Part shown: positions 1-64,000 of the stretch, piece after piece
Layout of the letters: each line of letters starts with the position of its first letter
Numbering within the stretch: the first letter of the stretch is position 1
Source: an uncultured Tateyamaria sp.
Lineage (GTDB): Bacteria; Pseudomonadota; Alphaproteobacteria; Rhodobacterales; Rhodobacteraceae
Assembly (NCBI RefSeq): GCF_947504105.1
Contig: NZ_CANNGP010000009.1
Span: 1 to 64,000, forward strand
Direction of reading: 5' to 3'
DNA: 64,000 nucleotides
Notes under the pieces: model-generated
What the model was told of the DNA's origin: nothing
The model's input: the letters and a program-made list of their open reading frames with translations, nothing else
Database searches by the model: none
Position numbers and translations under genes: made by a program

Positions 1-168
1 CATCGAACTCGCAAATGCATTGGTCAAAGCAGACAGGCTATGGATGCAAAACCGTACTTGAACAAGACGGATACTCACTAAATTTTGCATATTGACCTGT
101 CGAAAAGATTGAATATTGTGCTGTATACAATTTTGGCAGCAGTGTTTATCCATAGCAAGGGAAAGAGC

Positions 169-1902
169 GTGAGCGATTCAACCAAGGTGACCATGAACGG
201 CGCGCAGATCATTTTGAAAATGCTTGAGCTCCATGGTGTAAGACACGTCTTTGGACTCCCTGGTGAAACCACGATCGGTTGGTACAAGGAATGGCGGGAG
301 CATTCTGACATCGAATACGTGCTTACGCGGGATGAGCGTACGGCATCTTATGCCGCTGAGTCATATGCCAAGATATCCGGGCGGCCTTGTGTTTTGGAAG
401 CCCCGAGCCCCGGGGTCACGCATTGTACGCCGGGGATCACCGAAGCCTATCTGAGTTCTGTTCCGGTCATCTATTTCAGCTCGGACATTCCGATCAATCA
501 AGACAAAAAGCATGGCCTCACCGGTGTCGACCAGACGGCGCTCTACGCGAGTATCTGTAAGGAATCCTTTGTCCTGACGAATGCAAAGGAGATCCCTTTC
601 CTGATGCGCCGCGCCTTCCGTGTTGCCACGTCTGGACGTCCCGCCCCGGTCCATATTCGGGTCCCGATCAATGTGTTCCTCGAAGAGGCAAAGATCGCGG
701 ACCTCTATGCAGAGAGTGATTATCAGAGATACCCTGCACACCGGCCGGTCGCGGATCACGGAAAGATCAGACAGGCCATCGACGCGCTTCTGAAAGCCAA
801 AAAACCCGTGATCGTGTGCGGTCAGGGTGGATTGATCTCTGGGGCCTCGCAAATCCTGGTCGAATTGGCAGAGCTTTTTCAGATCCCGGTGGGCACGACG
901 ACGCCCGGTAAGGGCACCATTCCCGAGAACCACCCGCTGGCATTGCGGGTGATCGGGGGGCGCGGTGGAATGGAATATTCCAACAGTTATGTCCATGCGG
1001 CAGACACGGTCTTTTTCGTTGGGTCTAACACGGACAGCGCGGCAACAGACCATTGGAAGCTCTATGGGGATCCGGCGGCAACGACATTCCTTCATCTGGA
1101 CATTGCCGAGGCCCATATCGGCAATAATTATCCTCTCAAGGTCGGCATGGTCGGGGACGCGCGTGCAACGCTGGAATACATGGTCGAGATCATCAAAGCG
1201 GAGCATCCCGATCTGACACGAGAGAAGGTGGACCTCAACCCGATCAAGAAGTCGGCGTTGGACAAGGTGTTCAAGTCGAATATTCCGATGCCCGAGGGCA
1301 CGATCTCTCCTGTGAAGCTCACGCAGGCGCTGGACAGGATTCTGCCCCCAGATGCGATTGTCACGTCCGAACCGGGGGTGAGTGCCATCTACCCGTCGGC
1401 ACTCCTTACCATCAAAGAGCCGGGGCGGCGCTACATCACCAATTACTCCATGGGCGCATTGGGGTATTCCGTACCCGCTGGCCTTGGCGCATCTTATGCG
1501 TCCGACGGCCCGATCATCTCCTTCACGGGCGACGGCTCCTTCGGGTTTGTCATCGGTGATATGGAGACCATTCGGCGGAGCGGGAAGAACGTGACAATCA
1601 TCCTGACACGGAACGATACGTTCGGGTGGATCCGAGGCGAGGCGATCCTGCTTGATGATGTGGACGAACCTTGGTCAACAGATTTCGGGGCAGTCGACTA
1701 TGTCAAGGTTGCCGAAGCGTTCGGTTTTAGCACGGCGCGCATCACGTCTGAGGATGATATCGATACAGTTCTATCCCAGGCGATCAACCATCAGGGCGCG
1801 AGTTTCATCGAAATGATGGTGCCGTCCCAGGATAAGATTGTCCCTTTCGTTCCCTCATGGGTGCGCGCGGCGAAGGCCAAGAATCTACCTTACTTCGAAT
1901 AA
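169..1902 (+). CDS. Thiamine-pyrophosphate-dependent enzyme (acetolactate synthase-like large subunit family)
   Basis: ORF 85-1902; probable start GTG 169 or ATG 193. N-terminal HGVRHVFGLPGE and C-terminal GDGSFGFVIGDMETIRRSGKNVTIILTRND are typical of TPP enzymes. Confidence 0.85.
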   Translation: MSDSTKVTMNGAQIILKMLELHGVRHVFGLPGETTIGWYKEWREHSDIEYVLTRDERTASYAAESYAKISGRPCVLEAPSPGVTHCTPGITEAYLSSVPVIYFSSDIPINQDKKHGLTGVDQTALYASICKESFVLTNAKEIPFLMRRAFRVATSGRPAPVHIRVPINVFLEEAKIADLYAESDYQRYPAHRPVADHGKIRQAIDALLKAKKPVIVCGQGGLISGASQILVELAELFQIPVGTTTPGKGTIPENHPLALRVIGGRGGMEYSNSYVHAADTVFFVGSNTDSAATDHWKLYGDPAATTFLHLDIAEAHIGNNYPLKVGMVGDARATLEYMVEIIKAEHPDLTREKVDLNPIKKSALDKVFKSNIPMPEGTISPVKLTQALDRILPPDAIVTSEPGVSAIYPSALLTIKEPGRRYITNYSMGALGYSVPAGLGASYASDGPIISFTGDGSFGFVIGDMETIRRSGKNVTIILTRNDTFGWIRGEAILLDDVDEPWSTDFGAVDYVKVAEAFGFSTARITSEDDIDTVLSQAINHQGASFIEMMVPSQDKIVPFVPSWVRAAKAKNLPYFE

Positions 1903-2377
1903 CTCTGGAGCTGATAGGACCATGGTGCGCGGTTCATTGGTCCCAAATGAGTTTCTTCTCGGGATCAAGGGAGGCGTGCGCGGTCGGGGTGCCACAAGCC
2001 TTGCGGGCGAGGGGACCAACGCTCGTAACTCTGACGGTCCGGAGCGTTCTGACCAACTTCAGCGATCATGCCCCTTTATCGGGCAATCATGCTGAATGTC
2101 TTGGAAGTATATCCAATTTTAATGGTTAAGATGTGTCTCAATGACTTGCCCGAGTGGGTCCGGCGCGGCAAGAGCTTTTGACCCTCGCGAGTAGGCAGAT
2201 CACCCCCTTCTTTGAAGCCGTCTGTCTCCCTGATTATGATGACAAGGATATATCTTGAACGGGGAAGCACAATCTCGTGCTGGAGTATTCAAGGTGAGTG
2301 CTGAACTTCCACCCATCCCTTCGTCGAAGTTCAGCAATCGCCTGAGAGCAGGTTACCATTTTACATTGTAACTCAGT

Positions 2378-2614
2378 TCACATGAACCAACGTAGCCATT
2401 TTATGTACTGTCTGATTGACCCGGGGCCTGGGCCGGGTTCGAGGCGTCTTTGAAGAATTTCGCTGCTTTCGTCGAAGGTTACGTTACTCGCTTCAATAAT
2501 CTGCGCTCCATCGCTTGAATATGTGGATGCGTTGATAGCGACGGACGAAAGGGCGAAACACCCAATTGTCAGAAGTGTCAGCGCGGCGGTGTTTGATCGT
2601 CTCTGCTTCTTCAT
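2378..2614 (-). CDS. Small putative secreted protein/peptide (78 aa) with N-terminal signal-like segment
   Basis: MKKQRRSNTAALTLLTIGCFALSSVAINA... preceded by AAAGGAA; C-terminus RRLEPGPGPGSIRQYIKWLRWFM. Confidence 0.45.
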   Translation of the reverse strand: MKKQRRSNTAALTLLTIGCFALSSVAINASTYSSDGAQIIEASNVTFDESSEILQRRLEPGPGPGSIRQYIKWLRWFM

Positions 2615-2998
2615 AAAGAAGTTCCTTTCAATTTCGTGGCTTAGTTGCTGAGTAATGATCATTCATCACTTAATACATCTAGTGCACTGGCCTTATTTCC
2701 TGATACCCTGTTGATCAATGTCGTAAGTGAGATTGCTAAGAACAGGCGATTTACCGCCCAGGTTCACCCTAAGTTGGTTGTGCGTTACAAGTACGGTGCA
2801 ACAAAACGCGAAGCGGACAACCAATAAAGTCACTGATGAATTGTGAACTGCGGCCACGGCATGGATAAATGGGGGGGCGACGTTGATTGCAGGCAGATGC
2901 GCCGCGTCAATCGGCGGTGCCGGACGTTCCAATGTCAATTGATCGACCATCAGAAATCGGGACGGTCGGGATATGTGAGCGTCGCTTAGGTCGATCGA

Positions 2999-3754
2999 TC
3001 AGAGAAGGCCCGCTCTGGGATCATCCAGTTCAAGATTGAAGCGATCCGGGATCAGGCTCTCGTGGAACCATTTCAGGAAGGAGTAGATCGAGAAGACCGG
3101 TAATCCTGTCGCCTTTCGAACGTCATGGGCATACGGTGTCATATTGGTGCATTCCAACACGATGGCACCAACATCTCTATCGGTTGTGACGATCTCCTGC
3201 GCTGCATCAAGCATATCCTGCCGGCAATCCGCGAAATCTATGGATTCATGATCGTCCAGGATACAGCGCGTGAATGCACGCCCGCCATCGGTTCCATATA
3301 TTGGAACACGGGTAGGGTCGGAAATGCCCGCTGCAAACAGATGCTCAGGTGTCAACGTCGCCTTGGAAATGGTAAGAATTGCGACCTTCTTCCCGGCCGG
3401 TAGAAGGGCTTGCACCATTGGTACCTGCATCAAAGACGAAGTCGCGACCGGAACAGGAACGGCATTTGATATCCTGTCTTGAGTCAGGGCGAGGAAGCCA
3501 CAATTCGTGGTGATACCGTCACATCCCGCCGCAACAAGATCCTGAGCCGCATCGATAAATCTGTCTACCAACTCCATGGGATCGTGACGAACAACTCTAT
3601 CAGGGCTTGCCCCTCGCACGACACGGTATTGCACGGGAAACGGCCACGTCGTCGCGTTACCGATATCACCTTGGATACGGGGGAACCTCGCTTCGAGCAT
3701 CAGGATTCCAAGCGCGGCTCCGTAGACTGACTTTCCACCGTGTTCAACTGACAT
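2999..3754 (-). CDS. Aspartate/glutamate/hydantoin racemase family protein
   Basis: TTNCGF and LECTNM Cys motifs of the Asp/Glu racemase superfamily. Confidence 0.75.
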   Translation of the reverse strand: MSVEHGGKSVYGAALGILMLEARFPRIQGDIGNATTWPFPVQYRVVRGASPDRVVRHDPMELVDRFIDAAQDLVAAGCDGITTNCGFLALTQDRISNAVPVPVATSSLMQVPMVQALLPAGKKVAILTISKATLTPEHLFAAGISDPTRVPIYGTDGGRAFTRCILDDHESIDFADCRQDMLDAAQEIVTTDRDVGAIVLECTNMTPYAHDVRKATGLPVFSIYSFLKWFHESLIPDRFNLELDDPRAGLL

Positions 3755-3779
3755 CCTAACTCTCTCTAATCAGTTCGGT

Positions 3780-4484
3780 TCAATGTCGTGGGACATAAAT
3801 CTGTGAATAGGCTTTTTCGACGGTCTCGGTTGCCTCATCGACGCTGGTCTTGATGTGGGCGCGCATCCTGTGAGCCGCCCCCTCTGCGTCTCGCGCAGCG
3901 ATTGCCTCGAAGATATGCATGTGAGCCGCGTGGGTGATGTCGATTTTCTCACGCATCGCAATCCAGCGAACATAGCGGATCCGCTCATATGTCAGCTCGA
4001 TCATATTAAGCAATTCCGGGTTTTTTGCGAGCCTAGCGATCATCAGATGGAACTCTTCGTCGAGGGAAACGATGTCACGAGCTGGCGTCCCATCCGTGTA
4101 GTTCACGCCGGTCTCGATCAAAAATTGACGTAATCCCTCAAGCTCGTCATCCGTCGCCCGTTCGACAGCGGCCCGGACCGCTCCGATTTCCAGTGAACCA
4201 CGAAGCTCATAAAGGTTTACCACGAGCTCGGGGTTCAGCGGTTGACAAAAAAACCCCCGCCCACCTTCAAATTTGAGCAAGCCTTCGGCAATCAGACGGT
4301 TCATCGCTTCACGCAATGGTGTCCGACTGGCACCGAGCTTACGTGACAGTTCACTCTCGTTAATACGTTCCGCCGGTTTGAACTCGAAATTCGCCGCCAT
4401 GTGGCGCACCTGCTCATAGACCTGATCAACGCTTGTGTTCATTTTTGGTGACGCTCTCCCGTGGCCCTCTTCTTTATATACCAC
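3780..4484 (-). CDS. GntR-family (FCD) transcriptional regulator
   Basis: wHTH ...INESELSRKLGASRTPLREAMNRLIAEGLL and FCD C-terminal domain; divergent from the oxidoreductase/TRAP genes. Confidence 0.85.
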   Translation of the reverse strand: MVYKEEGHGRASPKMNTSVDQVYEQVRHMAANFEFKPAERINESELSRKLGASRTPLREAMNRLIAEGLLKFEGGRGFFCQPLNPELVVNLYELRGSLEIGAVRAAVERATDDELEGLRQFLIETGVNYTDGTPARDIVSLDEEFHLMIARLAKNPELLNMIELTYERIRYVRWIAMREKIDITHAAHMHIFEAIAARDAEGAAHRMRAHIKTSVDEATETVEKAYSQIYVPRH

Positions 4485-4584
4485 TCACGAATTGTCAATT
4501 ATTTTGTGGACAGATTTAGATACTTATCTGTATACAGAATATGAAACCGCCCGGAATGCAGCGCCGAATTCGATTAAGGTACAT

Positions 4585-5832
4585 ATGTCCGCGAAAGAAA
4601 ACATCGTCGTCGTAGGGGCAGGGATTGTTGGGGTATCAGCTGCGATCTGGCTCTTGAGAGCAGGCAAGGATGTGACGTTGTTGGACAGAACGGCACCGGG
4701 CGAGGGTACCTCCTATGGGAGTGCGGGCGTTCTGGCGAGTTGCTCCGTTGCGCCGGTCACCGCCCCCGGAATGATCACCAAAGCTCCAGGGATGCTGCTC
4801 AATCCGAATTTCCCACTGTTCTTGCGCTGGTCGTACTTACCGAAACTGGCTCCATGGCTACTGAAATACCTAAGTCATGCTAACGCACCTGAAACGCGCC
4901 GAATTGCGGCGGGGCTGGCGCCACTGACGACCGACAGCGTCGAACAACACGAAAGTTTGACAGAAGGCACCGATGCGGTACGCTGGCTGACAAGAACGGA
5001 CTACTCATTCGCCTACAAAAACCGTTCCGCATTCGAAGGCGATGCGTTCACATGGGGTCTGCGTCGCGACGCAGGGTTCGAACCGGATATTATCGAGGGG
5101 CCCGCCGTTCAGGAGTTCGAACCGCTGCTTAGTAGCGATATGCAGCTTTTGGCTGTGATGCGACAGCACGGTGTGATCAGCGCTCCGGGGGCTTATGTGA
5201 AGGCCTTGGCCGACGAAGCGGAGAGACTCGGGGCACGGCTGGTTCGCGGCGAGATGCGTGACGTCGTGCTGATGGATAATAAGGTCGAGGCGATTATCAC
5301 GGAGGACGAGACGATCCTTTGCGACAATGTCGTGATCGCCACCGGGGTTTGGTCAAAGCCTCTGGCTAAGAAGCTCGGTATCGACGTACCTCTCGAGACC
5401 GAACGTGGCTATCACATAGAGTTTGAGCCTGAGGATCGCGTGCTGCGTTCACCTATCATGGTGACCACCGGGAAGTTCGTTGCAACGCCGATGTTGGACG
5501 GCCTGCGTTGTGCAGGTGTCGTAGAATTTGGCGGCCTCGCAGCTCCCGCATCGAACAAACCACTCGCACTTCTGGAACGCACAGTGCGTGCGACGTTCCC
5601 TAGCCTGAGGTTGAAGAGGCGCGACACATGGCTCGGCCACCGTCCAGCCCCGTCCGATAGTCTTCCATTAATCGGTGAAATTCGGGGCAGCGGCGTATTC
5701 GCGGCGTTTGGACATCATCATATTGGTCTGACCGGTGGCCCGAAGACCGGCAGAATTATTGCAGATGTGATCGCTCATGGAGGGATCAATATGGATCTCA
5801 CTCCCTACGACCCTAACCGGTTTGGAGGCTGA
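4585..5832 (+). CDS. FAD-dependent oxidoreductase, D-amino-acid dehydrogenase (DadA)-like
   Basis: ENIVVVGAGIVGVSAAIWLLRAGKDVTLLDR Rossmann motif; C-terminal GHHHIGLTGGPKTGRIIADVI. Start set at the ATG before SAKENIVVVGAG. Confidence 0.8.
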   Translation: MSAKENIVVVGAGIVGVSAAIWLLRAGKDVTLLDRTAPGEGTSYGSAGVLASCSVAPVTAPGMITKAPGMLLNPNFPLFLRWSYLPKLAPWLLKYLSHANAPETRRIAAGLAPLTTDSVEQHESLTEGTDAVRWLTRTDYSFAYKNRSAFEGDAFTWGLRRDAGFEPDIIEGPAVQEFEPLLSSDMQLLAVMRQHGVISAPGAYVKALADEAERLGARLVRGEMRDVVLMDNKVEAIITEDETILCDNVVIATGVWSKPLAKKLGIDVPLETERGYHIEFEPEDRVLRSPIMVTTGKFVATPMLDGLRCAGVVEFGGLAAPASNKPLALLERTVRATFPSLRLKRRDTWLGHRPAPSDSLPLIGEIRGSGVFAAFGHHHIGLTGGPKTGRIIADVIAHGGINMDLTPYDPNRFGG

Positions 5833-5877
5833 TCCCCATGCAAATAGCAAACCTTAAACCCCAACAGGAGAGAATTA

Positions 5878-6857
5878 TGACTTTCAAATTCAGAACATTG
5901 GTGGCGTCGGCCGCGATCATAGCCGCTGGGGCCGGTACCGCCCTGGCAACTGATTGGGATATGCCGATGGCCTATCCAGAAAGTAACTTTCACACACAGT
6001 ACGGACATCGGTTCGCCGATGCGGTTCGCACGTGTACCGGTGGGTCCCTCAACATAACGATCCATTCCGGTGGCTCGTTGTTCAAGGGGAACGAAATTAA
6101 ACGTGCCGTCCAAATCGGCCAGGCCCCTATAGGCGAGCGATTCCTGTCGGCTCATCAGGCGGAAAACCCGGTTTACGGCGTCGACTCTATCCCTTTTCTT
6201 GCGACATCTTACGAAGATAGCGACCGTCTTTGGGACGCATCGAAAGATGCGGTTGGTGCAGCGCTCGAGAAAGACGGGTTAGTATTGATCTATTCGGCAC
6301 CCTGGCCAGCACAGGGGCTGTATTTCAAGCAGGAGATCAATTCCGTCGCGGATATGAAAGGTATCAAGTTTCGCGCCTACAACGCGGCGACATCTCGTCT
6401 TGCTGAGCTCGCTGGCATGAACCCTGTACAGATCGAGGCCGCTGACCTTGCGCAAGCGCTTGCCACGGGTGTTGCAGCATCCTTTATTTCATCTGGTTCC
6501 ACCGGATATGACACCAAGATCTGGGAGCTGCTGACCCATTTTTATGACACACAGGCGTGGTTGCCGCGCAACGCTGTCTTCGCGAACAAGCCCGCCTATG
6601 ACGCCTTGACCGAACAGGAGCAAAACTGCCTTCAGGCAGCAGGGGAGCTCACATCTGCGGCTGCAACGGCCCGTTCTGAACAGTTGGCAGGATGGTACTT
6701 GCAGCAGTTTGTCGACAACGGGATGACTGTGGCGGCTCCGAGCGACACGTTGCGTGACGAGCTGAAGGCCTTCGGCGCGACGATGACAGAAGAATGGTTG
6801 GCGTCGGCGGGGGAGACCGGGACTGCGATCATCGAAGCATATCAAGCTTCAGAGTAG
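5878..6857 (+). CDS. dctP: TRAP transporter substrate-binding protein (DctP family)
   Basis: Signal peptide, DctP-like fold sequence, followed directly by DctQ and DctM. Confidence 0.85.
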
Positions 6858-6912
6858 ACATGTCCGGGGTTCGAGCGATCGAACCCCGAACCAACATTAA
6901 AGGAGGGCTCTC

Positions 6913-7431
6913 ATGGGTATGATCAGAAAATTGCTTGATGGTCTCTATTTTCTAGGCGGGGTTCTGGGAGGAATCTCCATGATCGCCATCTTGATACTGA
7001 TCTGTGTTCAAATGGTGTCGAGGTGGTTGGGAACCTCCTTTCCGGGTGCTGCAAACTACGCTGGATACTGTATGGCTGCGTCTATCTTTTTCGCGCTCGC
7101 CTACGCGCTCAATCATGGCGCGCATATCCGTGTGACATTGATCCTCTCCGGACTTGGCCGAAGCCGGAAACTTGCTGAGATCTGGTGTTACGGATTCAGT
7201 GCCATATTGATCACGTTTTTCTTTTACGCCGCTTTCGAGCGTAACCATCAATCGCAAAAGTTCAACTTTCTGAGCCAGGGCCAGGACGAGATGCCGCTCT
7301 GGATTCCAGAACTTTCGATGACAATCGGCGCGGGCATTCTTGCCATCGCGCTCTGGGATCACGTCATCCGGCTGCTCTTCACGAGCTACGCAGGGATCGA
7401 AGACTTGCCACCGGAAGAGAGGACGGAATAG
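6913..7431 (+). CDS. dctQ: TRAP transporter small permease (DctQ family)
   Basis: Four predicted TM segments; between dctP and dctM; AGGAGG upstream. Confidence 0.85.
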   Translation: MGMIRKLLDGLYFLGGVLGGISMIAILILICVQMVSRWLGTSFPGAANYAGYCMAASIFFALAYALNHGAHIRVTLILSGLGRSRKLAEIWCYGFSAILITFFFYAAFERNHQSQKFNFLSQGQDEMPLWIPELSMTIGAGILAIALWDHVIRLLFTSYAGIEDLPPEERTE

Positions 7432-7434
7432 GCC

Positions 7435-8763
7435 ATGGACCATTTTACACTCACCGCGATTTTCCTGATCGTCTTATTCTTTCTGTTAGGATCTGGGATC
7501 TGGATCGGGCTCTCGCTGATGGGCGTTGGTGCGATCGGGATCATGCTTTTTGACAAAGGGTTTGTTGGCGCAAACCTCACCGACAAGGCCTGGGAGAGCG
7601 CGTCCAGTTGGACGCTGACAGCACTTCCTCTGTTCATCTGGATGGGTGAGATTCTCTATCGAACCCGATTATCGGAGGATATGTTCAAAGGTCTTGCACC
7701 ATGGATGGCACGTCTGCCGGGCGGACTTTTGCATACGAACGTCGTCGGCTGTACAATTTTTGCAGCTGTTTCAGGCTCTTCAGCAGCTACGCTCACGACT
7801 GTAGGCAAGATGTCGATCCCCGAATTACGCAAACGCGGCTATCCGGAGTTCATGACAATCGGCACATTGGCGGGTTCAGCCACACTCGGTCTGATGATAC
7901 CACCCTCGCTCACTCTTATCGTCTATGGTGTGACCGTTAATGAAAGCATCACACAGCTGTTCATGGCTGGTATATTACCTGGCATTGTGCTCGCATCGAT
8001 GTTTTCGCTCTACATAGTGTTCTGGTACTTTTTAAAGCGCGACCAGCGTCCTGAACCCGAGCCCACGATGACGTTCAGCGAGAAGGTTTGGAATTCTCGG
8101 TTCCTGGCCCCGGTGATCCTGTTGGTCCTGACCGTAATTGGTTCGATGTATTCCGGCATAGCGACGGCAACTGAGGCCGCCGCCTTTGGTGTGATCGGCG
8201 CGCTTGTTTTGGCGGCGTTTCAAAGGTCGTTAACTTTTGAAACGTTCTTTGAAAGTCTGATGGGTGCAACGCGTACGTCTGCCATGATCGCACTCATTTT
8301 GATGGGTGCTGCGTTTCTCAGCCTTTCGATGGGCTTTACCGGGCTGCCAAGGACGATTGCGGAATGGATCGGTTCGCTGAACCTGTCACCGACCGTGCTG
8401 ATCCTGGCGCTGATGGTGTTCTACGTTCTGATAGGAATGTTTCTGGACGGCATTTCATCTGTGGTTCTGACGATGGCTGTCATTCTGCCGATGATCACCA
8501 CTCCGGCGTTTGCGGAACTTGGGTTTGATCTGGTCTGGTTCGGTATCTTCATCGTCGTGGTAGTCGAGATGGCACAAATCACTCCCCCCGTCGGGTTCAA
8601 CCTGTTTGTTCTCCAGGGCATGACAAAACACGAGATGGGCTACATCGCGCGTACCGCCGTTCCGATGTTTCTAATCATGGTCTTAATGGTCGTCATACTC
8701 ATCTTGTTCCCGGAGCTAGCGACCTGGATGCCGGAAAACATGCGTGCGCGTGGTGGCGGGTAA
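7435..8763 (+). CDS. dctM: TRAP transporter large permease (DctM family)
   Basis: Polytopic; TPPVGFNLFVLQGM and SGSSAATLTTVGKMSIPELRKRGY motifs. Confidence 0.9.
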   Translation: MDHFTLTAIFLIVLFFLLGSGIWIGLSLMGVGAIGIMLFDKGFVGANLTDKAWESASSWTLTALPLFIWMGEILYRTRLSEDMFKGLAPWMARLPGGLLHTNVVGCTIFAAVSGSSAATLTTVGKMSIPELRKRGYPEFMTIGTLAGSATLGLMIPPSLTLIVYGVTVNESITQLFMAGILPGIVLASMFSLYIVFWYFLKRDQRPEPEPTMTFSEKVWNSRFLAPVILLVLTVIGSMYSGIATATEAAAFGVIGALVLAAFQRSLTFETFFESLMGATRTSAMIALILMGAAFLSLSMGFTGLPRTIAEWIGSLNLSPTVLILALMVFYVLIGMFLDGISSVVLTMAVILPMITTPAFAELGFDLVWFGIFIVVVVEMAQITPPVGFNLFVLQGMTKHEMGYIARTAVPMFLIMVLMVVILILFPELATWMPENMRARGGG

Positions 8764-8837
8764 TGAATGAAATGCCTCGGCCAAACGCAGTCTTGCTGGC
8801 CGGGGCCACGATCCAATCAACTCTGAAAGCGTAGGCC

Positions 8838-9665
8838 GTGAGCGGAGAAAAAAGACTTGCTAAACTGAGCTTGTTACTCGTCGGTTGCGGCAAGATGGGA
8901 TCGGCCCTCCTACACGGTTGGTTCGATCAGGAACTTCGACCCAGCCATGTCGATGTGCTCGACCCGAACCCTCCAGATTGGGTCGAAGAGATGGTTCCAC
9001 TTGGGTTGCGTGTTAATCCACCCGACAGGCGTCTTTACGACGTTATCGTCGTTGCGACGAAGCCTCAGTATTTTCTCTCTGCAATTGAGTCGCTTGGTGA
9101 CGTATCTCTTGAGAAGACACTGGTGGTCTCCGTTGCCGCGGGTGTTTCGATTCCACAGATAGAAGAGATGCTTGGCAAACGCGCCGCAATTGTACGCGCA
9201 ATGCCAAACACTCCAGCCGAGATTGGGTGCGGGATGACCTGCGTTGTCGCGAACCGAAGAGGGGCGGGGACGCCTCTAAGTGTCGCCAAGCGCTTGATGG
9301 GGGCGGTTGGTGAGATCGCAGTCTTGAAGAATGAAGAACAGATGCACGCGGTCACAGGCGTCTCTGGGTCTGGGCCGGCGTATATCTTTGCAGTGGCCGA
9401 AGCGATGGAGGCAGGAGCGGTCGCCCAAGGGTTACCTAATGCGTTGGCCCGTAAGTTGGTCATTGAGACCATCCGAGGGGCGGGTCAGTTGATGGCTACA
9501 TCAAAATCCACACCACCCTCCCTTCGCGAAGCTGTGACCTCACCAGGCGGCACAACTGAAGCAGCTTTAAGAACATTGCAGAGACCGCGTGACGGGCTCA
9601 CCACCTTGTTCTGCGACGGTATCGAAGCCGCCACGGATAGGAGTCGTGAGCTTGCAAATACCTGA
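8838..9665 (+). CDS. proC: Pyrroline-5-carboxylate reductase
   Basis: GTG start; LVGCGKMGSALLHGW, RAMPNTPAEIGCGMT, VSGSGPAYIF, VTSPGGTTEAAL motifs. Confidence 0.85.
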   Translation: MSGEKRLAKLSLLLVGCGKMGSALLHGWFDQELRPSHVDVLDPNPPDWVEEMVPLGLRVNPPDRRLYDVIVVATKPQYFLSAIESLGDVSLEKTLVVSVAAGVSIPQIEEMLGKRAAIVRAMPNTPAEIGCGMTCVVANRRGAGTPLSVAKRLMGAVGEIAVLKNEEQMHAVTGVSGSGPAYIFAVAEAMEAGAVAQGLPNALARKLVIETIRGAGQLMATSKSTPPSLREAVTSPGGTTEAALRTLQRPRDGLTTLFCDGIEAATDRSRELANT

Positions 9666-9692
9666 TCAATTGATGCGTAGGAGGAAATCCAA

Positions 9693-10103
9693 ATGAAACG
9701 AAATTCGATTCTGGTGCCGGTCTCAGTAAACCAGTTGGACATGGCCTCGAAAGCATTGAACGAGGCTCGTGAGATGCTGGCTGACGGTGGGACGATAACC
9801 GTTCTTAACTCACATGAACCGATCCCCGGACCGGCACGTCACTATCTTGAGAAAGACGCACTCAAGGATCGGGACGCAGAAATCCTAAGCACACTCCAAG
9901 CATTTGTCGGAGAGGATCCCAGATGCAAGATAGAGTTGGTCAGCGGTCGCGCCGGTGTGACGATCGTTGAATTCGCGCGCACGCACAGCACCGATTGTAT
10001 TATTATTTCGTCACACCGGCCTGATCTGTCTGACTATCTGTTGGGTTCGACCGCATCACGTGTCGTCAGACATGCGCAGTGTTCGGTCTTTGTCCTCCGG
10101 TGA
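9693..10103 (+). CDS. Universal stress protein (UspA family)
   Basis: C-terminal DCIIISSHRPDLSDYLLGSTASRVVRHAQCSVFVLR; AGGAGG RBS. Confidence 0.85.
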   Translation: MKRNSILVPVSVNQLDMASKALNEAREMLADGGTITVLNSHEPIPGPARHYLEKDALKDRDAEILSTLQAFVGEDPRCKIELVSGRAGVTIVEFARTHSTDCIIISSHRPDLSDYLLGSTASRVVRHAQCSVFVLR

Positions 10104-10204
10104 TAGCTGGTGCACCGGCGTATCTGATCTGATCCATACCGTTCAACCGTTGATGCCATGGGTATCTAGTCGCGTTCGAGAAACAGCGCGATGCCCATGT
10201 GGAG

Positions 10205-11298
10205 TAGCCCCCTGAAAGTGGTCCAACAACTGGGATAGAACCACGAGATATGCCAATGGAGCAATACCACGCGCTCTACAATCTGGCAGAACTCGTTGAG
10301 CCGGTCAGGCGGCACTGTTCTACGAGTTCTCGCTGGAAGATCATGTGCCCCAAGATCACCTGCTGCGCTCGATTGATCGGTTCGTTGATCTGGAAGGTAT
10401 TCGGGCGTATCTCGCAGACTTCTACAGCCACACGAGCCGTTCCGGCTGTGAGGCGATTGTCCAATCGCCATTGCCATCACATCCGATTGAACGCGGCAGG
10501 CCAGGACCAGGCCTGTTGGCTCATGTGTTGGTCAGCAAATATGCCGATCACCTGCCGCTCTATCGCCAAAGCCAAATCTATGACCGTGAAGGCATTGATC
10601 TGGATCGTTCCACGATGGCCGATGGGGTTGGCCGTTCAACGGCACTTCTTGAACCTTTAGGGGCTGGGCGCATGCGGATGAATGCTCTGGCTTCAACGGA
10701 TTGTTCGGTGAGGACGAGGCGGATGAGATGGCCTGCATGGCACATGTGCGCCGCAAATTCGTTGATGTCTTCGCGTCCCAGAGCAACGCGACCGTCGAGC
10801 AAGCCATCCGCCGGATCGCGGAACTCTATGCTGTAGAGAAAGAGGCACGCGGCAAACAACCCGAGGAACACATTGCATTGCGCCAAGCGAGGGCCAAGCC
10901 CGTCTTCGATGAGCTCGAAGTCTGGTTGCACGCGCAACTGCCAAAAATATCAGGCAAGTCACCATTGGCTTAGGCCATCCGCTACGCCCTTGGCCGGATG
11001 CCGAAAGCGCGGCCATACCTTAAGCATGGCTATCTGGAACTCGACAACAACACAGCCGAACGTGCCGTGAAACCTGTAGCCACCAGCCGGAAAAACTGGA
11101 CGTTCGCAGGTTCCGAAGGTGGTGGAAAAGCCATGGCCATCGCATTCACCCTGATCGAAACCGCCAAACTGAACGACGTTGATCCCCAAGCCTGGCTCAC
11201 GTGGGTCCTGGGCCAAATCGCCGATCACAAGATCACACGTTTCGACGAACTCCTCCCCTGGCGTTACGCTGCAAAAGCAGCGTAACAAGACCACTTCC
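10205..11298 (+). pseudogene. Degraded IS66-family transposase element
   Basis: Transposase spread over three frames (10345-10836, 10701-10973 ending in an internal TAG, 10998-11285). Contains YAVEKEARGKQPEEHIALRQARAKPV and [64 protein letters not shown]. Imperfect terminal inverted repeats ccccctgaaagtggtc / gaccacttccgggac. Confidence 0.75.
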
Positions 11299-11502
11299 GG
11301 GACGATAGGGCGGGTTCAACGGACGGGCACCCTTAATCCGTGCGTTTGACTGATATTCTGAGCCTGTTGCCGAAGTCTCCCGGATCATGTACTCAGGCTG
11401 ATTGATTTTGGATCGGTAGCCCACCGGGCTGCGGCGGGCCATAAGCCCCCGCCCGGTATAAGCGTAAGTGTGCCATGCAGTATGAGCAAAAGCGAATTTG
11501 CG

Positions 11503-12126
11503 TCAGCTCGTGCCGCTGAGGAGCATGTAAACTGCAGCGGCTCCAAAGAAAGACGCAAAGACTGCTTCAAAGCCTCGACGACCCTTCAGATACATGCCGG
11601 TCATTGTCTGACTAGAAAAGAGCAGTGCGTAGGTCGTAACAATCGTGAAGTTAATGGCGACACAGGTGCCAATGATCCAAAGGATCGAATGCACGTTACC
11701 GCCGGGTCTCATACCTATGGCAATAATGGAACCCCAAAATATCACAGCTTTGGGGTTTGTGAGGTGTATAAATGCACCCAAGCTCCAAGCCGCCACATGG
11801 GAGGCGACACCAGTATCTTTGACTTCTATTTCCTTTGCACGGGTCGCAGATCGTGCGGATTTAGAACTGAGCCAGAGCAAGTAACCTGCGCCAGCGTAAC
11901 GAATAATTTCCACTAACCATTGGTTGGTGGCAAGGATCGCACCGAAGCCTAATGCCGCGAAAATTGCCCAAGACATTGAGCCTGTGGTGACACCCCATGC
12001 GAGTGCGAGGCCCAAGCTTCGGGTTCTCTGCATCGAGGTGCCTGCGATCGCGAGCGTCGCTGGTCCGGGTGTTAATCCTCCCAAAAGCGAAGCACCTATA
12101 ACAATCCAGAAGTTCACGTATTCCAT
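11503..12126 (-). CDS. LysE-family amino-acid/metabolite exporter, last gene of the RiPP-like operon
   Basis: LTPGPATLAIAGTSMQRTRSLGLALAWGVTTG and HLTNPKAVIFWGSI LysE/RhtB motifs; 70 bp downstream of the M17 gene, same strand. Confidence 0.8.
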   Translation of the reverse strand: MEYVNFWIVIGASLLGGLTPGPATLAIAGTSMQRTRSLGLALAWGVTTGSMSWAIFAALGFGAILATNQWLVEIIRYAGAGYLLWLSSKSARSATRAKEIEVKDTGVASHVAAWSLGAFIHLTNPKAVIFWGSIIAIGMRPGGNVHSILWIIGTCVAINFTIVTTYALLFSSQTMTGMYLKGRRGFEAVFASFFGAAAVYMLLSGTS

Positions 12127-12195
12127 CGGGCACCTTCAAATCTGGTACATACGACATCAGTGATGCTATGGATGATATAGTCGACTTTCATTGCA

Positions 12196-13665
12196 CTAAG
12201 CCGGTTTTTCCGTTCGCATAAGATCTAATAGCGTTAAAACGCCAGCGCCGCTCGCCCAACCGGGGCTTTCAGCAGTGCGTCTTGTGTTCATGCCGTTAGA
12301 CCCAATGTCCATATGGATCCACGGTATCGAGCCAGCGAACTCTCGCAGAAACAACGCTGCTGTGATCGCTCCTGGCCCTTCGTAGCTGAAGTGCTTTAAG
12401 TCAGCACTTTCACTCTTCAGATGGGTCAGATAGCAGTCATCCAAGGGCATTTCCCAGACTTTCTCGCCTGCCACATGAGCACTCGCACGCAGAGATTCGC
12501 TCAACGCACGATCGTTTGAGAAGAAACCGGCGATATCATTGCCAAGGGCGGACAGCATCGTTCCCGTCAGGGTGCCAATGTCGATCATCGCTCGTGGCGG
12601 ACTGTTGGCTGAGACCCAACTCATGATATCTGCCAAGATCAAGCGACCCTCGGCGTCCGTATTAGTGACCTCAACAGTCGTGCCATTACACATAGTCAAA
12701 ACGTCAGCTGGTCGAAACGCATTCGATCCAACAACATTTTCTGCGACACCGATATAGGCGGATACGTTCCCCTTGGATTCGGTGATCGCAGCCGCCAAGA
12801 CTGCGCCAACTGCAATAGCCCCGCCTGCCATGTCGCCCTTCATCTCATCCATCCCTTTCCCGGGTTGGATGCATAGGCCACCCGCATCAAATGTGACTGC
12901 CTTGCCAATAAGTGAGATTAGGTCGGGTTTTTCGCCTTCTGGCTTCCAGCGGAGCACGATCATACGCGAGGGCTCACAGGAAGCCCGGCCTACTGCGACA
13001 AACGCTCTAAGACCGAGTTCAGTTAGCTGCCTCTCGTTGTAGACCTGAATATCGAGATCAGGGATAGCAGCTGCCTTCTCTGCAACAGCTCTCTCAAAAC
13101 CGGCAGGTGACAGGATATTTGGCGGCGCAGAAATGAGGTCTCGGACAAAGTGAACAATTTCAGCGATGAGACAGGCGCGCTTAACAGCGTTACGGTCAAC
13201 ATTGGAATGATGGGGGAGTGCGACGCTAATGCAAGGAATGGATCCATCATCCATCGAAGTAACCTTGGTCTGCCTGTACAAACCAAGAAAGAGACCAAGG
13301 AAGAAGGAAAATGTGCCATCATGATGATGTTCAAACTCGTTGACCAGTCCTGAGTTCAAGGCGATCTCGCAATCCTCAACCCTCTTTAGGATGGTTTCTG
13401 CACAGTTAGCCCCGAGACGACGCAACATGTCCGTGTCATCGTCACCTGCGATTGTGACAAAGGTATAAGTTGAAAGGCACGTTTCGTCGGGAACAGAAAT
13501 GTCTTTCGCCGTTGTTTGACTAAAGTTCAGATTTGCTAACGGAAGAATTTCTGCGATTGATGAGCCATTATGAAGGTCTGCAAACTCATGTCCAGATGAC
13601 GGCATGTGCAGCGGTACAATAGTTGTATGTGCGACGTCGCAAGGTGCGAACGAAATGTTCATCAT
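12196..13665 (-). CDS. M17 leucyl aminopeptidase family protein
   Basis: LIGKAVTFDAGGLCIQPGKGMDEMKGDMAGGA and NTDAEGRLILADIMSW M17 signatures; start overlaps the upstream stop (TAATGATG). Confidence 0.9.
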   Translation of the reverse strand: MMNISFAPCDVAHTTIVPLHMPSSGHEFADLHNGSSIAEILPLANLNFSQTTAKDISVPDETCLSTYTFVTIAGDDDTDMLRRLGANCAETILKRVEDCEIALNSGLVNEFEHHHDGTFSFFLGLFLGLYRQTKVTSMDDGSIPCISVALPHHSNVDRNAVKRACLIAEIVHFVRDLISAPPNILSPAGFERAVAEKAAAIPDLDIQVYNERQLTELGLRAFVAVGRASCEPSRMIVLRWKPEGEKPDLISLIGKAVTFDAGGLCIQPGKGMDEMKGDMAGGAIAVGAVLAAAITESKGNVSAYIGVAENVVGSNAFRPADVLTMCNGTTVEVTNTDAEGRLILADIMSWVSANSPPRAMIDIGTLTGTMLSALGNDIAGFFSNDRALSESLRASAHVAGEKVWEMPLDDCYLTHLKSESADLKHFSYEGPGAITAALFLREFAGSIPWIHMDIGSNGMNTRRTAESPGWASGAGVLTLLDLMRTEKPA

Positions 13666-14636
13666 TATTGTATTACTCCATATGCTCGAGGGTTAGTGTA
13701 CCGCGACGTCTGCCCATACCCTGGTGTGAACATTGCTGGGTCGAACCCTGGTGATGGCTCCGCAGCGTCCACGACAGAAATGACGAGAATGTCGCGGTGG
13801 CGACTTGGCGCGGGAAGGCCGGCGCGATGCAAGCAAAGCTGCGTGTTTCCTACAAGTATACTACCTACTGGACCAACATGTTGTATCCAACGCGCATCTG
13901 GAAAATTGTCTTGAACCTCAAAATCTGCGTCCTCCCGTCCGTTAAATTCTTCTGACGAGAGCGCTTGTGCAGTATCTTTTCTTGAAAGGATCGAGAAGGG
14001 CCCATCGTCAAGTGTGACATCGCTGATATTGATAAATACCTTATGCAAATCACTGCGTCGTTGATCGCAATGCCACCAATTCGCATATACCTCGAAGTTG
14101 GCTTTCGGGGGTGGAGCAATCGTGCGGTAGCATTCGATGTCGACAATACGGACGCTGTTGCCAACACAACCTTCAATGACCGGCCAGAACTTCGCGTTCA
14201 AAATTTTCGGCAGTCCCGGCAGGTTTTCGGGATTTTCTATCCTTCTCCCAACTTCGCAGCATGGGAAGCGTTCACCAAGTAAATCCAGGTTGTCCCCGTG
14301 AGGTTCGGATAACGAAGGGTCCGCAACTGCAGACTGAAAGCCCGCTTGTAGCTCCTTCAAAGACCTTGCATCATGCTCAACGCACACGGTGCCATAGCCC
14401 AAACGTTTGTAATGCCTTGCTTGGTCAAGCTCAGCAGGTTTTTGACGGAGGCGAACGTATGACCCGTTCAGCCTCCCCAATATGTTCAGGGTTGCCGGTG
14501 TCGTGTTGCCGAAAACCTGGCGTCCAAGCTTGACGTCTTGATACCCCAGCCAGTTTGCCAACTTGGCTCCTAGGTACTTATCAAGTCCCGTGCGGTAATA
14601 TTCGTTTCCAGAGCTGTGTTGTTTGAATCTTCCCAT
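13665..14636 (-). CDS. 2-oxoglutarate/Fe(II) oxygenase-like protein (phytanoyl-CoA dioxygenase-like)
   Basis: Putative HxD...H...R facial triad: WWHCDQRRSDLHKVFINISDVTLDDGPFSIL ... GSILVGNTQLCLHRAGLPAPSRHRDILVI. ATG at 14636 is 4 nt past the radical SAM stop. Confidence 0.65.
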   Translation of the reverse strand: MGRFKQHSSGNEYYRTGLDKYLGAKLANWLGYQDVKLGRQVFGNTTPATLNILGRLNGSYVRLRQKPAELDQARHYKRLGYGTVCVEHDARSLKELQAGFQSAVADPSLSEPHGDNLDLLGERFPCCEVGRRIENPENLPGLPKILNAKFWPVIEGCVGNSVRIVDIECYRTIAPPPKANFEVYANWWHCDQRRSDLHKVFINISDVTLDDGPFSILSRKDTAQALSSEEFNGREDADFEVQDNFPDARWIQHVGPVGSILVGNTQLCLHRAGLPAPSRHRDILVISVVDAAEPSPGFDPAMFTPGYGQTSRYTNPRAYGVIQ

Positions 14637-14640
14637 AGCC

Positions 14641-15789
14641 TTATGTTGAAGCTTCCAAAACTTGTTGCCGCCTGCGAACCGCGTCATCAACGTGCGTTAC
14701 CAGCTTGAGAATGTCGCGACAGTAGACATTCGGGTTACGGAAACCCTTGGACAAAGAAAACCGTCCCGCCAAATCTCCACCGTTACACACGTGTGAGATC
14801 GCGCAACTTTCACAGACTGGCGCGATACTATCTGCTCCAAGGTCGACGAGGTAGGAATTGACGAGATCATAAGCGTCGTCTAAGCTATCCGTCGTGATGT
14901 TCAAACCAAGGTTGGTCAAACCATCTGCTGTCACTTTCAGCGCGTCGCCTATTTCGAGCGCGCCGTCTGTCTCAACTACAACTATGTTGCGCCCACTTTC
15001 CCCAAAGCTTTCTGTCGATGAGGCTCCACCATTCAAAAGATGAATAAGGGATTCAAAAACGACGACACGTACAGATGCCTCACTCTGGCTCCAACGCTTG
15101 AATGCCTCAATCAGCCAATCGCCCACTGATGTCTCTGGAGAGTCGGGCTCTTTCCAAGGCGGGTGATCATCGTGGGTGTATAGAGGAAATAAGAAATTGA
15201 GTGCAGGAGGATGAAATTTCGTTAGGTAGTCGAATGTGGCTGTTGCATCAGATGCCGGATCGAGAACACACAAGAACCCACTAAATGCGTCTGGGTGATG
15301 ATCCATCAGGATCCCCACCCCTTCTTCAACGCGGCTTGCTGAGCCCAAACCTCTATGGTCCAGCCGAGCCTTGTCATTGACATCAGGTGTTCCATCGAGG
15401 CTAACGCCCACCCCGACGCCGTATTCCGCCAGAATGCCGCAGTTTACCTTGTTGAGCAGAGTTCCATTGGTCTGAATAGTGAGAGAGACATCGATACCGG
15501 TTTCCGCAAATGTCGCTCTGATAAGCGAACAAAAACGCCGGAGTACTTCATTGCCGATCAAAAGCGGTTCCCCGCCATGAAGGGCGATGTGTATCCTAGG
15601 AAGCTGCTTCTTCTCAGCGTACGCCCTTATTTCCTCGATGGTGCGTTCGAATGTGTAAAGATCCATCTTTTTTGGCTTTTTACGCCACGTGGTGTCTGAC
15701 TTGTTGTACATGTAGCAGTACGTACAATTCAGGTTGCACCGGCTATGTATCTTGAGGACGAATCCATTGAATGCTTTGACGGGAGTCAT
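14641..15789 (-). CDS. Radical SAM/SPASM peptide maturase, FxsB/GrrM/XyeB (cyclophane-forming)-like
   Basis: CxxxCxxC motif SRCNLNCTYCYMYNKSD; HGGEPLL; SPASM-type CESCAISHVCNGGDLAGRFSLSKGFRNPNVYCRDIL, resembling the CGGGYL..RYS..NGFDNPSVYC..L ending of that maturase group. Confidence 0.85.
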   Translation of the reverse strand: MTPVKAFNGFVLKIHSRCNLNCTYCYMYNKSDTTWRKKPKKMDLYTFERTIEEIRAYAEKKQLPRIHIALHGGEPLLIGNEVLRRFCSLIRATFAETGIDVSLTIQTNGTLLNKVNCGILAEYGVGVGVSLDGTPDVNDKARLDHRGLGSASRVEEGVGILMDHHPDAFSGFLCVLDPASDATATFDYLTKFHPPALNFLFPLYTHDDHPPWKEPDSPETSVGDWLIEAFKRWSQSEASVRVVVFESLIHLLNGGASSTESFGESGRNIVVVETDGALEIGDALKVTADGLTNLGLNITTDSLDDAYDLVNSYLVDLGADSIAPVCESCAISHVCNGGDLAGRFSLSKGFRNPNVYCRDILKLVTHVDDAVRRRQQVLEAST

Positions 15790-15824
15790 GGCTTACATAT
15801 CTCCGCTACAGTTAAATTAAAGAA

Positions 15825-15846
15825 GGGGAGATGCTTCCACCTCCCC
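15825..15846 (-). terminator. Hairpin between precursor and maturase genes (possible attenuator)
   Basis: Minus-strand GGGGAGGTG GAAG CATCTCCCC (9-bp stem with one G.U, 4-nt loop) followed by TTCTTTAATTT. Confidence 0.5.
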
Positions 15847-15855
15847 GACCATCTT

Positions 15856-16056
15856 TTAGTCTAACGAACGTGCATGCCCTTCAGTTTGCAGCGAAAAAGC
15901 ATGTCCGGCGAGCGAACGCGCATGGCCAGCTTCAATTAACCGTGCGGATCCCGCTTCGAGAGAGCGCGCGTGCGCTTCCGGTTTACTCAGACTGCGGGCA
16001 TGTCCGGTGTCGGAAAATCCGGTTCCCGCAATAGCAGTGTCAAGGTTTGTGTACAT
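15856..16056 (-). CDS. Candidate multi-core RiPP precursor peptide (66 aa) with six HARSL-type repeats
   Basis: MYTNLDTAIAGTGFSDTGHARSLSKPEAHARSLEAGSARLIEAGHARSLAGHAFSLQTEGHARSLD. RBS AAGGAGT 6-7 nt before ATG 16056; immediately upstream of the radical SAM gene, same strand. Confidence 0.85.
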   Translation of the reverse strand: MYTNLDTAIAGTGFSDTGHARSLSKPEAHARSLEAGSARLIEAGHARSLAGHAFSLQTEGHARSLD

Positions 16057-16299
16057 TGTATTACTCCTTATTGGGAAGAAAAGGAGCCATCGATGACACA
16101 ACCAAAGATAGCATTCAAGCATTCGATTCTCTACGTTTGGCTTCTTTGGTCGCAACTTTTCGCCGGTTTTTTGCGAAACTGTCTAGTTTGCCTGGCATTT
16201 AATCATGTTTCACTGATTGACACTCTTTGGTGTCCATCAATTAAGCAGTTCTTAGAAAAAACGTGTAATGACTGTCGAATGGTAAAGCTATTCGACCGT

Positions 16300-16608
16300 C
16301 AATCACAAGAAGGTCGAGCGGCTCTGGCGGGAAGAGGGATTACAGCTTCCGCAGCGCCACAAGAAGCGCAAGCGGCTCTACCACAAGGACAGCTCGATCA
16401 TCCGATTGAGGCCAACGCATCCGAACCACGTCTGGGCCATCGACTTCGTCCACGACAAGCTCAGCAATGGGCGCAGTTACAAGATGCTGACGGTTCTCGA
16501 TGAGTTCACGCGGCAGGCCTTGGCTGTTGTGGTCCGCACAAAGATGGGTGCCGACGATGTTCTCGAAGCACTCTATCCGCTCCTGCTGCGCCACGGTTCC
16601 CCAGAGTA
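16300..16608 (+). pseudogene. Internal fragment of an IS3-family OrfB transposase
   Basis: Reads VNHKKVERLWREEGLQLPQRHKKRKRLYHKDSSIIRLRPTHPNHVWAIDFVHDKLSNGRSYKMLTVLDEFTRQALAV...LRHGSPEY then breaks off. Confidence 0.8.
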
Positions 16609-16804
16609 TACACGCGGAACCGCCGCAACTCGTTTGCTTAACGCAGGCCTGACACTTGCTGAGATCGCCAATTACATGGGGTGGTCTGTCCGCTATGCCG
16701 CTCAGGTCATCGAGTACTACGCGACTGTTTCGCCAAGTGAATCTGAGGCGGTTTTGGCCAAGCTAGAAGCCGCAGTGGAGCGAGAAAATGCGCTTTACTT
16801 GTAA
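16609..16804 (+). pseudogene. C-terminal remnant of a tyrosine recombinase (phage/ICE integrase), fused in frame to the IS3 fragment
   Basis: RGTAATRLLNAGLTLAEIANYMGWSVRYAAQVIEYYATVSPSESEAVLAKLEAAVERENALYL resembles an integrase C-terminus; ends 63 bp from the tRNA-Cys-derived repeat. Confidence 0.7.
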
Positions 16805-16866
16805 ACGCTATTGTAAATGCCCCCGAGGGGGCAAAGAGAGGAGACAGCTAAGTGCTTGAAATTAAA

Positions 16867-16914
16867 TGGAGGCGAGTACCGGAATCGAACCGGTGTACAC
16901 GGATTTGCAATCCG
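16867..16914. repeat. attL: 48-bp perfect direct repeat of the 3' part of tRNA-Cys
   Basis: tggaggcgagtaccggaatcgaaccggtgtacacggatttgcaatccg, identical to 27575-27622. Confidence 0.92.
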
Positions 16915-17151
16915 GCCTGCTATCCAAGGAAATCAACGGGCTACTGTTTCAAAAGAGGCCCCGACAAACCGTGAACTTTCCGCGAAAGTTTCAAGAGTCG
17001 AACTGACCGGCGCAAACGAAAACCCCGGCGCGACGGCAATCGCAACCGGGGCTAAAGATGTTGTAGAAGCTAGCTCACTTCCCCCTGTTGATAGCCCGGA
17101 ATGGGCCGGAGCGCCAGCGATTATCCTGCGCCATTTCTGCGGGGTGGCGGC

Positions 17152-17397
17152 ATGACTGACCAACCCAAAGCCCTTTCCCGGCAACAGCGGTGGCGCAAGC
17201 GCAACCCTAAATCCTACATCGCCCACTTGGCCGTGGGTGCTGCGCTGCGTCATGGCGTGATCGAGCGCCAACCCTGCGAACAATGCGGGGCGTCAAAGGC
17301 TGAGGCACACCACCCCGACTATGAGCGGCCCTATGACGTGGTGTGGCTTTGCCGCAAACATCACAAGGCTGTCCACGCGGCGGAGGTATCCGCATAA
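17152..17397 (+). CDS. HNH-like small zinc-binding phage protein
   Basis: MTDQPKALSRQQRWRKRNPKSYIAHLAVGAALRHGVIERQPCEQCGASKAEAHHPDYERPYDVVWLCRKHHKAVH: CxxC...HH...CxxHH pattern. Confidence 0.65.
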   Translation: MTDQPKALSRQQRWRKRNPKSYIAHLAVGAALRHGVIERQPCEQCGASKAEAHHPDYERPYDVVWLCRKHHKAVHAAEVSA

Positions 17398-17891
17398 TGG
17401 GACGCGATAAGCGCAACGAAAACCGGGCGGAGCATTGGACCAAGATGGTCCGCCCCACCATGCAGACGGACGCATGGCGCGCGCTGTCCAGCACGGCGCA
17501 GGCGCTTTATCCGTGGATCAAGTTTGAATGGCACGGTCCTAAGGCGAACAACAACGGCAAGCTGCGCCTATCGGTGCGGCAAGCTGCTGAGTGCCTTGGG
17601 TGCAATCCTAAGACCGCTGGACGTGCGTTCCATGATCTACAGGCCAAGGGCTTCATTGTGCAGACTGAGGGCGCTTGCCTGAGTGCAGGCGGTGACGCGC
17701 AATCCCCCAGCTATGAAGTGACAGAGATAGCGTTGCCCACGTCCAACACGGGGCGGCGTCTATACCGTGACTGGCAGGCAGGCCATGACTTCCCGGTCAA
17801 GATGGCAACTACCAACAACCCGGCGGGTGTGAACGGGCAGATGGTCACTGGCGTCACCAACGTGGTGTCTCTCGCGGGGGGCAAGCCATGA
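17397..17891 (+). CDS. Winged-HTH protein (replication or packaging-initiation candidate)
   Basis: LRLSVRQAAECLGCNPKTAGRAFHDLQAKGFI helix-turn-helix; TAATG overlap with upstream gene. Confidence 0.55.
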   Translation: MGRDKRNENRAEHWTKMVRPTMQTDAWRALSSTAQALYPWIKFEWHGPKANNNGKLRLSVRQAAECLGCNPKTAGRAFHDLQAKGFIVQTEGACLSAGGDAQSPSYEVTEIALPTSNTGRRLYRDWQAGHDFPVKMATTNNPAGVNGQMVTGVTNVVSLAGGKP

Positions 17892-17910
17892 CATATAAAT
17901 CTAAAACCCC

Positions 17911-18050
17911 AACCCCATTTTGGGGACGGTCCTGTCCCCATTTTGGGGACGGTTATGGTATCCCCTGTCCCCATTTTGGGGACGCCCTGTCCCTATTTTG
18001 GGGACGGTTTAGCGGGTTTTTTGCCCCCCCCCGTGCCCATTTTGGGGACA
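17911..18050. repeat. Array of five 17-bp palindromes, consensus GTCCCCATTTTGGGGAC
   Basis: Copies at about 17911, 17934, 17967, 17989 and 18033; copies 2 and 3 perfect, others with 1-2 changes at the ends. 7-bp arms, 3-nt centre. Confidence 0.9.
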
Positions 18051-18270
18051 TCCTTAATAACCATACACCTAACAACCTGTCGCGCGGCCTTGGCGCTAAG
18101 CAGGCTGGACGGCAGGTAGGCCCCACACACCGGACGGACGGCCAGCCTGCGTGGTTGCAATATGTGCAAGGTCTGGGATTGGTCCCAATGCCCGCTTTTC
18201 AGAGTGGGGGTGTGACCCGGCGCTTAACTGTTCCTTTCTCTCTCCCGAAAAAAACTGGGGAGGAATTTGC

Positions 18271-19803
18271 ATGGTAAGAGCATCGAAAGAGGCAACGGCG
18301 GCACTGCGTTTCCTTCCCAAGCTGGTGGTGCCTGAGGGGCGGCTTGCCGGTAAGCGGGTGAAGCTGGCAACGTATCAGAAGGAATTTGTGCGCGGTGCCT
18401 TTGCAAAGGAAATCGAGGCGGGTTGTCTTAGTATTGGCAGGGGGAACGCAAAAACGGCCCTGTCTGCGGGTTTGGCCTTGGGTCATTTGATGGGCGAAAT
18501 TGCCCCCCAGCCCAAGCGCGAAATCATCTTTGCAGCACGCAACCGCGACCAAGCAAAAACGGCCTTTGGTTTTCTTCTGGGCTTTATCGAGGGTTTGCCC
18601 GAAGACGAACAAGAGCAATTCACGATCCGACGCGGGTCTAAGCTGGAAGTCGAAACGGACGGCAACGGCGGCGGGCTTGCCCGTGTTATCGCTGCGGACG
18701 GCAAGTCAATCCTTGGCGGTGCGCCAACGCTGGCAATCCTTGACGAACGGGCGGCATGGGAACGCGAAAAAGGCGATGCGCTTGAAAACGCAATCTTGTC
18801 TGGTCTGGGCAAGCGCGATGGGCGCGCGCTGATTATCAGCACCTCGGCACCGGATGACGCGAACACCTTTTCGCGGTGGTTGGACGAACCGCCCCCCGGC
18901 ACCTATGTGCAGGAACACCGCCCGGACCCCGGATTGCCCCCGGATGATCTGGCATCCCTTCTCATTGCAAATCCCGGTGCGTCTGAGGGCATTGGCCCTT
19001 CTGCTGAGTGGCTGGTGGCGCAGGCACGGCGGGCGATTGCGCGCGGCGGGTCAGCCCTGTCCAGCTTCAGAAACCTTAACCGCAATGAACGGGTGGCGTC
19101 TGATGATCGGTCTGTGCTGCTGACGGTGGATGAATGGCTGTCGTGTGAAGTATCACCCGACGATCTGCCCCCGCGTGACGGCCCCGTCGTTCTGGGCATC
19201 GACCTTGGCGGGTCGCGTTCTATGTCGGCGGCGGCGCTTTATTGGCCCGACACCGGGCGGCTGGAATGTGTTGGTGCTTTCCCATGCAATCCGGGCCTTG
19301 CGGATCGTGGGCAAGCTGACGGCGTGTCTGGGCGATATGTTGAAATGCGCGACCGGGGCGAACTGGTGACGATGGGTGACGCGACCGTGCCTGTTGCCCG
19401 TTTCATGGCTGACGTAGTGGACAAGCTGGACGGCCAAGCGCCTGCGGCAATCGTGGGCGATAGATTCCGCCATGCTGAATTTATCGAGGCGTTGCGTGAC
19501 GCCGGCCTTGAACGGGTGCCTTTCATCTGGCGCGGCTTTGGCTGGAAAGATGGCTCGGAGGACTGCGAACGCCTACGCCGTGCGGTGTTTGAAGGCGACG
19601 TTAAGGCCATGCCGTCGCTGCTGCTGCGTTCTGCATTTTCCGATGCAATTACGCTGGTGGACCCTGCGGGCAATCACAAATTGGCGGCGGGGCGTTCAAC
19701 GGGCCGGATCGACCCGGTTGCGGCAACGGTCCTGGCCGTGGCGCAGGGCGTCCGTATGCGACGCGCACCCACACAAACCAAGGGGAGGCTGGCATGGGGC
19801 TAA
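18271..19803 (+). CDS. Phage terminase large subunit
   Basis: ATYQKEFVRGAFAKEIEAGCLSIGRGNAKTALSAGLALGHL (Walker A-like), LGGAPTLAILDERAAWEREKGD (Walker B-like), nuclease-domain VVLGIDLGGSRSMSAAAL. Confidence 0.85.
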   Translation: MVRASKEATAALRFLPKLVVPEGRLAGKRVKLATYQKEFVRGAFAKEIEAGCLSIGRGNAKTALSAGLALGHLMGEIAPQPKREIIFAARNRDQAKTAFGFLLGFIEGLPEDEQEQFTIRRGSKLEVETDGNGGGLARVIAADGKSILGGAPTLAILDERAAWEREKGDALENAILSGLGKRDGRALIISTSAPDDANTFSRWLDEPPPGTYVQEHRPDPGLPPDDLASLLIANPGASEGIGPSAEWLVAQARRAIARGGSALSSFRNLNRNERVASDDRSVLLTVDEWLSCEVSPDDLPPRDGPVVLGIDLGGSRSMSAAALYWPDTGRLECVGAFPCNPGLADRGQADGVSGRYVEMRDRGELVTMGDATVPVARFMADVVDKLDGQAPAAIVGDRFRHAEFIEALRDAGLERVPFIWRGFGWKDGSEDCERLRRAVFEGDVKAMPSLLLRSAFSDAITLVDPAGNHKLAAGRSTGRIDPVAATVLAVAQGVRMRRAPTQTKGRLAWG

Positions 19804-20153
19804 AGCAAATTGCATCCCGGCTGATTAAGCAACACGGGCAAGCGGCAACATTGCTGCGCCCCGGTGAAGGCACGGACGATGGTTATGGCAACGTTATTCC
19901 CGGCCCTGATGCGCCTCATCCCGTCACCCTGTTGTCCGCGACATATGCAACCGAGTTACAGCTTATCGCGGGCGGTTTTTTGGACGTTGGCGATCAAAGG
20001 GTGCTGGTGTCAGTCGAAGGTCTGACGGTTGAACCCGCGACCACGGATAAGCTGTTGATCGACGGCACCGAATTTGAGGTGCGGCGGGTTGCCCCGCTTT
20101 CCCCGGCTGGTGAGGTCATTTTCTGGGAAATGCAGGTGCGCGACGATGACTAG
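19794..20153 (+). CDS. Phage head-tail joining/adaptor-like protein
   Basis: 119 aa, LLRPGEGTDDGYGNVIPG...; position between terminase and capsid. Confidence 0.5.
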   Translation: MGLKQIASRLIKQHGQAATLLRPGEGTDDGYGNVIPGPDAPHPVTLLSATYATELQLIAGGFLDVGDQRVLVSVEGLTVEPATTDKLLIDGTEFEVRRVAPLSPAGEVIFWEMQVRDDD

Positions 20154-20505
20154 GCGCAAGGAACATATGCGGCATTCTGCGAAGGTGACGCGCGGCCCCC
20201 GGTGGCGTGCATTGCGCTTGCAAGCGTTGGACCGTGACGGCTGGGCCTGCGTTCAATGTGGCACCCACAAGCGTCTTGAGTGCGACCATATCAAGCCCGT
20301 TAGGACGCACCCCGAACTCGCTTACACCTTGAGCAATTTACAAATGCTGTGCGGCCCCTGTCACACGCGCAAAACTCGAATTGAGGTCGGTTCAAAGGAA
20401 CTGCCCCCAAAGCGCCGCGAATGGCGAAACCTGCTGCGACAAATGCAGCTCAACCCTGAAGTAGGAAAGGAGGGCCGCAGCGATGCTCCTCTCAAAGAAA
20501 CTTGA
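20146..20505 (+). CDS. HNH endonuclease (phage packaging-associated)
   Basis: RWRALRLQALDRDGWACVQCGTHKRLECDHIKPVRTHPELAYTLSNLQMLCGPCHTRKT. Confidence 0.85.
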   Translation: MTRRKEHMRHSAKVTRGPRWRALRLQALDRDGWACVQCGTHKRLECDHIKPVRTHPELAYTLSNLQMLCGPCHTRKTRIEVGSKELPPKRREWRNLLRQMQLNPEVGKEGRSDAPLKET

Positions 20506-21772
20506 ACTGCGCCGGTCAGAAATCCGGCAATCCTTGGCTGAATTGGCAAACATCGAAAGCCCCTCTGCCGATGAAACCCGCAAGATGACCGAACTGGACG
20601 CGGAGTATCGCGCCAAAGAGGTTCAATATCGTGCGGCGCTGATCGCGGAGGATGAAGAACGCCGCGAGGCTGGTGCCGAACTTGAAACGCGCTCCGATAA
20701 CGAATGGTCAACGCTGATCGGCGGCTTTGAAATGCGTCAGGTTGCATTGGCCTTGAAAGAAGGTCGGGCACTGGATGGTCAGACTGCGGAGGTTGTCACA
20801 GAACTTCGTTCGCAAGGCGGATTTACCGGCGTGCCGGTGCCTATCGAGGCGCTTGAAGTCCGCAACACCGTCGCCGCAGGCACGCCTGATCCGATTGCGA
20901 CCCGGCCTATCATTGACCGATTGTTCCCTGACAGCGTTGCATCGCGCATTGGTGCGCAGATGATCAACGTCGGTTTCGGCGCAATCGAATGGCCGGTGGT
21001 CACGTCCAACGTGACGGTTGGATGGGCTGCAACTGAAAATGGCAATGTGGCGGACCCGACACCGTTTGAGACGACTGACCGCCCCTTGAAACCTGATCAC
21101 TGCATGGGCGTGCAAATGCGGATCAGCCGCAATGCCATGCAGCAAAGCGGTGCTGCGCTGGAACAAGCAATCCGGCGCGACATGAACGCGGCGATGGGTC
21201 AGGAAATGGATCGGGCAATCTTGCAGGGTTCCGGTGCAGGTGGTCAGCCCTTGGGCATGATGACGGGCGCGGCCACCTACGGCGTCAACGTCAACGATCT
21301 GGGTGCTGCGCCAACATACGCTATGTTCCTGCAAGAGATCGTTGCTTTTATGACGGCGAACACAATCACGTCGCCTAATCAGGTGCAATTGCTGATCCGG
21401 CCTGAGTTGTTTGGCTGGCTGGAAGGTCAGGTGAACGCCGATCTGCATATGTCGGAATATATTCGCTGGGCCATGCTTGTGGCGGGCCGCAATGTGTCGG
21501 GGCCGTTCCCGAACAACATTACCACCACATCCAACGGCATTCCGGCACCTTCCGGTGATCCATTGTCAACATCGATGCTGATGACCACGCGCACAGGCGG
21601 CGTTGCACCTCTGTTCGTGGGGCTTTGGAATAACGGTGCCCTTGATCTGATCCGTGATCCATACACCGACGCACAAAGCGGTGGCCTGCGCATCACAGCA
21701 CTGGCGAACATGGACGTGACGGTCGCGCGCCCGGTGCAGAGCCGGATCGTGACCAACATGCAGTTGTCGTAA
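20483..21772 (+). CDS. Phage major capsid protein (HK97-like)
   Basis: N-terminal coiled scaffold-like region, then PDPIATRPIIDRLFPDSVASRIGAQMI ... DRAILQGSGAGGQPLGMM. Confidence 0.85.
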   Translation: MLLSKKLELRRSEIRQSLAELANIESPSADETRKMTELDAEYRAKEVQYRAALIAEDEERREAGAELETRSDNEWSTLIGGFEMRQVALALKEGRALDGQTAEVVTELRSQGGFTGVPVPIEALEVRNTVAAGTPDPIATRPIIDRLFPDSVASRIGAQMINVGFGAIEWPVVTSNVTVGWAATENGNVADPTPFETTDRPLKPDHCMGVQMRISRNAMQQSGAALEQAIRRDMNAAMGQEMDRAILQGSGAGGQPLGMMTGAATYGVNVNDLGAAPTYAMFLQEIVAFMTANTITSPNQVQLLIRPELFGWLEGQVNADLHMSEYIRWAMLVAGRNVSGPFPNNITTTSNGIPAPSGDPLSTSMLMTTRTGGVAPLFVGLWNNGALDLIRDPYTDAQSGGLRITALANMDVTVARPVQSRIVTNMQLS

Positions 21773-22350
21773 TGCTTTGGGGCGGTCATCAAGGCGGGCT
21801 TGAAGTCCGCACCTCTGCGGACGGGTCAACCGTCCTCAGGGGCCGCTTTCCCTATGCAATCCCGACCGTCCTTAGCGATGGTCGGGAAAAGCGCAGGGAA
21901 GTTTTCGAGGCGCGGGCGTTTGGCGCGTCTGTTGCCAATGGTGGCGACGTTCACTTGCTGGTGCATCACGACATGAACAAGCCTCTGGCATCCCGTGGGG
22001 CGGGTTCTTTGACCCTTGAGGACACCGACGACGCTTTGACGTTTGAGGCAACCCTTGCGCCTGAAATGCGGTCTGTTGGCTATGTCCAAGACTTTCTTGG
22101 CACTTTGGCGGCGGGTCTGGTGGGCGGTATTTCCCCCGGCTTTCGCGTCCCCCAGGGCGGCGACCGGGTTAAGCGTTCCGGCGCTGGCATTATGCGCGTT
22201 GTGCGGTCTGCTGACCTGATCGAGATTAGCGCAGTGACAAAGCCCGCTTATCCGGCGGCGCAGATTGAGGCCCGCAACTGGACGCCTGATCTGCAACCCG
22301 ATGGGCTGGGCACCGGCTATCAGCGCACCTTGAACCGCTGGAGGGCCTGA
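21772..22350 (+). CDS. Prohead protease (HK97/S78 family)
   Basis: EVFEARAFGASVANGGDVHLLVHHDMNKPLASRGAGSLTLEDTDDALTFEATL; LIEISAVTKPAYPAAQIEAR. Overlaps capsid stop (TAATG). Confidence 0.85.
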   Translation: MLWGGHQGGLEVRTSADGSTVLRGRFPYAIPTVLSDGREKRREVFEARAFGASVANGGDVHLLVHHDMNKPLASRGAGSLTLEDTDDALTFEATLAPEMRSVGYVQDFLGTLAAGLVGGISPGFRVPQGGDRVKRSGAGIMRVVRSADLIEISAVTKPAYPAAQIEARNWTPDLQPDGLGTGYQRTLNRWRA

Positions 22351-22351
22351 C

Positions 22352-22894
22352 ATGACGGACCTATTGCAAGAACGTGAAGCGACCCCGGCAAGCTATCCGG
22401 CCACCCCGTCCGGGCTTTCCACCCCGGCGGCGGCGCTTGATGTTGAAATGATCTGGGAACGGATCGAGGCTTACACCCGGACCCGCTACACGGCCCGCGA
22501 ATTGGTGTGGACTGTCGAGGGTGGCGAGGGTGAAAACTGGACGCCCCCACTATCGCCTGTCGTGTCACATTCAACTGAGAAATGGGAAAGCGGTGCTTGG
22601 GTATCCACGTCGTTACCTGACGGCCCCTTGGGGCTTTGCTTGCCGTCTGACGGCGTGTTCAAGGTCACGGCCCAAGTGGGCGCTGGCGACCCGCCTAAAG
22701 CCGTCTCTGAGGCGTTCCGGCGGCTTGCTGAATACATGGCCGACGACACCGACCGGGCGGGCGTGTCCAGCTATTCCGTCAACATGGGCGGGGCGATCCA
22801 AGAAAGCTATCAGCGCAGCGCGGCCCACGCGGCCCGTGCGCTTCAAAACAGTGGGGCGGCTGATCTGCTGCGCCCATATCGGAGGCAGAAATGA
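22352..22894 (+). CDS. Phage head-tail connector-like protein
   Basis: 180 aa between protease and portal; LDVEMIWERIEAYTRTRYTARELVWTVEG. Confidence 0.5.
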   Translation: MTDLLQEREATPASYPATPSGLSTPAAALDVEMIWERIEAYTRTRYTARELVWTVEGGEGENWTPPLSPVVSHSTEKWESGAWVSTSLPDGPLGLCLPSDGVFKVTAQVGAGDPPKAVSEAFRRLAEYMADDTDRAGVSSYSVNMGGAIQESYQRSAAHAARALQNSGAADLLRPYRRQK

Positions 22895-23940
22895 TCTGGC
22901 CCTTTAAGAACAAGACCGAAAAACGTGCGGCATCCGACGCAGGATACACCGCACAGATGATCCAAGCCCGAACCGCTTACATCACGGGCACCAACGGGCG
23001 GGCCGAATTGACAGCAACGGTTCAAGGGGCGGTCACGCTCTGGGAAAATGGACTGTCTGTCGCTGATGTGGACGGCACCGACCTGTTGACCCGGCGAACG
23101 CTGGCAATCGCGGGCCGGATGCTGGCACTGCGGGGTGAGGTGCTTTTCTACATCACTGACGACACGCTTATTCCCGTGTCAGATTGGGATTTGTCCACCC
23201 GGCTTTCCCGTCCAACGGCCTATCGCCTGACCGTGCCCGAAGTGGGCGGCGGCAAGACCATGACGGCGCTGGCGGGCGAGGTGCTGCACTTTTGGATTGG
23301 TGCGGATGCAATTCAGCCTTGGTATGGGACGGCCCCCTTGCGACGGTCCAGCCTATCCGCTGACCTGTTGGAAATCATCGAGCGGGCGCTTGTCGAGGTC
23401 TATGGTGACGCGCCTTTGGGATCGTCCATTGTGCCTATGCCTGAGACGCCGGAAACCGACCTTGCGGACATTGCGCGGGGCTTTCGTGGTTCACGCGGCA
23501 AGGTGCTGGTGAGGGAATCGGTGCAGGTGCAAGCGGCAGGCGGTCCAGCTCCAGCACAAGATTGGCGGGCAAATGATCTGACGCCCGATATGTCCAAGGC
23601 GATGCTGGACAAGACCCTTGACCAAGCCCGCGACCAGATTAACGCGGCCTATGGTATCCTGCCCGGTCTGAACAACAAAGCGACCACGGGTCCGATGGTG
23701 AGGGAAGCGCAACGCCACCTTGCCCAATGGACCTTGCAACCGATGGCCGAACAAATGGCAGAGGAAGCCACAGATAAGCTGGGATCGGCGGTCACGCTGG
23801 ACGTTATGCGACCCCTACAGGCGTTTGACATTGGCGGACGCGCAAGGGCGGCGGCGGGTATCGTGCAAGCCTTGACACAAGCCAAAGAGGCGGGCGTTGA
23901 TCCGGCAACCGCTTTGAAATTTGTAGACCTGAAGGAGTAA
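22891..23940 (+). CDS. Phage portal protein
   Basis: LHFWIGADAIQPWYGTAPLRRSSLSADLLEIIERAL; INAAYGILPGLNNKATTGPMVREAQRHLAQWTLQPMAEQM. Confidence 0.75.
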   Translation: MIWPFKNKTEKRAASDAGYTAQMIQARTAYITGTNGRAELTATVQGAVTLWENGLSVADVDGTDLLTRRTLAIAGRMLALRGEVLFYITDDTLIPVSDWDLSTRLSRPTAYRLTVPEVGGGKTMTALAGEVLHFWIGADAIQPWYGTAPLRRSSLSADLLEIIERALVEVYGDAPLGSSIVPMPETPETDLADIARGFRGSRGKVLVRESVQVQAAGGPAPAQDWRANDLTPDMSKAMLDKTLDQARDQINAAYGILPGLNNKATTGPMVREAQRHLAQWTLQPMAEQMAEEATDKLGSAVTLDVMRPLQAFDIGGRARAAAGIVQALTQAKEAGVDPATALKFVDLKE

Positions 23941-23943
23941 GCC

Positions 23944-24273
23944 ATGACCGAACAAGTAAACATCACTGGCCTGACCCGCGTTGCGAAACCTAAGGCGAAC
24001 CGGGGCGGGTCGACTATCCTGGCGTACTTCGATTGTCAGGCGCGTGGCTTAAAATTGCGCGGTTGCGCTCTGGTGCGAACTAAGGGCGGCGGGCTAGTGG
24101 CATGGCCCCCAAACCTTGAGACTGAGGACAATCGGCGGTCAATTCGTATCTCTGACGACGCTTTGCGCCACGGTATGATGATGTATGCGCGGGAAGCCTA
24201 TAGGGCGCTTGGTGGAACGGATGCTGAAACAATCGGCAAGTCTGTCCCCATGCGGCCCGTCGCGGTGTCTTAG
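23944..24273 (+). CDS. Small conserved-looking satellite protein of unknown function
   Basis: 109 aa, starts 3 nt after the portal stop; ILAYFDCQARGLKLRGCALVRTKGGGLVAWPP. Confidence 0.5.
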   Translation: MTEQVNITGLTRVAKPKANRGGSTILAYFDCQARGLKLRGCALVRTKGGGLVAWPPNLETEDNRRSIRISDDALRHGMMMYAREAYRALGGTDAETIGKSVPMRPVAVS

Positions 24274-24572
24274 GGCACCCACAAGGGCGCTCTTGATCCG
24301 ACAACGGTTTAGAGGCATTATGTCGATGGGCCTAGAAACCCGGACGATGATAGCTGCAACACCTGACTAAGGTTTAATCCGTTGGCGCGGATGGCAGCGA
24401 ATACGTGGACGCTTGGCGGCGCTTCACACCGGCACACTATGCCGGGGTGTTGGCGCTACATACAAGACCGCTTGCGGGAAAACGTCATGCCTCTCTCATC
24501 GGAGGTTTCTAGCCCCCGGCTCCAGCCCGTCGCTGGGAATGGCCCTAGAAAGCCCAAAAGATGAGAACTAAC

Positions 24573-24710
24573 ATGACAAGCAACAATGCCTTATTGGCTC
24601 ACATTCAAGACTGTCAGGACAAAGCCTGCATTCTTGACGGCCTGATCCATGCGATTGAACGCCTTGAAGCCGATGCGCAAAACCGAAAGCAGGTAGGAAA
24701 GTCGAACTGA
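24573..24710 (+). CDS. Small hypothetical protein (45 aa)
   Basis: MTSNNALLAHIQDCQDKACILDGLIHAIERLEADAQNRKQVGKSN, read directly from the sequence. Confidence 0.4.
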   Translation: MTSNNALLAHIQDCQDKACILDGLIHAIERLEADAQNRKQVGKSN

Positions 24711-24763
24711 CTTTGAACATCGGGGGCCACGCCTGCGGAGCTGGCCCCCGGATAGCTGCTAGG

Positions 24764-24985
24764 TTAAGCCCAAGGCCAGTGAGATACTGCCTTTTTCACC
24801 TCAAGGACGCAGTGACGGCACGAATATTCGAAATGACGGGCGATGACCTCATAAGTGGTGCCCGTTTCGTCCCACCTGAGTTTATCGCCCACCATTGGAA
24901 TGAAAGTGTCGGTCTCTTCGTCAAACTCATGAAGCGGGGCAGGATCATAGGCACCGCCTGGGTTTTCAGGCAAGCTATGAGGCAC
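24764..24985 (-). CDS. Small hypothetical protein on the opposite strand of the satellite
   Basis: EFDEETDTFIPMVGDKLRWDETGTTYEVIARHFEYSCRHCVLEVKKAV has more protein-like composition than the overlapping plus-strand ORF. Confidence 0.4.
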   Translation of the reverse strand: MPHSLPENPGGAYDPAPLHEFDEETDTFIPMVGDKLRWDETGTTYEVIARHFEYSCRHCVLEVKKAVSHWPWA

Positions 24986-24987
24986 AC

Positions 24988-25377
24988 ATGCGAGAAGCTG
25001 ATCGCAAGTCCAAATTCAAATCGCAGCGGGGTATGAAATCTGAACTGCTATGGGCAGAACGTGAAAAATCCCGGATTGAACCGGCCCGCGCCTACTGGTC
25101 TGAGGTGGAACGCATTACGGCCCTATCAGGTATCGAGGACGCGCAAGCGACTGAGACAGCGGCACGGGACGCCTTGCGTGAATTAGTGGGGGCTATTCTG
25201 ATCTTTGAGGAACAAAGCCCGATGGGTCTAGCGATCAAAGCACAAGCCCTTACCGCCTTCATTGAATTGCCGCCTTTCTGGCAAATGGCAAACCCTGACG
25301 CGCCTAAGTGGATGGCAGGATTAACTGCTACGTTGGCAAGGCAGGTAAACGCGACGCAAGTAGTGCAAAAACCGTAA
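24988..25377 (+). CDS. Hypothetical satellite protein
   Basis: 129-aa ORF with coherent composition; same strand as satellite genes. Confidence 0.5.
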   Translation: MREADRKSKFKSQRGMKSELLWAEREKSRIEPARAYWSEVERITALSGIEDAQATETAARDALRELVGAILIFEEQSPMGLAIKAQALTAFIELPPFWQMANPDAPKWMAGLTATLARQVNATQVVQKP

Positions 25378-25386
25378 CCCCGCAAC

Positions 25387-26274
25387 ATGGGGCTTTACAA
25401 ACCCCGCGCCGTGGTGTTTAAGGATAGCACCACGGCAAGGGACTTCGATATGACGGAAGATGAATTTCACGAACTGAATGGCGATCCGGTAATGCAAATG
25501 CTGGAAGCCAATCGCATTTGGACCCACCCGCAATTCCTTGTCGCTGACGTGTGCAAGATCACCGGCACCACGCCCAAGGCCCTTGAACATTTTGTCAGCC
25601 CCAAGCGCGATCTGGTTCGCTTGATCGGCCCACACGTCAATCCCGGCACCGGACGCCGCCGTGTGTTCACGGGTGGTCAGGTGCTTATGATTGCCGCCGC
25701 GTTCGCTATGACGCGGATCGGCTTCCCCCAACGGTGGACACGGTCGCTTGCTGACACCGTAGAGAGGCGCGCAATCGCCCGTGAAAATCCCTTCGGATAT
25801 GGTCAGACTGGTTTGATGTTTGCGACCTTTCCGATGAACGAAGGGGACGACTGGAACGTCGTTTATCTCCACGATCAAATGGAAAAAGAGCCGGTGTTGC
25901 CTGTGGCCGTTCACCTTCTGGACGTGGACCGCCTCATTGACCAAGTGAAAGCGCAGCTTGAGGCCATGATTGCGGATGAAGAGGTGCCGGACTTCACGGT
26001 GCCGGACCCTAAGCCTGAGCCAAATCCATACAGCCCCGCGTCCAATTTCTTTCGTGCGTGGGATAAGTCAGAATCCGGGCGCTGGGTTTACGTTGGCCTG
26101 ACCGAAGAAGAAACCGACGAACTGCTGGAAATGCAGGGCAGCGAAATCCAAGGCGACGATCTGGTTATCGTGAGCGAAGGGCGGCGCGGTGGTGAGCGTT
26201 TCCTTGAACTGCACGACAAGCACGAGCGCGAACGTCTCAAGCGTTGCGGGATGGGCTTGGAGGGCGACGACTAA
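25387..26274 (+). CDS. Hypothetical satellite protein (295 aa), possible DNA-binding N-terminal half
   Basis: LVADVCKITGTTPKALEHFVSPKRDLVRLIGPHVNPGTGRRRVFTGGQVLMIAAAFAMTRIG; adjacent to AlpA-like and integrase genes. Confidence 0.5.
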   Translation: MGLYKPRAVVFKDSTTARDFDMTEDEFHELNGDPVMQMLEANRIWTHPQFLVADVCKITGTTPKALEHFVSPKRDLVRLIGPHVNPGTGRRRVFTGGQVLMIAAAFAMTRIGFPQRWTRSLADTVERRAIARENPFGYGQTGLMFATFPMNEGDDWNVVYLHDQMEKEPVLPVAVHLLDVDRLIDQVKAQLEAMIADEEVPDFTVPDPKPEPNPYSPASNFFRAWDKSESGRWVYVGLTEEETDELLEMQGSEIQGDDLVIVSEGRRGGERFLELHDKHERERLKRCGMGLEGDD

Positions 26275-26477
26275 TGCCCGCGCCCACGATCCTCTTTGCC
26301 GGTGACAAGAAAGCCGCTGCGCTTCTGGATATGAAGCCTACGGAGTTTCGTGGGCTGGTGGACGAAGGTGTTTTGCCCAAGCCGACCAAGATCGGCGGCT
26401 TTGAGCGGTGGGACGTGGAACAACTGCAATCCATCGCGCGCGGCGATGCGGCTGAGGGTGGGCCTATCCAATGGTGA
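26274..26477 (+). CDS. AlpA/excisionase-like small HTH protein
   Basis: AGDKKAAALLDMKPTEFRGLVDEGVLPKPTKIGGFERWDVEQLQSIA; directly upstream of integrase. Confidence 0.7.
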   Translation: MPAPTILFAGDKKAAALLDMKPTEFRGLVDEGVLPKPTKIGGFERWDVEQLQSIARGDAAEGGPIQW

Positions 26478-27487
26478 GCCGCAAGAAACTTCTTTGGCAG
26501 CACCCGGCGGGCCGCTGGTATGTCCGTAAGTATGTGAACGGCAAGATGATCTATCTGGGCCGGATCAAAGCTGAGGAAGGCACCGCCGAATTTGACCGCC
26601 AGTATTGGGAGATCGTGAGCGGCAAGAAAGCCGCCGCGAAAACGTCATGGGGCGCTCTGATCGAGGCGATGCGCGAGACGGACAAATGGGCGAATTTCTC
26701 GCCCCGCTACCGCAAAGACCTTGAGCCTGTTTTTGAATACCTCAAGGACAAGATCGGCCACCAAGACGTTGCGCGGCTGACCCAAGCTGACATTTACGAC
26801 GCGATGGAAAAGAACCGGCACCGTGTCCGGTTTGCCAATTACATCCCGACCGCGATTAGCATGTTGTCCAAGCTGGCGATCCGCAAACGGTGGCGCAAGG
26901 ACAACCCGGCAATCGACATTGAACCGCTCAAGGTTCCCAAGGCGCGTCAGAAACCGCACCTGCCGTGGGCAGATTGGGCGGTGGAGAAAATGCGCGACGA
27001 GGGCGAGCCGTTGCCGCTGCTAATCTTCGAGATCGGCGTGGGCAGCGTCCAGCGTCCCGGTGATTGGGTAGACTTCCAATGGGGCGACTATGACGGGGAA
27101 AACCTCAAGCTGCGCCAGAACAAGACCGGCAACGCGCTGGTTTTGCCCTGCACAAAGGCGCTCAAGGCCGCACTCGGCCGCGCCAAGGCTGATCTGGGTT
27201 TCGCACCTCACCCGTCGCGCCACATCCTGACCCGCGCTGATGGCTCTGCGATGGACTATCACGCGATGGCCCGCGTCATGGTGCGCGAGCGCAAACGGCT
27301 GGGCCTGATGGCCTACGATCAACACGCGCTGCGCTATCGCGGTGTGATGGAACTGGCGTGGGAAGGCTGCGACGACGACGAAATCGCCAGCTACAGCGGC
27401 CACACGTCCAAGGCGATGATCATCAAATATGCAGGGGAGGCGAGACAAATCATGCGCGCGCGCCAAGCGGCGGCAAAGCGCAAGTGA
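26471..27487 (+). CDS. Tyrosine recombinase / site-specific integrase
   Basis: C-terminal QHALRYRGVMELAWEGCDDDEIASYSGHTSKAMIIKYAGEA (HxxR...GH...Y); adjacent to the tRNA att site. Confidence 0.9.
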   Translation: MVSRKKLLWQHPAGRWYVRKYVNGKMIYLGRIKAEEGTAEFDRQYWEIVSGKKAAAKTSWGALIEAMRETDKWANFSPRYRKDLEPVFEYLKDKIGHQDVARLTQADIYDAMEKNRHRVRFANYIPTAISMLSKLAIRKRWRKDNPAIDIEPLKVPKARQKPHLPWADWAVEKMRDEGEPLPLLIFEIGVGSVQRPGDWVDFQWGDYDGENLKLRQNKTGNALVLPCTKALKAALGRAKADLGFAPHPSRHILTRADGSAMDYHAMARVMVRERKRLGLMAYDQHALRYRGVMELAWEGCDDDEIASYSGHTSKAMIIKYAGEARQIMRARQAAAKRK

Positions 27488-27574
27488 CGACGAACAGAAC
27501 GAGACCAGAACGAGAAACTGATACCTGAGGTGATACCCCAATGAGCAGCCACTTTGCTAACCCATTGAAAACAT

Positions 27575-27622
27575 TGGAGGCGAGTACCGGAATCGAACCG
27601 GTGTACACGGATTTGCAATCCG
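27575..27622. repeat. attR: 48-bp perfect direct repeat inside tRNA-Cys
   Basis: Identical to 16867-16914. Confidence 0.92.
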
Positions 27623-27648
27623 CTGCGTCACCACTCCGCCAACTCGCC
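27575..27648 (-). tRNA. tRNA-Cys (anticodon GCA), CCA encoded
   Basis: Reverse complement GGCGAGTTGGCGGAGTGGTGACGCAGCGGATTGCAAATCCGTGTACACCGGTTCGATTCCGGTACTCGCCTCCA: 7-bp acceptor stem, GGTTCGATTCC T-arm, U73, TTGCAAA anticodon loop. Confidence 0.95.
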
Positions 27649-27809
27649 ATCCGTGGTGTTTGAGCGGCGATAGACCATTAAAACGGGTCACGCAAGACCG
27701 TCCGGCAACGGTGCGCCGGAATATTGCCTCATGAGCCACGTGCCGCGTTGCCCACCCGCGCTGACTGTGGCACATGTATGCGAAAGAACCTGAACGAATG
27801 AGTTTAGCT

Positions 27810-28466
27810 GCAATGCCCGACTTCTCGACACGGCGCATCATGATGGTGGACACGCAAGTTCGCCCGTCAGATGTTACGAAATTCCCGATCATTGATGCAA
27901 TGCTGACCGTCAAGCGCGAAGACTTTGTTCCTGTTGCGCAACGCGAAACGGCATATATGGGCGAAAACCTCGATCTTGGAGAAGGGCGGGTCATTCTTGA
28001 CCCGCGCACGCTTGCCAAGATGCTTGATGCACTGGACATTGCGCCGGACGAGTTGGTGCTGGATGTTGGGGCTGCTCATGGCTATTCGGCGGCTGTCATT
28101 GCGCACTTGGCGCAGGCGGTCGTTGCTTTGGAAGACAACGATGCCATGGCAGCGGAGGCGCAGGATGCGTTGATGTCAGCAGGCATGGATAATGTCATTA
28201 CTCATGTTGAAACGTTGAAAGCAGGTGCGGCAGAACATGGTCCTTATGACGTCATTGTCGTCGAGGGTGGTGTGACCCAAGTGCCCGAAGCACTATTATC
28301 GCAACTCAAGGACGGTGGACGCATCGCGGCGCTTTTCATGGACGGTGCATTGGGAGAGGTCCGGATCGGTTACAAGATCGATGGCATGATGTCTTGGCGT
28401 CGTGCTTTTAATGCAGGTGCCCCAGTGTTGCCGGGGTTTGAAAAACACGACGCATTCACGCTTTGA
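27810..28466 (+). CDS. Protein-L-isoaspartate O-methyltransferase family protein
   Basis: PRTLAKMLDALDIAPDELVLDVGAAHGYSAAVIAHLA; immediately upstream of a TolC-like gene. Confidence 0.8.
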   Translation, partial: AMPDFSTRRIMMVDTQVRPSDVTKFPIIDAMLTVKREDFVPVAQRETAYMGENLDLGEGRVILDPRTLAKMLDALDIAPDELVLDVGAAHGYSAAVIAHLAQAVVALEDNDAMAAEAQDALMSAGMDNVITHVETLKAGAAEHGPYDVIVVEGGVTQVPEALLSQLKDGGRIAALFMDGALGEVRIGYKIDGMMSWRRAFNAGAPVLPGFEKHDAFTL

Positions 28467-28510
28467 CCGGAGTGGTACTGGGCGGATGGATCATCAAGAG
28501 GCAGGTTAAA

Positions 28511-29932
28511 ATGATGGGCAAGTTGGCGCGCAGATTTCTGAGTACTACGGCAATGACTGCAACCTTGGTGTTGGGTATGGGTACGTCGCAGGCTACCGCA
28601 GACACTCTCGCGGATGCCATGATCGGCGCGTATACGCACAGCGGCTTGCTTGATCAGAACCGGGCCTTGTTGCGCGCAGCAGACGAAGATGTGCCGATCG
28701 CGCTGGCTGCATTGCGTCCGATCGTCAACTGGACTGGCAGCATCACACAGGACTTTGGGGACGTCACTACACAGACAGGTATTTCGACCAGCGCAGAGTC
28801 CACGGATGTCCTTTTGGGTCTGAATGCGTCACTGCAATTGTACGACGGTGGTGCCGATCGGGCGCGGGTCGAGGCAACAAAAGAGACGGTGCTCGCCACC
28901 AGAGCGACGTTGCTGAATGTTGAGCAGGCGCTGCTTTTGCGCGCGGCGGCGGCCTTCATCAATGTGGGGCGGCAGCAGAATTTTGTCGCTCTGAGCCAGA
29001 ACAACTTGCGTCTTTTGCAACAAGAACTGCGTGCCGCCAATGACCGCTTCGAAGTGGGGGAGGTGACCCGCACGGATGTGTCCTTGGCAGAGGCCGCTGT
29101 TGCGCAGGCGCGCAGTAATCTGGCAGATTCGCAGCGCAACCTGATCCAGGCGCAGGCGGAATATACAAATGTTGTAGGCCGACGCCCTGGACGCCTGTCT
29201 GCGCTGCCGACGTTGCCTCTTACCGAAACGCGCGTTGCCGAAGCTCAGGCCGTCGCGGTGCGCAACCACCCTGATATGGAAGCCGCACGTCGCCAGGTGT
29301 CGGCGAATGAATTGCTGGTTACAGCAGCCGTGAAGGACACGTTGCCCGTTGTCACTCTGGATGGGTCATTGGCGGTTCAGGAAGATTTTGGTGACGAAGA
29401 TGATGCCAGGACCGGGTCGGTTGGTATCAGTGTAACTGGGCCAATCTACCAGGGTGGTCGTCTTTCGGCGCTTGAACGCCAGGCAATGGCATCACGGGAT
29501 GCATCACGTGGGAACCTGCACAATGTGCGTCACGGCGTGCAGCAAGACGTTGTGAATGCCATTTCGGATCTTGAGGCGGCGCGTGCCAGCCTGGCCGCAT
29601 CCGAACGCCAGATTCGCGCGGCCCGCATCGCATTCCAAGGGGTGCGGGAAGAGGCAACCTTGGGTGCGCGGACGACGCTGGACGTTCTGGATGCCGAGCA
29701 GGATTTGCTGGATGCCGAAACCAACCGCATCGCAGCGCAAGCTGATCAATATATTGCCGCCTATTCGGTCCTTGAAGCCATGGGCCTGCTGACCGCGCAG
29801 CGGCTAAAGCTGCCGGTACAGCTGTATGACCCGGCGGCCTATTACAACTTGGTAAAAGACGGACCCGCCAAGCGGTCAAGGCAAGGTAAGCAATTGGACC
29901 GCGTGCTGCGCGCCCTTCAAGTAGACGATTAA
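28511..29932 (+). CDS. tolC: TolC-family outer membrane efflux protein
   Basis: Two OEP repeats; signal peptide; VLDAEQDLLDAETNRIAAQADQYIAAYSVLEAMGLLTAQRLKL. Confidence 0.85.
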   Translation: MMGKLARRFLSTTAMTATLVLGMGTSQATADTLADAMIGAYTHSGLLDQNRALLRAADEDVPIALAALRPIVNWTGSITQDFGDVTTQTGISTSAESTDVLLGLNASLQLYDGGADRARVEATKETVLATRATLLNVEQALLLRAAAAFINVGRQQNFVALSQNNLRLLQQELRAANDRFEVGEVTRTDVSLAEAAVAQARSNLADSQRNLIQAQAEYTNVVGRRPGRLSALPTLPLTETRVAEAQAVAVRNHPDMEAARRQVSANELLVTAAVKDTLPVVTLDGSLAVQEDFGDEDDARTGSVGISVTGPIYQGGRLSALERQAMASRDASRGNLHNVRHGVQQDVVNAISDLEAARASLAASERQIRAARIAFQGVREEATLGARTTLDVLDAEQDLLDAETNRIAAQADQYIAAYSVLEAMGLLTAQRLKLPVQLYDPAAYYNLVKDGPAKRSRQGKQLDRVLRALQVDD

Positions 29933-30006
29933 GGTTTTCAGCACAGTATTGTGCGACCCTCACCCTCGGGGTAAGCTGAGGCCGAGGTTGAGAGTGGTAC
30001 TTTGAC

Positions 30007-30915
30007 ATGTCTGATCCAATGACCAACACCGAGGTGGAGGACGTTTTGGCGTCTATTCGTCGTCTGGTGTCCGACGACAATCGCCCGGAAGCAGAGGATA
30101 AAACTGCGGCGTCGCCTGACAGACTGGTTTTAACTCCAGCGTTGCGCGTGATGGATGAACCAGATTTAGACGGTAGCGCGGATATTGTTGCTTCTGCGTC
30201 GGAAGACGATGCAGAAGATGTCGCGGACGAAGCCGTCTTGGGAGAACAGCAGGATTCGGTGGCTGAAAGTGCAGCGCCTTCATATGAAGAGGAACAGTGC
30301 GGGTCTGTTCCGGTTGATGACGAAACTGAACACCCAATGCCAGATGAGTCCGAGGCTGAACGCGACGTTGGAGATGATACCAGTGAGTTCGAAGAGCGGC
30401 CCATAGATCTGGATGCAGTGGATTTGGATCAGGATACACTCATGTCGATCCAGGATGCGTTTGCTGACGCCGATGAAGCTGAGCATATTGAGGACACCGC
30501 ATCAGTAAACACCGATGCCAATGATGATGCGACCACGCTGAGCGCCAAGATTGCAGCGCTTGAGACATTGATTGCCGGTCAGACCGACGAGTTTGAACCG
30601 GACATGGCGGGGGATGGAGAGAATGCGGGCACGGAACCACCGGCGCTGGCATGGGAAGATGCGGACGGCGATGTGAGCGCTGCACCACAGCCATCGCTAG
30701 ATGTCGAACGGGACGTGGACGACCCCGCACAAGATGGTGCGCAGGTATTCTCGAATGACGAGGATGTGTTGGATGAAGACGCACTTCGTGATCTGGTCAG
30801 CGATATTGTGCGGGAAGAGCTGCAGGGCGCGCTGGGCGAACGTATTACACGCAATGTCCGCAAGCTGGTTCGGCGCGAAATTCATCGGGCCCTCGCTGCG
30901 CAAGACCTTGAATAG
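30007..30915 (+). CDS. Acidic protein with DUF2497/PopZ-like C-terminus
   Basis: MTNTEVEDVLASIRRLVSDD..., long acidic linker, LRDLVSDIVREELQGALGERITRNVRKLVRREIHRAL. Confidence 0.65.
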   Translation: MSDPMTNTEVEDVLASIRRLVSDDNRPEAEDKTAASPDRLVLTPALRVMDEPDLDGSADIVASASEDDAEDVADEAVLGEQQDSVAESAAPSYEEEQCGSVPVDDETEHPMPDESEAERDVGDDTSEFEERPIDLDAVDLDQDTLMSIQDAFADADEAEHIEDTASVNTDANDDATTLSAKIAALETLIAGQTDEFEPDMAGDGENAGTEPPALAWEDADGDVSAAPQPSLDVERDVDDPAQDGAQVFSNDEDVLDEDALRDLVSDIVREELQGALGERITRNVRKLVRREIHRALAAQDLE

Positions 30916-30955
30916 GGGCGCAATCATTCACGCAATGCTCCGATCCTGATTGTCC

Positions 30956-31534
30956 GTGAACACGCCGGCTCACTTATTGGTTGGAGCTGCCGTATTCGGT
31001 AGATTGTCAGGTGCTCGGCTTCTTGCTGCTGCCTTCGCAGGAGCTGCCCTGCCGGATCTGTCACTCTATGTGATGTCAGGTGTATCCTTGTTTTTGCTGG
31101 GCATACCGCCCGACGTGGTCTTTGACGATCTTTACTTCTCGGACACATGGCAAACAGTATTCGCCATCGACAACTCATTTTTTGTGTGGGGTGCACTGTG
31201 CGGATTGGCCTGCTGGCATCGGTCGCCTTGGGCGGTTGCGCTGACCGGAGCGGCGTTACTGCACTTGCTTCTGGATTTCCCACTGCACCATGACGACGGA
31301 CGCCCGCATTTCTGGCCGTTCAGTTGGTGGGTGTTTGAAAGTCCGGTTAGCTATTGGGATCGCGGGCACGGTGCTGCGTGGGTTGGACCGATTGAGGCGG
31401 TACTTGCAACGTCGGCGGCTGTGGTTCTGTGGCGCCGTAGGCTGCCAATGTGGGGTGGTGCCGCTGTTGCGTTTCTATTGCTTGCCGAACTATGGGTCGT
31501 ACGCCAGTGGCTGTTTTTCTTTTCCAGCGGATGA
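30956..31534 (+). CDS. Membrane protein of the membrane-bound metal-dependent-hydrolase-like type
   Basis: MNTPAHLLVGAAVFG...GAALPDLSLY...HLLLDFPLHHDDGRPHFWP. Confidence 0.55.
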   Translation: MNTPAHLLVGAAVFGRLSGARLLAAAFAGAALPDLSLYVMSGVSLFLLGIPPDVVFDDLYFSDTWQTVFAIDNSFFVWGALCGLACWHRSPWAVALTGAALLHLLLDFPLHHDDGRPHFWPFSWWVFESPVSYWDRGHGAAWVGPIEAVLATSAAVVLWRRRLPMWGGAAVAFLLLAELWVVRQWLFFFSSG

Positions 31535-31540
31535 ACAAAA

Positions 31541-31568
31541 GAAAACGCGCCTCGTGGGGCGCGTTTTC
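31541..31568. terminator. Bidirectional Rho-independent terminator
   Basis: gaaaacgcgcctcgtggggcgcgttttc between convergent genes. Confidence 0.75.
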
Positions 31569-31589
31569 CTTGTAGCAGCAATGTTTCGA

Positions 31590-31910
31590 TCAGGCCGCTT
31601 CAGCCTGCTGTGCCGCATTGCGGCGTTCTGACTCTTCCCGGCTCAGCGCGACAGATGTGCGGACGCCTTTGCCCACAAATTCCATCAGGCCTTCTACAAC
31701 CCGTTCGTTTGGGTCGATACCTGCGCAGCTCAGCACTTCACGACCATCGCGTGAACGAGCCCAGCGGGCAATCTGCTCTGGCCCGTTGCCATACTTTTTG
31801 TCATCGGCGATAGCATCGTCGAGTGCAGCCAACACAACGGCTGCGAATAGTTTGCGTGCACGGTTGCCTTGTTCATTGTTAAAGGCAGTGCCGTCAACGA
31901 AGTCTTTCAT
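31590..31910 (-). CDS. Hypothetical protein conserved in Rhodobacteraceae (106 aa)
   Basis: MKDFVDGTAFNNEQGNRARKLFAAVVLAALDDAIADDKKYGNGPEQIARWARSRDGREVLSCAGI. Confidence 0.65.
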   Translation of the reverse strand: MKDFVDGTAFNNEQGNRARKLFAAVVLAALDDAIADDKKYGNGPEQIARWARSRDGREVLSCAGIDPNERVVEGLMEFVGKGVRTSVALSREESERRNAAQQAEAA

Positions 31911-32129
31911 TCGTCGTCCTTCCTTTATTCTTGCTCTTGTCTTTCCGGCGTGACGCCCGTTATGGACGAACTGCTCCGATTCGGATACCCCGTTATTGCA
32001 TGGCTGCCCTGCAAAAAATGCATAGCGCGCTGATGGTACAGCACAGCATTTCGTTGTCTTGCCGGGACCCTCTACGCGAGATATAGGGAGCATCAAATTT
32101 TCATCAACCTTTCGTCAAGGTTTTGCCAC

Positions 32130-32693
32130 ATGCCAAAAATCAATGGAAACGAGATCCGCCCCGGTAACGTGCTTGAGCACAACGACGGCCTTTGGGCCGC
32201 TGTGAAGGTGGATCATGTAAAGCCCGGCAAGGGCGGTGCCTTTGCGCAGGTTGAGCTGCGCAACCTGCGCAACGGATCAAAGCTGAACGAACGCTTCCGT
32301 AGCGCGGACAAGGTTGAGCGCGTGCGGCTCGAGCAAAAGGACCAGCAGTTCTTGTATGAGAACGACGGGATGCTCGTGTTTATGGACGCCGACACATACG
32401 AACAGATCGAACTGCCTGCAGAGCTGCTCGGCGATCGACGCCCGTTCCTGCAGGACGGCATGACAATCGTTGTCGAATTCTACGACGAAGAGGCCTTGAA
32501 CGCGACCGTGCCGCAGAAGGTTACCTGCAAGATCGTCGAGACAGAGCCAGTGGTGAAGGGCCAGACAGCGGCGAACTCCTTCAAACCCGCGATCCTTGAC
32601 AACGGGGTCAAGGTGATGGTGCCGCCTTTTGTCGGACAGGACGAAGACATTATCGTCAATACAGAGACGATGGAGTATGCTGAACGCGCGTGA
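32130..32693 (+). CDS. efp: Elongation factor P
   Basis: [46 protein letters not shown] ... full-length EF-P. Confidence 0.95.
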
Positions 32694-32927
32694 CGCCTCG
32701 TATGAAATAGCCTTTTGCCAAGGGTATTGCGCAGCGCTTCGCGTCCCGTTTTACATCACAATGATGTGCATCAACCTGCGTATAGAAGTCGTCCAGCGGC
32801 TGCGTGCGGAACAATTATCGTAAGCGCTCGGCGCAAACGACTGCGTCACTCATGCTTTAGGAATTTCGCGGACAAGCTGTTACGGACTACTCCGTGATGT
32901 GAAATCGAATGAAGTTGAGACTGCGAG

Positions 32928-34115
32928 ATGGCCAAGCCGGTGTCGCCCCGAAAAATCCGTGACTTCGGCCTAGAGGTCTATTTCTCGAAGTGGGAGTTCA
33001 ACGCCAAACACCATATGACGGCCTCAGACTTTGAGAGCATGCCGCTATCAGGTTTGCTGGCGCTGGCGTCAGACGAAGATCGGGTCGCGTTCGAAAATCT
33101 GTGGCTTGGCTACACCGAGACTTGGGGCGCCCCCGCGCTACGGCGCGAGATTGCCGCGACCTACGACACCATGAAGGACGAAAATGTCCTGTGTCACGCC
33201 GGCGCGGGCGAAGCGCTCTATGCGGTCCCGCGTGTGCTCCTGGGCAAGGATGATCATGTCATCGTGCCGACACCGAACTATCAGGGCGCCGAGAGCATAC
33301 CCCTTTCCATATGTGACGTGACTGGCGTGCCCATGGACCACACCCCGGATCGAAACGTTAAAGGTGGCTGGCGTCTGGATATTGAACGGATCAAGCAAGC
33401 GATCCAGCCGAACACGAAGCTGATTTCGATCAACTTCCCCCACAATCCAACGGGCTTTCTTTTGGCACGGGATGATCTGGACGCGCTGATCTTAATGTGC
33501 CGCGAACATGGCATCTACCTACTAAGCGACGAGGTCTATCGTGGGGTAGAGATGGACCCGGCAGATCAGATGCCCCAAGTCGCCGACCTGTATGAAAAGG
33601 GAATCTCGCTGAATGTGATGTCCAAGGCATACGGTCTTCCAGGTCTGCGGATCGGTTGGATCGCATCGCAGGACACCGAACTTCTGCAGAAGGTTGAGCG
33701 GTACAAACATTACCTTTCAATCTGCAACTCCGGGCCATCCGAGATGCTGGCACTTATTGCGCTGCGTGCTCGAGACACGATCCTGACCCGGAACAGAGCA
33801 ATCGTGATGGACAACCTTCTTTCCCTTGAAAACACGCTTCTTGAGTTTCCGGGGCTTTTTGAATGGTCGCGCCCGATGGGCGGCTGTGTTGCCTTCCCAA
33901 AGTACCTTGGCCCTGATGGTGGGGAAGAGTTCTGCCGCAAGCTTATCGAAGAAAGCGGCGTTTTGCTGCTTCCATCGTCGATTTATGCCAGTGATCTGAA
34001 TGAGGTCCCAGCGGATCACTTCCGTATCGGCATCGGACGAGACACCGTGTTCAAAGACGGGTTTGTCGCATTTCATGAACACCTCAACAAATACTACTGC
34101 GACTACCGCAAATAA
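32928..34115 (+). CDS. PLP-dependent aminotransferase class I/II
   Basis: FPHNPTGFLLARDDL, LLSDEVYRGVE, NVMSKAYGLPGLRIGW. Confidence 0.85.
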   Translation: MAKPVSPRKIRDFGLEVYFSKWEFNAKHHMTASDFESMPLSGLLALASDEDRVAFENLWLGYTETWGAPALRREIAATYDTMKDENVLCHAGAGEALYAVPRVLLGKDDHVIVPTPNYQGAESIPLSICDVTGVPMDHTPDRNVKGGWRLDIERIKQAIQPNTKLISINFPHNPTGFLLARDDLDALILMCREHGIYLLSDEVYRGVEMDPADQMPQVADLYEKGISLNVMSKAYGLPGLRIGWIASQDTELLQKVERYKHYLSICNSGPSEMLALIALRARDTILTRNRAIVMDNLLSLENTLLEFPGLFEWSRPMGGCVAFPKYLGPDGGEEFCRKLIEESGVLLLPSSIYASDLNEVPADHFRIGIGRDTVFKDGFVAFHEHLNKYYCDYRK

Positions 34116-34125
34116 GGATCGCATC

Positions 34126-35088
34126 ATGAAGATCATCCCGCTCGACGCCATCCAACGTGTCGTAACAGGACCGGATGCGATCGACGCGGTGCGCAAAGGG
34201 TATATCGCCTTTTCGGATGGGCTAATCGAACAGCCGGATCCGCTGCAAATCCTGTTCAAAGAAGCGGACGGCAGCTTTTTTGGTGACTGCCATGCAAAGG
34301 CGGCACAGGGGAGGGGGTTGCCATACTTCGTGATTAAGGTGGCTTCCGGGTTTTATCGTAATATAGAGAAACGTCTGTTACCCAACAGCGGGCTTGTGCT
34401 TGTGATGTCCTCAGAAACCGGCCATCCGGTTGCCGTCCTTCAGGATGACGGATGGCTGACCCAAATGCGTACGGCTGCGGCGGGCGCATTAGCTGCATCG
34501 ATAAAACCCGTCCTCCCAACTGCAGCCCTAGGGGTCATCGGCACCGGCACACAGGCATTCCTGCAGGCGCAAATGATTACAGCCTTCACAGGCATCAAAC
34601 CCGTCTTTGTCAAAGGACGGGGTGAGTTGGAAAGCGCTGCGTTCGCGGAGCGTCTGCAGACCGCCGGTATCGATGCGACACCGACAACGTCAGCGCATGA
34701 GATATGCGACAACGCGGCAATCGTGGTCACTGCGACGCCATCCTCCGAACCGGTGTTGATGTCAGACGATGTCATCGGTTCGATTCATATCATTGCCGTG
34801 GGGGCCGACAGCCCGGGCAAGCTGGAGATTGATCCACATCTGACCGCTCGAGCATCGCTGATTGCAACCGATAGCCATGTCCAATGTGTGCATCATGGCG
34901 ATTTCGGTGCCGCCGTTCGCGAGGGGCTTCTTTCGGAAGACGCGGATGTATCATTTTGCGATGTTCTTGCTGGCAAACATCCCGACCTGGACTTCGCTGG
35001 GGCCGAAATTTCAATGGTCGACTTGACCGGCGTCGGCGTGCAAGACCTTGCGATCGCATCGTTGGTTGTAAACCAACTCAACGTGTGA
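34126..35088 (+). CDS. Ornithine cyclodeaminase / mu-crystallin family protein
   Basis: LGVIGTGTQAFLQAQMI Rossmann motif; HIIAVGADSPGKLEIDP; VDLTGVGVQDLAIASLV. Confidence 0.85.
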   Translation: MKIIPLDAIQRVVTGPDAIDAVRKGYIAFSDGLIEQPDPLQILFKEADGSFFGDCHAKAAQGRGLPYFVIKVASGFYRNIEKRLLPNSGLVLVMSSETGHPVAVLQDDGWLTQMRTAAAGALAASIKPVLPTAALGVIGTGTQAFLQAQMITAFTGIKPVFVKGRGELESAAFAERLQTAGIDATPTTSAHEICDNAAIVVTATPSSEPVLMSDDVIGSIHIIAVGADSPGKLEIDPHLTARASLIATDSHVQCVHHGDFGAAVREGLLSEDADVSFCDVLAGKHPDLDFAGAEISMVDLTGVGVQDLAIASLVVNQLNV

Positions 35089-35590
35089 CCGCGCCAGATT
35101 TCCGCTTCACGAGGCACCGCGGGCTGAAATTTTCCGGCCTCCACCATAGATAAAAATGCTCATCCATTGGTTTGAAATCGGCGTTTGCGGTTCGCAAGAC
35201 AGGACAAGCATGCAGTTCTCCGGAACTCGGCATCGGCGACTGTTCTTGAAAGGCAGGTTTTCCAGGACAGCACCAAGCAGGATTGCTGCGGAGGGGACGC
35301 AGCTTGCACGGGGCATGTATTGGCCGAAACTCGCTAAGGGCACGTGGTACTGAAGCATGACGCTTGACTTGAGCGTGTCACCGACCTTACGTGCTAATCA
35401 GGACACACATTGCAAGGAGGACGAACATGATTATCGCGACTCGTTACCTCCCGGGCAGCTTCCGTTTCGGAGTTCCCGTATCCTGACATTATTGGGCGAA
35501 ATTCGCCCCTGACGTCAGCCGCAACAGTCCAATATCCGGACATTTCTACATTTAAAACCAAGGCACGGCGTATCTGCCCGTGATCGTTCC

Positions 35591-37348
35591 ATGTCCCGTC
35601 TGTCCACCAAAGGCGCCTTTGCGCGCGTTCTCGCTTTCGCCATACGTCTCTGGGTCCGCAGGCCGGGTCTTGTTGCTGCGCTATTGCTGCTCGTATTGAC
35701 GTCGACGGCTGCCGATATCACGATCCCTGTCGTTACCGGACGCCTTGTGACGGCTGTCTCCGAAGCCGCGTCTCCTTGGGGGGCGTTTGGCTTGCTCCTT
35801 GGTCTTGGGGCAGTGTCCATAGGCGCAAAGATCCTGAGCTACTTTACGATCATCGCACTTACCGTTCCGACCATGCAGATAGCCGAGGCCGAAGCATTCG
35901 CGCGCGTTCAGCGCCTGCCCGCTGACTGGCACGCCAATGCCTTCGCAGGATCGACTGTTCGGCAGATCACCCGTGGTGCATGGGCGCTTGATGACATGGC
36001 GGACGTATTGCTGCTCGCTCTCCTGCCATCGACGTTCGTTTTATTGGGAACGATCGGCACGCTCACGGCGTTCCGGTTGGAGGTCGGCCTTGTGGCTGCT
36101 TTGGGGGCCGCGCTCTTTCTCGGGCTGTCGCTGACGCTAACGCTGTTCTGGGTTGCGCCCGCCGCACGGCTGTCAAATGCACAGGACAGCCGCGTTTCCG
36201 GTGCGTTGGCCGACACGATCACGTCAAACGCCGTGGTGCGGGCGCATGCGGGTGAGGCGCGCGAGGATGAAAGGCTGGGGCAAGTCTTGTCAAAGTGGGC
36301 GCATCGGACGCGGCGCACGTGGCGGCGCGGTACGTGGTCCGGGCTGGCACAAGACGTGTCACTCTGGTGTCTGCGGGCTGCCGTATTGGGCGGCGCGTTG
36401 TTGGCATTTGCCCAAGGTTTGGCTGGCGCGGGCGAGATTGCTTACGTTGTCTCCGCCCTCGGGATGCTGGATGGCTATTTGCGACAGATCGGCAATCACG
36501 TAAGGACGCTTCAGAAATCAGTTAATGATGCCGAAGAGCTTGTGGAATTGATGTCTACCACTCCAGAGCGCGAGGTGGTTCGTCCTCCGGCACGTGCTTT
36601 GCCAGCACGCGCGGCTGCTTTGACCTTTGATCATGTCGATTATCGTTACACTGGGGCGTCGACGCCCCTTTTCACGGATTTGCACGTCACAATACCGGCA
36701 GGTCAAAAAGTGGGTTTGGTGGGGCGTTCGGGGTCTGGCAAGACAACTTTCGTCAAGCTGATCCAACGCATCCATGAAGCGACAGACGGTGCGATCACGT
36801 TGGGCGGTGTCGATATCGCACAGGTTCCGCTTTCTGAATTGCGCCGTCAAATTGCACTCGTTCCACAAGAGCCGATCCTGTTCCATCGTTCACTGGCCGA
36901 GAACATTGCCTATGCGCGCCCCGGTGCCACCCTAGCCGAAGTGCGCGAGGCCGCGGCGCGGGCAGGTGCTGCCGGCTTCATTGAACAATTGCCGAAGGGT
37001 TATGGCACTGAAGTTGGCGAACGTGGCGTGAAGCTGTCTGGCGGCGAGCGCCAGCGGGTGGCCATTGCGCGTGCCTTCCTCTCGGATGCGCCGGTTCTGG
37101 TCATGGATGAGGCGACATCATCGCTCGATTCCGAGGCTGAAGCGCGAGTTGCGGAAGCGGCTGAGCGGTTGATGGAGGGGCGCACGACGTTGGTCATCGC
37201 ACATCGGCTGGCGACCGTCGAAAGGATGGACCGCATCTTGGTTTTTGACCAAGGCAGGATTGTCGAGGATGGTACACCCGCCGACTTGATGGCGCGCAAG
37301 GATGGTCTCTACCGTGCACTGCGGCAGCGTCAAACACTTGCAGCCTGA
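35591..37348 (+). CDS. ABC exporter, fused permease/ATPase
   Basis: VGLVGRSGSGKTTFVKLI, LSGGERQRVAIARAFLSDAPVLVMDEATSSLD. Confidence 0.9.
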   Translation: MSRLSTKGAFARVLAFAIRLWVRRPGLVAALLLLVLTSTAADITIPVVTGRLVTAVSEAASPWGAFGLLLGLGAVSIGAKILSYFTIIALTVPTMQIAEAEAFARVQRLPADWHANAFAGSTVRQITRGAWALDDMADVLLLALLPSTFVLLGTIGTLTAFRLEVGLVAALGAALFLGLSLTLTLFWVAPAARLSNAQDSRVSGALADTITSNAVVRAHAGEAREDERLGQVLSKWAHRTRRTWRRGTWSGLAQDVSLWCLRAAVLGGALLAFAQGLAGAGEIAYVVSALGMLDGYLRQIGNHVRTLQKSVNDAEELVELMSTTPEREVVRPPARALPARAAALTFDHVDYRYTGASTPLFTDLHVTIPAGQKVGLVGRSGSGKTTFVKLIQRIHEATDGAITLGGVDIAQVPLSELRRQIALVPQEPILFHRSLAENIAYARPGATLAEVREAAARAGAAGFIEQLPKGYGTEVGERGVKLSGGERQRVAIARAFLSDAPVLVMDEATSSLDSEAEARVAEAAERLMEGRTTLVIAHRLATVERMDRILVFDQGRIVEDGTPADLMARKDGLYRALRQRQTLAA

Positions 37349-37451
37349 GGCTTTGCACGCAGTATACTACAATCAAGGAAGGCGCGGTCAAAGACGCTTA
37401 AAGCAACGGCCAAACACACGTAACGAGCATACTTCCAGCCATGTCTAAGCT

Positions 37452-38168
37452 ATGCCACTCAAACTGTTCATGACGAGCAAAACGCATTCCACACTTACGT
37501 TGCTGCCAAGTCTTTGGCTGCACGGTGCCGGTCTGACTGACGCAACATGGCGGGATGTTGTCGTTGATATGCCGCTTGCCAAAACGCCTAACCTGCCCGG
37601 TACCGGAAACCCTGCGCGAGTAGAAAGATATGCAGACGCGCTTCAACACCTTGCGCCGGACGGAGCGGTGCTGGTTGGGCATTCTCTTGGTGGTATGGTT
37701 GCTTTGGAGCTGGCGGCCCGTACAAGGCCCGCGGCACTGGTTCTGATCGAGGCTGTGCCTACGGTTGTCGATACGTTCTTCGGGCGCATTGCAGGGCGTT
37801 TGCTTCCGGCTGTTCTAAGACGCATCTCTCCGGGTCGCCTTGCTGGCCTTGTCGGCCTCGGCGAACCCGAGATCGTCGCGAAGGAATTACGCGCGCAAAT
37901 CCCTTGTTGGAGTGCCGAGGCGATTGCCGACCAGATGTGCGCCGCTGCAGTCTATGACGGGCGGTATCTGCTTAGCGCTATCGCAGCTCCGACGCTTTTG
38001 GTGGACGGGCAGCGTAACCGTGCGACGCGTCGCGGTATGGAAGCCTTTGAAATAGGAATCATCGGTTCGGAACTGCTGCGCCTTGATGGCGGGCACAACC
38101 TGCCACTGGAAATGCCTGATGCTTTGCGTGAGCATATCGATGACTTCCTGAAACGCAGACTTAATTAG
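37452..38168 (+). CDS. Alpha/beta hydrolase
   Basis: VLVGHSLGGMVALELAA nucleophile elbow; C-terminal DGGHNLPLE. Confidence 0.8.
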   Translation: MPLKLFMTSKTHSTLTLLPSLWLHGAGLTDATWRDVVVDMPLAKTPNLPGTGNPARVERYADALQHLAPDGAVLVGHSLGGMVALELAARTRPAALVLIEAVPTVVDTFFGRIAGRLLPAVLRRISPGRLAGLVGLGEPEIVAKELRAQIPCWSAEAIADQMCAAAVYDGRYLLSAIAAPTLLVDGQRNRATRRGMEAFEIGIIGSELLRLDGGHNLPLEMPDALREHIDDFLKRRLN

Positions 38169-38193
38169 CTTTCACCCCGACGGTAATGACACT

Positions 38194-38934
38194 TCAGCCT
38201 TCGCTGCGCGTCACGGTGGCATTCCCGGCCTGCATGCTTCCCACGGCGCGGTCAAAGCGCAGGTAAGCGATGGCCCGATCTCCCGCACGGGACAAAAGAG
38301 TGCCAGCGGCTTTGCCGTCGGCAACAATCTCAGTTCCCGTTTCGGCATCGCCGAGCACGTCGACCTGAGCCAGTCCCTTGCGCAAGGTCGTCTTGTGCTT
38401 CATCCGTGCGGTCACCTCTTGTCCCACATAGCAGCCTTTGCGAAAGTCGACGCCGTGCAAGGCCTCGAAGCCCACTTCAAGGATAAAGGTGTTGGGGGTG
38501 AGCTCTACACCGGTTTCCGGGATCAAGTGCTTAACACGCAAAGCTGTCCAATCTGTGTCATCGTCCGCTTGTGGTGTGTCGCGATAGGCACGCCAACCCA
38601 ATTCAGTATGGCGTGGATCAGCAAACCCATCCTCGGGCGGATGTCCAAGCCCCCTGTGCATATGTCGGGCCGAATCCTCGAGCGTTACGTTGGCGCGCAG
38701 TTTGTACATACTAAGTCGTTGCCGCAGCATGTCGGCATGGTCAGCATGGGCATCCAGAAGAACCGCATCTCCATCAGGTGCCAGGAAGAAATCCGAGATG
38801 TACTTGCCCTGCGGGGTCAACAGAGCGGCATAAACCAGACCGTGGGCAAGCCCATCCACATCATTGGTCACAAGCCCTTGCAAGAAGCTATATGTATCAG
38901 ACCCCGACAGCCGAAAGATATGACGATTGGACAT
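38194..38934 (-). CDS. ygfZ: Folate-binding protein YgfZ family
   Basis: FRKGCYVGQEVTARMKHKTTLRKGL YgfZ signature. Confidence 0.9.
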   Translation of the reverse strand: MSNRHIFRLSGSDTYSFLQGLVTNDVDGLAHGLVYAALLTPQGKYISDFFLAPDGDAVLLDAHADHADMLRQRLSMYKLRANVTLEDSARHMHRGLGHPPEDGFADPRHTELGWRAYRDTPQADDDTDWTALRVKHLIPETGVELTPNTFILEVGFEALHGVDFRKGCYVGQEVTARMKHKTTLRKGLAQVDVLGDAETGTEIVADGKAAGTLLSRAGDRAIAYLRFDRAVGSMQAGNATVTRSEG

Positions 38935-38999
38935 TGGTGTTCCTTTTCGATCTTCCCCTTGTCATATAACAGCGCGAAGTCCATCCGAAAGGGCCCCAA

Positions 39000-39668
39000 G
39001 TGCCTGCGCCAATCTCTGTCATCGTCCCGACGCTGAATGCTGAAGCTGCACTTGGCTCCACCCTTGCAGCACTGATGGAGGGCGTTGAAGCGGGGCTGAT
39101 CGCTGAACTGATCGTAAGCGATGGCGGTTCGACCGATGAGACACTTAGGCTAGCAGAGGCGTGGGGTGCTAATGTCATAGGCGGGGCCCCTTCGCGTGGC
39201 GGGCAATTGCGCCGCGGATGCAAAGCTGCGCGGGCGGAATGGTTTCTGGTTCTCCATGCAGATACCGTGTTGTCAGCCGGTTGGTCAGAGGCAGTGGCCG
39301 CGCATATGGGGCAGAGCGATGCGGCTTACTTCAAGCTGAGGTTTGATCGCGGTGGGCGCTTGGTTGCAGCATGGGCCAACTGTCGCGCAAGGCTGTTTGG
39401 TCTTCCATATGGTGATCAGGGTCTACTGATCCGTCGCGATCTTTATTCTCGAGTGGGTGGGTACCAGGATATTCCGCTCATGGAAGATGTTGCGTTGGTC
39501 CGCGCGGTTCGTGGACAGCTTGCCTTGCTGGATGCGATTGCCGTGACGAGTGCTGAAAAGTATCGGCGTCAGGGTTGGATGCGCCGAGGGTGGCGCAACC
39601 TGTGGACACTGATACGGTACCTCGTCGGAGTTGATCCCAAAGTACTCGCCGCTGATTATCGGAGCTAG
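39000..39668 (+). CDS. Family 2 glycosyltransferase (TIGR04283-like)
   Basis: ISVIVPTLNAEAALGSTLAAL...LIVSDGGSTDETL...RGGQLRRGCKAARAEWFLVLHADT. Confidence 0.85.
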   Translation: MPAPISVIVPTLNAEAALGSTLAALMEGVEAGLIAELIVSDGGSTDETLRLAEAWGANVIGGAPSRGGQLRRGCKAARAEWFLVLHADTVLSAGWSEAVAAHMGQSDAAYFKLRFDRGGRLVAAWANCRARLFGLPYGDQGLLIRRDLYSRVGGYQDIPLMEDVALVRAVRGQLALLDAIAVTSAEKYRRQGWMRRGWRNLWTLIRYLVGVDPKVLAADYRS

Positions 39669-41533
39669 CCGAACAGCCGGGATCTAAATCGCGTAAACAG
39701 GCCTCGCGACGAATTGTCTTCATCCCGGTCGCGTAGCACGTCTGATAGCGGCGCATCGATGATCGTTTTACCATCTTTGAACTGAAGACGGTACAGATCG
39801 GCGTAAATACCACCCCGATCCAGCAGTTCTTCGTGCGTGCCTGTATCCTTGACCTCACCCCGATCCATGACAATGATCTGGTCCGCGCCGCGAATGGTGG
39901 AAAGGCGGTGCGCAATCACAAGCGTGGTACGTCCTGCGGACAACCTATCAAGCGCGTCTTGCACGACCTTTTCCGACTGCGCATCAAGGGCCGATGTCGC
40001 CTCATCCAGCAGCAGAATGGGAGTGTTCCGCAGAAGGGCACGCGCAATGACCACGCGCTGCCGTTGACCGCCCGACAGGGCAGAACCGCGGGGCCCGACG
40101 GGCGTTTGCAGCCCTTCGGGCAGCGTTTTTACAAAGTCGGTAACGTGGGCGGCATCCAGCACTTCCTTCAGTTGTTCGTCACTGACGTCCGTGCGGCCAA
40201 GAAGGATATTTTCCCGCAAGGTTTCGTCGAACAGCAGGGCCTCTTGTGTCACGACGGAATACAGACCGCGCAGTGCCACAAGGTCCATTTCAGTCGTTGG
40301 GGTGTCGCCGATGAATACGGTGCCTGATTGTGGGTCGATGAGACGCGTCAGCACGTTGAAGATTGTGGACTTGCCCGCACCGGATGCGCCCACAAGGGCA
40401 GTGGTATGTCCCGGCCGCGCTGTCAACGATACACCTCGCAAAACCGGCGCATCACCATAGGACAGTTCCACGTTGTCCAAGCGGACTTCAGGCACACCGA
40501 CGGGTGCAGGCCTGGCATTCGGTGGTGATGTCAGCGCGAGTGGTATGTCCATCAACTCCTTCACGCGTTCTATGGACGCCGCGGCCGACTGCCAAAGCCC
40601 GGAAATTGCACCGAGCCGCCGCATCGGGTCAAAGGCAAACCCCATTGCCGTAAAGAATGTCATGAACTGGCCGATAGTCTTGTCGCCCGAGATGATCTCG
40701 GACCCGCCGTACAGGATCACAGCCATGAACCCGACGCCCGAAATGATGTCAATCATCGCAGGGATGGCGGCCCCGCCAAATGCAGTCTTTGTCTGTGTCT
40801 TGATGAACCGACGTGTAAGCCCGCGATATTGCCGTGCCTGATATGCTTCAAGCGCGTTCAGCTTGACTTGAACGATCCCATGGAAAACTTCGTCCAGACG
40901 GGTCGAAAGACCGGCGCCCAGATCGCGCGACTTGCGGGCCTGTTTGCGGACGTAGCGCTGGGCCATGCCTGCCGGAAGCACCAGAACTGGAATGCCAATC
41001 AGCGCCAGCATGGCCCAGATCGGGTCGACGCTGATCGCTACGCCAAGAAGAACGATCAGTCCCAGGAAATCACGCCCCGCGCCGGTGATGATCGCGCGCC
41101 AGACATTACCTACAGCCCCAACATCACCTTGTACCCGCTGGATCAGATAGCCGGGTGGATGGGATTGGTGAAATGCGCCGTCTTGCAGCATGATCCTGTC
41201 CAGGAGGTCCATACGCAGAGCGGCCGATGTTTTCAGCGCGACCTGCGTCAGGATCAGCTTTTGGATAACCGATGACGTGGCCCGCACTATAAAGATGCCG
41301 ACGACTAGAGCGCCGACCCAGACAAGCATGGCTGAATCACCCTCAACAAATACCTGATCGAACATGGGCTGCATCAGGTAGCTCAGGGCACCCAACATGG
41401 ATCCTTCGATCAGCATGAACATAACCGCCACACTCATCAGGCCGCTGTGTTTCTTCAGATAGCCGCGCCAGATCCAGCGCAGAAGCTCGCGGGAATCCTC
41501 GGTCGGGGTGAAGGGGGCTTTGGGCTCTGTCAC
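39665..41533 (-). CDS. ABC transporter, MsbA-like permease/ATPase
   Basis: ALVGASGAGKSTIFNVLTRLIDP, LSGGQRQRVVIARALLRNTPILLLDEATSALD. Confidence 0.9.
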   Translation of the reverse strand: MTEPKAPFTPTEDSRELLRWIWRGYLKKHSGLMSVAVMFMLIEGSMLGALSYLMQPMFDQVFVEGDSAMLVWVGALVVGIFIVRATSSVIQKLILTQVALKTSAALRMDLLDRIMLQDGAFHQSHPPGYLIQRVQGDVGAVGNVWRAIITGAGRDFLGLIVLLGVAISVDPIWAMLALIGIPVLVLPAGMAQRYVRKQARKSRDLGAGLSTRLDEVFHGIVQVKLNALEAYQARQYRGLTRRFIKTQTKTAFGGAAIPAMIDIISGVGFMAVILYGGSEIISGDKTIGQFMTFFTAMGFAFDPMRRLGAISGLWQSAAASIERVKELMDIPLALTSPPNARPAPVGVPEVRLDNVELSYGDAPVLRGVSLTARPGHTTALVGASGAGKSTIFNVLTRLIDPQSGTVFIGDTPTTEMDLVALRGLYSVVTQEALLFDETLRENILLGRTDVSDEQLKEVLDAAHVTDFVKTLPEGLQTPVGPRGSALSGGQRQRVVIARALLRNTPILLLDEATSALDAQSEKVVQDALDRLSAGRTTLVIAHRLSTIRGADQIIVMDRGEVKDTGTHEELLDRGGIYADLYRLQFKDGKTIIDAPLSDVLRDRDEDNSSRGLFTRFRSRLFG

Positions 41534-41688
41534 GCGTGGTGTCTGTCGGCGTTACGCCGTGCTCCGGTAAGGGACGTTGGGAGGAAGCTCTAGCGCGGCG
41601 CGCGCTGGGGGGCAAGCGCAGCAGACCGATTGACGCCGGGACGCTGCACGCTACGGTGCGCCGGTCAATTACATGGCGGAGAGCATTC

Positions 41689-42897
41689 ATGACATCACCA
41701 TTCAAAGGTCGTTCGGGGCGCGAATATCTGGCCATTCCCGGCCCTTCGGTGATGCCTGATGCGGTCTTGCAGGCCATGCACCGCGCTGCGCCGAACATTT
41801 ACGCGGGCGAGATCGTGGATATCGCGGCCAGTCTGGTCCCTGACCTCAAAGCCGTGGCGCGGACCCAGGGGCACCTGGCCATGTATATCGGCAATGGCCA
41901 CGCCGCATGGGAGGCGGCCCTGGCCAACGTGATTGCGCCCGGCGACACCGTGCTGGTGCCCGCGACGGGCCGTTTTGCGCATGGATGGGCTGAAATGGCC
42001 GAGGGACTGGGCGCAACCGTGCAAATCCTCGATTTCGGCAAGCGCGCACCGTGGAACATGGATCAGATTGCCGAGGCGCTGCGCGCAGACACAGCGCACA
42101 AGATCAAGGCGGTCCTGGCCGTGCATGTCGATACCTCGACCTCGGTGCGCAACGATGTTGCCGCCTTGCGGGGGGTGATGGATGAGGTCGGGCATCCCGC
42201 CCTGTTGATGGCCGACTGCATTGCGTCACTGGGGTGCGACGCATTCGAGATGGACGCCTGGGGCGCTGACGTGATGGTCGCGGGGTGTCAAAAGGGGCTC
42301 ATGGTCCCGCCGGGCATGGCCTTCGTATTCTTCAATGATAAGGCTGACGCGGTGCGCCGCGCGATGCCACGTGTCAGCAAATACTGGGATTGGTCACCCC
42401 GGGCCAATCCCGAAGAATTCTACATGTATTGGAATGGCACCGCGCCCACGCATCACCTCTATGGTCTGCGCACCGCTTTGGACATGATCCATGCCGAGGG
42501 GATGGAGGCGATATGGGCGCGCCATACCAAACTGGCCCGCGCAATCTGGGCCGCATGCGAGGCGTGGGGCGAGGACGGCCTGCTTGAGCTGAACGTCGTG
42601 GATCGCGCGCACCGCAGCTGTGCCGTCACGGCCCTGCGGCTGGAAAGCCCACATGCCACCGCGCTGCGTGATTGGACCGAACAAAACCTTGGGCTGACAC
42701 TTGGGATCGGGCTGGGCATGGCACCTCCCGGTGACCCGGCGTGGCACGGCTTTTTCCGCTTGGGCCACATGGGGCATGTGAACGGACACATGATCATGGG
42801 CCTGCTCGGCGGGATCGAGGCCGGGTTGTCGGCTCTGGGCGTTCCACATGGGCGCGGCGCATTGGACGCTGCGGCTGGAGTGATCGCTGACGTCTGA
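41689..42897 (+). CDS. PLP-dependent alanine/serine-glyoxylate aminotransferase family protein
   Basis: YLAIPGPSVMPDAVLQAMHRAAPNIYAGE; WGADVMVAGCQKGLMVPPGM. Confidence 0.85.
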   Translation: MTSPFKGRSGREYLAIPGPSVMPDAVLQAMHRAAPNIYAGEIVDIAASLVPDLKAVARTQGHLAMYIGNGHAAWEAALANVIAPGDTVLVPATGRFAHGWAEMAEGLGATVQILDFGKRAPWNMDQIAEALRADTAHKIKAVLAVHVDTSTSVRNDVAALRGVMDEVGHPALLMADCIASLGCDAFEMDAWGADVMVAGCQKGLMVPPGMAFVFFNDKADAVRRAMPRVSKYWDWSPRANPEEFYMYWNGTAPTHHLYGLRTALDMIHAEGMEAIWARHTKLARAIWAACEAWGEDGLLELNVVDRAHRSCAVTALRLESPHATALRDWTEQNLGLTLGIGLGMAPPGDPAWHGFFRLGHMGHVNGHMIMGLLGGIEAGLSALGVPHGRGALDAAAGVIADV

Positions 42898-42955
42898 ATG
42901 CGGACGCCCCGAGCAAAGTGTACAACAGCAACAGGCCGATGGTCAGGCAAAGCAT

Positions 42956-43696
42956 ATGGATGAACACTACAAGGAACAGACGCTCGTAGAGCTTTATGAC
43001 ACCGTGAACGCGTCGCGGAATGATTTTGATTTCTACCGCGCGCGGTTGCCCGCCCCGCCAAGCCGCATTCTTGACGTCGGATGCGGCACAGGGACGTTCG
43101 CGATCGAACTGTCGGCTGCGGGCTATGCTGTCATTGGCATCGATCCAGCTGGCGCGATGATTGCGGCCGCACGGACCAAACCGGGCGGTGACGATGTGCG
43201 TTGGGTGGTCGGTGAGGTGTCCGATCTGGATCCAGACATGCGCTTTGATGCCGCCGTCATGACCGGGCACGCGTTCCAGTGTCTGCTGCGCGACGATCAG
43301 ATCATGGGCCTGTTTCAAAACATGGCGCAACGTCTGACACCGGGTGCTTCGTTTTGGTTTGAAACCCGCAACCCGGCGGCCAAGCCCTGGCTACGCTGGA
43401 CCCCGGAAAATGCCGGGCCACCCAAGACACTTGCGGACGGGCGTATTCTGCAAGTTACCCATGATGTCCAATCGGTCGAAGGTGAGTTCGTCACCTTTTC
43501 CGAGAGCTACGCGTTCCAAAACGGGCACGAGGCGCTTTCCACGCAAAGCTGCCTGCGGTTTCTGTCCCTTTCCGCCATCAAGCGGCTGGCAGCGCGCGCG
43601 GGCCTGTCCGTTCATTCGGTCAGCGGGGATTGGAATGGGGGCACATTTGGCGACCGCAGCCCCGAGATCATTTTAGAACTAAAAAGGCTGGACTAG
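42956..43696 (+). CDS. Class I SAM-dependent methyltransferase
   Basis: RILDVGCGTGTFAIELSAAGYAVIGIDPAGAMI. Confidence 0.85.
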   Translation: MDEHYKEQTLVELYDTVNASRNDFDFYRARLPAPPSRILDVGCGTGTFAIELSAAGYAVIGIDPAGAMIAAARTKPGGDDVRWVVGEVSDLDPDMRFDAAVMTGHAFQCLLRDDQIMGLFQNMAQRLTPGASFWFETRNPAAKPWLRWTPENAGPPKTLADGRILQVTHDVQSVEGEFVTFSESYAFQNGHEALSTQSCLRFLSLSAIKRLAARAGLSVHSVSGDWNGGTFGDRSPEIILELKRLD

Positions 43697-43733
43697 CCGA
43701 CCCGGACAGCACGGCGCATGCGCTGCGCGGTCT

Positions 43734-43952
43734 TCAGATCTGTTTGCCTCTGCGGATGGACGCCGACTGTCGCTGCGCGGCCCAGACTTTGCCACGCTCA
43801 ATCAGATGGTTCACACCCAGACCAAGCAGCATTGCCGCAATCAGGCCCCAGATCGCCCAGATCGCAACCAGGATCCACGTAATGTTCACCCCGAACATCA
43901 CGATGCAGGCGTTTTTATAGTTGGGCGCGGTTCCGATGTTGTGATCGTCCAT
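43734..43952 (-). CDS. Small membrane protein (72 aa)
   Basis: MDDHNIGTAPNYKNACIVMFGVNITWILVAIWAIWGLIAAMLLGLGVNHLIERG. Confidence 0.55.
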   Translation of the reverse strand: MDDHNIGTAPNYKNACIVMFGVNITWILVAIWAIWGLIAAMLLGLGVNHLIERGKVWAAQRQSASIRRGKQI

Positions 43953-44001
43953 TGCGGCCTCCGGGTTCTCCCCGTCGATTATAATGCGGCAAACAGCCCT
44001 G

Positions 44002-45105
44002 TCAGCCCTTTCTCGCGTCATTGAGAGCGGCCGGGAGCGCCTTGGCAAAGGCATCAAGGTTTTCAGCCGTGCCGCAACTGACCCGGATGCAGCGGTTCTG
44101 GGGCGCGGCAAAGGGCATGCGAACAAAGATGCCGCGCGCGATCAGCCCGTCCAGAACGGCCTTGGCAAAAGCGCCATCCGCACCGCAATCAATGGCGACA
44201 AAGTTGGTGGCCGAGGGCAGAGTGGTCAGCCCGTTGTCGCTTGCGATCCGGGCAATGCGGTCGCGCGCTTCGCCAATCCGCTCCTGAACATGGCCCAAAT
44301 GGGATTGATCCTGCAGCGCGGCCAGCGCTCCGGCCTGTGCGGCGCGGTTCATGCCAAAATGGTTGCGCACCTTGTTGAACGCATCAATCAGGGGGGCTGC
44401 CCCGATGGCATAGCCGACGCGCGCACCCGCAAGGCCATAGACCTTGGAAAAGGTGCGCATGCGGATCACGCGCGTGTCACCTGGATCGATCTCCGGCGCT
44501 GTGCCCGGTGGGGCGCATTCGATATAGGCTTCGTCCAGAACAAGAACACAGCCATCGGGCAATCGATCCAGCGCCCGTTCCAGCGTCTTGCCATCATGCC
44601 ACGTGCCCATGGGATTGTCCGGATTGGCAAGGTAAACCAGCTTCGCGCCGGTCTCTGCCGCCTTGGAAAACAGCGCCCCGGGGCCTTCATGGTCGTCGCT
44701 GTAGGGGACGGTGTGCAACGTGCCGCCATAGCCCGCAACGTGGTAGTTGAAGGTCGGGTAGGCGCCCAGCGATGTCACGACATGGTCACCCGGCCCAACA
44801 AAAAGGCGCACGAGGTAACCCAGCAGGCCATCGATCCCTTCGCCCACCATGATATGCTGCGCATCGATCCCGTGACGTACAGCAAGTGCTTGACGCAGAT
44901 CGTGATTTTCCGGGTCGCCGTATTTCCAGAGGTCCACTGCCGCCATGGCTTCGGCCACCTTGGGTGAGGGGCCAAAGACGCTTTCATTGGCGCCCAGCCG
45001 CGCCTCGAACGCGGCACTGCGTGCGCGCTCCTGCGCTTCGGGGCCGACAAAGGGCACGGTAGAGGGCAGGCTGGCGGCGAGCGGGGTCAGGCGAAGATCG
45101 GTCAT
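44002..45105 (-). CDS. hisC: Histidinol-phosphate aminotransferase-like PLP enzyme
   Basis: RLGANESVFGPSPKVAEAM, FKLVYLANPDNPMGTW-like core, MRTFSKVYGLAGARVGYAIG. Confidence 0.8.
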   Translation of the reverse strand: MTDLRLTPLAASLPSTVPFVGPEAQERARSAAFEARLGANESVFGPSPKVAEAMAAVDLWKYGDPENHDLRQALAVRHGIDAQHIMVGEGIDGLLGYLVRLFVGPGDHVVTSLGAYPTFNYHVAGYGGTLHTVPYSDDHEGPGALFSKAAETGAKLVYLANPDNPMGTWHDGKTLERALDRLPDGCVLVLDEAYIECAPPGTAPEIDPGDTRVIRMRTFSKVYGLAGARVGYAIGAAPLIDAFNKVRNHFGMNRAAQAGALAALQDQSHLGHVQERIGEARDRIARIASDNGLTTLPSATNFVAIDCGADGAFAKAVLDGLIARGIFVRMPFAAPQNRCIRVSCGTAENLDAFAKALPAALNDARKG

Positions 45106-45207
45106 ATCGAGAGGGGTAGCGCGGCACGCCATGGCGGGCAATGCCCTTACGTTCTGCTGGTATGGGATGCCGGTTTGCGCTTCTCTCGCTGTCAAAGGAG
45201 ATTGCCC

Positions 45208-46002
45208 ATGTCAGATCGTGTATCCGTTACCTACGAAAACCACATCGCCCATGTGCGCCTGACCCGCGCGGACAAGATGAACGCGGTGGATCAGGCCATG
45301 ATTGACGGGATCATCGCCGCCGGGAACGAGGTGGCGGCCAGCAACGCCCGCGTCTGCGTGATCTCGGGCGAGGGCAAAGGGTTCTGCGCAGGCATCGACA
45401 TCGGCGGCTTGGGGGCCATGATCGGCAAGGACCCGGTTGACTTGATGATGCCGCGCACCCACGGGGACGGAACCACCAACCAGTGGCAAGAGGTGTCCAT
45501 GGTCTGGACCCGCGTGCCCGTGCCCGTCATTGCGGCTGTGCACGGCGTGTGTTTCGGTGCCGGGATGCAGCTGGCGCTGGGCGCGGATATTCGGATCGCG
45601 GCACCTGATGCGCGGTTCGCGGTGATGGAGATGAAATGGGGCATTGTGCCGGATATGGGCGGCATGGTGTTGATGCCACGGCTGTTACGGTCGGATGTGA
45701 TGCGCAAGCTGACCTACACGGCAGAGCCGGTTCCTGCCGAAAAAGCAGAGGCTTGGGGTCTGGTTACCGAGTTGGCCGATGATCCGTTAGCCGCCGCGAT
45801 GGCGCTGGCCGAGACGCTCACGTTGAAATCGCCTGCGGCGTTGCGGGCCGCGAAGGCCCTGATCGGATATTCCGAGACCCATCAAGCGGATGACGTGCTG
45901 TTGGAAGAGAGCCGGATGCAGGCTGGTTTGATCGGCACGCCCGAGCAAATGGAAGTTATCGCGGCGCAGATGCAGAAGCGGGCGCCTGTATTCAAGGGGT
46001 GA
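45208..46002 (+). CDS. Enoyl-CoA hydratase/isomerase (crotonase) family protein
   Basis: VCVISGEGKGFCAGIDI; AAVHGVCFGAGMQLALGADIRIAAPDARFAVMEMKWG. Confidence 0.9.
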   Translation: MSDRVSVTYENHIAHVRLTRADKMNAVDQAMIDGIIAAGNEVAASNARVCVISGEGKGFCAGIDIGGLGAMIGKDPVDLMMPRTHGDGTTNQWQEVSMVWTRVPVPVIAAVHGVCFGAGMQLALGADIRIAAPDARFAVMEMKWGIVPDMGGMVLMPRLLRSDVMRKLTYTAEPVPAEKAEAWGLVTELADDPLAAAMALAETLTLKSPAALRAAKALIGYSETHQADDVLLEESRMQAGLIGTPEQMEVIAAQMQKRAPVFKG

Positions 46003-46121
46003 GGCGCGTCTTAACGCAGCGCGCGTGATCTGGCGGACGCGCTTGCGCGCGACACCATTTACTTGTGGGTGGGGGCTCTGCCCCCAGACCCCCGAAGTTT
46101 AATTGGCAAGATGAAGACGGA

Positions 46122-49100
46122 TCAAAGTTCCTTAAGGCGGGTGAGGGCCTCTTGGAGCTTGCTTTCTTCTTCTTCGCGTAAGCGGAGGTTGGCTTTGGTT
46201 TCCTCGACCACCTCTGCGGGGGCGCTTTCTGCGAATTTGGGATTCTTGAGCCGTCCGCGCAGTCCGCCCAGTTCCTTGGCGAGCTTGCCGAGGGTCTTTT
46301 CGAGCCGCGCGATTTCTTCGCCCACGTCGATGACATCTGCGAGGGGCAGGCCGAACGTACCGCCTGAGACAGCCAATGCGACGGTGCCTTTGGGGAAGTC
46401 ATCGACGTCCGTGAGGCTTTCGAGCCGGGCGAAGCGGTGGATGAGAGCCTTGTTGCGCTCATAGGCGGCTTTGGCCCGCGGCTCGAACCCTTTGACCACG
46501 CACGGTACATAGGCGCCAGCGGGCACATGCATCTGGGCGCGGGCGGAGCGGATGGCTTCGATGAGACGGATCACCCAGTTGAGTTCGGCGTCGGCCTCTG
46601 CGTCGACCAGATCGGTGGTGTAGGTGGGCCAGTCGGCGTGGATCAGGCGTTTGGAGCGCTGTTTCTGCTGCCATAGCTCTTCGGTGATGAAGGGCATGAT
46701 CGGGTGCAAAAGGATCAGGCATTGGTCGAGCGCCCAGGCGTAGGTGGCCTTGGTTTCCTCGATTTCTTCTGCCGTGCCTTCGTCGAAGATTGGCTTGGTG
46801 AATTCCAGATACCAGTCGCAGAACGTGTTCCAGGTAAAGGCGTAGAGGGCGCTGGCCGCGTCGTTGAAGCGGTAGTCGGTCAGGGCCTGGTCGACCGTTT
46901 CGCGGGTTTTTGAAAGTTCGCCTTTGATCCAACGGTTGAGGGGGTGCTTAGTGTCTGGCACTTCGGCGGAGTGGGGCAGGTCGAAGATGCCCCGCATCTC
47001 GCCGTAGCTGGCAGCGTTCCACAGCTTGGTGCCGAAGTTGCGGTAGCCCGCGATGCGTTGGGTGTCGAGTTTGAGCGTGCCGCCCAAGCTTGCCATGGCC
47101 GCAGACGAGAACCGCAGCGCGTCGGCGCCGTACTCTTCGATCAGGTCCAGCGGGTCCATGACGTTGCCGGTGGATTTCGACATCTTCTTGCCCTTGGCGT
47201 CGCGGACGAGGCCATGGAGGTAGACGGTGTCGAAGGGAATTTTGTCGGTGATCGCCAGTTGCATCATCATCATGCGGGCGACCCAGAAGAACAGGATGTC
47301 CTGGCCAGTGATGAGGTCGGAGGTGGGCAAGTATTTTTGTAGTTCGGGCGTGTCCTCGGGCCAGCCGAGGGTGCCGATGGGCCAGAGGCCGGAGGAGAAC
47401 CAGGTGTCGAGGACGTCGGGGTCGCGGTAGAGCACAACTGCTTCCTCCTTGGGAAAGCGATTTTGATCGACGAGGTCTTCCGCAAACTCAATCGCCAAGT
47501 CATCCAGAGCCATGTTTTCTGGGAACGGGGTGACTGGCCAGCCTTTATTTTCCCGGCGCGCTTCCCAGTCGGCTTTGTATTCATCCCTTTTCAGTTCGAC
47601 AAAGGTATGTTCATACCCTTGCTCAGAACCAGCGTAGTACTCTGCCGCCTGTTGAGCCGCCTGTTGGAAAGTTGCGCCACAGAATGCCACGGGCGACTTG
47701 TAGTCATGTGGCCCATTGTCGTTTCGTTCTGGCCCATACCAAACCGGGATCTGATGCCCCCACCACAACTGGCGCGAAATGCACCAGGGTTCGATGTTTT
47801 CGAGCCAGTGGAAATAGACCTTCTCGCCGCTCTCGGGCAGGATTTTGACGTCGCCGTTTTTGACCGCATCGAGCGCAGGGCCGACGATCTTGGCCGAGTC
47901 CACGAACCATTGGTCGGTAAGCAGGGGTTCGATGACCACGCGTGAACGGTCGCCGAAGGGCTGCATGATGGGTTTGTTTTCGACATAAGGGCGGGTTTCG
48001 GTGACGTCGTTGCCATCCTCGTCCTTTGCCGTCACGGTCTCCATTACCGCGTTGCCCTCTGCCGTGATGTCGGCGACGACGACCTTGCGCGCGTTCTCGC
48101 GCGACATACCGCGATAGTCGTCGGGGACGAGGTTCATGGCGGCGATCACGGACTCGTCCGGTAGTGACACGTCGCCATTGGCGATGGCTTGGGCGGCGGC
48201 GGCCTCTTCGGCGTAGGGTTTGCCGTCGGCGCGCATGTTCGCCTTGCTGTCCATCAGGTTGTACATCGGTATGCCGCCGCGCTTGGCGACCTGATAGTCG
48301 TTGAAGTCGTGCGCGCCCGTGATCTTGACCGCGCCCGAGCCGAAAGTGGGGTCGGGGTATTCGTCGGTGATGATCGGGATCAGGCGGCGGTGTTCTTTTG
48401 GTCCGACCGGGATTTCGCAAAGCGTTCGTTTGCCGTTTTCCCAGAGCGCTGTGTACCTTTCATCGGACGGATTAACCGCAACCGCGCCGTCGCCCAACAT
48501 GGTTTCGGGGCGCGTGGTGGCGATGGAAATGTAGTCGCGCTCCTCTTCCAGCGTGACGTTCCCGTCCTCGTCCTTTTCGACATAGGTGTAGGTTTCGCCG
48601 CCTGCGAGTGGGTACTTGAAGTGCCACATGTGGCCGGGCACTTCGATGTTTTCGACTTCGAGGTCGGAAATCGCCGTCTCGAAATGTGGGTCCCAGTTCA
48701 CCAGCCGCTTGCCGCGGTAGATCAGGCCCTGATTGAACATCTCGACAAAGACCTTGATGACGGCGTCGTGGAAGTTGCCTTCCTCACCCTCGGGTGCGCC
48801 GGGTGCGCCAGACATTGTGAAGGCCTCGCGCGACCAGTCGCAGGAGGCGCCGAGGCGCTTAAGCTGGTCACGGATGGTGCCGCCGGATTCCGCCTTCCAT
48901 TCCCAGATTTTTTGGGTGAACGCCTCGCGTCCCAGTTCCGTGCGCGACGGTTGTTGGGTTTCCGCGAGCCGCCGTTCGACGACCATCTGCGTGGCGATGC
49001 CTGCGTGGTCCGTTCCGGGCTGCCAGAGCGTGTCGAAGCCGCGCATGCGGTGCCAGCGCGTGAGGATGTCCTGCAGCGTGTTGTTGAAGGCGTGCCCCAT

Positions 49101-49256
49101 GTGCAGGACGCCGGTGACGTTGGGGGGCGGGATCATCACGCAATAGGTGGCCGCATCGGTGCGCGCGTTGGCCCCAGCCTTGAAACAACCCGCAGCTTCC
49201 CAGTCCGCATAGATGCGGGCTTCGGCCTCTTTTGCGTTGAATTTGCCCAGTGCCAT
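46122..49256 (-). CDS. valS: Valyl-tRNA synthetase
   Basis: PPPNVTGVLHMGHAFNNTLQDILTRWHRMRGFDTLWQPGTDHAGIATQ; KMSKSTGNVMDP. Confidence 0.97.
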   Translation of the reverse strand: MALGKFNAKEAEARIYADWEAAGCFKAGANARTDAATYCVMIPPPNVTGVLHMGHAFNNTLQDILTRWHRMRGFDTLWQPGTDHAGIATQMVVERRLAETQQPSRTELGREAFTQKIWEWKAESGGTIRDQLKRLGASCDWSREAFTMSGAPGAPEGEEGNFHDAVIKVFVEMFNQGLIYRGKRLVNWDPHFETAISDLEVENIEVPGHMWHFKYPLAGGETYTYVEKDEDGNVTLEEERDYISIATTRPETMLGDGAVAVNPSDERYTALWENGKRTLCEIPVGPKEHRRLIPIITDEYPDPTFGSGAVKITGAHDFNDYQVAKRGGIPMYNLMDSKANMRADGKPYAEEAAAAQAIANGDVSLPDESVIAAMNLVPDDYRGMSRENARKVVVADITAEGNAVMETVTAKDEDGNDVTETRPYVENKPIMQPFGDRSRVVIEPLLTDQWFVDSAKIVGPALDAVKNGDVKILPESGEKVYFHWLENIEPWCISRQLWWGHQIPVWYGPERNDNGPHDYKSPVAFCGATFQQAAQQAAEYYAGSEQGYEHTFVELKRDEYKADWEARRENKGWPVTPFPENMALDDLAIEFAEDLVDQNRFPKEEAVVLYRDPDVLDTWFSSGLWPIGTLGWPEDTPELQKYLPTSDLITGQDILFFWVARMMMMQLAITDKIPFDTVYLHGLVRDAKGKKMSKSTGNVMDPLDLIEEYGADALRFSSAAMASLGGTLKLDTQRIAGYRNFGTKLWNAASYGEMRGIFDLPHSAEVPDTKHPLNRWIKGELSKTRETVDQALTDYRFNDAASALYAFTWNTFCDWYLEFTKPIFDEGTAEEIEETKATYAWALDQCLILLHPIMPFITEELWQQKQRSKRLIHADWPTYTTDLVDAEADAELNWVIRLIEAIRSARAQMHVPAGAYVPCVVKGFEPRAKAAYERNKALIHRFARLESLTDVDDFPKGTVALAVSGGTFGLPLADVIDVGEEIARLEKTLGKLAKELGGLRGRLKNPKFAESAPAEVVEETKANLRLREEEESKLQEALTRLKEL

Positions 49257-49356
49257 GGTGGTGGCCCCCTTGATTGCTTGGCGCGTGAGATAGCGGGGTG
49301 GGGGTGTGAAGGGAAGGGGGTTTTGGTAACGCAATGTGTGGATTAGAGTTTCGCTT

Positions 49357-50142
49357 ATGAAAGACTATTCAAACGGGCCAGCGCCGGGGTTTTGGCGGCT
49401 CTGGTGGAATGCGGGAGCATTCCTGCCTTTACTCTTCCTGCTTAGTTTTGGTGTCCTCGGCGTTGAGAGTGCGCGCGCCTTTTTTGCCCATCGTGACTTT
49501 GATGCGCATGGTGTCGAGACAGAGGCAGAAGTCATGTTCCGATGGGTGATGGGACAAGACGTCAAGGGCGAAGGGAGCGAACTCGATCTGCATTCCTCGG
49601 AAAACTTGTATGTTGTCCTCCGTTATCGGGTAGGCGACAGAGAGTTTCGTGAAGCAAGGAATGTATCGCCCGCTTTTTTCGAACGTTCGCTGCCGGGTAG
49701 CACCCACAGAGTGCGCTACATGCCAGGAGATCCAAGCGATTTACAGTTTGCGATTGGCGAGACTTGGGACAAGGTTGAAAACACGCAGTGGCTTGTACTG
49801 TTGGCCGGGGTGGCGTCGCTTGCCACTTTTGTTCCAACAGTTGTGCTCGCTATGGCTGCATTGCGAGCGCGGCGTTTTGGGCAGGTGGAACTTGCGCGCG
49901 TCGGCGGCGTCCAGACGTTTACCTTTAGAGGACTAACTATGTTTACGCTCGCGTTTTGTGGTGCGGACGGTAGGGATCACAGATCCCTTTCATCAATGAA
50001 CCGTTCCCGTTACGCCTCCTATCCTCCCGGCGTTGAAGTCGAGGTCTATCGGGGTGCCAAAGGGCGCTTATGGTGGGTTGGCGACGTCGGCCCACGCGCG
50101 GCAGCCCCCACGGTGCCGGATGCAGGCAAATCCCGGTCGTAA
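49357..50142 (+). CDS. DUF3592-type membrane protein
   Basis: Two hydrophobic segments flanking YVVLRYRVGDREFREARNVSPAFFERSLPGSTHRVRYMPGDPSDLQF. Confidence 0.6.
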   Translation: MKDYSNGPAPGFWRLWWNAGAFLPLLFLLSFGVLGVESARAFFAHRDFDAHGVETEAEVMFRWVMGQDVKGEGSELDLHSSENLYVVLRYRVGDREFREARNVSPAFFERSLPGSTHRVRYMPGDPSDLQFAIGETWDKVENTQWLVLLAGVASLATFVPTVVLAMAALRARRFGQVELARVGGVQTFTFRGLTMFTLAFCGADGRDHRSLSSMNRSRYASYPPGVEVEVYRGAKGRLWWVGDVGPRAAAPTVPDAGKSRS

Positions 50143-50217
50143 CTGGCGCTGGACACTGCGCGTTTACACGATAGGTTCGCGCATAACGATGCCCTTTGGC
50201 TGACAGGAGTTTCCCCC

Positions 50218-52515
50218 ATGGACAAGTTCGGCAAATCCCAGCCCGTGAAACGCCGCGAGGATGTGCGGTTTCTGACCGGAGAGGGGCGCTATGTGGATGA
50301 CATTGCCCCGGCGAATGCGTTGCAGACCTTCGTGTTCCGGTCGCCGGTCGCGCATGCTGTGATTACCGAACTGGATGTGAGCGACGCGCGCGACGCTGAC
50401 GGAGTACATGCCGTCTATGTTCTGGCAGACCTCGAAGCGGCAGGCATGAACGTTGGAATGCAGGGTGCGACGGTCAAGAATCGCAACGGCACGGATGGTG
50501 CGGCACCTGAGCGGCCCATTCTGGCGCGCGGCCATTTGCGCTTTGTGGGCGAGCCCATTGCCGTTGTCGTGGCCGAAACACTGGCGCAGGCCCGTGACGC
50601 GGCCGAGATGATCATGCTCGACTATGACGATCTGCCCGCCAAGATGGATATGGCGTCAGGTGGCGAGGTGGTGCACGCCGAAGCGCCGGACAATGTGGCC
50701 TATGACTGGCATATGGGTGACGAGGCGGCGACCCAGGCGGCCTTTGACGCAGCGGCGCGCATCGTGTCGCTGGATGTGGGGGACAACCGCGTCATCGTGA
50801 ACTCGATGGAGCCGCGCGGCTGCTACGCAGAGCCCGAAGGGAACCGCGTGCATGTGGCCATCAACGGGCAGGGCGTGTGGGGGCCGAAAGACCAATTGGC
50901 CAAGGCGCTGAACGTTCCAGCAGACGATATCCGCGTGACCAACCCGGACACCGGCGGCGGTTTCGGGATGAAGGGGATGATGTACCCGGAATATTTCGTC
51001 GTGGCCCATGCCGCCCGCGCCCTGAAGCGTCCCGTGCGCTGGATGTCCGAGCGGACCGAGGCGATGCTGTCGGACAATGCGGGCCGCGATCTGACTTCGC
51101 TGACCGAACTGGCCTTTGACGAAAACCATCGCATCATCGGCTACCGCGTGTTCACCGAAGCGAATATGGGCGCCTATAACTCGCAATATGCGCAAGCCAT
51201 TCAGACGCAGCTGTTCAGCCGCGTGCTGACCGGGGTTTATGACATGCCCGCCGCGTATCTGCGCTCTGTCGGCTACTACACCAACACCACACAGGTCGAC
51301 GCCTACCGGGGCGCGGGGCGGCCCGAAGCGATCTATATTCTTGAGCGTGCCATGGACCGGGCAGCGCGTGAATTGGGTGTGGACCCGCTTGAACTGCGCC
51401 GCATCAACTTCATCAAGCCCGCGCAGTTCCCCTATGACACGCTGGTCGGTGAAACCTATGACGTGGGCGATTTCGACAAGGTGCTGACCCGCGCCGAGGC
51501 AGAGGCGGATATCCCCGGCTTTGCCGCGCGCAAAGCTGCCGATGCGGCAGGGGGGCGCCTGCGCGGTCTGGGCCTGTGTTACTATATCGAAAGCATTCTG
51601 GGTGATCCTGCCGAAAGTGCGAAGGTTGAATTCACAGAAGAGGGCCGTGTGAACATTTATGTCGGCACCCAATCGAACGGGCAGGGGCACGAGACGGTCT
51701 ATGCCCAGTTCCTTGCTGATCAGACCGGAATCCCGGTGGACATGATCGACGTGGTGCAAGGGGACAGTGACCGGATCAAGCAGGGTGGCGGCACGGGTGG
51801 GTCCCGGTCCGTGACCGTGCAGAACACCGCGACACTGGCGACGGTGGATGTGATGCGCGAGGCGTTTGTCGCGTTCCTGAGCGAGGAAGAGGGGGTGCCT
51901 GCCTCCGATATCTCCTTTGATGATGAGCAGTTCCGGATGGAGGGGTCGAACATGACGCCGACCATGCTCGAGGTGGCCGAGATGGCCCGCGAGAAGGGGC
52001 GCGAGGACCTGCTGGTGCATGAACAGCGCACCAAGCTCGAGGCGCGCAGCTTCCCCAACGGCTGTCATGTTACAGAGGTTGTTGTGGATCCCGACACGGG
52101 TGTCGTGGCCGTGGACCGTTATGCTGTCGTTGACGATTTTGGCAATCTTATCAACCCGATGCTGGCCGAAGGTCAGGTGCATGGCGGGGTTGTTCAAGGC
52201 ATCGGACAGGCGCTGACAGAGCATGTTCAGTTCGATGAGGACGGCCAATTGCTCACGGCAACGTTCATGGATTATGCCTTGCCCCGCGCCGATGACGTTC
52301 CTTACATCGGGTTTACGTCAGAGCCGGTTCCGTCAACCGCGAATGTCATGGGCATGAAAGGATGTGGCGAGGCTGGCACGGTCGGTGCGTTGGCTGCGGT
52401 GTCCAACGCGGTGCAGGACGCGCTGTGGGAGCACGGCGTGCGGCAGGCGGATATGCCATTCACACCGATGAAGGTTTGGGACTTGATGAAAGATGCTCGG
52501 ATCGCGGCTGAATAA
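50218..52515 (+). CDS. Xanthine dehydrogenase family molybdopterin-binding subunit, form-II CoxL-like
   Basis: AYRGAGRPEAIYILERAMDRAARELG; GTQSNGQGHETVYAQFLAD; KGCGEAGTVGALAAVSNAV. Confidence 0.9.
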   Translation: MDKFGKSQPVKRREDVRFLTGEGRYVDDIAPANALQTFVFRSPVAHAVITELDVSDARDADGVHAVYVLADLEAAGMNVGMQGATVKNRNGTDGAAPERPILARGHLRFVGEPIAVVVAETLAQARDAAEMIMLDYDDLPAKMDMASGGEVVHAEAPDNVAYDWHMGDEAATQAAFDAAARIVSLDVGDNRVIVNSMEPRGCYAEPEGNRVHVAINGQGVWGPKDQLAKALNVPADDIRVTNPDTGGGFGMKGMMYPEYFVVAHAARALKRPVRWMSERTEAMLSDNAGRDLTSLTELAFDENHRIIGYRVFTEANMGAYNSQYAQAIQTQLFSRVLTGVYDMPAAYLRSVGYYTNTTQVDAYRGAGRPEAIYILERAMDRAARELGVDPLELRRINFIKPAQFPYDTLVGETYDVGDFDKVLTRAEAEADIPGFAARKAADAAGGRLRGLGLCYYIESILGDPAESAKVEFTEEGRVNIYVGTQSNGQGHETVYAQFLADQTGIPVDMIDVVQGDSDRIKQGGGTGGSRSVTVQNTATLATVDVMREAFVAFLSEEEGVPASDISFDDEQFRMEGSNMTPTMLEVAEMAREKGREDLLVHEQRTKLEARSFPNGCHVTEVVVDPDTGVVAVDRYAVVDDFGNLINPMLAEGQVHGGVVQGIGQALTEHVQFDEDGQLLTATFMDYALPRADDVPYIGFTSEPVPSTANVMGMKGCGEAGTVGALAAVSNAVQDALWEHGVRQADMPFTPMKVWDLMKDARIAAE

Positions 52516-53584
52516 TGCCATCTCGAACTGGTTGAAGAACCGGTTCGGGGCAGGCTTGCCAAAAGTGGCCCCGCCGACGCGGGGCCGGACGATCCATGTT
52601 ATCATCATTGATGGCACCATGTCGACGCTGGAACCCGGCGATGAAACCAATGCCGGGCTGACGGCCAAGCTGCTCGGAGAGATGGGCAGCGAGGTGTCGC
52701 TCTATTACGAGCCGGGCCTGCAATGGTCGCATTGGCGCAAGGCGGGTGACGTGATCTTCGGTCGCGGGATCAATCGGCAAATCCGGCGCGCCTATGGCTA
52801 TCTTTCGTCGCGCTACCGGCCCGGGGACAAGGTATTCCTGCTTGGATATTCTCGCGGGGCTTATGCCGTGCGGTCGTTGGCGGGCATCATTGATCGTGTG
52901 GGGTTGCTGACGCCAGAGGCGGCAACGGAGCGCAACATTCGCGACGTCTACCGCCATTACGAGTGCAGCCCTGACGGCGATGCCGCGCGTATTTTCGCGC
53001 GAAACAATTGCCATGCGCAGGTCGAGATCGAGATGATCGGGGTGTGGGATACCGTGAAATCCCTTGGGCTGAACATGCCGTTCCTGTGGCGGCTGAGTGC
53101 GCCGCGCCATGCGTTTCACAACCATCAACTGGGCAGGTCCGTGAAACACGGGTTTCACGCGGTGGCCCGGAACGAAACCCGCGTCGCCTATGCCCCCGTG
53201 ATGTGGGACACCACCCAGGATTGGGACGGGCATCTGATCCAGATGTGGTTTCGCGGTGTGCATGGCGACATTGGCGGGCATCTCTCGGGGCGGCGCGCAT
53301 CGCGCCCGCTGGCCAATATCCCGCTGGTCTGGATGCTGGAACAGGCGGACGCCTGTGGCTTGCCCTTGCCCGAAGGGTGGGCCACGCGGTTCCCGCAAGA
53401 TGCCGAAGCGCCATCCATGGGGACCTTTGCGGGCTTCGGCAAATGGTTTGTCACCCGAAAACCGCGCCGCGCTGGGCTGGACCCGTCAGAGCGTGTTCAC
53501 CCCTCTTTGACGCAGGCCCCACCACCACGATCCTGGTCGGAATGGGTGGCCGATCTGCGTGGAACGGGGGCCGACGCTCTTTGA
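52493..53584 (+). CDS. DUF2235 alpha/beta hydrolase (T6SS phospholipase effector-like domain)
   Basis: HVIIIDGTMSTL...; KVFLLGYSRGAYAVRSLAGII GxSxG elbow; WFRGVHGDIGG. Confidence 0.8.
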   Translation: MLGSRLNNAISNWLKNRFGAGLPKVAPPTRGRTIHVIIIDGTMSTLEPGDETNAGLTAKLLGEMGSEVSLYYEPGLQWSHWRKAGDVIFGRGINRQIRRAYGYLSSRYRPGDKVFLLGYSRGAYAVRSLAGIIDRVGLLTPEAATERNIRDVYRHYECSPDGDAARIFARNNCHAQVEIEMIGVWDTVKSLGLNMPFLWRLSAPRHAFHNHQLGRSVKHGFHAVARNETRVAYAPVMWDTTQDWDGHLIQMWFRGVHGDIGGHLSGRRASRPLANIPLVWMLEQADACGLPLPEGWATRFPQDAEAPSMGTFAGFGKWFVTRKPRRAGLDPSERVHPSLTQAPPPRSWSEWVADLRGTGADAL

Positions 53585-53627
53585 TCCTGAGCGGATCAAA
53601 TTCGCCCCGCCCACCGTCCCAGGTGGG

Positions 53628-54110
53628 TCAGCGCATTTTCATGATGATGCAGGTTGTGGAGCCCGTGGCATAAAGCTTGCCATCGTCGACACCGCGAATT
53701 TCGCCCGTCGCGACACCTGTGCTGCGCCCCGCGTGATCGACACGCCCAATACACGCGATTTCCATGCCCAATGGGATGCCGCGCGTCAGATTGATCTTGT
53801 ATTCAAGCGTTGTGTAGACCGATCCGGCGGGCACCTTGGTCATCACGGCGCAAGCCATCGCACTGTCCAAAAGCGTGCCGTACCAACCGCCATGGACAGT
53901 TCCCATCGGGTTGGTCACGTCGAATTCCGGCGTGCCGCGGAAGGTGACCAGGCCGTCCTGTACTTCATGTAGGGCATATCCCAACGTGTGGCCGATGGGT
54001 GGTCCGGGAACGGTGCCGTCCAGAATGCCCTGCATGAAGTCGAGGCCAGACATCGACAGGAGCTCGTCCTGGCTGGGCAGGTCCGTGATGCTTTGGGCGA
54101 GGCGGGGCAT
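53628..54110 (-). CDS. PaaI-family (hotdog) thioesterase
   Basis: NPMGTVHGGWYGTLLDSAMACAVMTKVPAGSVYTTLEYKINL. Confidence 0.8.
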   Translation of the reverse strand: MPRLAQSITDLPSQDELLSMSGLDFMQGILDGTVPGPPIGHTLGYALHEVQDGLVTFRGTPEFDVTNPMGTVHGGWYGTLLDSAMACAVMTKVPAGSVYTTLEYKINLTRGIPLGMEIACIGRVDHAGRSTGVATGEIRGVDDGKLYATGSTTCIIMKMR

Positions 54111-54220
54111 GTCTGTCTCCGGCTTGTTTGCCGGGACGGTAGTGCGATCAGACCGATTGGTCTAGTGACAAATGAGCGAGGCGGTCAGCCTCCGGGGTTT
54201 ACTTGGCAATATGAAGTCGA

Positions 54221-55090
54221 TCAGGCGACGTTGCGCATTTGCCTGGGCCGAACGAGGCCAAGGGCGCGACAGACTTTGAGCGTGAGGTCGGGACGATTGA
54301 GCGTGTAGAAATGGAGCTTGTCCACACCTTCGGTGATGAGCGTATCGCACAGATCGGCGCAGTGGGTCAGGGCAAAGAGTTGTGCCCGGTCTTCGCGGTC
54401 GGCCCGGTCAAACGCGGTTGCAGTCGCCACCGGAATGGGCGTGCCGCATCTTTCTGCAAAGCTGCGCGCGCGCGTCCAGTTGGCCACGGGGAAGATACCC
54501 GGCGTGATGGGCGCGGTGATGCCGGCAGCCGCGCAGGCATCACGGAAGCGCAGGAAGCTGTCGGCCTCAAAGAAGAACTGGGTGATCGCTTCGGACGCGC
54601 CTGCCTCAATCTTGGCCTTCAGCCAGTCAATGTTTTGCTGGGCCGAGGCCGCGTCCGGGTGGCTATCGGGGTAGGCGCCCACGCGGATGGTGAACTGGCC
54701 CATATCCGACAAGGCGCGGATCAGATCGACACTGTCCGTAAAGCCGTCTGGGTGCGGTGCGAAGGCGCCGCCGCCCTGTGCATCGCCGCGCAGGGCCACG
54801 ATGTCCTTAACCCCGCTGGCCGCATATTTCTCTGCGGTACGCAGAACGTCGTCGCGGCTTTGACCCGTGCAGGTCAGGTGCGCTGCAACCGGCAGGCCGG
54901 ATGTCTTGCGCAGGGTCCGGGCGGCTTCCTGTGTCAGCGACTGTGTCGTTCCACCCGCGCCATAGGTCACGGATACAAAGCGCGGGTTCAGGGGGGTGAG
55001 CGCCTGCACCGTGTCCCACAGGTGGAATGAAGCGTCGAGGGATTTGGGCGGAAACGTCTCGAACGACAAGGCGACATTGGGCATGGGCAT
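54221..55090 (-). CDS. metF: Methylenetetrahydrofolate reductase
   Basis: SFETFPPKSLDASFHLWDTV; FVSVTYGAGGTTQSLT; VPVAAHLTCTG-like block; ITQFFFEADSFLRF. Confidence 0.9.
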   Translation of the reverse strand: MPMPNVALSFETFPPKSLDASFHLWDTVQALTPLNPRFVSVTYGAGGTTQSLTQEAARTLRKTSGLPVAAHLTCTGQSRDDVLRTAEKYAASGVKDIVALRGDAQGGGAFAPHPDGFTDSVDLIRALSDMGQFTIRVGAYPDSHPDAASAQQNIDWLKAKIEAGASEAITQFFFEADSFLRFRDACAAAGITAPITPGIFPVANWTRARSFAERCGTPIPVATATAFDRADREDRAQLFALTHCADLCDTLITEGVDKLHFYTLNRPDLTLKVCRALGLVRPRQMRNVA

Positions 55091-55178
55091 GCGGCAGGCT
55101 CCTTTGGGCTTGTTGTACAATGCCCTGACGCGTATCTTGAGGCAAATTCATAACTCTCAAGATAAACATGAGTTCCGT

Positions 55179-56084
55179 ATGCATATCGAGTTTCGCCATC
55201 TGCGCACGATCAAGGCCATTCACGAAGCCGGTGGCTTGGCACGTGCCGCGGATCAGTTGCACATCACCCAGTCGGCGCTGAGCCATCAGATCAAGGGGCT
55301 GGAGGATCAGGCCGGTGTGGAGCTGTTCGTGCGCCGCTCGAAGCCATTGAAACTGTCAGCGGCCGGACTGCGCTTGCTGCGGTTGGCCGAACAAGTCTTG
55401 CCGCAGGTCGAGGCAGCGGCAGCGGAGTTTTCCTCCTTGCGCGACGGGTCGTCGGGTCGCTTGCATATCGCCATCGAATGTCACGCCTGTTTCGAGTGGC
55501 TGTTCCCGGTGCTCGAAATGTTTCGCAAAAGCTGGCCGGATGTGGATGTCGATATTCGCCCGGGCCTTGCCTTTGATGCACTGCCCGCGCTGATGAAGGA
55601 GGAGGTGGATCTGGTGGTGTCTTCGGACCCTGAAAATCTGCCTGGGGTGACCTTTGTCGAACTCTTTGATTACGCGCCGGTTTTTGTAGCTGCATCATCC
55701 CACCCGCTGGCACAGAAACCATATGTTGATGCGGCGGATTTTCGGGATCAGACCTTGATCACCTATCCGGTGGAACGCACCCGGCTGGACGTGTTCAGCC
55801 AATTGCTGATCCCGGCCAAGGTGGAACCTGCGGCGGTGCGGCAGGCCGAGTTGACGGCGGTGATTTTGCTGTTGGTGGCGTCAAATCGCGGTGTTTCTGT
55901 ATTGCCCGATTGGGTGGTGCGCGAGGTGAAGTATTCGAGCGACTACGTTACTCGTCCGCTGACCAAGGAGGGGTTGACCCGGCGGCTGTATGCGGCGGTG
56001 CGGGATGATGATCTGGGCAAACCGTATATGGGTAAGTTGCTTGATCTGGCGCGCGTTGAAGCGCGGAAGCTTCAGGCGGCGTGA
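55179..56084 (+). CDS. metR: LysR-family regulator, MetR-like
   Basis: LysR HTH LRTIKAIHEAGGLARAADQLHITQSALSHQIKGLED; divergent from metF. Confidence 0.8.
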   Translation: MHIEFRHLRTIKAIHEAGGLARAADQLHITQSALSHQIKGLEDQAGVELFVRRSKPLKLSAAGLRLLRLAEQVLPQVEAAAAEFSSLRDGSSGRLHIAIECHACFEWLFPVLEMFRKSWPDVDVDIRPGLAFDALPALMKEEVDLVVSSDPENLPGVTFVELFDYAPVFVAASSHPLAQKPYVDAADFRDQTLITYPVERTRLDVFSQLLIPAKVEPAAVRQAELTAVILLLVASNRGVSVLPDWVVREVKYSSDYVTRPLTKEGLTRRLYAAVRDDDLGKPYMGKLLDLARVEARKLQAA

Positions 56085-56144
56085 GGTCGGGGCTGGCACT
56101 GTTTGCTGCGCAAATGCGCCCACCCACCAACCCAACAATCCGTG

Positions 56145-57182
56145 TCACACAAGTTTGACGATCTGTTTGCCGACATTTTTTCCTTCGAGCAGACCGATGA
56201 AAGCCGCAGGCGCGTTTTCCAGCCCCTCGGCGATGTCTTCAACAACTTTGATCTCGCCATTCAGGACTTTGGGGGTGACTTCTTTCAAAAAGCTTGGCAG
56301 CCGGTCCCAATGGTTTGAGATGATGAAGCCGTTGACGGACAGGAATTTGACAAGGATGGGCCGCCAGAGTGCGGGTGCGGACAGCGGTGTGTCGGCCCCG
56401 GCGCCCAAGCCCCCGGCGTTGTACCACGAGATCATGCCGCAGACCGGGATGCGCCCATGTGGGTTCATCAATGGCATGACTGCTTCCAGAACCTTGCCGC
56501 CCACGTTTTCGAAGTAGATGTCGATGCCCTTGGGTGCTGCGTCTTTGATCGCGGCGCGGAGCGAGCGGGCATCTGCGTGACCGCGGTGATCGATGCAGGC
56601 GTCGAAGCCGAACGTGTCAGTTGCGAGTGCGCATTTACCTGCGCCACCTGCAATGCCGACGGTCCGAAGGCCAAGAGATTTGGCAAGCTGGCCGACCATG
56701 GAGCCGACGGGGCCTGTGGCGGCAGCGACCACGAGCGTTTCGCCCTGTTTGGGTCGCCCGTATTCCATCAGTCCGTGCCATCCGGTGAAGCCCGGCATGC
56801 CAAGGACACCGAGGGCTGCGGTGACCGGGCCCATGTTCGGATCCAACTTGCGCAGCATCTTGGCGTCAGCCACCGCATGGGTGGCCCAGCCGAACATGCC
56901 CAAGACCATGTCGCCGGGCGTAAAGCCGTCAGCGTTGGACGTCAGCACTTCGCCCACGCCGCCGCCTTCCATCGTGCCGCCGATCGGTACAGGCGCCGCG
57001 TAGGACTGGGCGTCGTCCATGCGACCACGCATGTATGGGTCCAGTGACATGTAGTGGACGCGGACAAGAACCTCGCCTTGCGCAGGCTCCGGGATGGGGG
57101 CAGTTTCGAGGGCGAAGTTGTCTGGTGTCGGGGCACCTGTGGGGCGGCTGGTGAGTGTGATGTGCTGCATTTGGTCGGGCAT
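56145..57182 (-). CDS. NADP-dependent oxidoreductase (MDR/CurA-like)
   Basis: VRVHYMSLDPYMRGRMDDAQSY; GVLGMPGFTGWHGLMEYGRPKQGETLVVAAATGPVGSMVGQLAK. Confidence 0.9.
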   Translation of the reverse strand: MPDQMQHITLTSRPTGAPTPDNFALETAPIPEPAQGEVLVRVHYMSLDPYMRGRMDDAQSYAAPVPIGGTMEGGGVGEVLTSNADGFTPGDMVLGMFGWATHAVADAKMLRKLDPNMGPVTAALGVLGMPGFTGWHGLMEYGRPKQGETLVVAAATGPVGSMVGQLAKSLGLRTVGIAGGAGKCALATDTFGFDACIDHRGHADARSLRAAIKDAAPKGIDIYFENVGGKVLEAVMPLMNPHGRIPVCGMISWYNAGGLGAGADTPLSAPALWRPILVKFLSVNGFIISNHWDRLPSFLKEVTPKVLNGEIKVVEDIAEGLENAPAAFIGLLEGKNVGKQIVKLV

Positions 57183-57292
57183 TGTGTATCCTTTCCTGTT
57201 GGCATCAGTCGATCAGTCCCGTGCCCCCTTGGCAACCGTGTATCCGCGGCGTATAGCGCGCCCTTGATCTTTCCCATCTCCGGAGCATCCCG

Positions 57293-58078
57293 ATGCAAGG
57301 CAGCGCAAATCTCAACATCATGATGAAGGCCGGGCGCAAGGCAGGCCGTTCGCTGGTCAAGGACTTCCGCGAGGTGGAAAACCTGCAGGTGTCGATGAAG
57401 GGCGCGGGCGATTTTGTGTCCAAGGCCGACCTCGCCGCCGAAGAGATCCTGAAGGAAGAGCTGCGCACCGCACGTCCGAACTATGGCTGGTTGGCCGAAG
57501 AGGGCGGCGAGGAAGACGGTGAAGACCCCACGCGCCGCTGGATCGTGGACCCGCTGGATGGCACCACGAACTTTCTGCACGGTCTGCCGCATTGGGCCGT
57601 ATCCATCGCGCTTGAACACAAGGGACAGGTCGTGGCGGGCGTTGTCTATGACGCCGCCAAGGACGAGATGTTCTTTGCCGAAAAGGGCAACGGTGCCTTC
57701 ATGAACGACAGCCGGTTGCGCGTGTCGGGGCGGCGACAGCTGATCGAGAGCGTGTTTGCCACCGGGCTACCCTTTGGCGGGCGGTCCGATCTGCCCGAGA
57801 CACTGAAGGAACTGGCACGCCTGATGCCCACTTGCGCCGGGGTCCGTCGCTTTGGCTCGGCAGCGCTGGATTTGGCCTATGTCGCGGCGGGTCGCTATGA
57901 CGGCTATTGGGAACGGCGCCTGAACGCGTGGGATTTGGCCGCTGGCTTGCTGATCGTGCGTGAAGCGGGTGGGCTGGTCGAGCCCCTGACCGAAGGCGGC
58001 AGCATCCTAGAAGATGGCGAGATCATCTGTGCCAACGAACACATGTTCGCACCCCTGGCCAAGATCATTCGCGTTTAA
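57293..58078 (+). CDS. suhB: Inositol monophosphatase family protein
   Basis: WIVDPLDGTTNFLHGLPHWAVSIAL; WERRLNAWDLAAGLLIVREAGG. Confidence 0.9.
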   Translation: MQGSANLNIMMKAGRKAGRSLVKDFREVENLQVSMKGAGDFVSKADLAAEEILKEELRTARPNYGWLAEEGGEEDGEDPTRRWIVDPLDGTTNFLHGLPHWAVSIALEHKGQVVAGVVYDAAKDEMFFAEKGNGAFMNDSRLRVSGRRQLIESVFATGLPFGGRSDLPETLKELARLMPTCAGVRRFGSAALDLAYVAAGRYDGYWERRLNAWDLAAGLLIVREAGGLVEPLTEGGSILEDGEIICANEHMFAPLAKIIRV

Positions 58079-58111
58079 GACTTTAAAGTCGCGCGTCGAT
58101 CGGACCTCAGT

Positions 58112-58495
58112 CTAGCGGCTCTCCGGCTTCTTATCCGGAGCCGCATCCGACGGGTGATTCACCCCATCATGCCACGGGATCGGTTCGTGGTCCGCCGGGT
58201 TCACCCCGTCAAGCGCACCCATGTTCACCCCGATCTCGTCCGGGTTCGAGCGGCGGTTGTGGTACATGTATATGCCGCAGACATTGCAGAAGTGGTGCTT
58301 GGCCGTCTTCGTACCCCACTGATACGTCGTCAGGTTCTCCGCGCCCCTTATGATCCTGACGCCATCCTTGGGCGCGGTGACGGCGGGCGCGGCCCGGCGG
58401 CGGCAAAAGGAACAATCGCACCGCCCGGCACTCGCCAAACCGTCGCTCAGCGTGACCTCAAGCACAACGGCACCGCAATGGCAGGACGCTCTCAT
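58112..58495 (-). CDS. GFA (glutathione-dependent formaldehyde-activating)-family protein
   Basis: CHCGAVVLEVTL...RCDCSFCRRR...HHFCNVCGIYMYH zinc-binding Cys pattern. Confidence 0.85.
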   Translation of the reverse strand: MRASCHCGAVVLEVTLSDGLASAGRCDCSFCRRRAAPAVTAPKDGVRIIRGAENLTTYQWGTKTAKHHFCNVCGIYMYHNRRSNPDEIGVNMGALDGVNPADHEPIPWHDGVNHPSDAAPDKKPESR

Positions 58496-59226
58496 CGCCG
58501 CACCTTGGGGATGCGAGACATGGCGTAGCGGGCCTCGGGATGGGGCGGGTGCCCTGCGGTGCGCTGCCAGAATGCGGGCCCCCCGCGCCTGAGCCAGACC
58601 GGAATGGTCAGAAGTATGCCCGCGACAAAGCCGCCCGCATGCGCCCAATACGCCACGCCACCACCGTTCGGATCACTGCCGACGCCGCCCACAAACTGCA
58701 TGCCGAACCATATGAGCAACATGATCCAGGCGGGAATGGGGAAGATGCGAAAGATGATGATCAGGATCAGCAGAATGTCGACACGCGCCTTGGGAAAAAG
58801 CAACAAGTACCCGCCCATCACACCGGCAATGGCCCCCGACGCACCCACAACTGGCACCACCGACCCCGGGGCAGACAGGATGTGGATCCCACTCGCTGCG
58901 ATCCCGGTAGTCAGGTAGAAGCCAAGGAAGGGCATATGCCCCATCTCGTCCTCCACATTGTCGCCAAAGATGTACAAAAACAGCATGTTGCCGGCCAGAT
59001 GCAACCAACCGCCATGCAAGAACATGGAGGTGAGTAGCGTCGAAAACCCGTCTCCGGACAAGATGCGCGCGGGGATCGCGGCATAGTCGAAAAAGAAACG
59101 GTTCAGCGCGCGCTCATCTGCGAACAGGCCGACGTAACTCAGAAATACCACCAAGTTGATCGCCATAAGGGCGTAAGTGACATAGGGTGTTCGGCCAGAG
59201 GGATTGTGATCGCGGATCGGAAACAT
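58492..59226 (-). CDS. Rhomboid-family intramembrane serine protease
   Basis: FLHGGWLHLAGNMLFLYIFGDNVEDEMG; VVGASGAIAGVMGGYLLLFPKA; YWAHAGGFVAGI. Confidence 0.9.
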   Translation of the reverse strand: MFPIRDHNPSGRTPYVTYALMAINLVVFLSYVGLFADERALNRFFFDYAAIPARILSGDGFSTLLTSMFLHGGWLHLAGNMLFLYIFGDNVEDEMGHMPFLGFYLTTGIAASGIHILSAPGSVVPVVGASGAIAGVMGGYLLLFPKARVDILLILIIIFRIFPIPAWIMLLIWFGMQFVGGVGSDPNGGGVAYWAHAGGFVAGILLTIPVWLRRGGPAFWQRTAGHPPHPEARYAMSRIPKVRR

Positions 59227-59344
59227 AGGGGCACAGTTGTGCTTGGCGCAGCATGCGTCAAGCACTGACGGTACCGTATCCGTGATTTGCAAGTGATCCG
59301 AATTTCGCAATGTTACGTGCCAGCAGCGAAAGGGATGTCCGAAG

Positions 59345-59731
59345 ATGAAACTTGGGTTGCAGATTGTCGTCGGGATACTGAGCCTCATCCCGGGCCTCTA
59401 TGGCCTCGTGAACACGTGGGTAGGCGCGGCCCGGTTTCTTGAACCTGATGTGGTGAACGCCGCGATCGATAGCCAATTCCGGTTCCAGTCTGGTATCTAT
59501 TTTGGTTTGGCCATCATGATCTGGTATGCGATCCCGCGCATCGACCGAGCGACAACTCTGTTTCGTATGATTGCATTGACCATTTTTGTTGGTGGTTTGG
59601 GGCGTCTGTTGTCTTGGCTCACCGTTGGTCAACCGGATGCGATCATGACGGGCGCCATGTTCCTCGAACTCTCAGTGCCCGTTCTAATCCTTTGGCAGAA
59701 TGCCATTCGAACGGATCGTATGTCCGCGTGA
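59345..59731 (+). CDS. DUF4345-like membrane protein
   Basis: MKLGLQIVVGILSLIPGLYGLVNTWVGA...; four hydrophobic segments. Confidence 0.6.
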   Translation: MKLGLQIVVGILSLIPGLYGLVNTWVGAARFLEPDVVNAAIDSQFRFQSGIYFGLAIMIWYAIPRIDRATTLFRMIALTIFVGGLGRLLSWLTVGQPDAIMTGAMFLELSVPVLILWQNAIRTDRMSA

Positions 59732-59745
59732 AGGATGCGCTGACG

Positions 59746-59777
59746 CCGGAAACCCTGACGGTTTCCGGTCCGTTTTT
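59746..59777 (+). terminator. Rho-independent terminator
   Basis: ccggaaaccctgacggtttccggtccgttttttg. Confidence 0.75.
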
Positions 59778-59796
59778 TGTTCCTGCTGCGTTGTTG

Positions 59797-62700
59797 TCAA
59801 CTGGCCGCGCCAAGCAGTGCCGCGTTCCCGCCTGAGGCAGTGGTGTCCACGCACACGTGCCGTTCGACGAAGACATGCGCTCTGTCCGGTTGACCCGTAA
59901 TCAAGGGGATGATCGGCCCATTGCGTTTGGCAAGTGCCTTTTCCAATTTGGCGCTCACTGCGTCAACCTCACCCCACCAGATCACACCACCATAGGCGGG
60001 GCCATCGGTCAGCCGTTGTGGATCAATATCGCCTGTCGCCATCACAGCGGTGCCGCCCAGCGCCGTCACAACGGCCATCTGCGCTGCCGCCGCCTCTGGT
60101 CCGGGACCGGCACAAAGCAATGCGGGTCGCGGGTGGCGGCTGTGCACGTTGGATTCGCCTGTGGGGCCGGGAAGTGCTGTGCTGTCCTGTAGCGTTTGGG
60201 AGGTTTGGGGTAGTGCTGGCAATGCGGCGGGTTTGGCCCACGACCCGGATGATGTCGCGCGTGTCTTTGCCCGGAATCGTAGCAGGTAATCCGGTCCGCC
60301 TGCCTTGGGTCCGGTCCCAGACAAACCATGCCCACCGAATGGCTGACTGCCCACGATGGCCCCGATCTGGTTGCGATTGACATAGATGTTGCCCGCCCCG
60401 ATGCGGTCCGTGACATGCTGCACTCGGTCGTCAATGCGCGTGTGTAGTCCAAAGGTCAGGCCATAGCCTGTCTTGTTGATCGCATCGATGACTGCGTCCA
60501 GCGCTTGGGCCTTGTAGGTCGCGATGTGCAGAACGGGTCCGAAGATTTCGCGCTCGATGTCGTCGATCCCCTCGACGCGGATGAGGGCCGGTGCCACGAA
60601 ATGCCCCTCGGTCGAGGTTTTGAGCTGGTGCAGCAGGCGCCCCTCGGTTCGCGCTGTCGCGACATGGGTGTCGATGCCTGCCTGCGCTTCTGCATCTATG
60701 ACCGGGCCCACATCGGTGGCCAGGTGCCACGGCGCGCCAATCCGCAAAGCGTCCATCGCGCCGATCAGCATCTCGGTCAGATGCGGGGCGATGTCCTCTT
60801 GCACATAGAGGCATCGCAGGGCGGAGCAGCGCTGACCCGCAGATTGGAATGCACTTTCAACGATGCTGCGTACGGCTTGTTCGGGGAGGGCGGTGCTGTC
60901 GACAATCATCGCGTTCAGCCCCCCGGTTTCGGCGATCAGAGGTGTGCCGGGTGCTGCATGGTCGGCAAGGTTTGCCCGTATGCGCAATGCGGTCTCGGTC
61001 GAGCCTGTGAAGGCAACGCCGTTGACATCCGGGTGCCCTGTGAGCGCCGCACCGACGTCGCCAGCCCCAAGCAGCAACTGCAGGCTGGCGCGTGGAACCC
61101 CGGCCTCGTGCAACAGGTCGATGGCGCGATATGCGATCAGTGATGTCTGCTCTGCCGATTTGGCGAGAACGGCGTTGCCAGCGCTCAGGGCTGCCGCGAT
61201 CTGGCCGGTAAAGATGGCCAATGGGAAGTTCCACGGGGAAATACAGACAAACGTACCTGCTGGCGACAAGCCGTCTGCTTGCGTTGCGTAGTAGCGCAGG
61301 AAATCCACCGCTTCGCGCAGCTCGGCGACGGCGTCTTGCAGTGTCTTGCCCGCCTCGCGGGCGAGAAGCGCGAACAGTTCGCCAAAATGCGCTTCGTAAA
61401 GATCGGCGGCGGCGGTCAGGATGCGGGCCCGGACTTCGGGTGGTGCGGACCACTGTTCCGCGTCAGCAAAAGCCTGATGCACCATGTTTGGTTTGGCCCA
61501 TATCGCGTTGCCCACCACGTCCTGTGGGTCCGCGGGGTTAAGAATCTGCCTTGGCGCGCCATCGCAGACGCTGACGGTGAGCGACCTTGCATCCCATTGA
61601 TGCCCGGCAAAGCCCTGACGGGCCTTTTCGACCCCTGCAAGGGTCGGTGTGTGCGTCAGGTCGAACCCTTGGGAATTGCGACGTTCCGGCGCGAACAGGG
61701 CAGGCCCGTCGGGGATGGTGATCGCGCTGTCTGCCAGCGCTTCGAACGGATCGGCTGCGACAATTTCGGGCGGCACATCCTCGTCTACAATCTGGTTCAC
61801 GAAGCTGGAGTTGGCACCATTCTCCAAGAGCCGCCGCACAAGGTAAGCCAGCAGATCCCGATGTGCCCCCACAGGCGCATAGATCCGGCACCGGGTCCTG
61901 TTGTCGCGCAGCACCATGCTGTGCAGTGCTTCGCCCATCCCGTGCAGACGTTGGAATTCAAAGGGTTGTTCATCGGCCATATGCAGGATCGCAGCGACCG
62001 TATGTGCGTTGTGCGTGGCAAATTGCGGATAGATGCGGTCCGTCATACCCAGCAGTTTGCGGGCATTGGCGATGTAGGACACATCCGTCGCCGCCTTGCG
62101 TGTAAACACGGGAAAGCCTTCAACACCTTCGACCTGCGCGCGCTTGATCTCGGTATCCCAATAGGCGCCTTTGACCAGCCGCACCATCAGCTTGCGGTCG
62201 TGGCGTGTGGCCATGTCATGGATCGCGTCGATGGCCGTGCCTGCGCGGGGACCATAGGCCTGAACCACGATGCCGAACCCGTCCCATCCGGCCAGTGCAT
62301 TTTCTCGCAGGACCGCATCAATGACCTGAAGGGAAAGCGACAGGCGGTCCGCCTCTTCCGCGTCCACGTTCAGTCCCATTCCCGCCGATGCAGCCAGCAA
62401 GGCCAGAGAACGCAGGCGCGGTACGAGGTCACGCATCACGGCGGCCTCTTGCGCGCGCTCATAGCGCGGGTGCAGAGCCGAGAGCTTGACCGAGATGCCG
62501 GGGTTCTCACGGATGTCCGCGCTGGTGCAGGCCCGCGCGATGCCCGAGATGGCGCGCGAGTAGCTGAGATGGTAGCGCCGTGCATCCGCGTCTGTCAGCG
62601 CCGCCTCGCCCAGCATGTCGTAGGAATAGGTGAAACCCTCGGCCTCCATTCCGGCGGCACGGTCCATCGCGCTGTCAATGTCTTCGCCCAGCACAAACTG

Positions 62701-63228
62701 TCGGCCCATCTCTTTCATGGCGCGGGATACGGCAGCGCGGATAACCGGTTCGCCCAGACGCTTTATGGCCCCGCGCAGGTGGCCGATGGGCCCCGGTTGG
62801 TCATCGTCCAGCACGCGGCCCGTCAGCATCAGTGCCCATGTCGACGCATTCACCAGTGACGATGTCGAATGACCCAGGTGCTTGCCCCAGTTCGATGGCG
62901 CGATCTTGTCCTCGATCAACGCGTCGATCGTATCGGCGTCCGGCACGCGCAAGAGCGCCTCGGCCAGACACATGAGCGCGACACCTTCGTCGGTCGACAG
63001 ACCGTATTCGGCCAGAAATGTTTCCATCAATCCGGGTGCTGCCTGGGTGCGGATGCCTGTCACCAAGTCGGCGGCGCGCGCGCAGATCGATTTGCGGTCT
63101 GCAGTGGACAAGTTGGCCGTCCGGATCAGGTCGGCCAGAACGGCATCGGGGTCCGCATACATACCCTCATCAAGCGATGCGGATTGCTCAAGGTTCATTT
63201 CACGTACCATGGCGCTTTCCTTTTCCAT
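59797..63228 (-). CDS. putA: Bifunctional proline dehydrogenase / L-glutamate gamma-semialdehyde dehydrogenase
   Basis: PRODH motifs LVKGAYWDTEIKRAQ; ALDH motifs FVCISPWNFPLAIFTGQIAAALSAGNAVLAKSAEQT, SAGQRCSALR. Confidence 0.95.
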   Translation of the reverse strand: MEKESAMVREMNLEQSASLDEGMYADPDAVLADLIRTANLSTADRKSICARAADLVTGIRTQAAPGLMETFLAEYGLSTDEGVALMCLAEALLRVPDADTIDALIEDKIAPSNWGKHLGHSTSSLVNASTWALMLTGRVLDDDQPGPIGHLRGAIKRLGEPVIRAAVSRAMKEMGRQFVLGEDIDSAMDRAAGMEAEGFTYSYDMLGEAALTDADARRYHLSYSRAISGIARACTSADIRENPGISVKLSALHPRYERAQEAAVMRDLVPRLRSLALLAASAGMGLNVDAEEADRLSLSLQVIDAVLRENALAGWDGFGIVVQAYGPRAGTAIDAIHDMATRHDRKLMVRLVKGAYWDTEIKRAQVEGVEGFPVFTRKAATDVSYIANARKLLGMTDRIYPQFATHNAHTVAAILHMADEQPFEFQRLHGMGEALHSMVLRDNRTRCRIYAPVGAHRDLLAYLVRRLLENGANSSFVNQIVDEDVPPEIVAADPFEALADSAITIPDGPALFAPERRNSQGFDLTHTPTLAGVEKARQGFAGHQWDARSLTVSVCDGAPRQILNPADPQDVVGNAIWAKPNMVHQAFADAEQWSAPPEVRARILTAAADLYEAHFGELFALLAREAGKTLQDAVAELREAVDFLRYYATQADGLSPAGTFVCISPWNFPLAIFTGQIAAALSAGNAVLAKSAEQTSLIAYRAIDLLHEAGVPRASLQLLLGAGDVGAALTGHPDVNGVAFTGSTETALRIRANLADHAAPGTPLIAETGGLNAMIVDSTALPEQAVRSIVESAFQSAGQRCSALRCLYVQEDIAPHLTEMLIGAMDALRIGAPWHLATDVGPVIDAEAQAGIDTHVATARTEGRLLHQLKTSTEGHFVAPALIRVEGIDDIEREIFGPVLHIATYKAQALDAVIDAINKTGYGLTFGLHTRIDDRVQHVTDRIGAGNIYVNRNQIGAIVGSQPFGGHGLSGTGPKAGGPDYLLRFRAKTRATSSGSWAKPAALPALPQTSQTLQDSTALPGPTGESNVHSRHPRPALLCAGPGPEAAAAQMAVVTALGGTAVMATGDIDPQRLTDGPAYGGVIWWGEVDAVSAKLEKALAKRNGPIIPLITGQPDRAHVFVERHVCVDTTASGGNAALLGAAS

Positions 63229-63265
63229 TTAGATAAGTATATCACCGGTTGGCCGGTCAGAATGA

Positions 63266-63793
63266 TTGAAGTTGGCAAAAATGACAGAACAAATGAATAG
63301 TTTTGGCACAAGCATACAAACCAAGGGACCGAAGGCGTTGGACAAGCTTGACCAATCGATTCTGACAGCCCTTGCCGAAGATGGTCGCATCAGCATCACG
63401 GATCTTGCGACCCGGATTGGTCTGTCGAAGTCTCCTACACAGGCAAGACTGCGACGACTGGAGAAGGCTGGGATCATCATGGGGTATCGCGCACTCCTTG
63501 ATCCGATTTCACTGGGATTGGATCACGTTGCCTTCGTCGAAGTGCGTTTGAGTGATACCCACGAGGCTGCGCTGCGCGCTTTCAATACCGCCGTTCAGCA
63601 GATCCCCGAGATTGAGCAAGCGCATATGATTGCAAGCCATTTCGACTATCTTTTGAAAGTCCGCACCCGGAGCATGGCGCAGTACCGCCAGTTTCTGGGG
63701 GACGTGATTTCGAGCCTGCCGCATGTTGCCTCTACGTCGACCTATGTAGCAATGGAAGCCGTCAAGGAGGTTATGTTGCCCGGGCTTGACTGA
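63266..63793 (+). CDS. Lrp/AsnC-family regulator, likely PutR
   Basis: LDKLDQSILTALAEDGRISITDLATRIGLSKSPTQARLRRLEKAGII; divergent from putA. Confidence 0.85.
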   Translation: MKLAKMTEQMNSFGTSIQTKGPKALDKLDQSILTALAEDGRISITDLATRIGLSKSPTQARLRRLEKAGIIMGYRALLDPISLGLDHVAFVEVRLSDTHEAALRAFNTAVQQIPEIEQAHMIASHFDYLLKVRTRSMAQYRQFLGDVISSLPHVASTSTYVAMEAVKEVMLPGLD

Positions 63794-63837
63794 TTATTTG
63801 GCTTGACCGTTCAGCTCTGTGCATCATCCTTGCGTTG

Positions 63838-64000
63838 ATGAGATATGTGATCGCCGTCCTTTTGTTTTCCACCCCTGCATGGGCCGAGACCTGCCCGCCA
63901 GCGCCCGATATCTCGGTCGAGTTGGAGGTTCTGATTAACGAGGCCAACGCTGCGCCCGACGAACGCAGCGGGCAAGCCGTGTCAGACAGGATGTGGCAGC
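63838..64000 (+). CDS. Start of a secreted/periplasmic protein, truncated by window end
   Basis: MRYVIAVLLFSTPAWAETCPPAPDISVELEVLINEANAAPDERSGQAVSDRMWQ.. open to the edge. Confidence 0.5.
   Translation, partial: MRYVIAVLLFSTPAWAETCPPAPDISVELEVLINEANAAPDERSGQAVSDRMWQ

Follow-up and report, generated by a model that had tools for sequence, protein, structure and literature searches.

The locus raises the question of whether a 66-residue peptide built of histidine-containing hexamers, and encoded next to a radical SAM/SPASM gene in the window (the whole 64-kb stretch of DNA that was analysed), is a genuine RiPP precursor, and what the adjacent enzyme would make from it. A preliminary description had proposed an undescribed class with six tandem HARSL units. 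The coordinates it gave for the precursor gene were correct, but they yield the peptide (P0001; MYTNLDTAIAGTGFSDTGHARSLSKPEAHARSLEAGSARLIEAGHARSLAGHAFSLQTEGHARSLD) solely on the minus strand, a point left unstated, the plus strand over the same interval being blocked by stop codons (Table 1). Six hexamers do align in the peptide, but His is present in only five of them (HAR four times, HAF once), and the third, GSARLI, is degenerate, with Ser replacing His and no aromatic residue. Successive unit histidines are separated by 10, 16, 7, and 9 residues, in agreement with the range of 7–16 noted earlier, and a single residue, Asp, was found after the last unit, as had also been noted. The linkers between units include EAG, TEG, and KPEA. 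Neither Cys nor Trp occurs in P0001, and His is the sole aromatic residue common to the units, which bears out the earlier view of it as the aromatic residue available for modification. The computed monoisotopic mass of the unmodified peptide is 6871.40 Da. Its start codon is preceded by a good ribosome-binding site (AATAAGGAGTAATACA-ATG, core AAGGAG), likewise recognized from the start, and a 17-nt stretch spanning this site, ATA[A/T]GGAGTAATACAAT on the minus strand (16055–16071), has a 16/17 copy at 13667–13683 before the start of the aminopeptidase gene. Within the island, P0001 was the sole ORF of its kind with a ribosome-binding site, and no second, better precursor was present among the island's ORFs.

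Table 1. Positions of the precursor, its operon and its surroundings in the window, and of tandem cores beside related maturases (positions with an L number refer to those loci; unit positions are residues of P0001)
Feature	Position	Strand	Description
Interrupted IS66-type transposase gene	10166-11285 (about 10.2-11.3 kb)		Left of operon; housekeeping genes farther out
P0005, LysE/RhtB-type exporter	11503..12126	(-)	207 aa; PF01810, E 1.6e-25
P0004, M17 leucyl aminopeptidase family protein	12196..13665	(-)	489 aa; PF00883, E 5.9e-101; start overlaps P0003 stop
P0003, predicted 2-oxoglutarate/Fe(II) oxygenase	13665..14690	(-)	341 aa; divergent PhyH-like; overlaps maturase gene end
P0002, radical SAM/SPASM maturase	14641..15789	(-)	382 aa; placed in FxsB/YhhB/ChlB superfamily
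Stem-loop, 9 bp	15825..15846	(-)	GGGGAGGTGGAAGCATCTCCCC then TTCTTTAATT; between precursor and maturase; G+C stem, T-rich tail
P0001, precursor peptide	15856..16056	(-), read 16056→15856	66 aa; translation
P0001 N-terminus	first 17 aa		MYTNLDTAIAGTGFSDT, then repeat units
P0001 units	residues 18-23, 28-33, 36-41, 44-49, 51-56, 60-65		GHARSL, AHARSL, GSARLI, GHARSL, GHAFSL, GHARSL; D66 last
Ribosome-binding region	16057..16072	(-)	ATAAGGAGTAATACA; precedes precursor ATG
Transposase fragment, distinct from the IS66-type gene and fused with other sequence	16300-16804 (16.4-16.8 kb also given)		Right of operon
Prophage	17-27 kb		Terminase and capsid genes; beyond right transposase fragment
tRNA-Cys	27575-27648		Right side, listed with prophage
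Tandem core, Yinghuangia soli	L032:5363-5749		(S)GFSSYTEAP, seven copies; adjoins related maturase
Tandem core, Nocardia carnea	L024:5327-5821		GNFSSFIE, three copies; adjoins related maturase
Tandem core, an alphaproteobacterium	L007:2713-2913		SFDL, five copies; adjoins related maturase

A chance repeat, or one read from the wrong strand, was ruled out by codon analysis together with shuffling. Five copies of HA[RF]SL are observed, compared with at most one in any of 100,000 shuffles of P0001, and not even one copy occurs in the other frames of the 64-kb window. The codons of the units are strongly divergent (e.g., GGA CAT GCC CGC AGT CTG vs. GGG CAT GCA CGT TCG TTA), with pairwise differences over the six units of 27%, 27%, and 74% at the first, second, and third codon positions, respectively, and a pN/pS of 0.23 among the five His units. 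Of the 5,329 neutral simulations whose nucleotide divergence equalled or exceeded that of the real repeat, none was as conserved at the protein level. Because the units keep their protein motif with differing codons, these comparisons indicate that the repeat has diverged silently while the motif was maintained by selection acting on the peptide.

All five genes of the operon lie on the minus strand in the order P0001, P0002, P0003, P0004, and P0005. The radical SAM gene follows the peptide on the same strand, as reported before, with 66 nt between the P0001 stop codon and the P0002 ATG, and the genes for P0002, P0003, and P0004 overlap where they join. The stem-loop between precursor and maturase (z-score -1.8) may possibly act as a partial terminator. 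As a short ORF at the head of an operon, followed by a stem-loop with a T-rich tail, P0001 could also be taken for a cis-acting leader (attenuator) that senses His and Arg codons before a terminator-like hairpin; with its His codons unclustered at 7–16 residues apart, its units conserved as whole protein segments, and terminator-like sites no commoner in the region than in shuffles, we regard this as the least probable of the explanations considered. The G+C content of the island is 0.49–0.54, vs. 0.58–0.62 for the prophage. Insertion-sequence remnants on both sides, with the prophage beyond one of them, and the lack of an ortholog among the 19 other genomes of the genus that were searched, would fit a decayed, unexpressed island, a reading that is highly improbable for five intact genes with their catalytic motifs present and repeats that retain protein-level constraint. 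An involvement in anti-phage defence was rejected, as PADLOC yielded just weak viperin (radical SAM) matches. We conclude that the multi-core precursor is genuine and under selection and that its RiPP operon, whose product, cross-links, and role are predicted, is complete; P0001 is very probably the precursor for the adjacent radical SAM/SPASM enzyme, as first proposed.

In P0002, the CxxxCxxC motif (C18, C22, C25) and the SPASM cysteines (326, 329, 335, 357) are intact. Among the NCBIfam models, it matched FxsB (TIGR04269; 349.8 bits, E 1.7e-104) and YhhB (NF041707; 326.3 bits, E 2.2e-97), in both cases below the curated cut-offs (370 and 445, respectively), followed in third place by XyeB with 143.9 bits; it also matched models of further peptide maturases, e.g., that of dynobactin DynA (E 1.1e-33). 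The best PDB sequence match was the radical SAM domain of ChlB (E 6.4e-68), and the structure model, built with 15 sequences (pLDDT 87.8), superposed on the ChlB-leader complex (9gm3) with a TM-score of 0.91 and an rmsd of 2.3 Å. Sequence and structure model together assign P0002 to the three-residue-cyclophane synthases of the FxsB/YhhB/ChlB superfamily, but to neither of the curated families FxsB and YhhB. Its closest relatives among the matches listed are 40–41% identical, and no ortholog was found in the sampled genomes of its own genus, family, order, class, and phylum (overlapping samples, 1,997 genomes in total, one sample of 399 having been queried with P0003 instead of P0002). In a 104-row tree, P0002 grouped with sequences of Spirirestis, Microcoleus, Trichodesmium, and Paraburkholderia and one same-family sequence (support 92/89, long branch), a position that received weaker support in a 40-row tree. 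Placement inside the actinobacterial FxsB was rejected (p-AU 0.011), neither a grouping with the His/cyanobacterial sequences (p-AU 0.325) nor one with YhhB (p-AU 0.163) was rejected, and we are unsure of the exact position.

The chemistry of related enzymes suggests what P0002 may do to the units. According to PMC11002830, HaaB and ScaB form a C2(His)-Cβ(Ala) bond on His-Ala-Ala, YhhB links the Cβ of Arg either to C2 of His or to C3 of Tyr, and MscB joins Phe to Ser. H-A-R is predicted to be the substrate motif of P0002 because HaaB and YhhB, as enzymes of this group, are reported to connect His C2 with the Cβ of the residue at i+2 (Ala and Arg, respectively), and by the same chemistry of HaaB, ScaB, and YhhB, the three-residue cross-link from His(i) to i+2 that was put forward in the preliminary description is the right prediction. 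Two features that define triceptides were found, namely a precursor gene that adjoins a radical SAM/SPASM 3-CyFE homologue and aromatic-x-x cores in the precursor, whereas the FxSxx-COOH core of FxsB peptides was absent, the units being HA[RF]SL. A sactipeptide or ranthipeptide was ruled out, since P0001 has no Cys that could donate a thioether. By analogy with the characterized enzymes, the locus is probably a triceptide system of the His type, multi-core, and with a short leader.

P0001 could instead be a radical SAM substrate undergoing other chemistry, such as a C-N bond through the imidazole, epimerization, or attachment to the i+3 or i+4 residue (Ser or Leu). SPASM peptide maturases are chemically varied, the DynA match points in the same direction, and the units conserve Ser and Leu to the same degree as Ala and Arg; nevertheless, the closest models, structure, and tree neighbours of P0002 are all cyclophane-forming or located beside aromatic-x-x cores, and we consider such chemistry unlikely. 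Five spaced histidines with peptide-processing and export genes alongside might also suggest a metal-binding or signalling role for a His-rich peptide whose repeats matter in themselves, modification being secondary or absent. This is very unlikely in our judgement, as metal binding needs no conserved Ala, Arg/Phe, Ser, and Leu around His, and the next gene encodes a cyclophane-type peptide maturase.

Relatives of the peptide were searched for in several collections. None of about 110 related maturases had a HARSL-like repeat next to it, no NCBIfam or Pfam family matched P0001 at E up to 1, and plasmids gave just weak matches (E of 3 or more). Elsewhere in its own genome, there were 57 matches to a degenerate pattern, with no second cluster of close ones, and among 25 matches in viral contigs, none resembled a HARSL precursor, those with HAR repeated in frame being unrelated repeats, mostly of the HARCLARQ type. 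No literature on HARSL or HAASL with radical SAM enzymes was found. Since neither an ortholog of the peptide nor a maturase more than 41% identical was found, cross-species conservation of P0001 cannot be claimed. The absence of HARSL homologues next to related maturases, which had been named beforehand as counting against the idea, does not refute it, because equivalent repeats on other aromatic triads adjoin relatives (Table 1). Three tree neighbours of P0002 adjoin His-rich cores (Microcoleus, ...RHESHSSHAEFHQRAWG; Trichodesmium, ...HTKHTSHSSHSKYSS and also ...AHTKHTSHSSHSKYSS; Spirirestis, ...YDSHGSSHSK). On plasmid p_2 of Rhizobium lusitanum (NZ_CP050304.1; locus L013:2721-3863), a "hypothetical protein" of 380 aa, in which MHDQ[T/N]HSE occurs seven times, directly precedes a radical SAM gene and a HEXXH-annotated gene, and it is probably a multi-core His precursor of great length. 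The designation as an undescribed class could not be upheld, given that the superfamily of the maturase is already known, as are three-residue cyclophanes of the His type and tandem cores beside related maturases. Because tandem-repeat cores adjoin several related maturases, multi-core precursors can be said to recur within the FxsB/YhhB/ChlB superfamily, to which HA[RF]SL adds a new motif.

Against a profile of the precursors of 16 relatives, which is dominated by their shared leader, P0001 scored -1.5 bits, vs. 3 to 40 bits for each member when left out, and the other ORFs of the island gave no match to this profile either. Judged by its sequence, P0001 is devoid of the conserved leader of FxsA-, ChlA-, and cyanobacterial-type precursors. 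As a separate observation, the same genome carries a second FxsB/YhhB-like radical SAM gene (locus L002, contig C10: 535-1599), whose precursor ends in ...MYDSHGSNHTNHSD... and is nearly unchanged in two other species of the genus (L097, L098); a 373-aa neighbour at that locus may be a HExxH-type partner.

Similarities to known systems are partial in each case. HaaA/HaaB and ScaB share the His-Ala start of the core, a radical SAM/SPASM three-residue cyclophane synthase, and the expected His(i)-to-i+2 bond; here, i+2 is Arg or Phe and there are five tandem units (HaaA/HaaB were compared through their description in PMC11002830). YhhA/YhhB (NF041707), with cores of the YDRMHHRHNR type, share the His-x-Arg triad and the matching maturase model, but the YhhA core is not arranged in tandem copies and has a longer N-terminal segment before it, and the YhhB-group maturases examined include ORFs of 716 and 725 aa, far longer than P0002. 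ChlB/ChlA (PDB 9gm3, 9gmc) provide the best structural match and, as indicated by the title of a ChlB study that PMC12636437 cites, several cyclophanes per peptide; ChlB was crystallized with a bound leader, and P0001 is without the leader that related precursors carry. FxsA/FxsB (FxSxx-COOH peptides, mostly Actinomycetota) offer the closest curated maturase model and have tandem Phe-Ser versions beside relatives, whereas P0001 has His instead of Phe and does not match their leader. The R. lusitanum protein is likewise alphaproteobacterial, and its tandem His motifs are encoded immediately ahead of a related radical SAM gene, but its triads are HDQ/HSE, the peptide is far longer, the partner is of the HExxH type, and the maturase is about 34% identical to P0002.

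The accessory proteins were examined for what they could add to a cross-linked peptide. For P0003, no match was obtained in Pfam, NCBIfam, or a PDB profile search, and a structure model from the lone sequence was uninformative (pLDDT 32). It aligned to distant alphaproteobacterial proteins at 30% identity over about 90 residues, and H207-x-D209, H288, and R299, which correspond to the HxD...H triad and the 2OG-binding Arg, were invariant when P0003 was aligned with four distant relatives; phytanoyl-CoA dioxygenase is the annotation of some proteins related to these. A HExxH-type hydroxylase was rejected, as the motif is absent. On the basis of this alignment and these residues, P0003 is likely a 2OG-Fe(II) hydroxylase, substituting for the HExxH β-hydroxylases that are known to accompany ChlB. 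Enzymes of the ChlH type are reported to β-hydroxylate His and Asp in an αKG-dependent reaction that follows cyclophane formation (PMC12636437); the logic of cyclophane formation plus 2OG-dependent hydroxylation is shared with ChlB and the αKG-HExxH hydroxylase ChlH, whereas P0003 is PhyH-like and a separate gene. A RiPP precedent for P0004 is BotP, an M17 aminopeptidase that acts in bottromycin maturation (PMC10885120). No close counterparts of P0003, P0004, and P0005 were found beside the related maturases that were fetched, and their roles in hydroxylation, trimming, and export, as well as the biological role of the product, are suggested by gene content alone.

Taken together, we consider it likely, with fairly good confidence, that the five genes form a small but complete RiPP operon, whose products are three-residue cyclophane peptides of the His type (triceptide-like) derived from a tandem-repeat precursor. 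The repeat, its selection, the operon order, the enzyme families, and the intact active-site motifs are read from sequence, while the position and number of cross-links are extrapolated from characterized relatives. After translation of the 66-aa P0001, P0002 would form one C-C bond per His unit, from the imidazole of His(i) to the Cβ of Arg (Phe in HAF) at i+2, and up to five cross-links, at -2.016 Da each, would shift the mass of P0001 from 6871.40 to 6861.32 Da. P0003 would then hydroxylate residues of the cross-linked units, host endopeptidases would cleave the linkers (EAG, TEG, KPEA), P0004 would trim the fragments to short H-A-R-S-L-type cyclophane peptides, and P0005 would export the resulting small basic products. 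Against this reading stand the lack of orthologs in the genomes searched, the two missed curated cut-offs, the uncertain tree position of P0002, the absent leader, the one unit in six without His, and a P0003 assignment drawn from about 90 residues aligned at 30% identity plus conserved motifs. A bolder version, which we put forward only tentatively and hold to be doubtful, is a leader-independent multi-core pathway in which P0002 would recognize (G/A)HA[RF]SL itself, such that one transcript would give several near-identical hydroxylated His-Arg cyclophanes, M17-trimmed and carried out of the cell as small basic molecules by the LysE/RhtB-type protein.

If the cyclophane reading is true, His-Ala-Arg/Phe would become a further core on which three-residue-cyclophane enzymes could be tested by experiment, and one short substrate would offer five natural sites together with built-in variants (HAF, and SAR without His). 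The missing family leader would make this a simple system for studying substrate recognition by such radical SAM enzymes and possibly a compact tool for the stapling of short His motifs, and a cluster in which cyclophane formation is combined with the action of a PhyH-like oxygenase, an aminopeptidase, and an exporter would represent a route to very small products.
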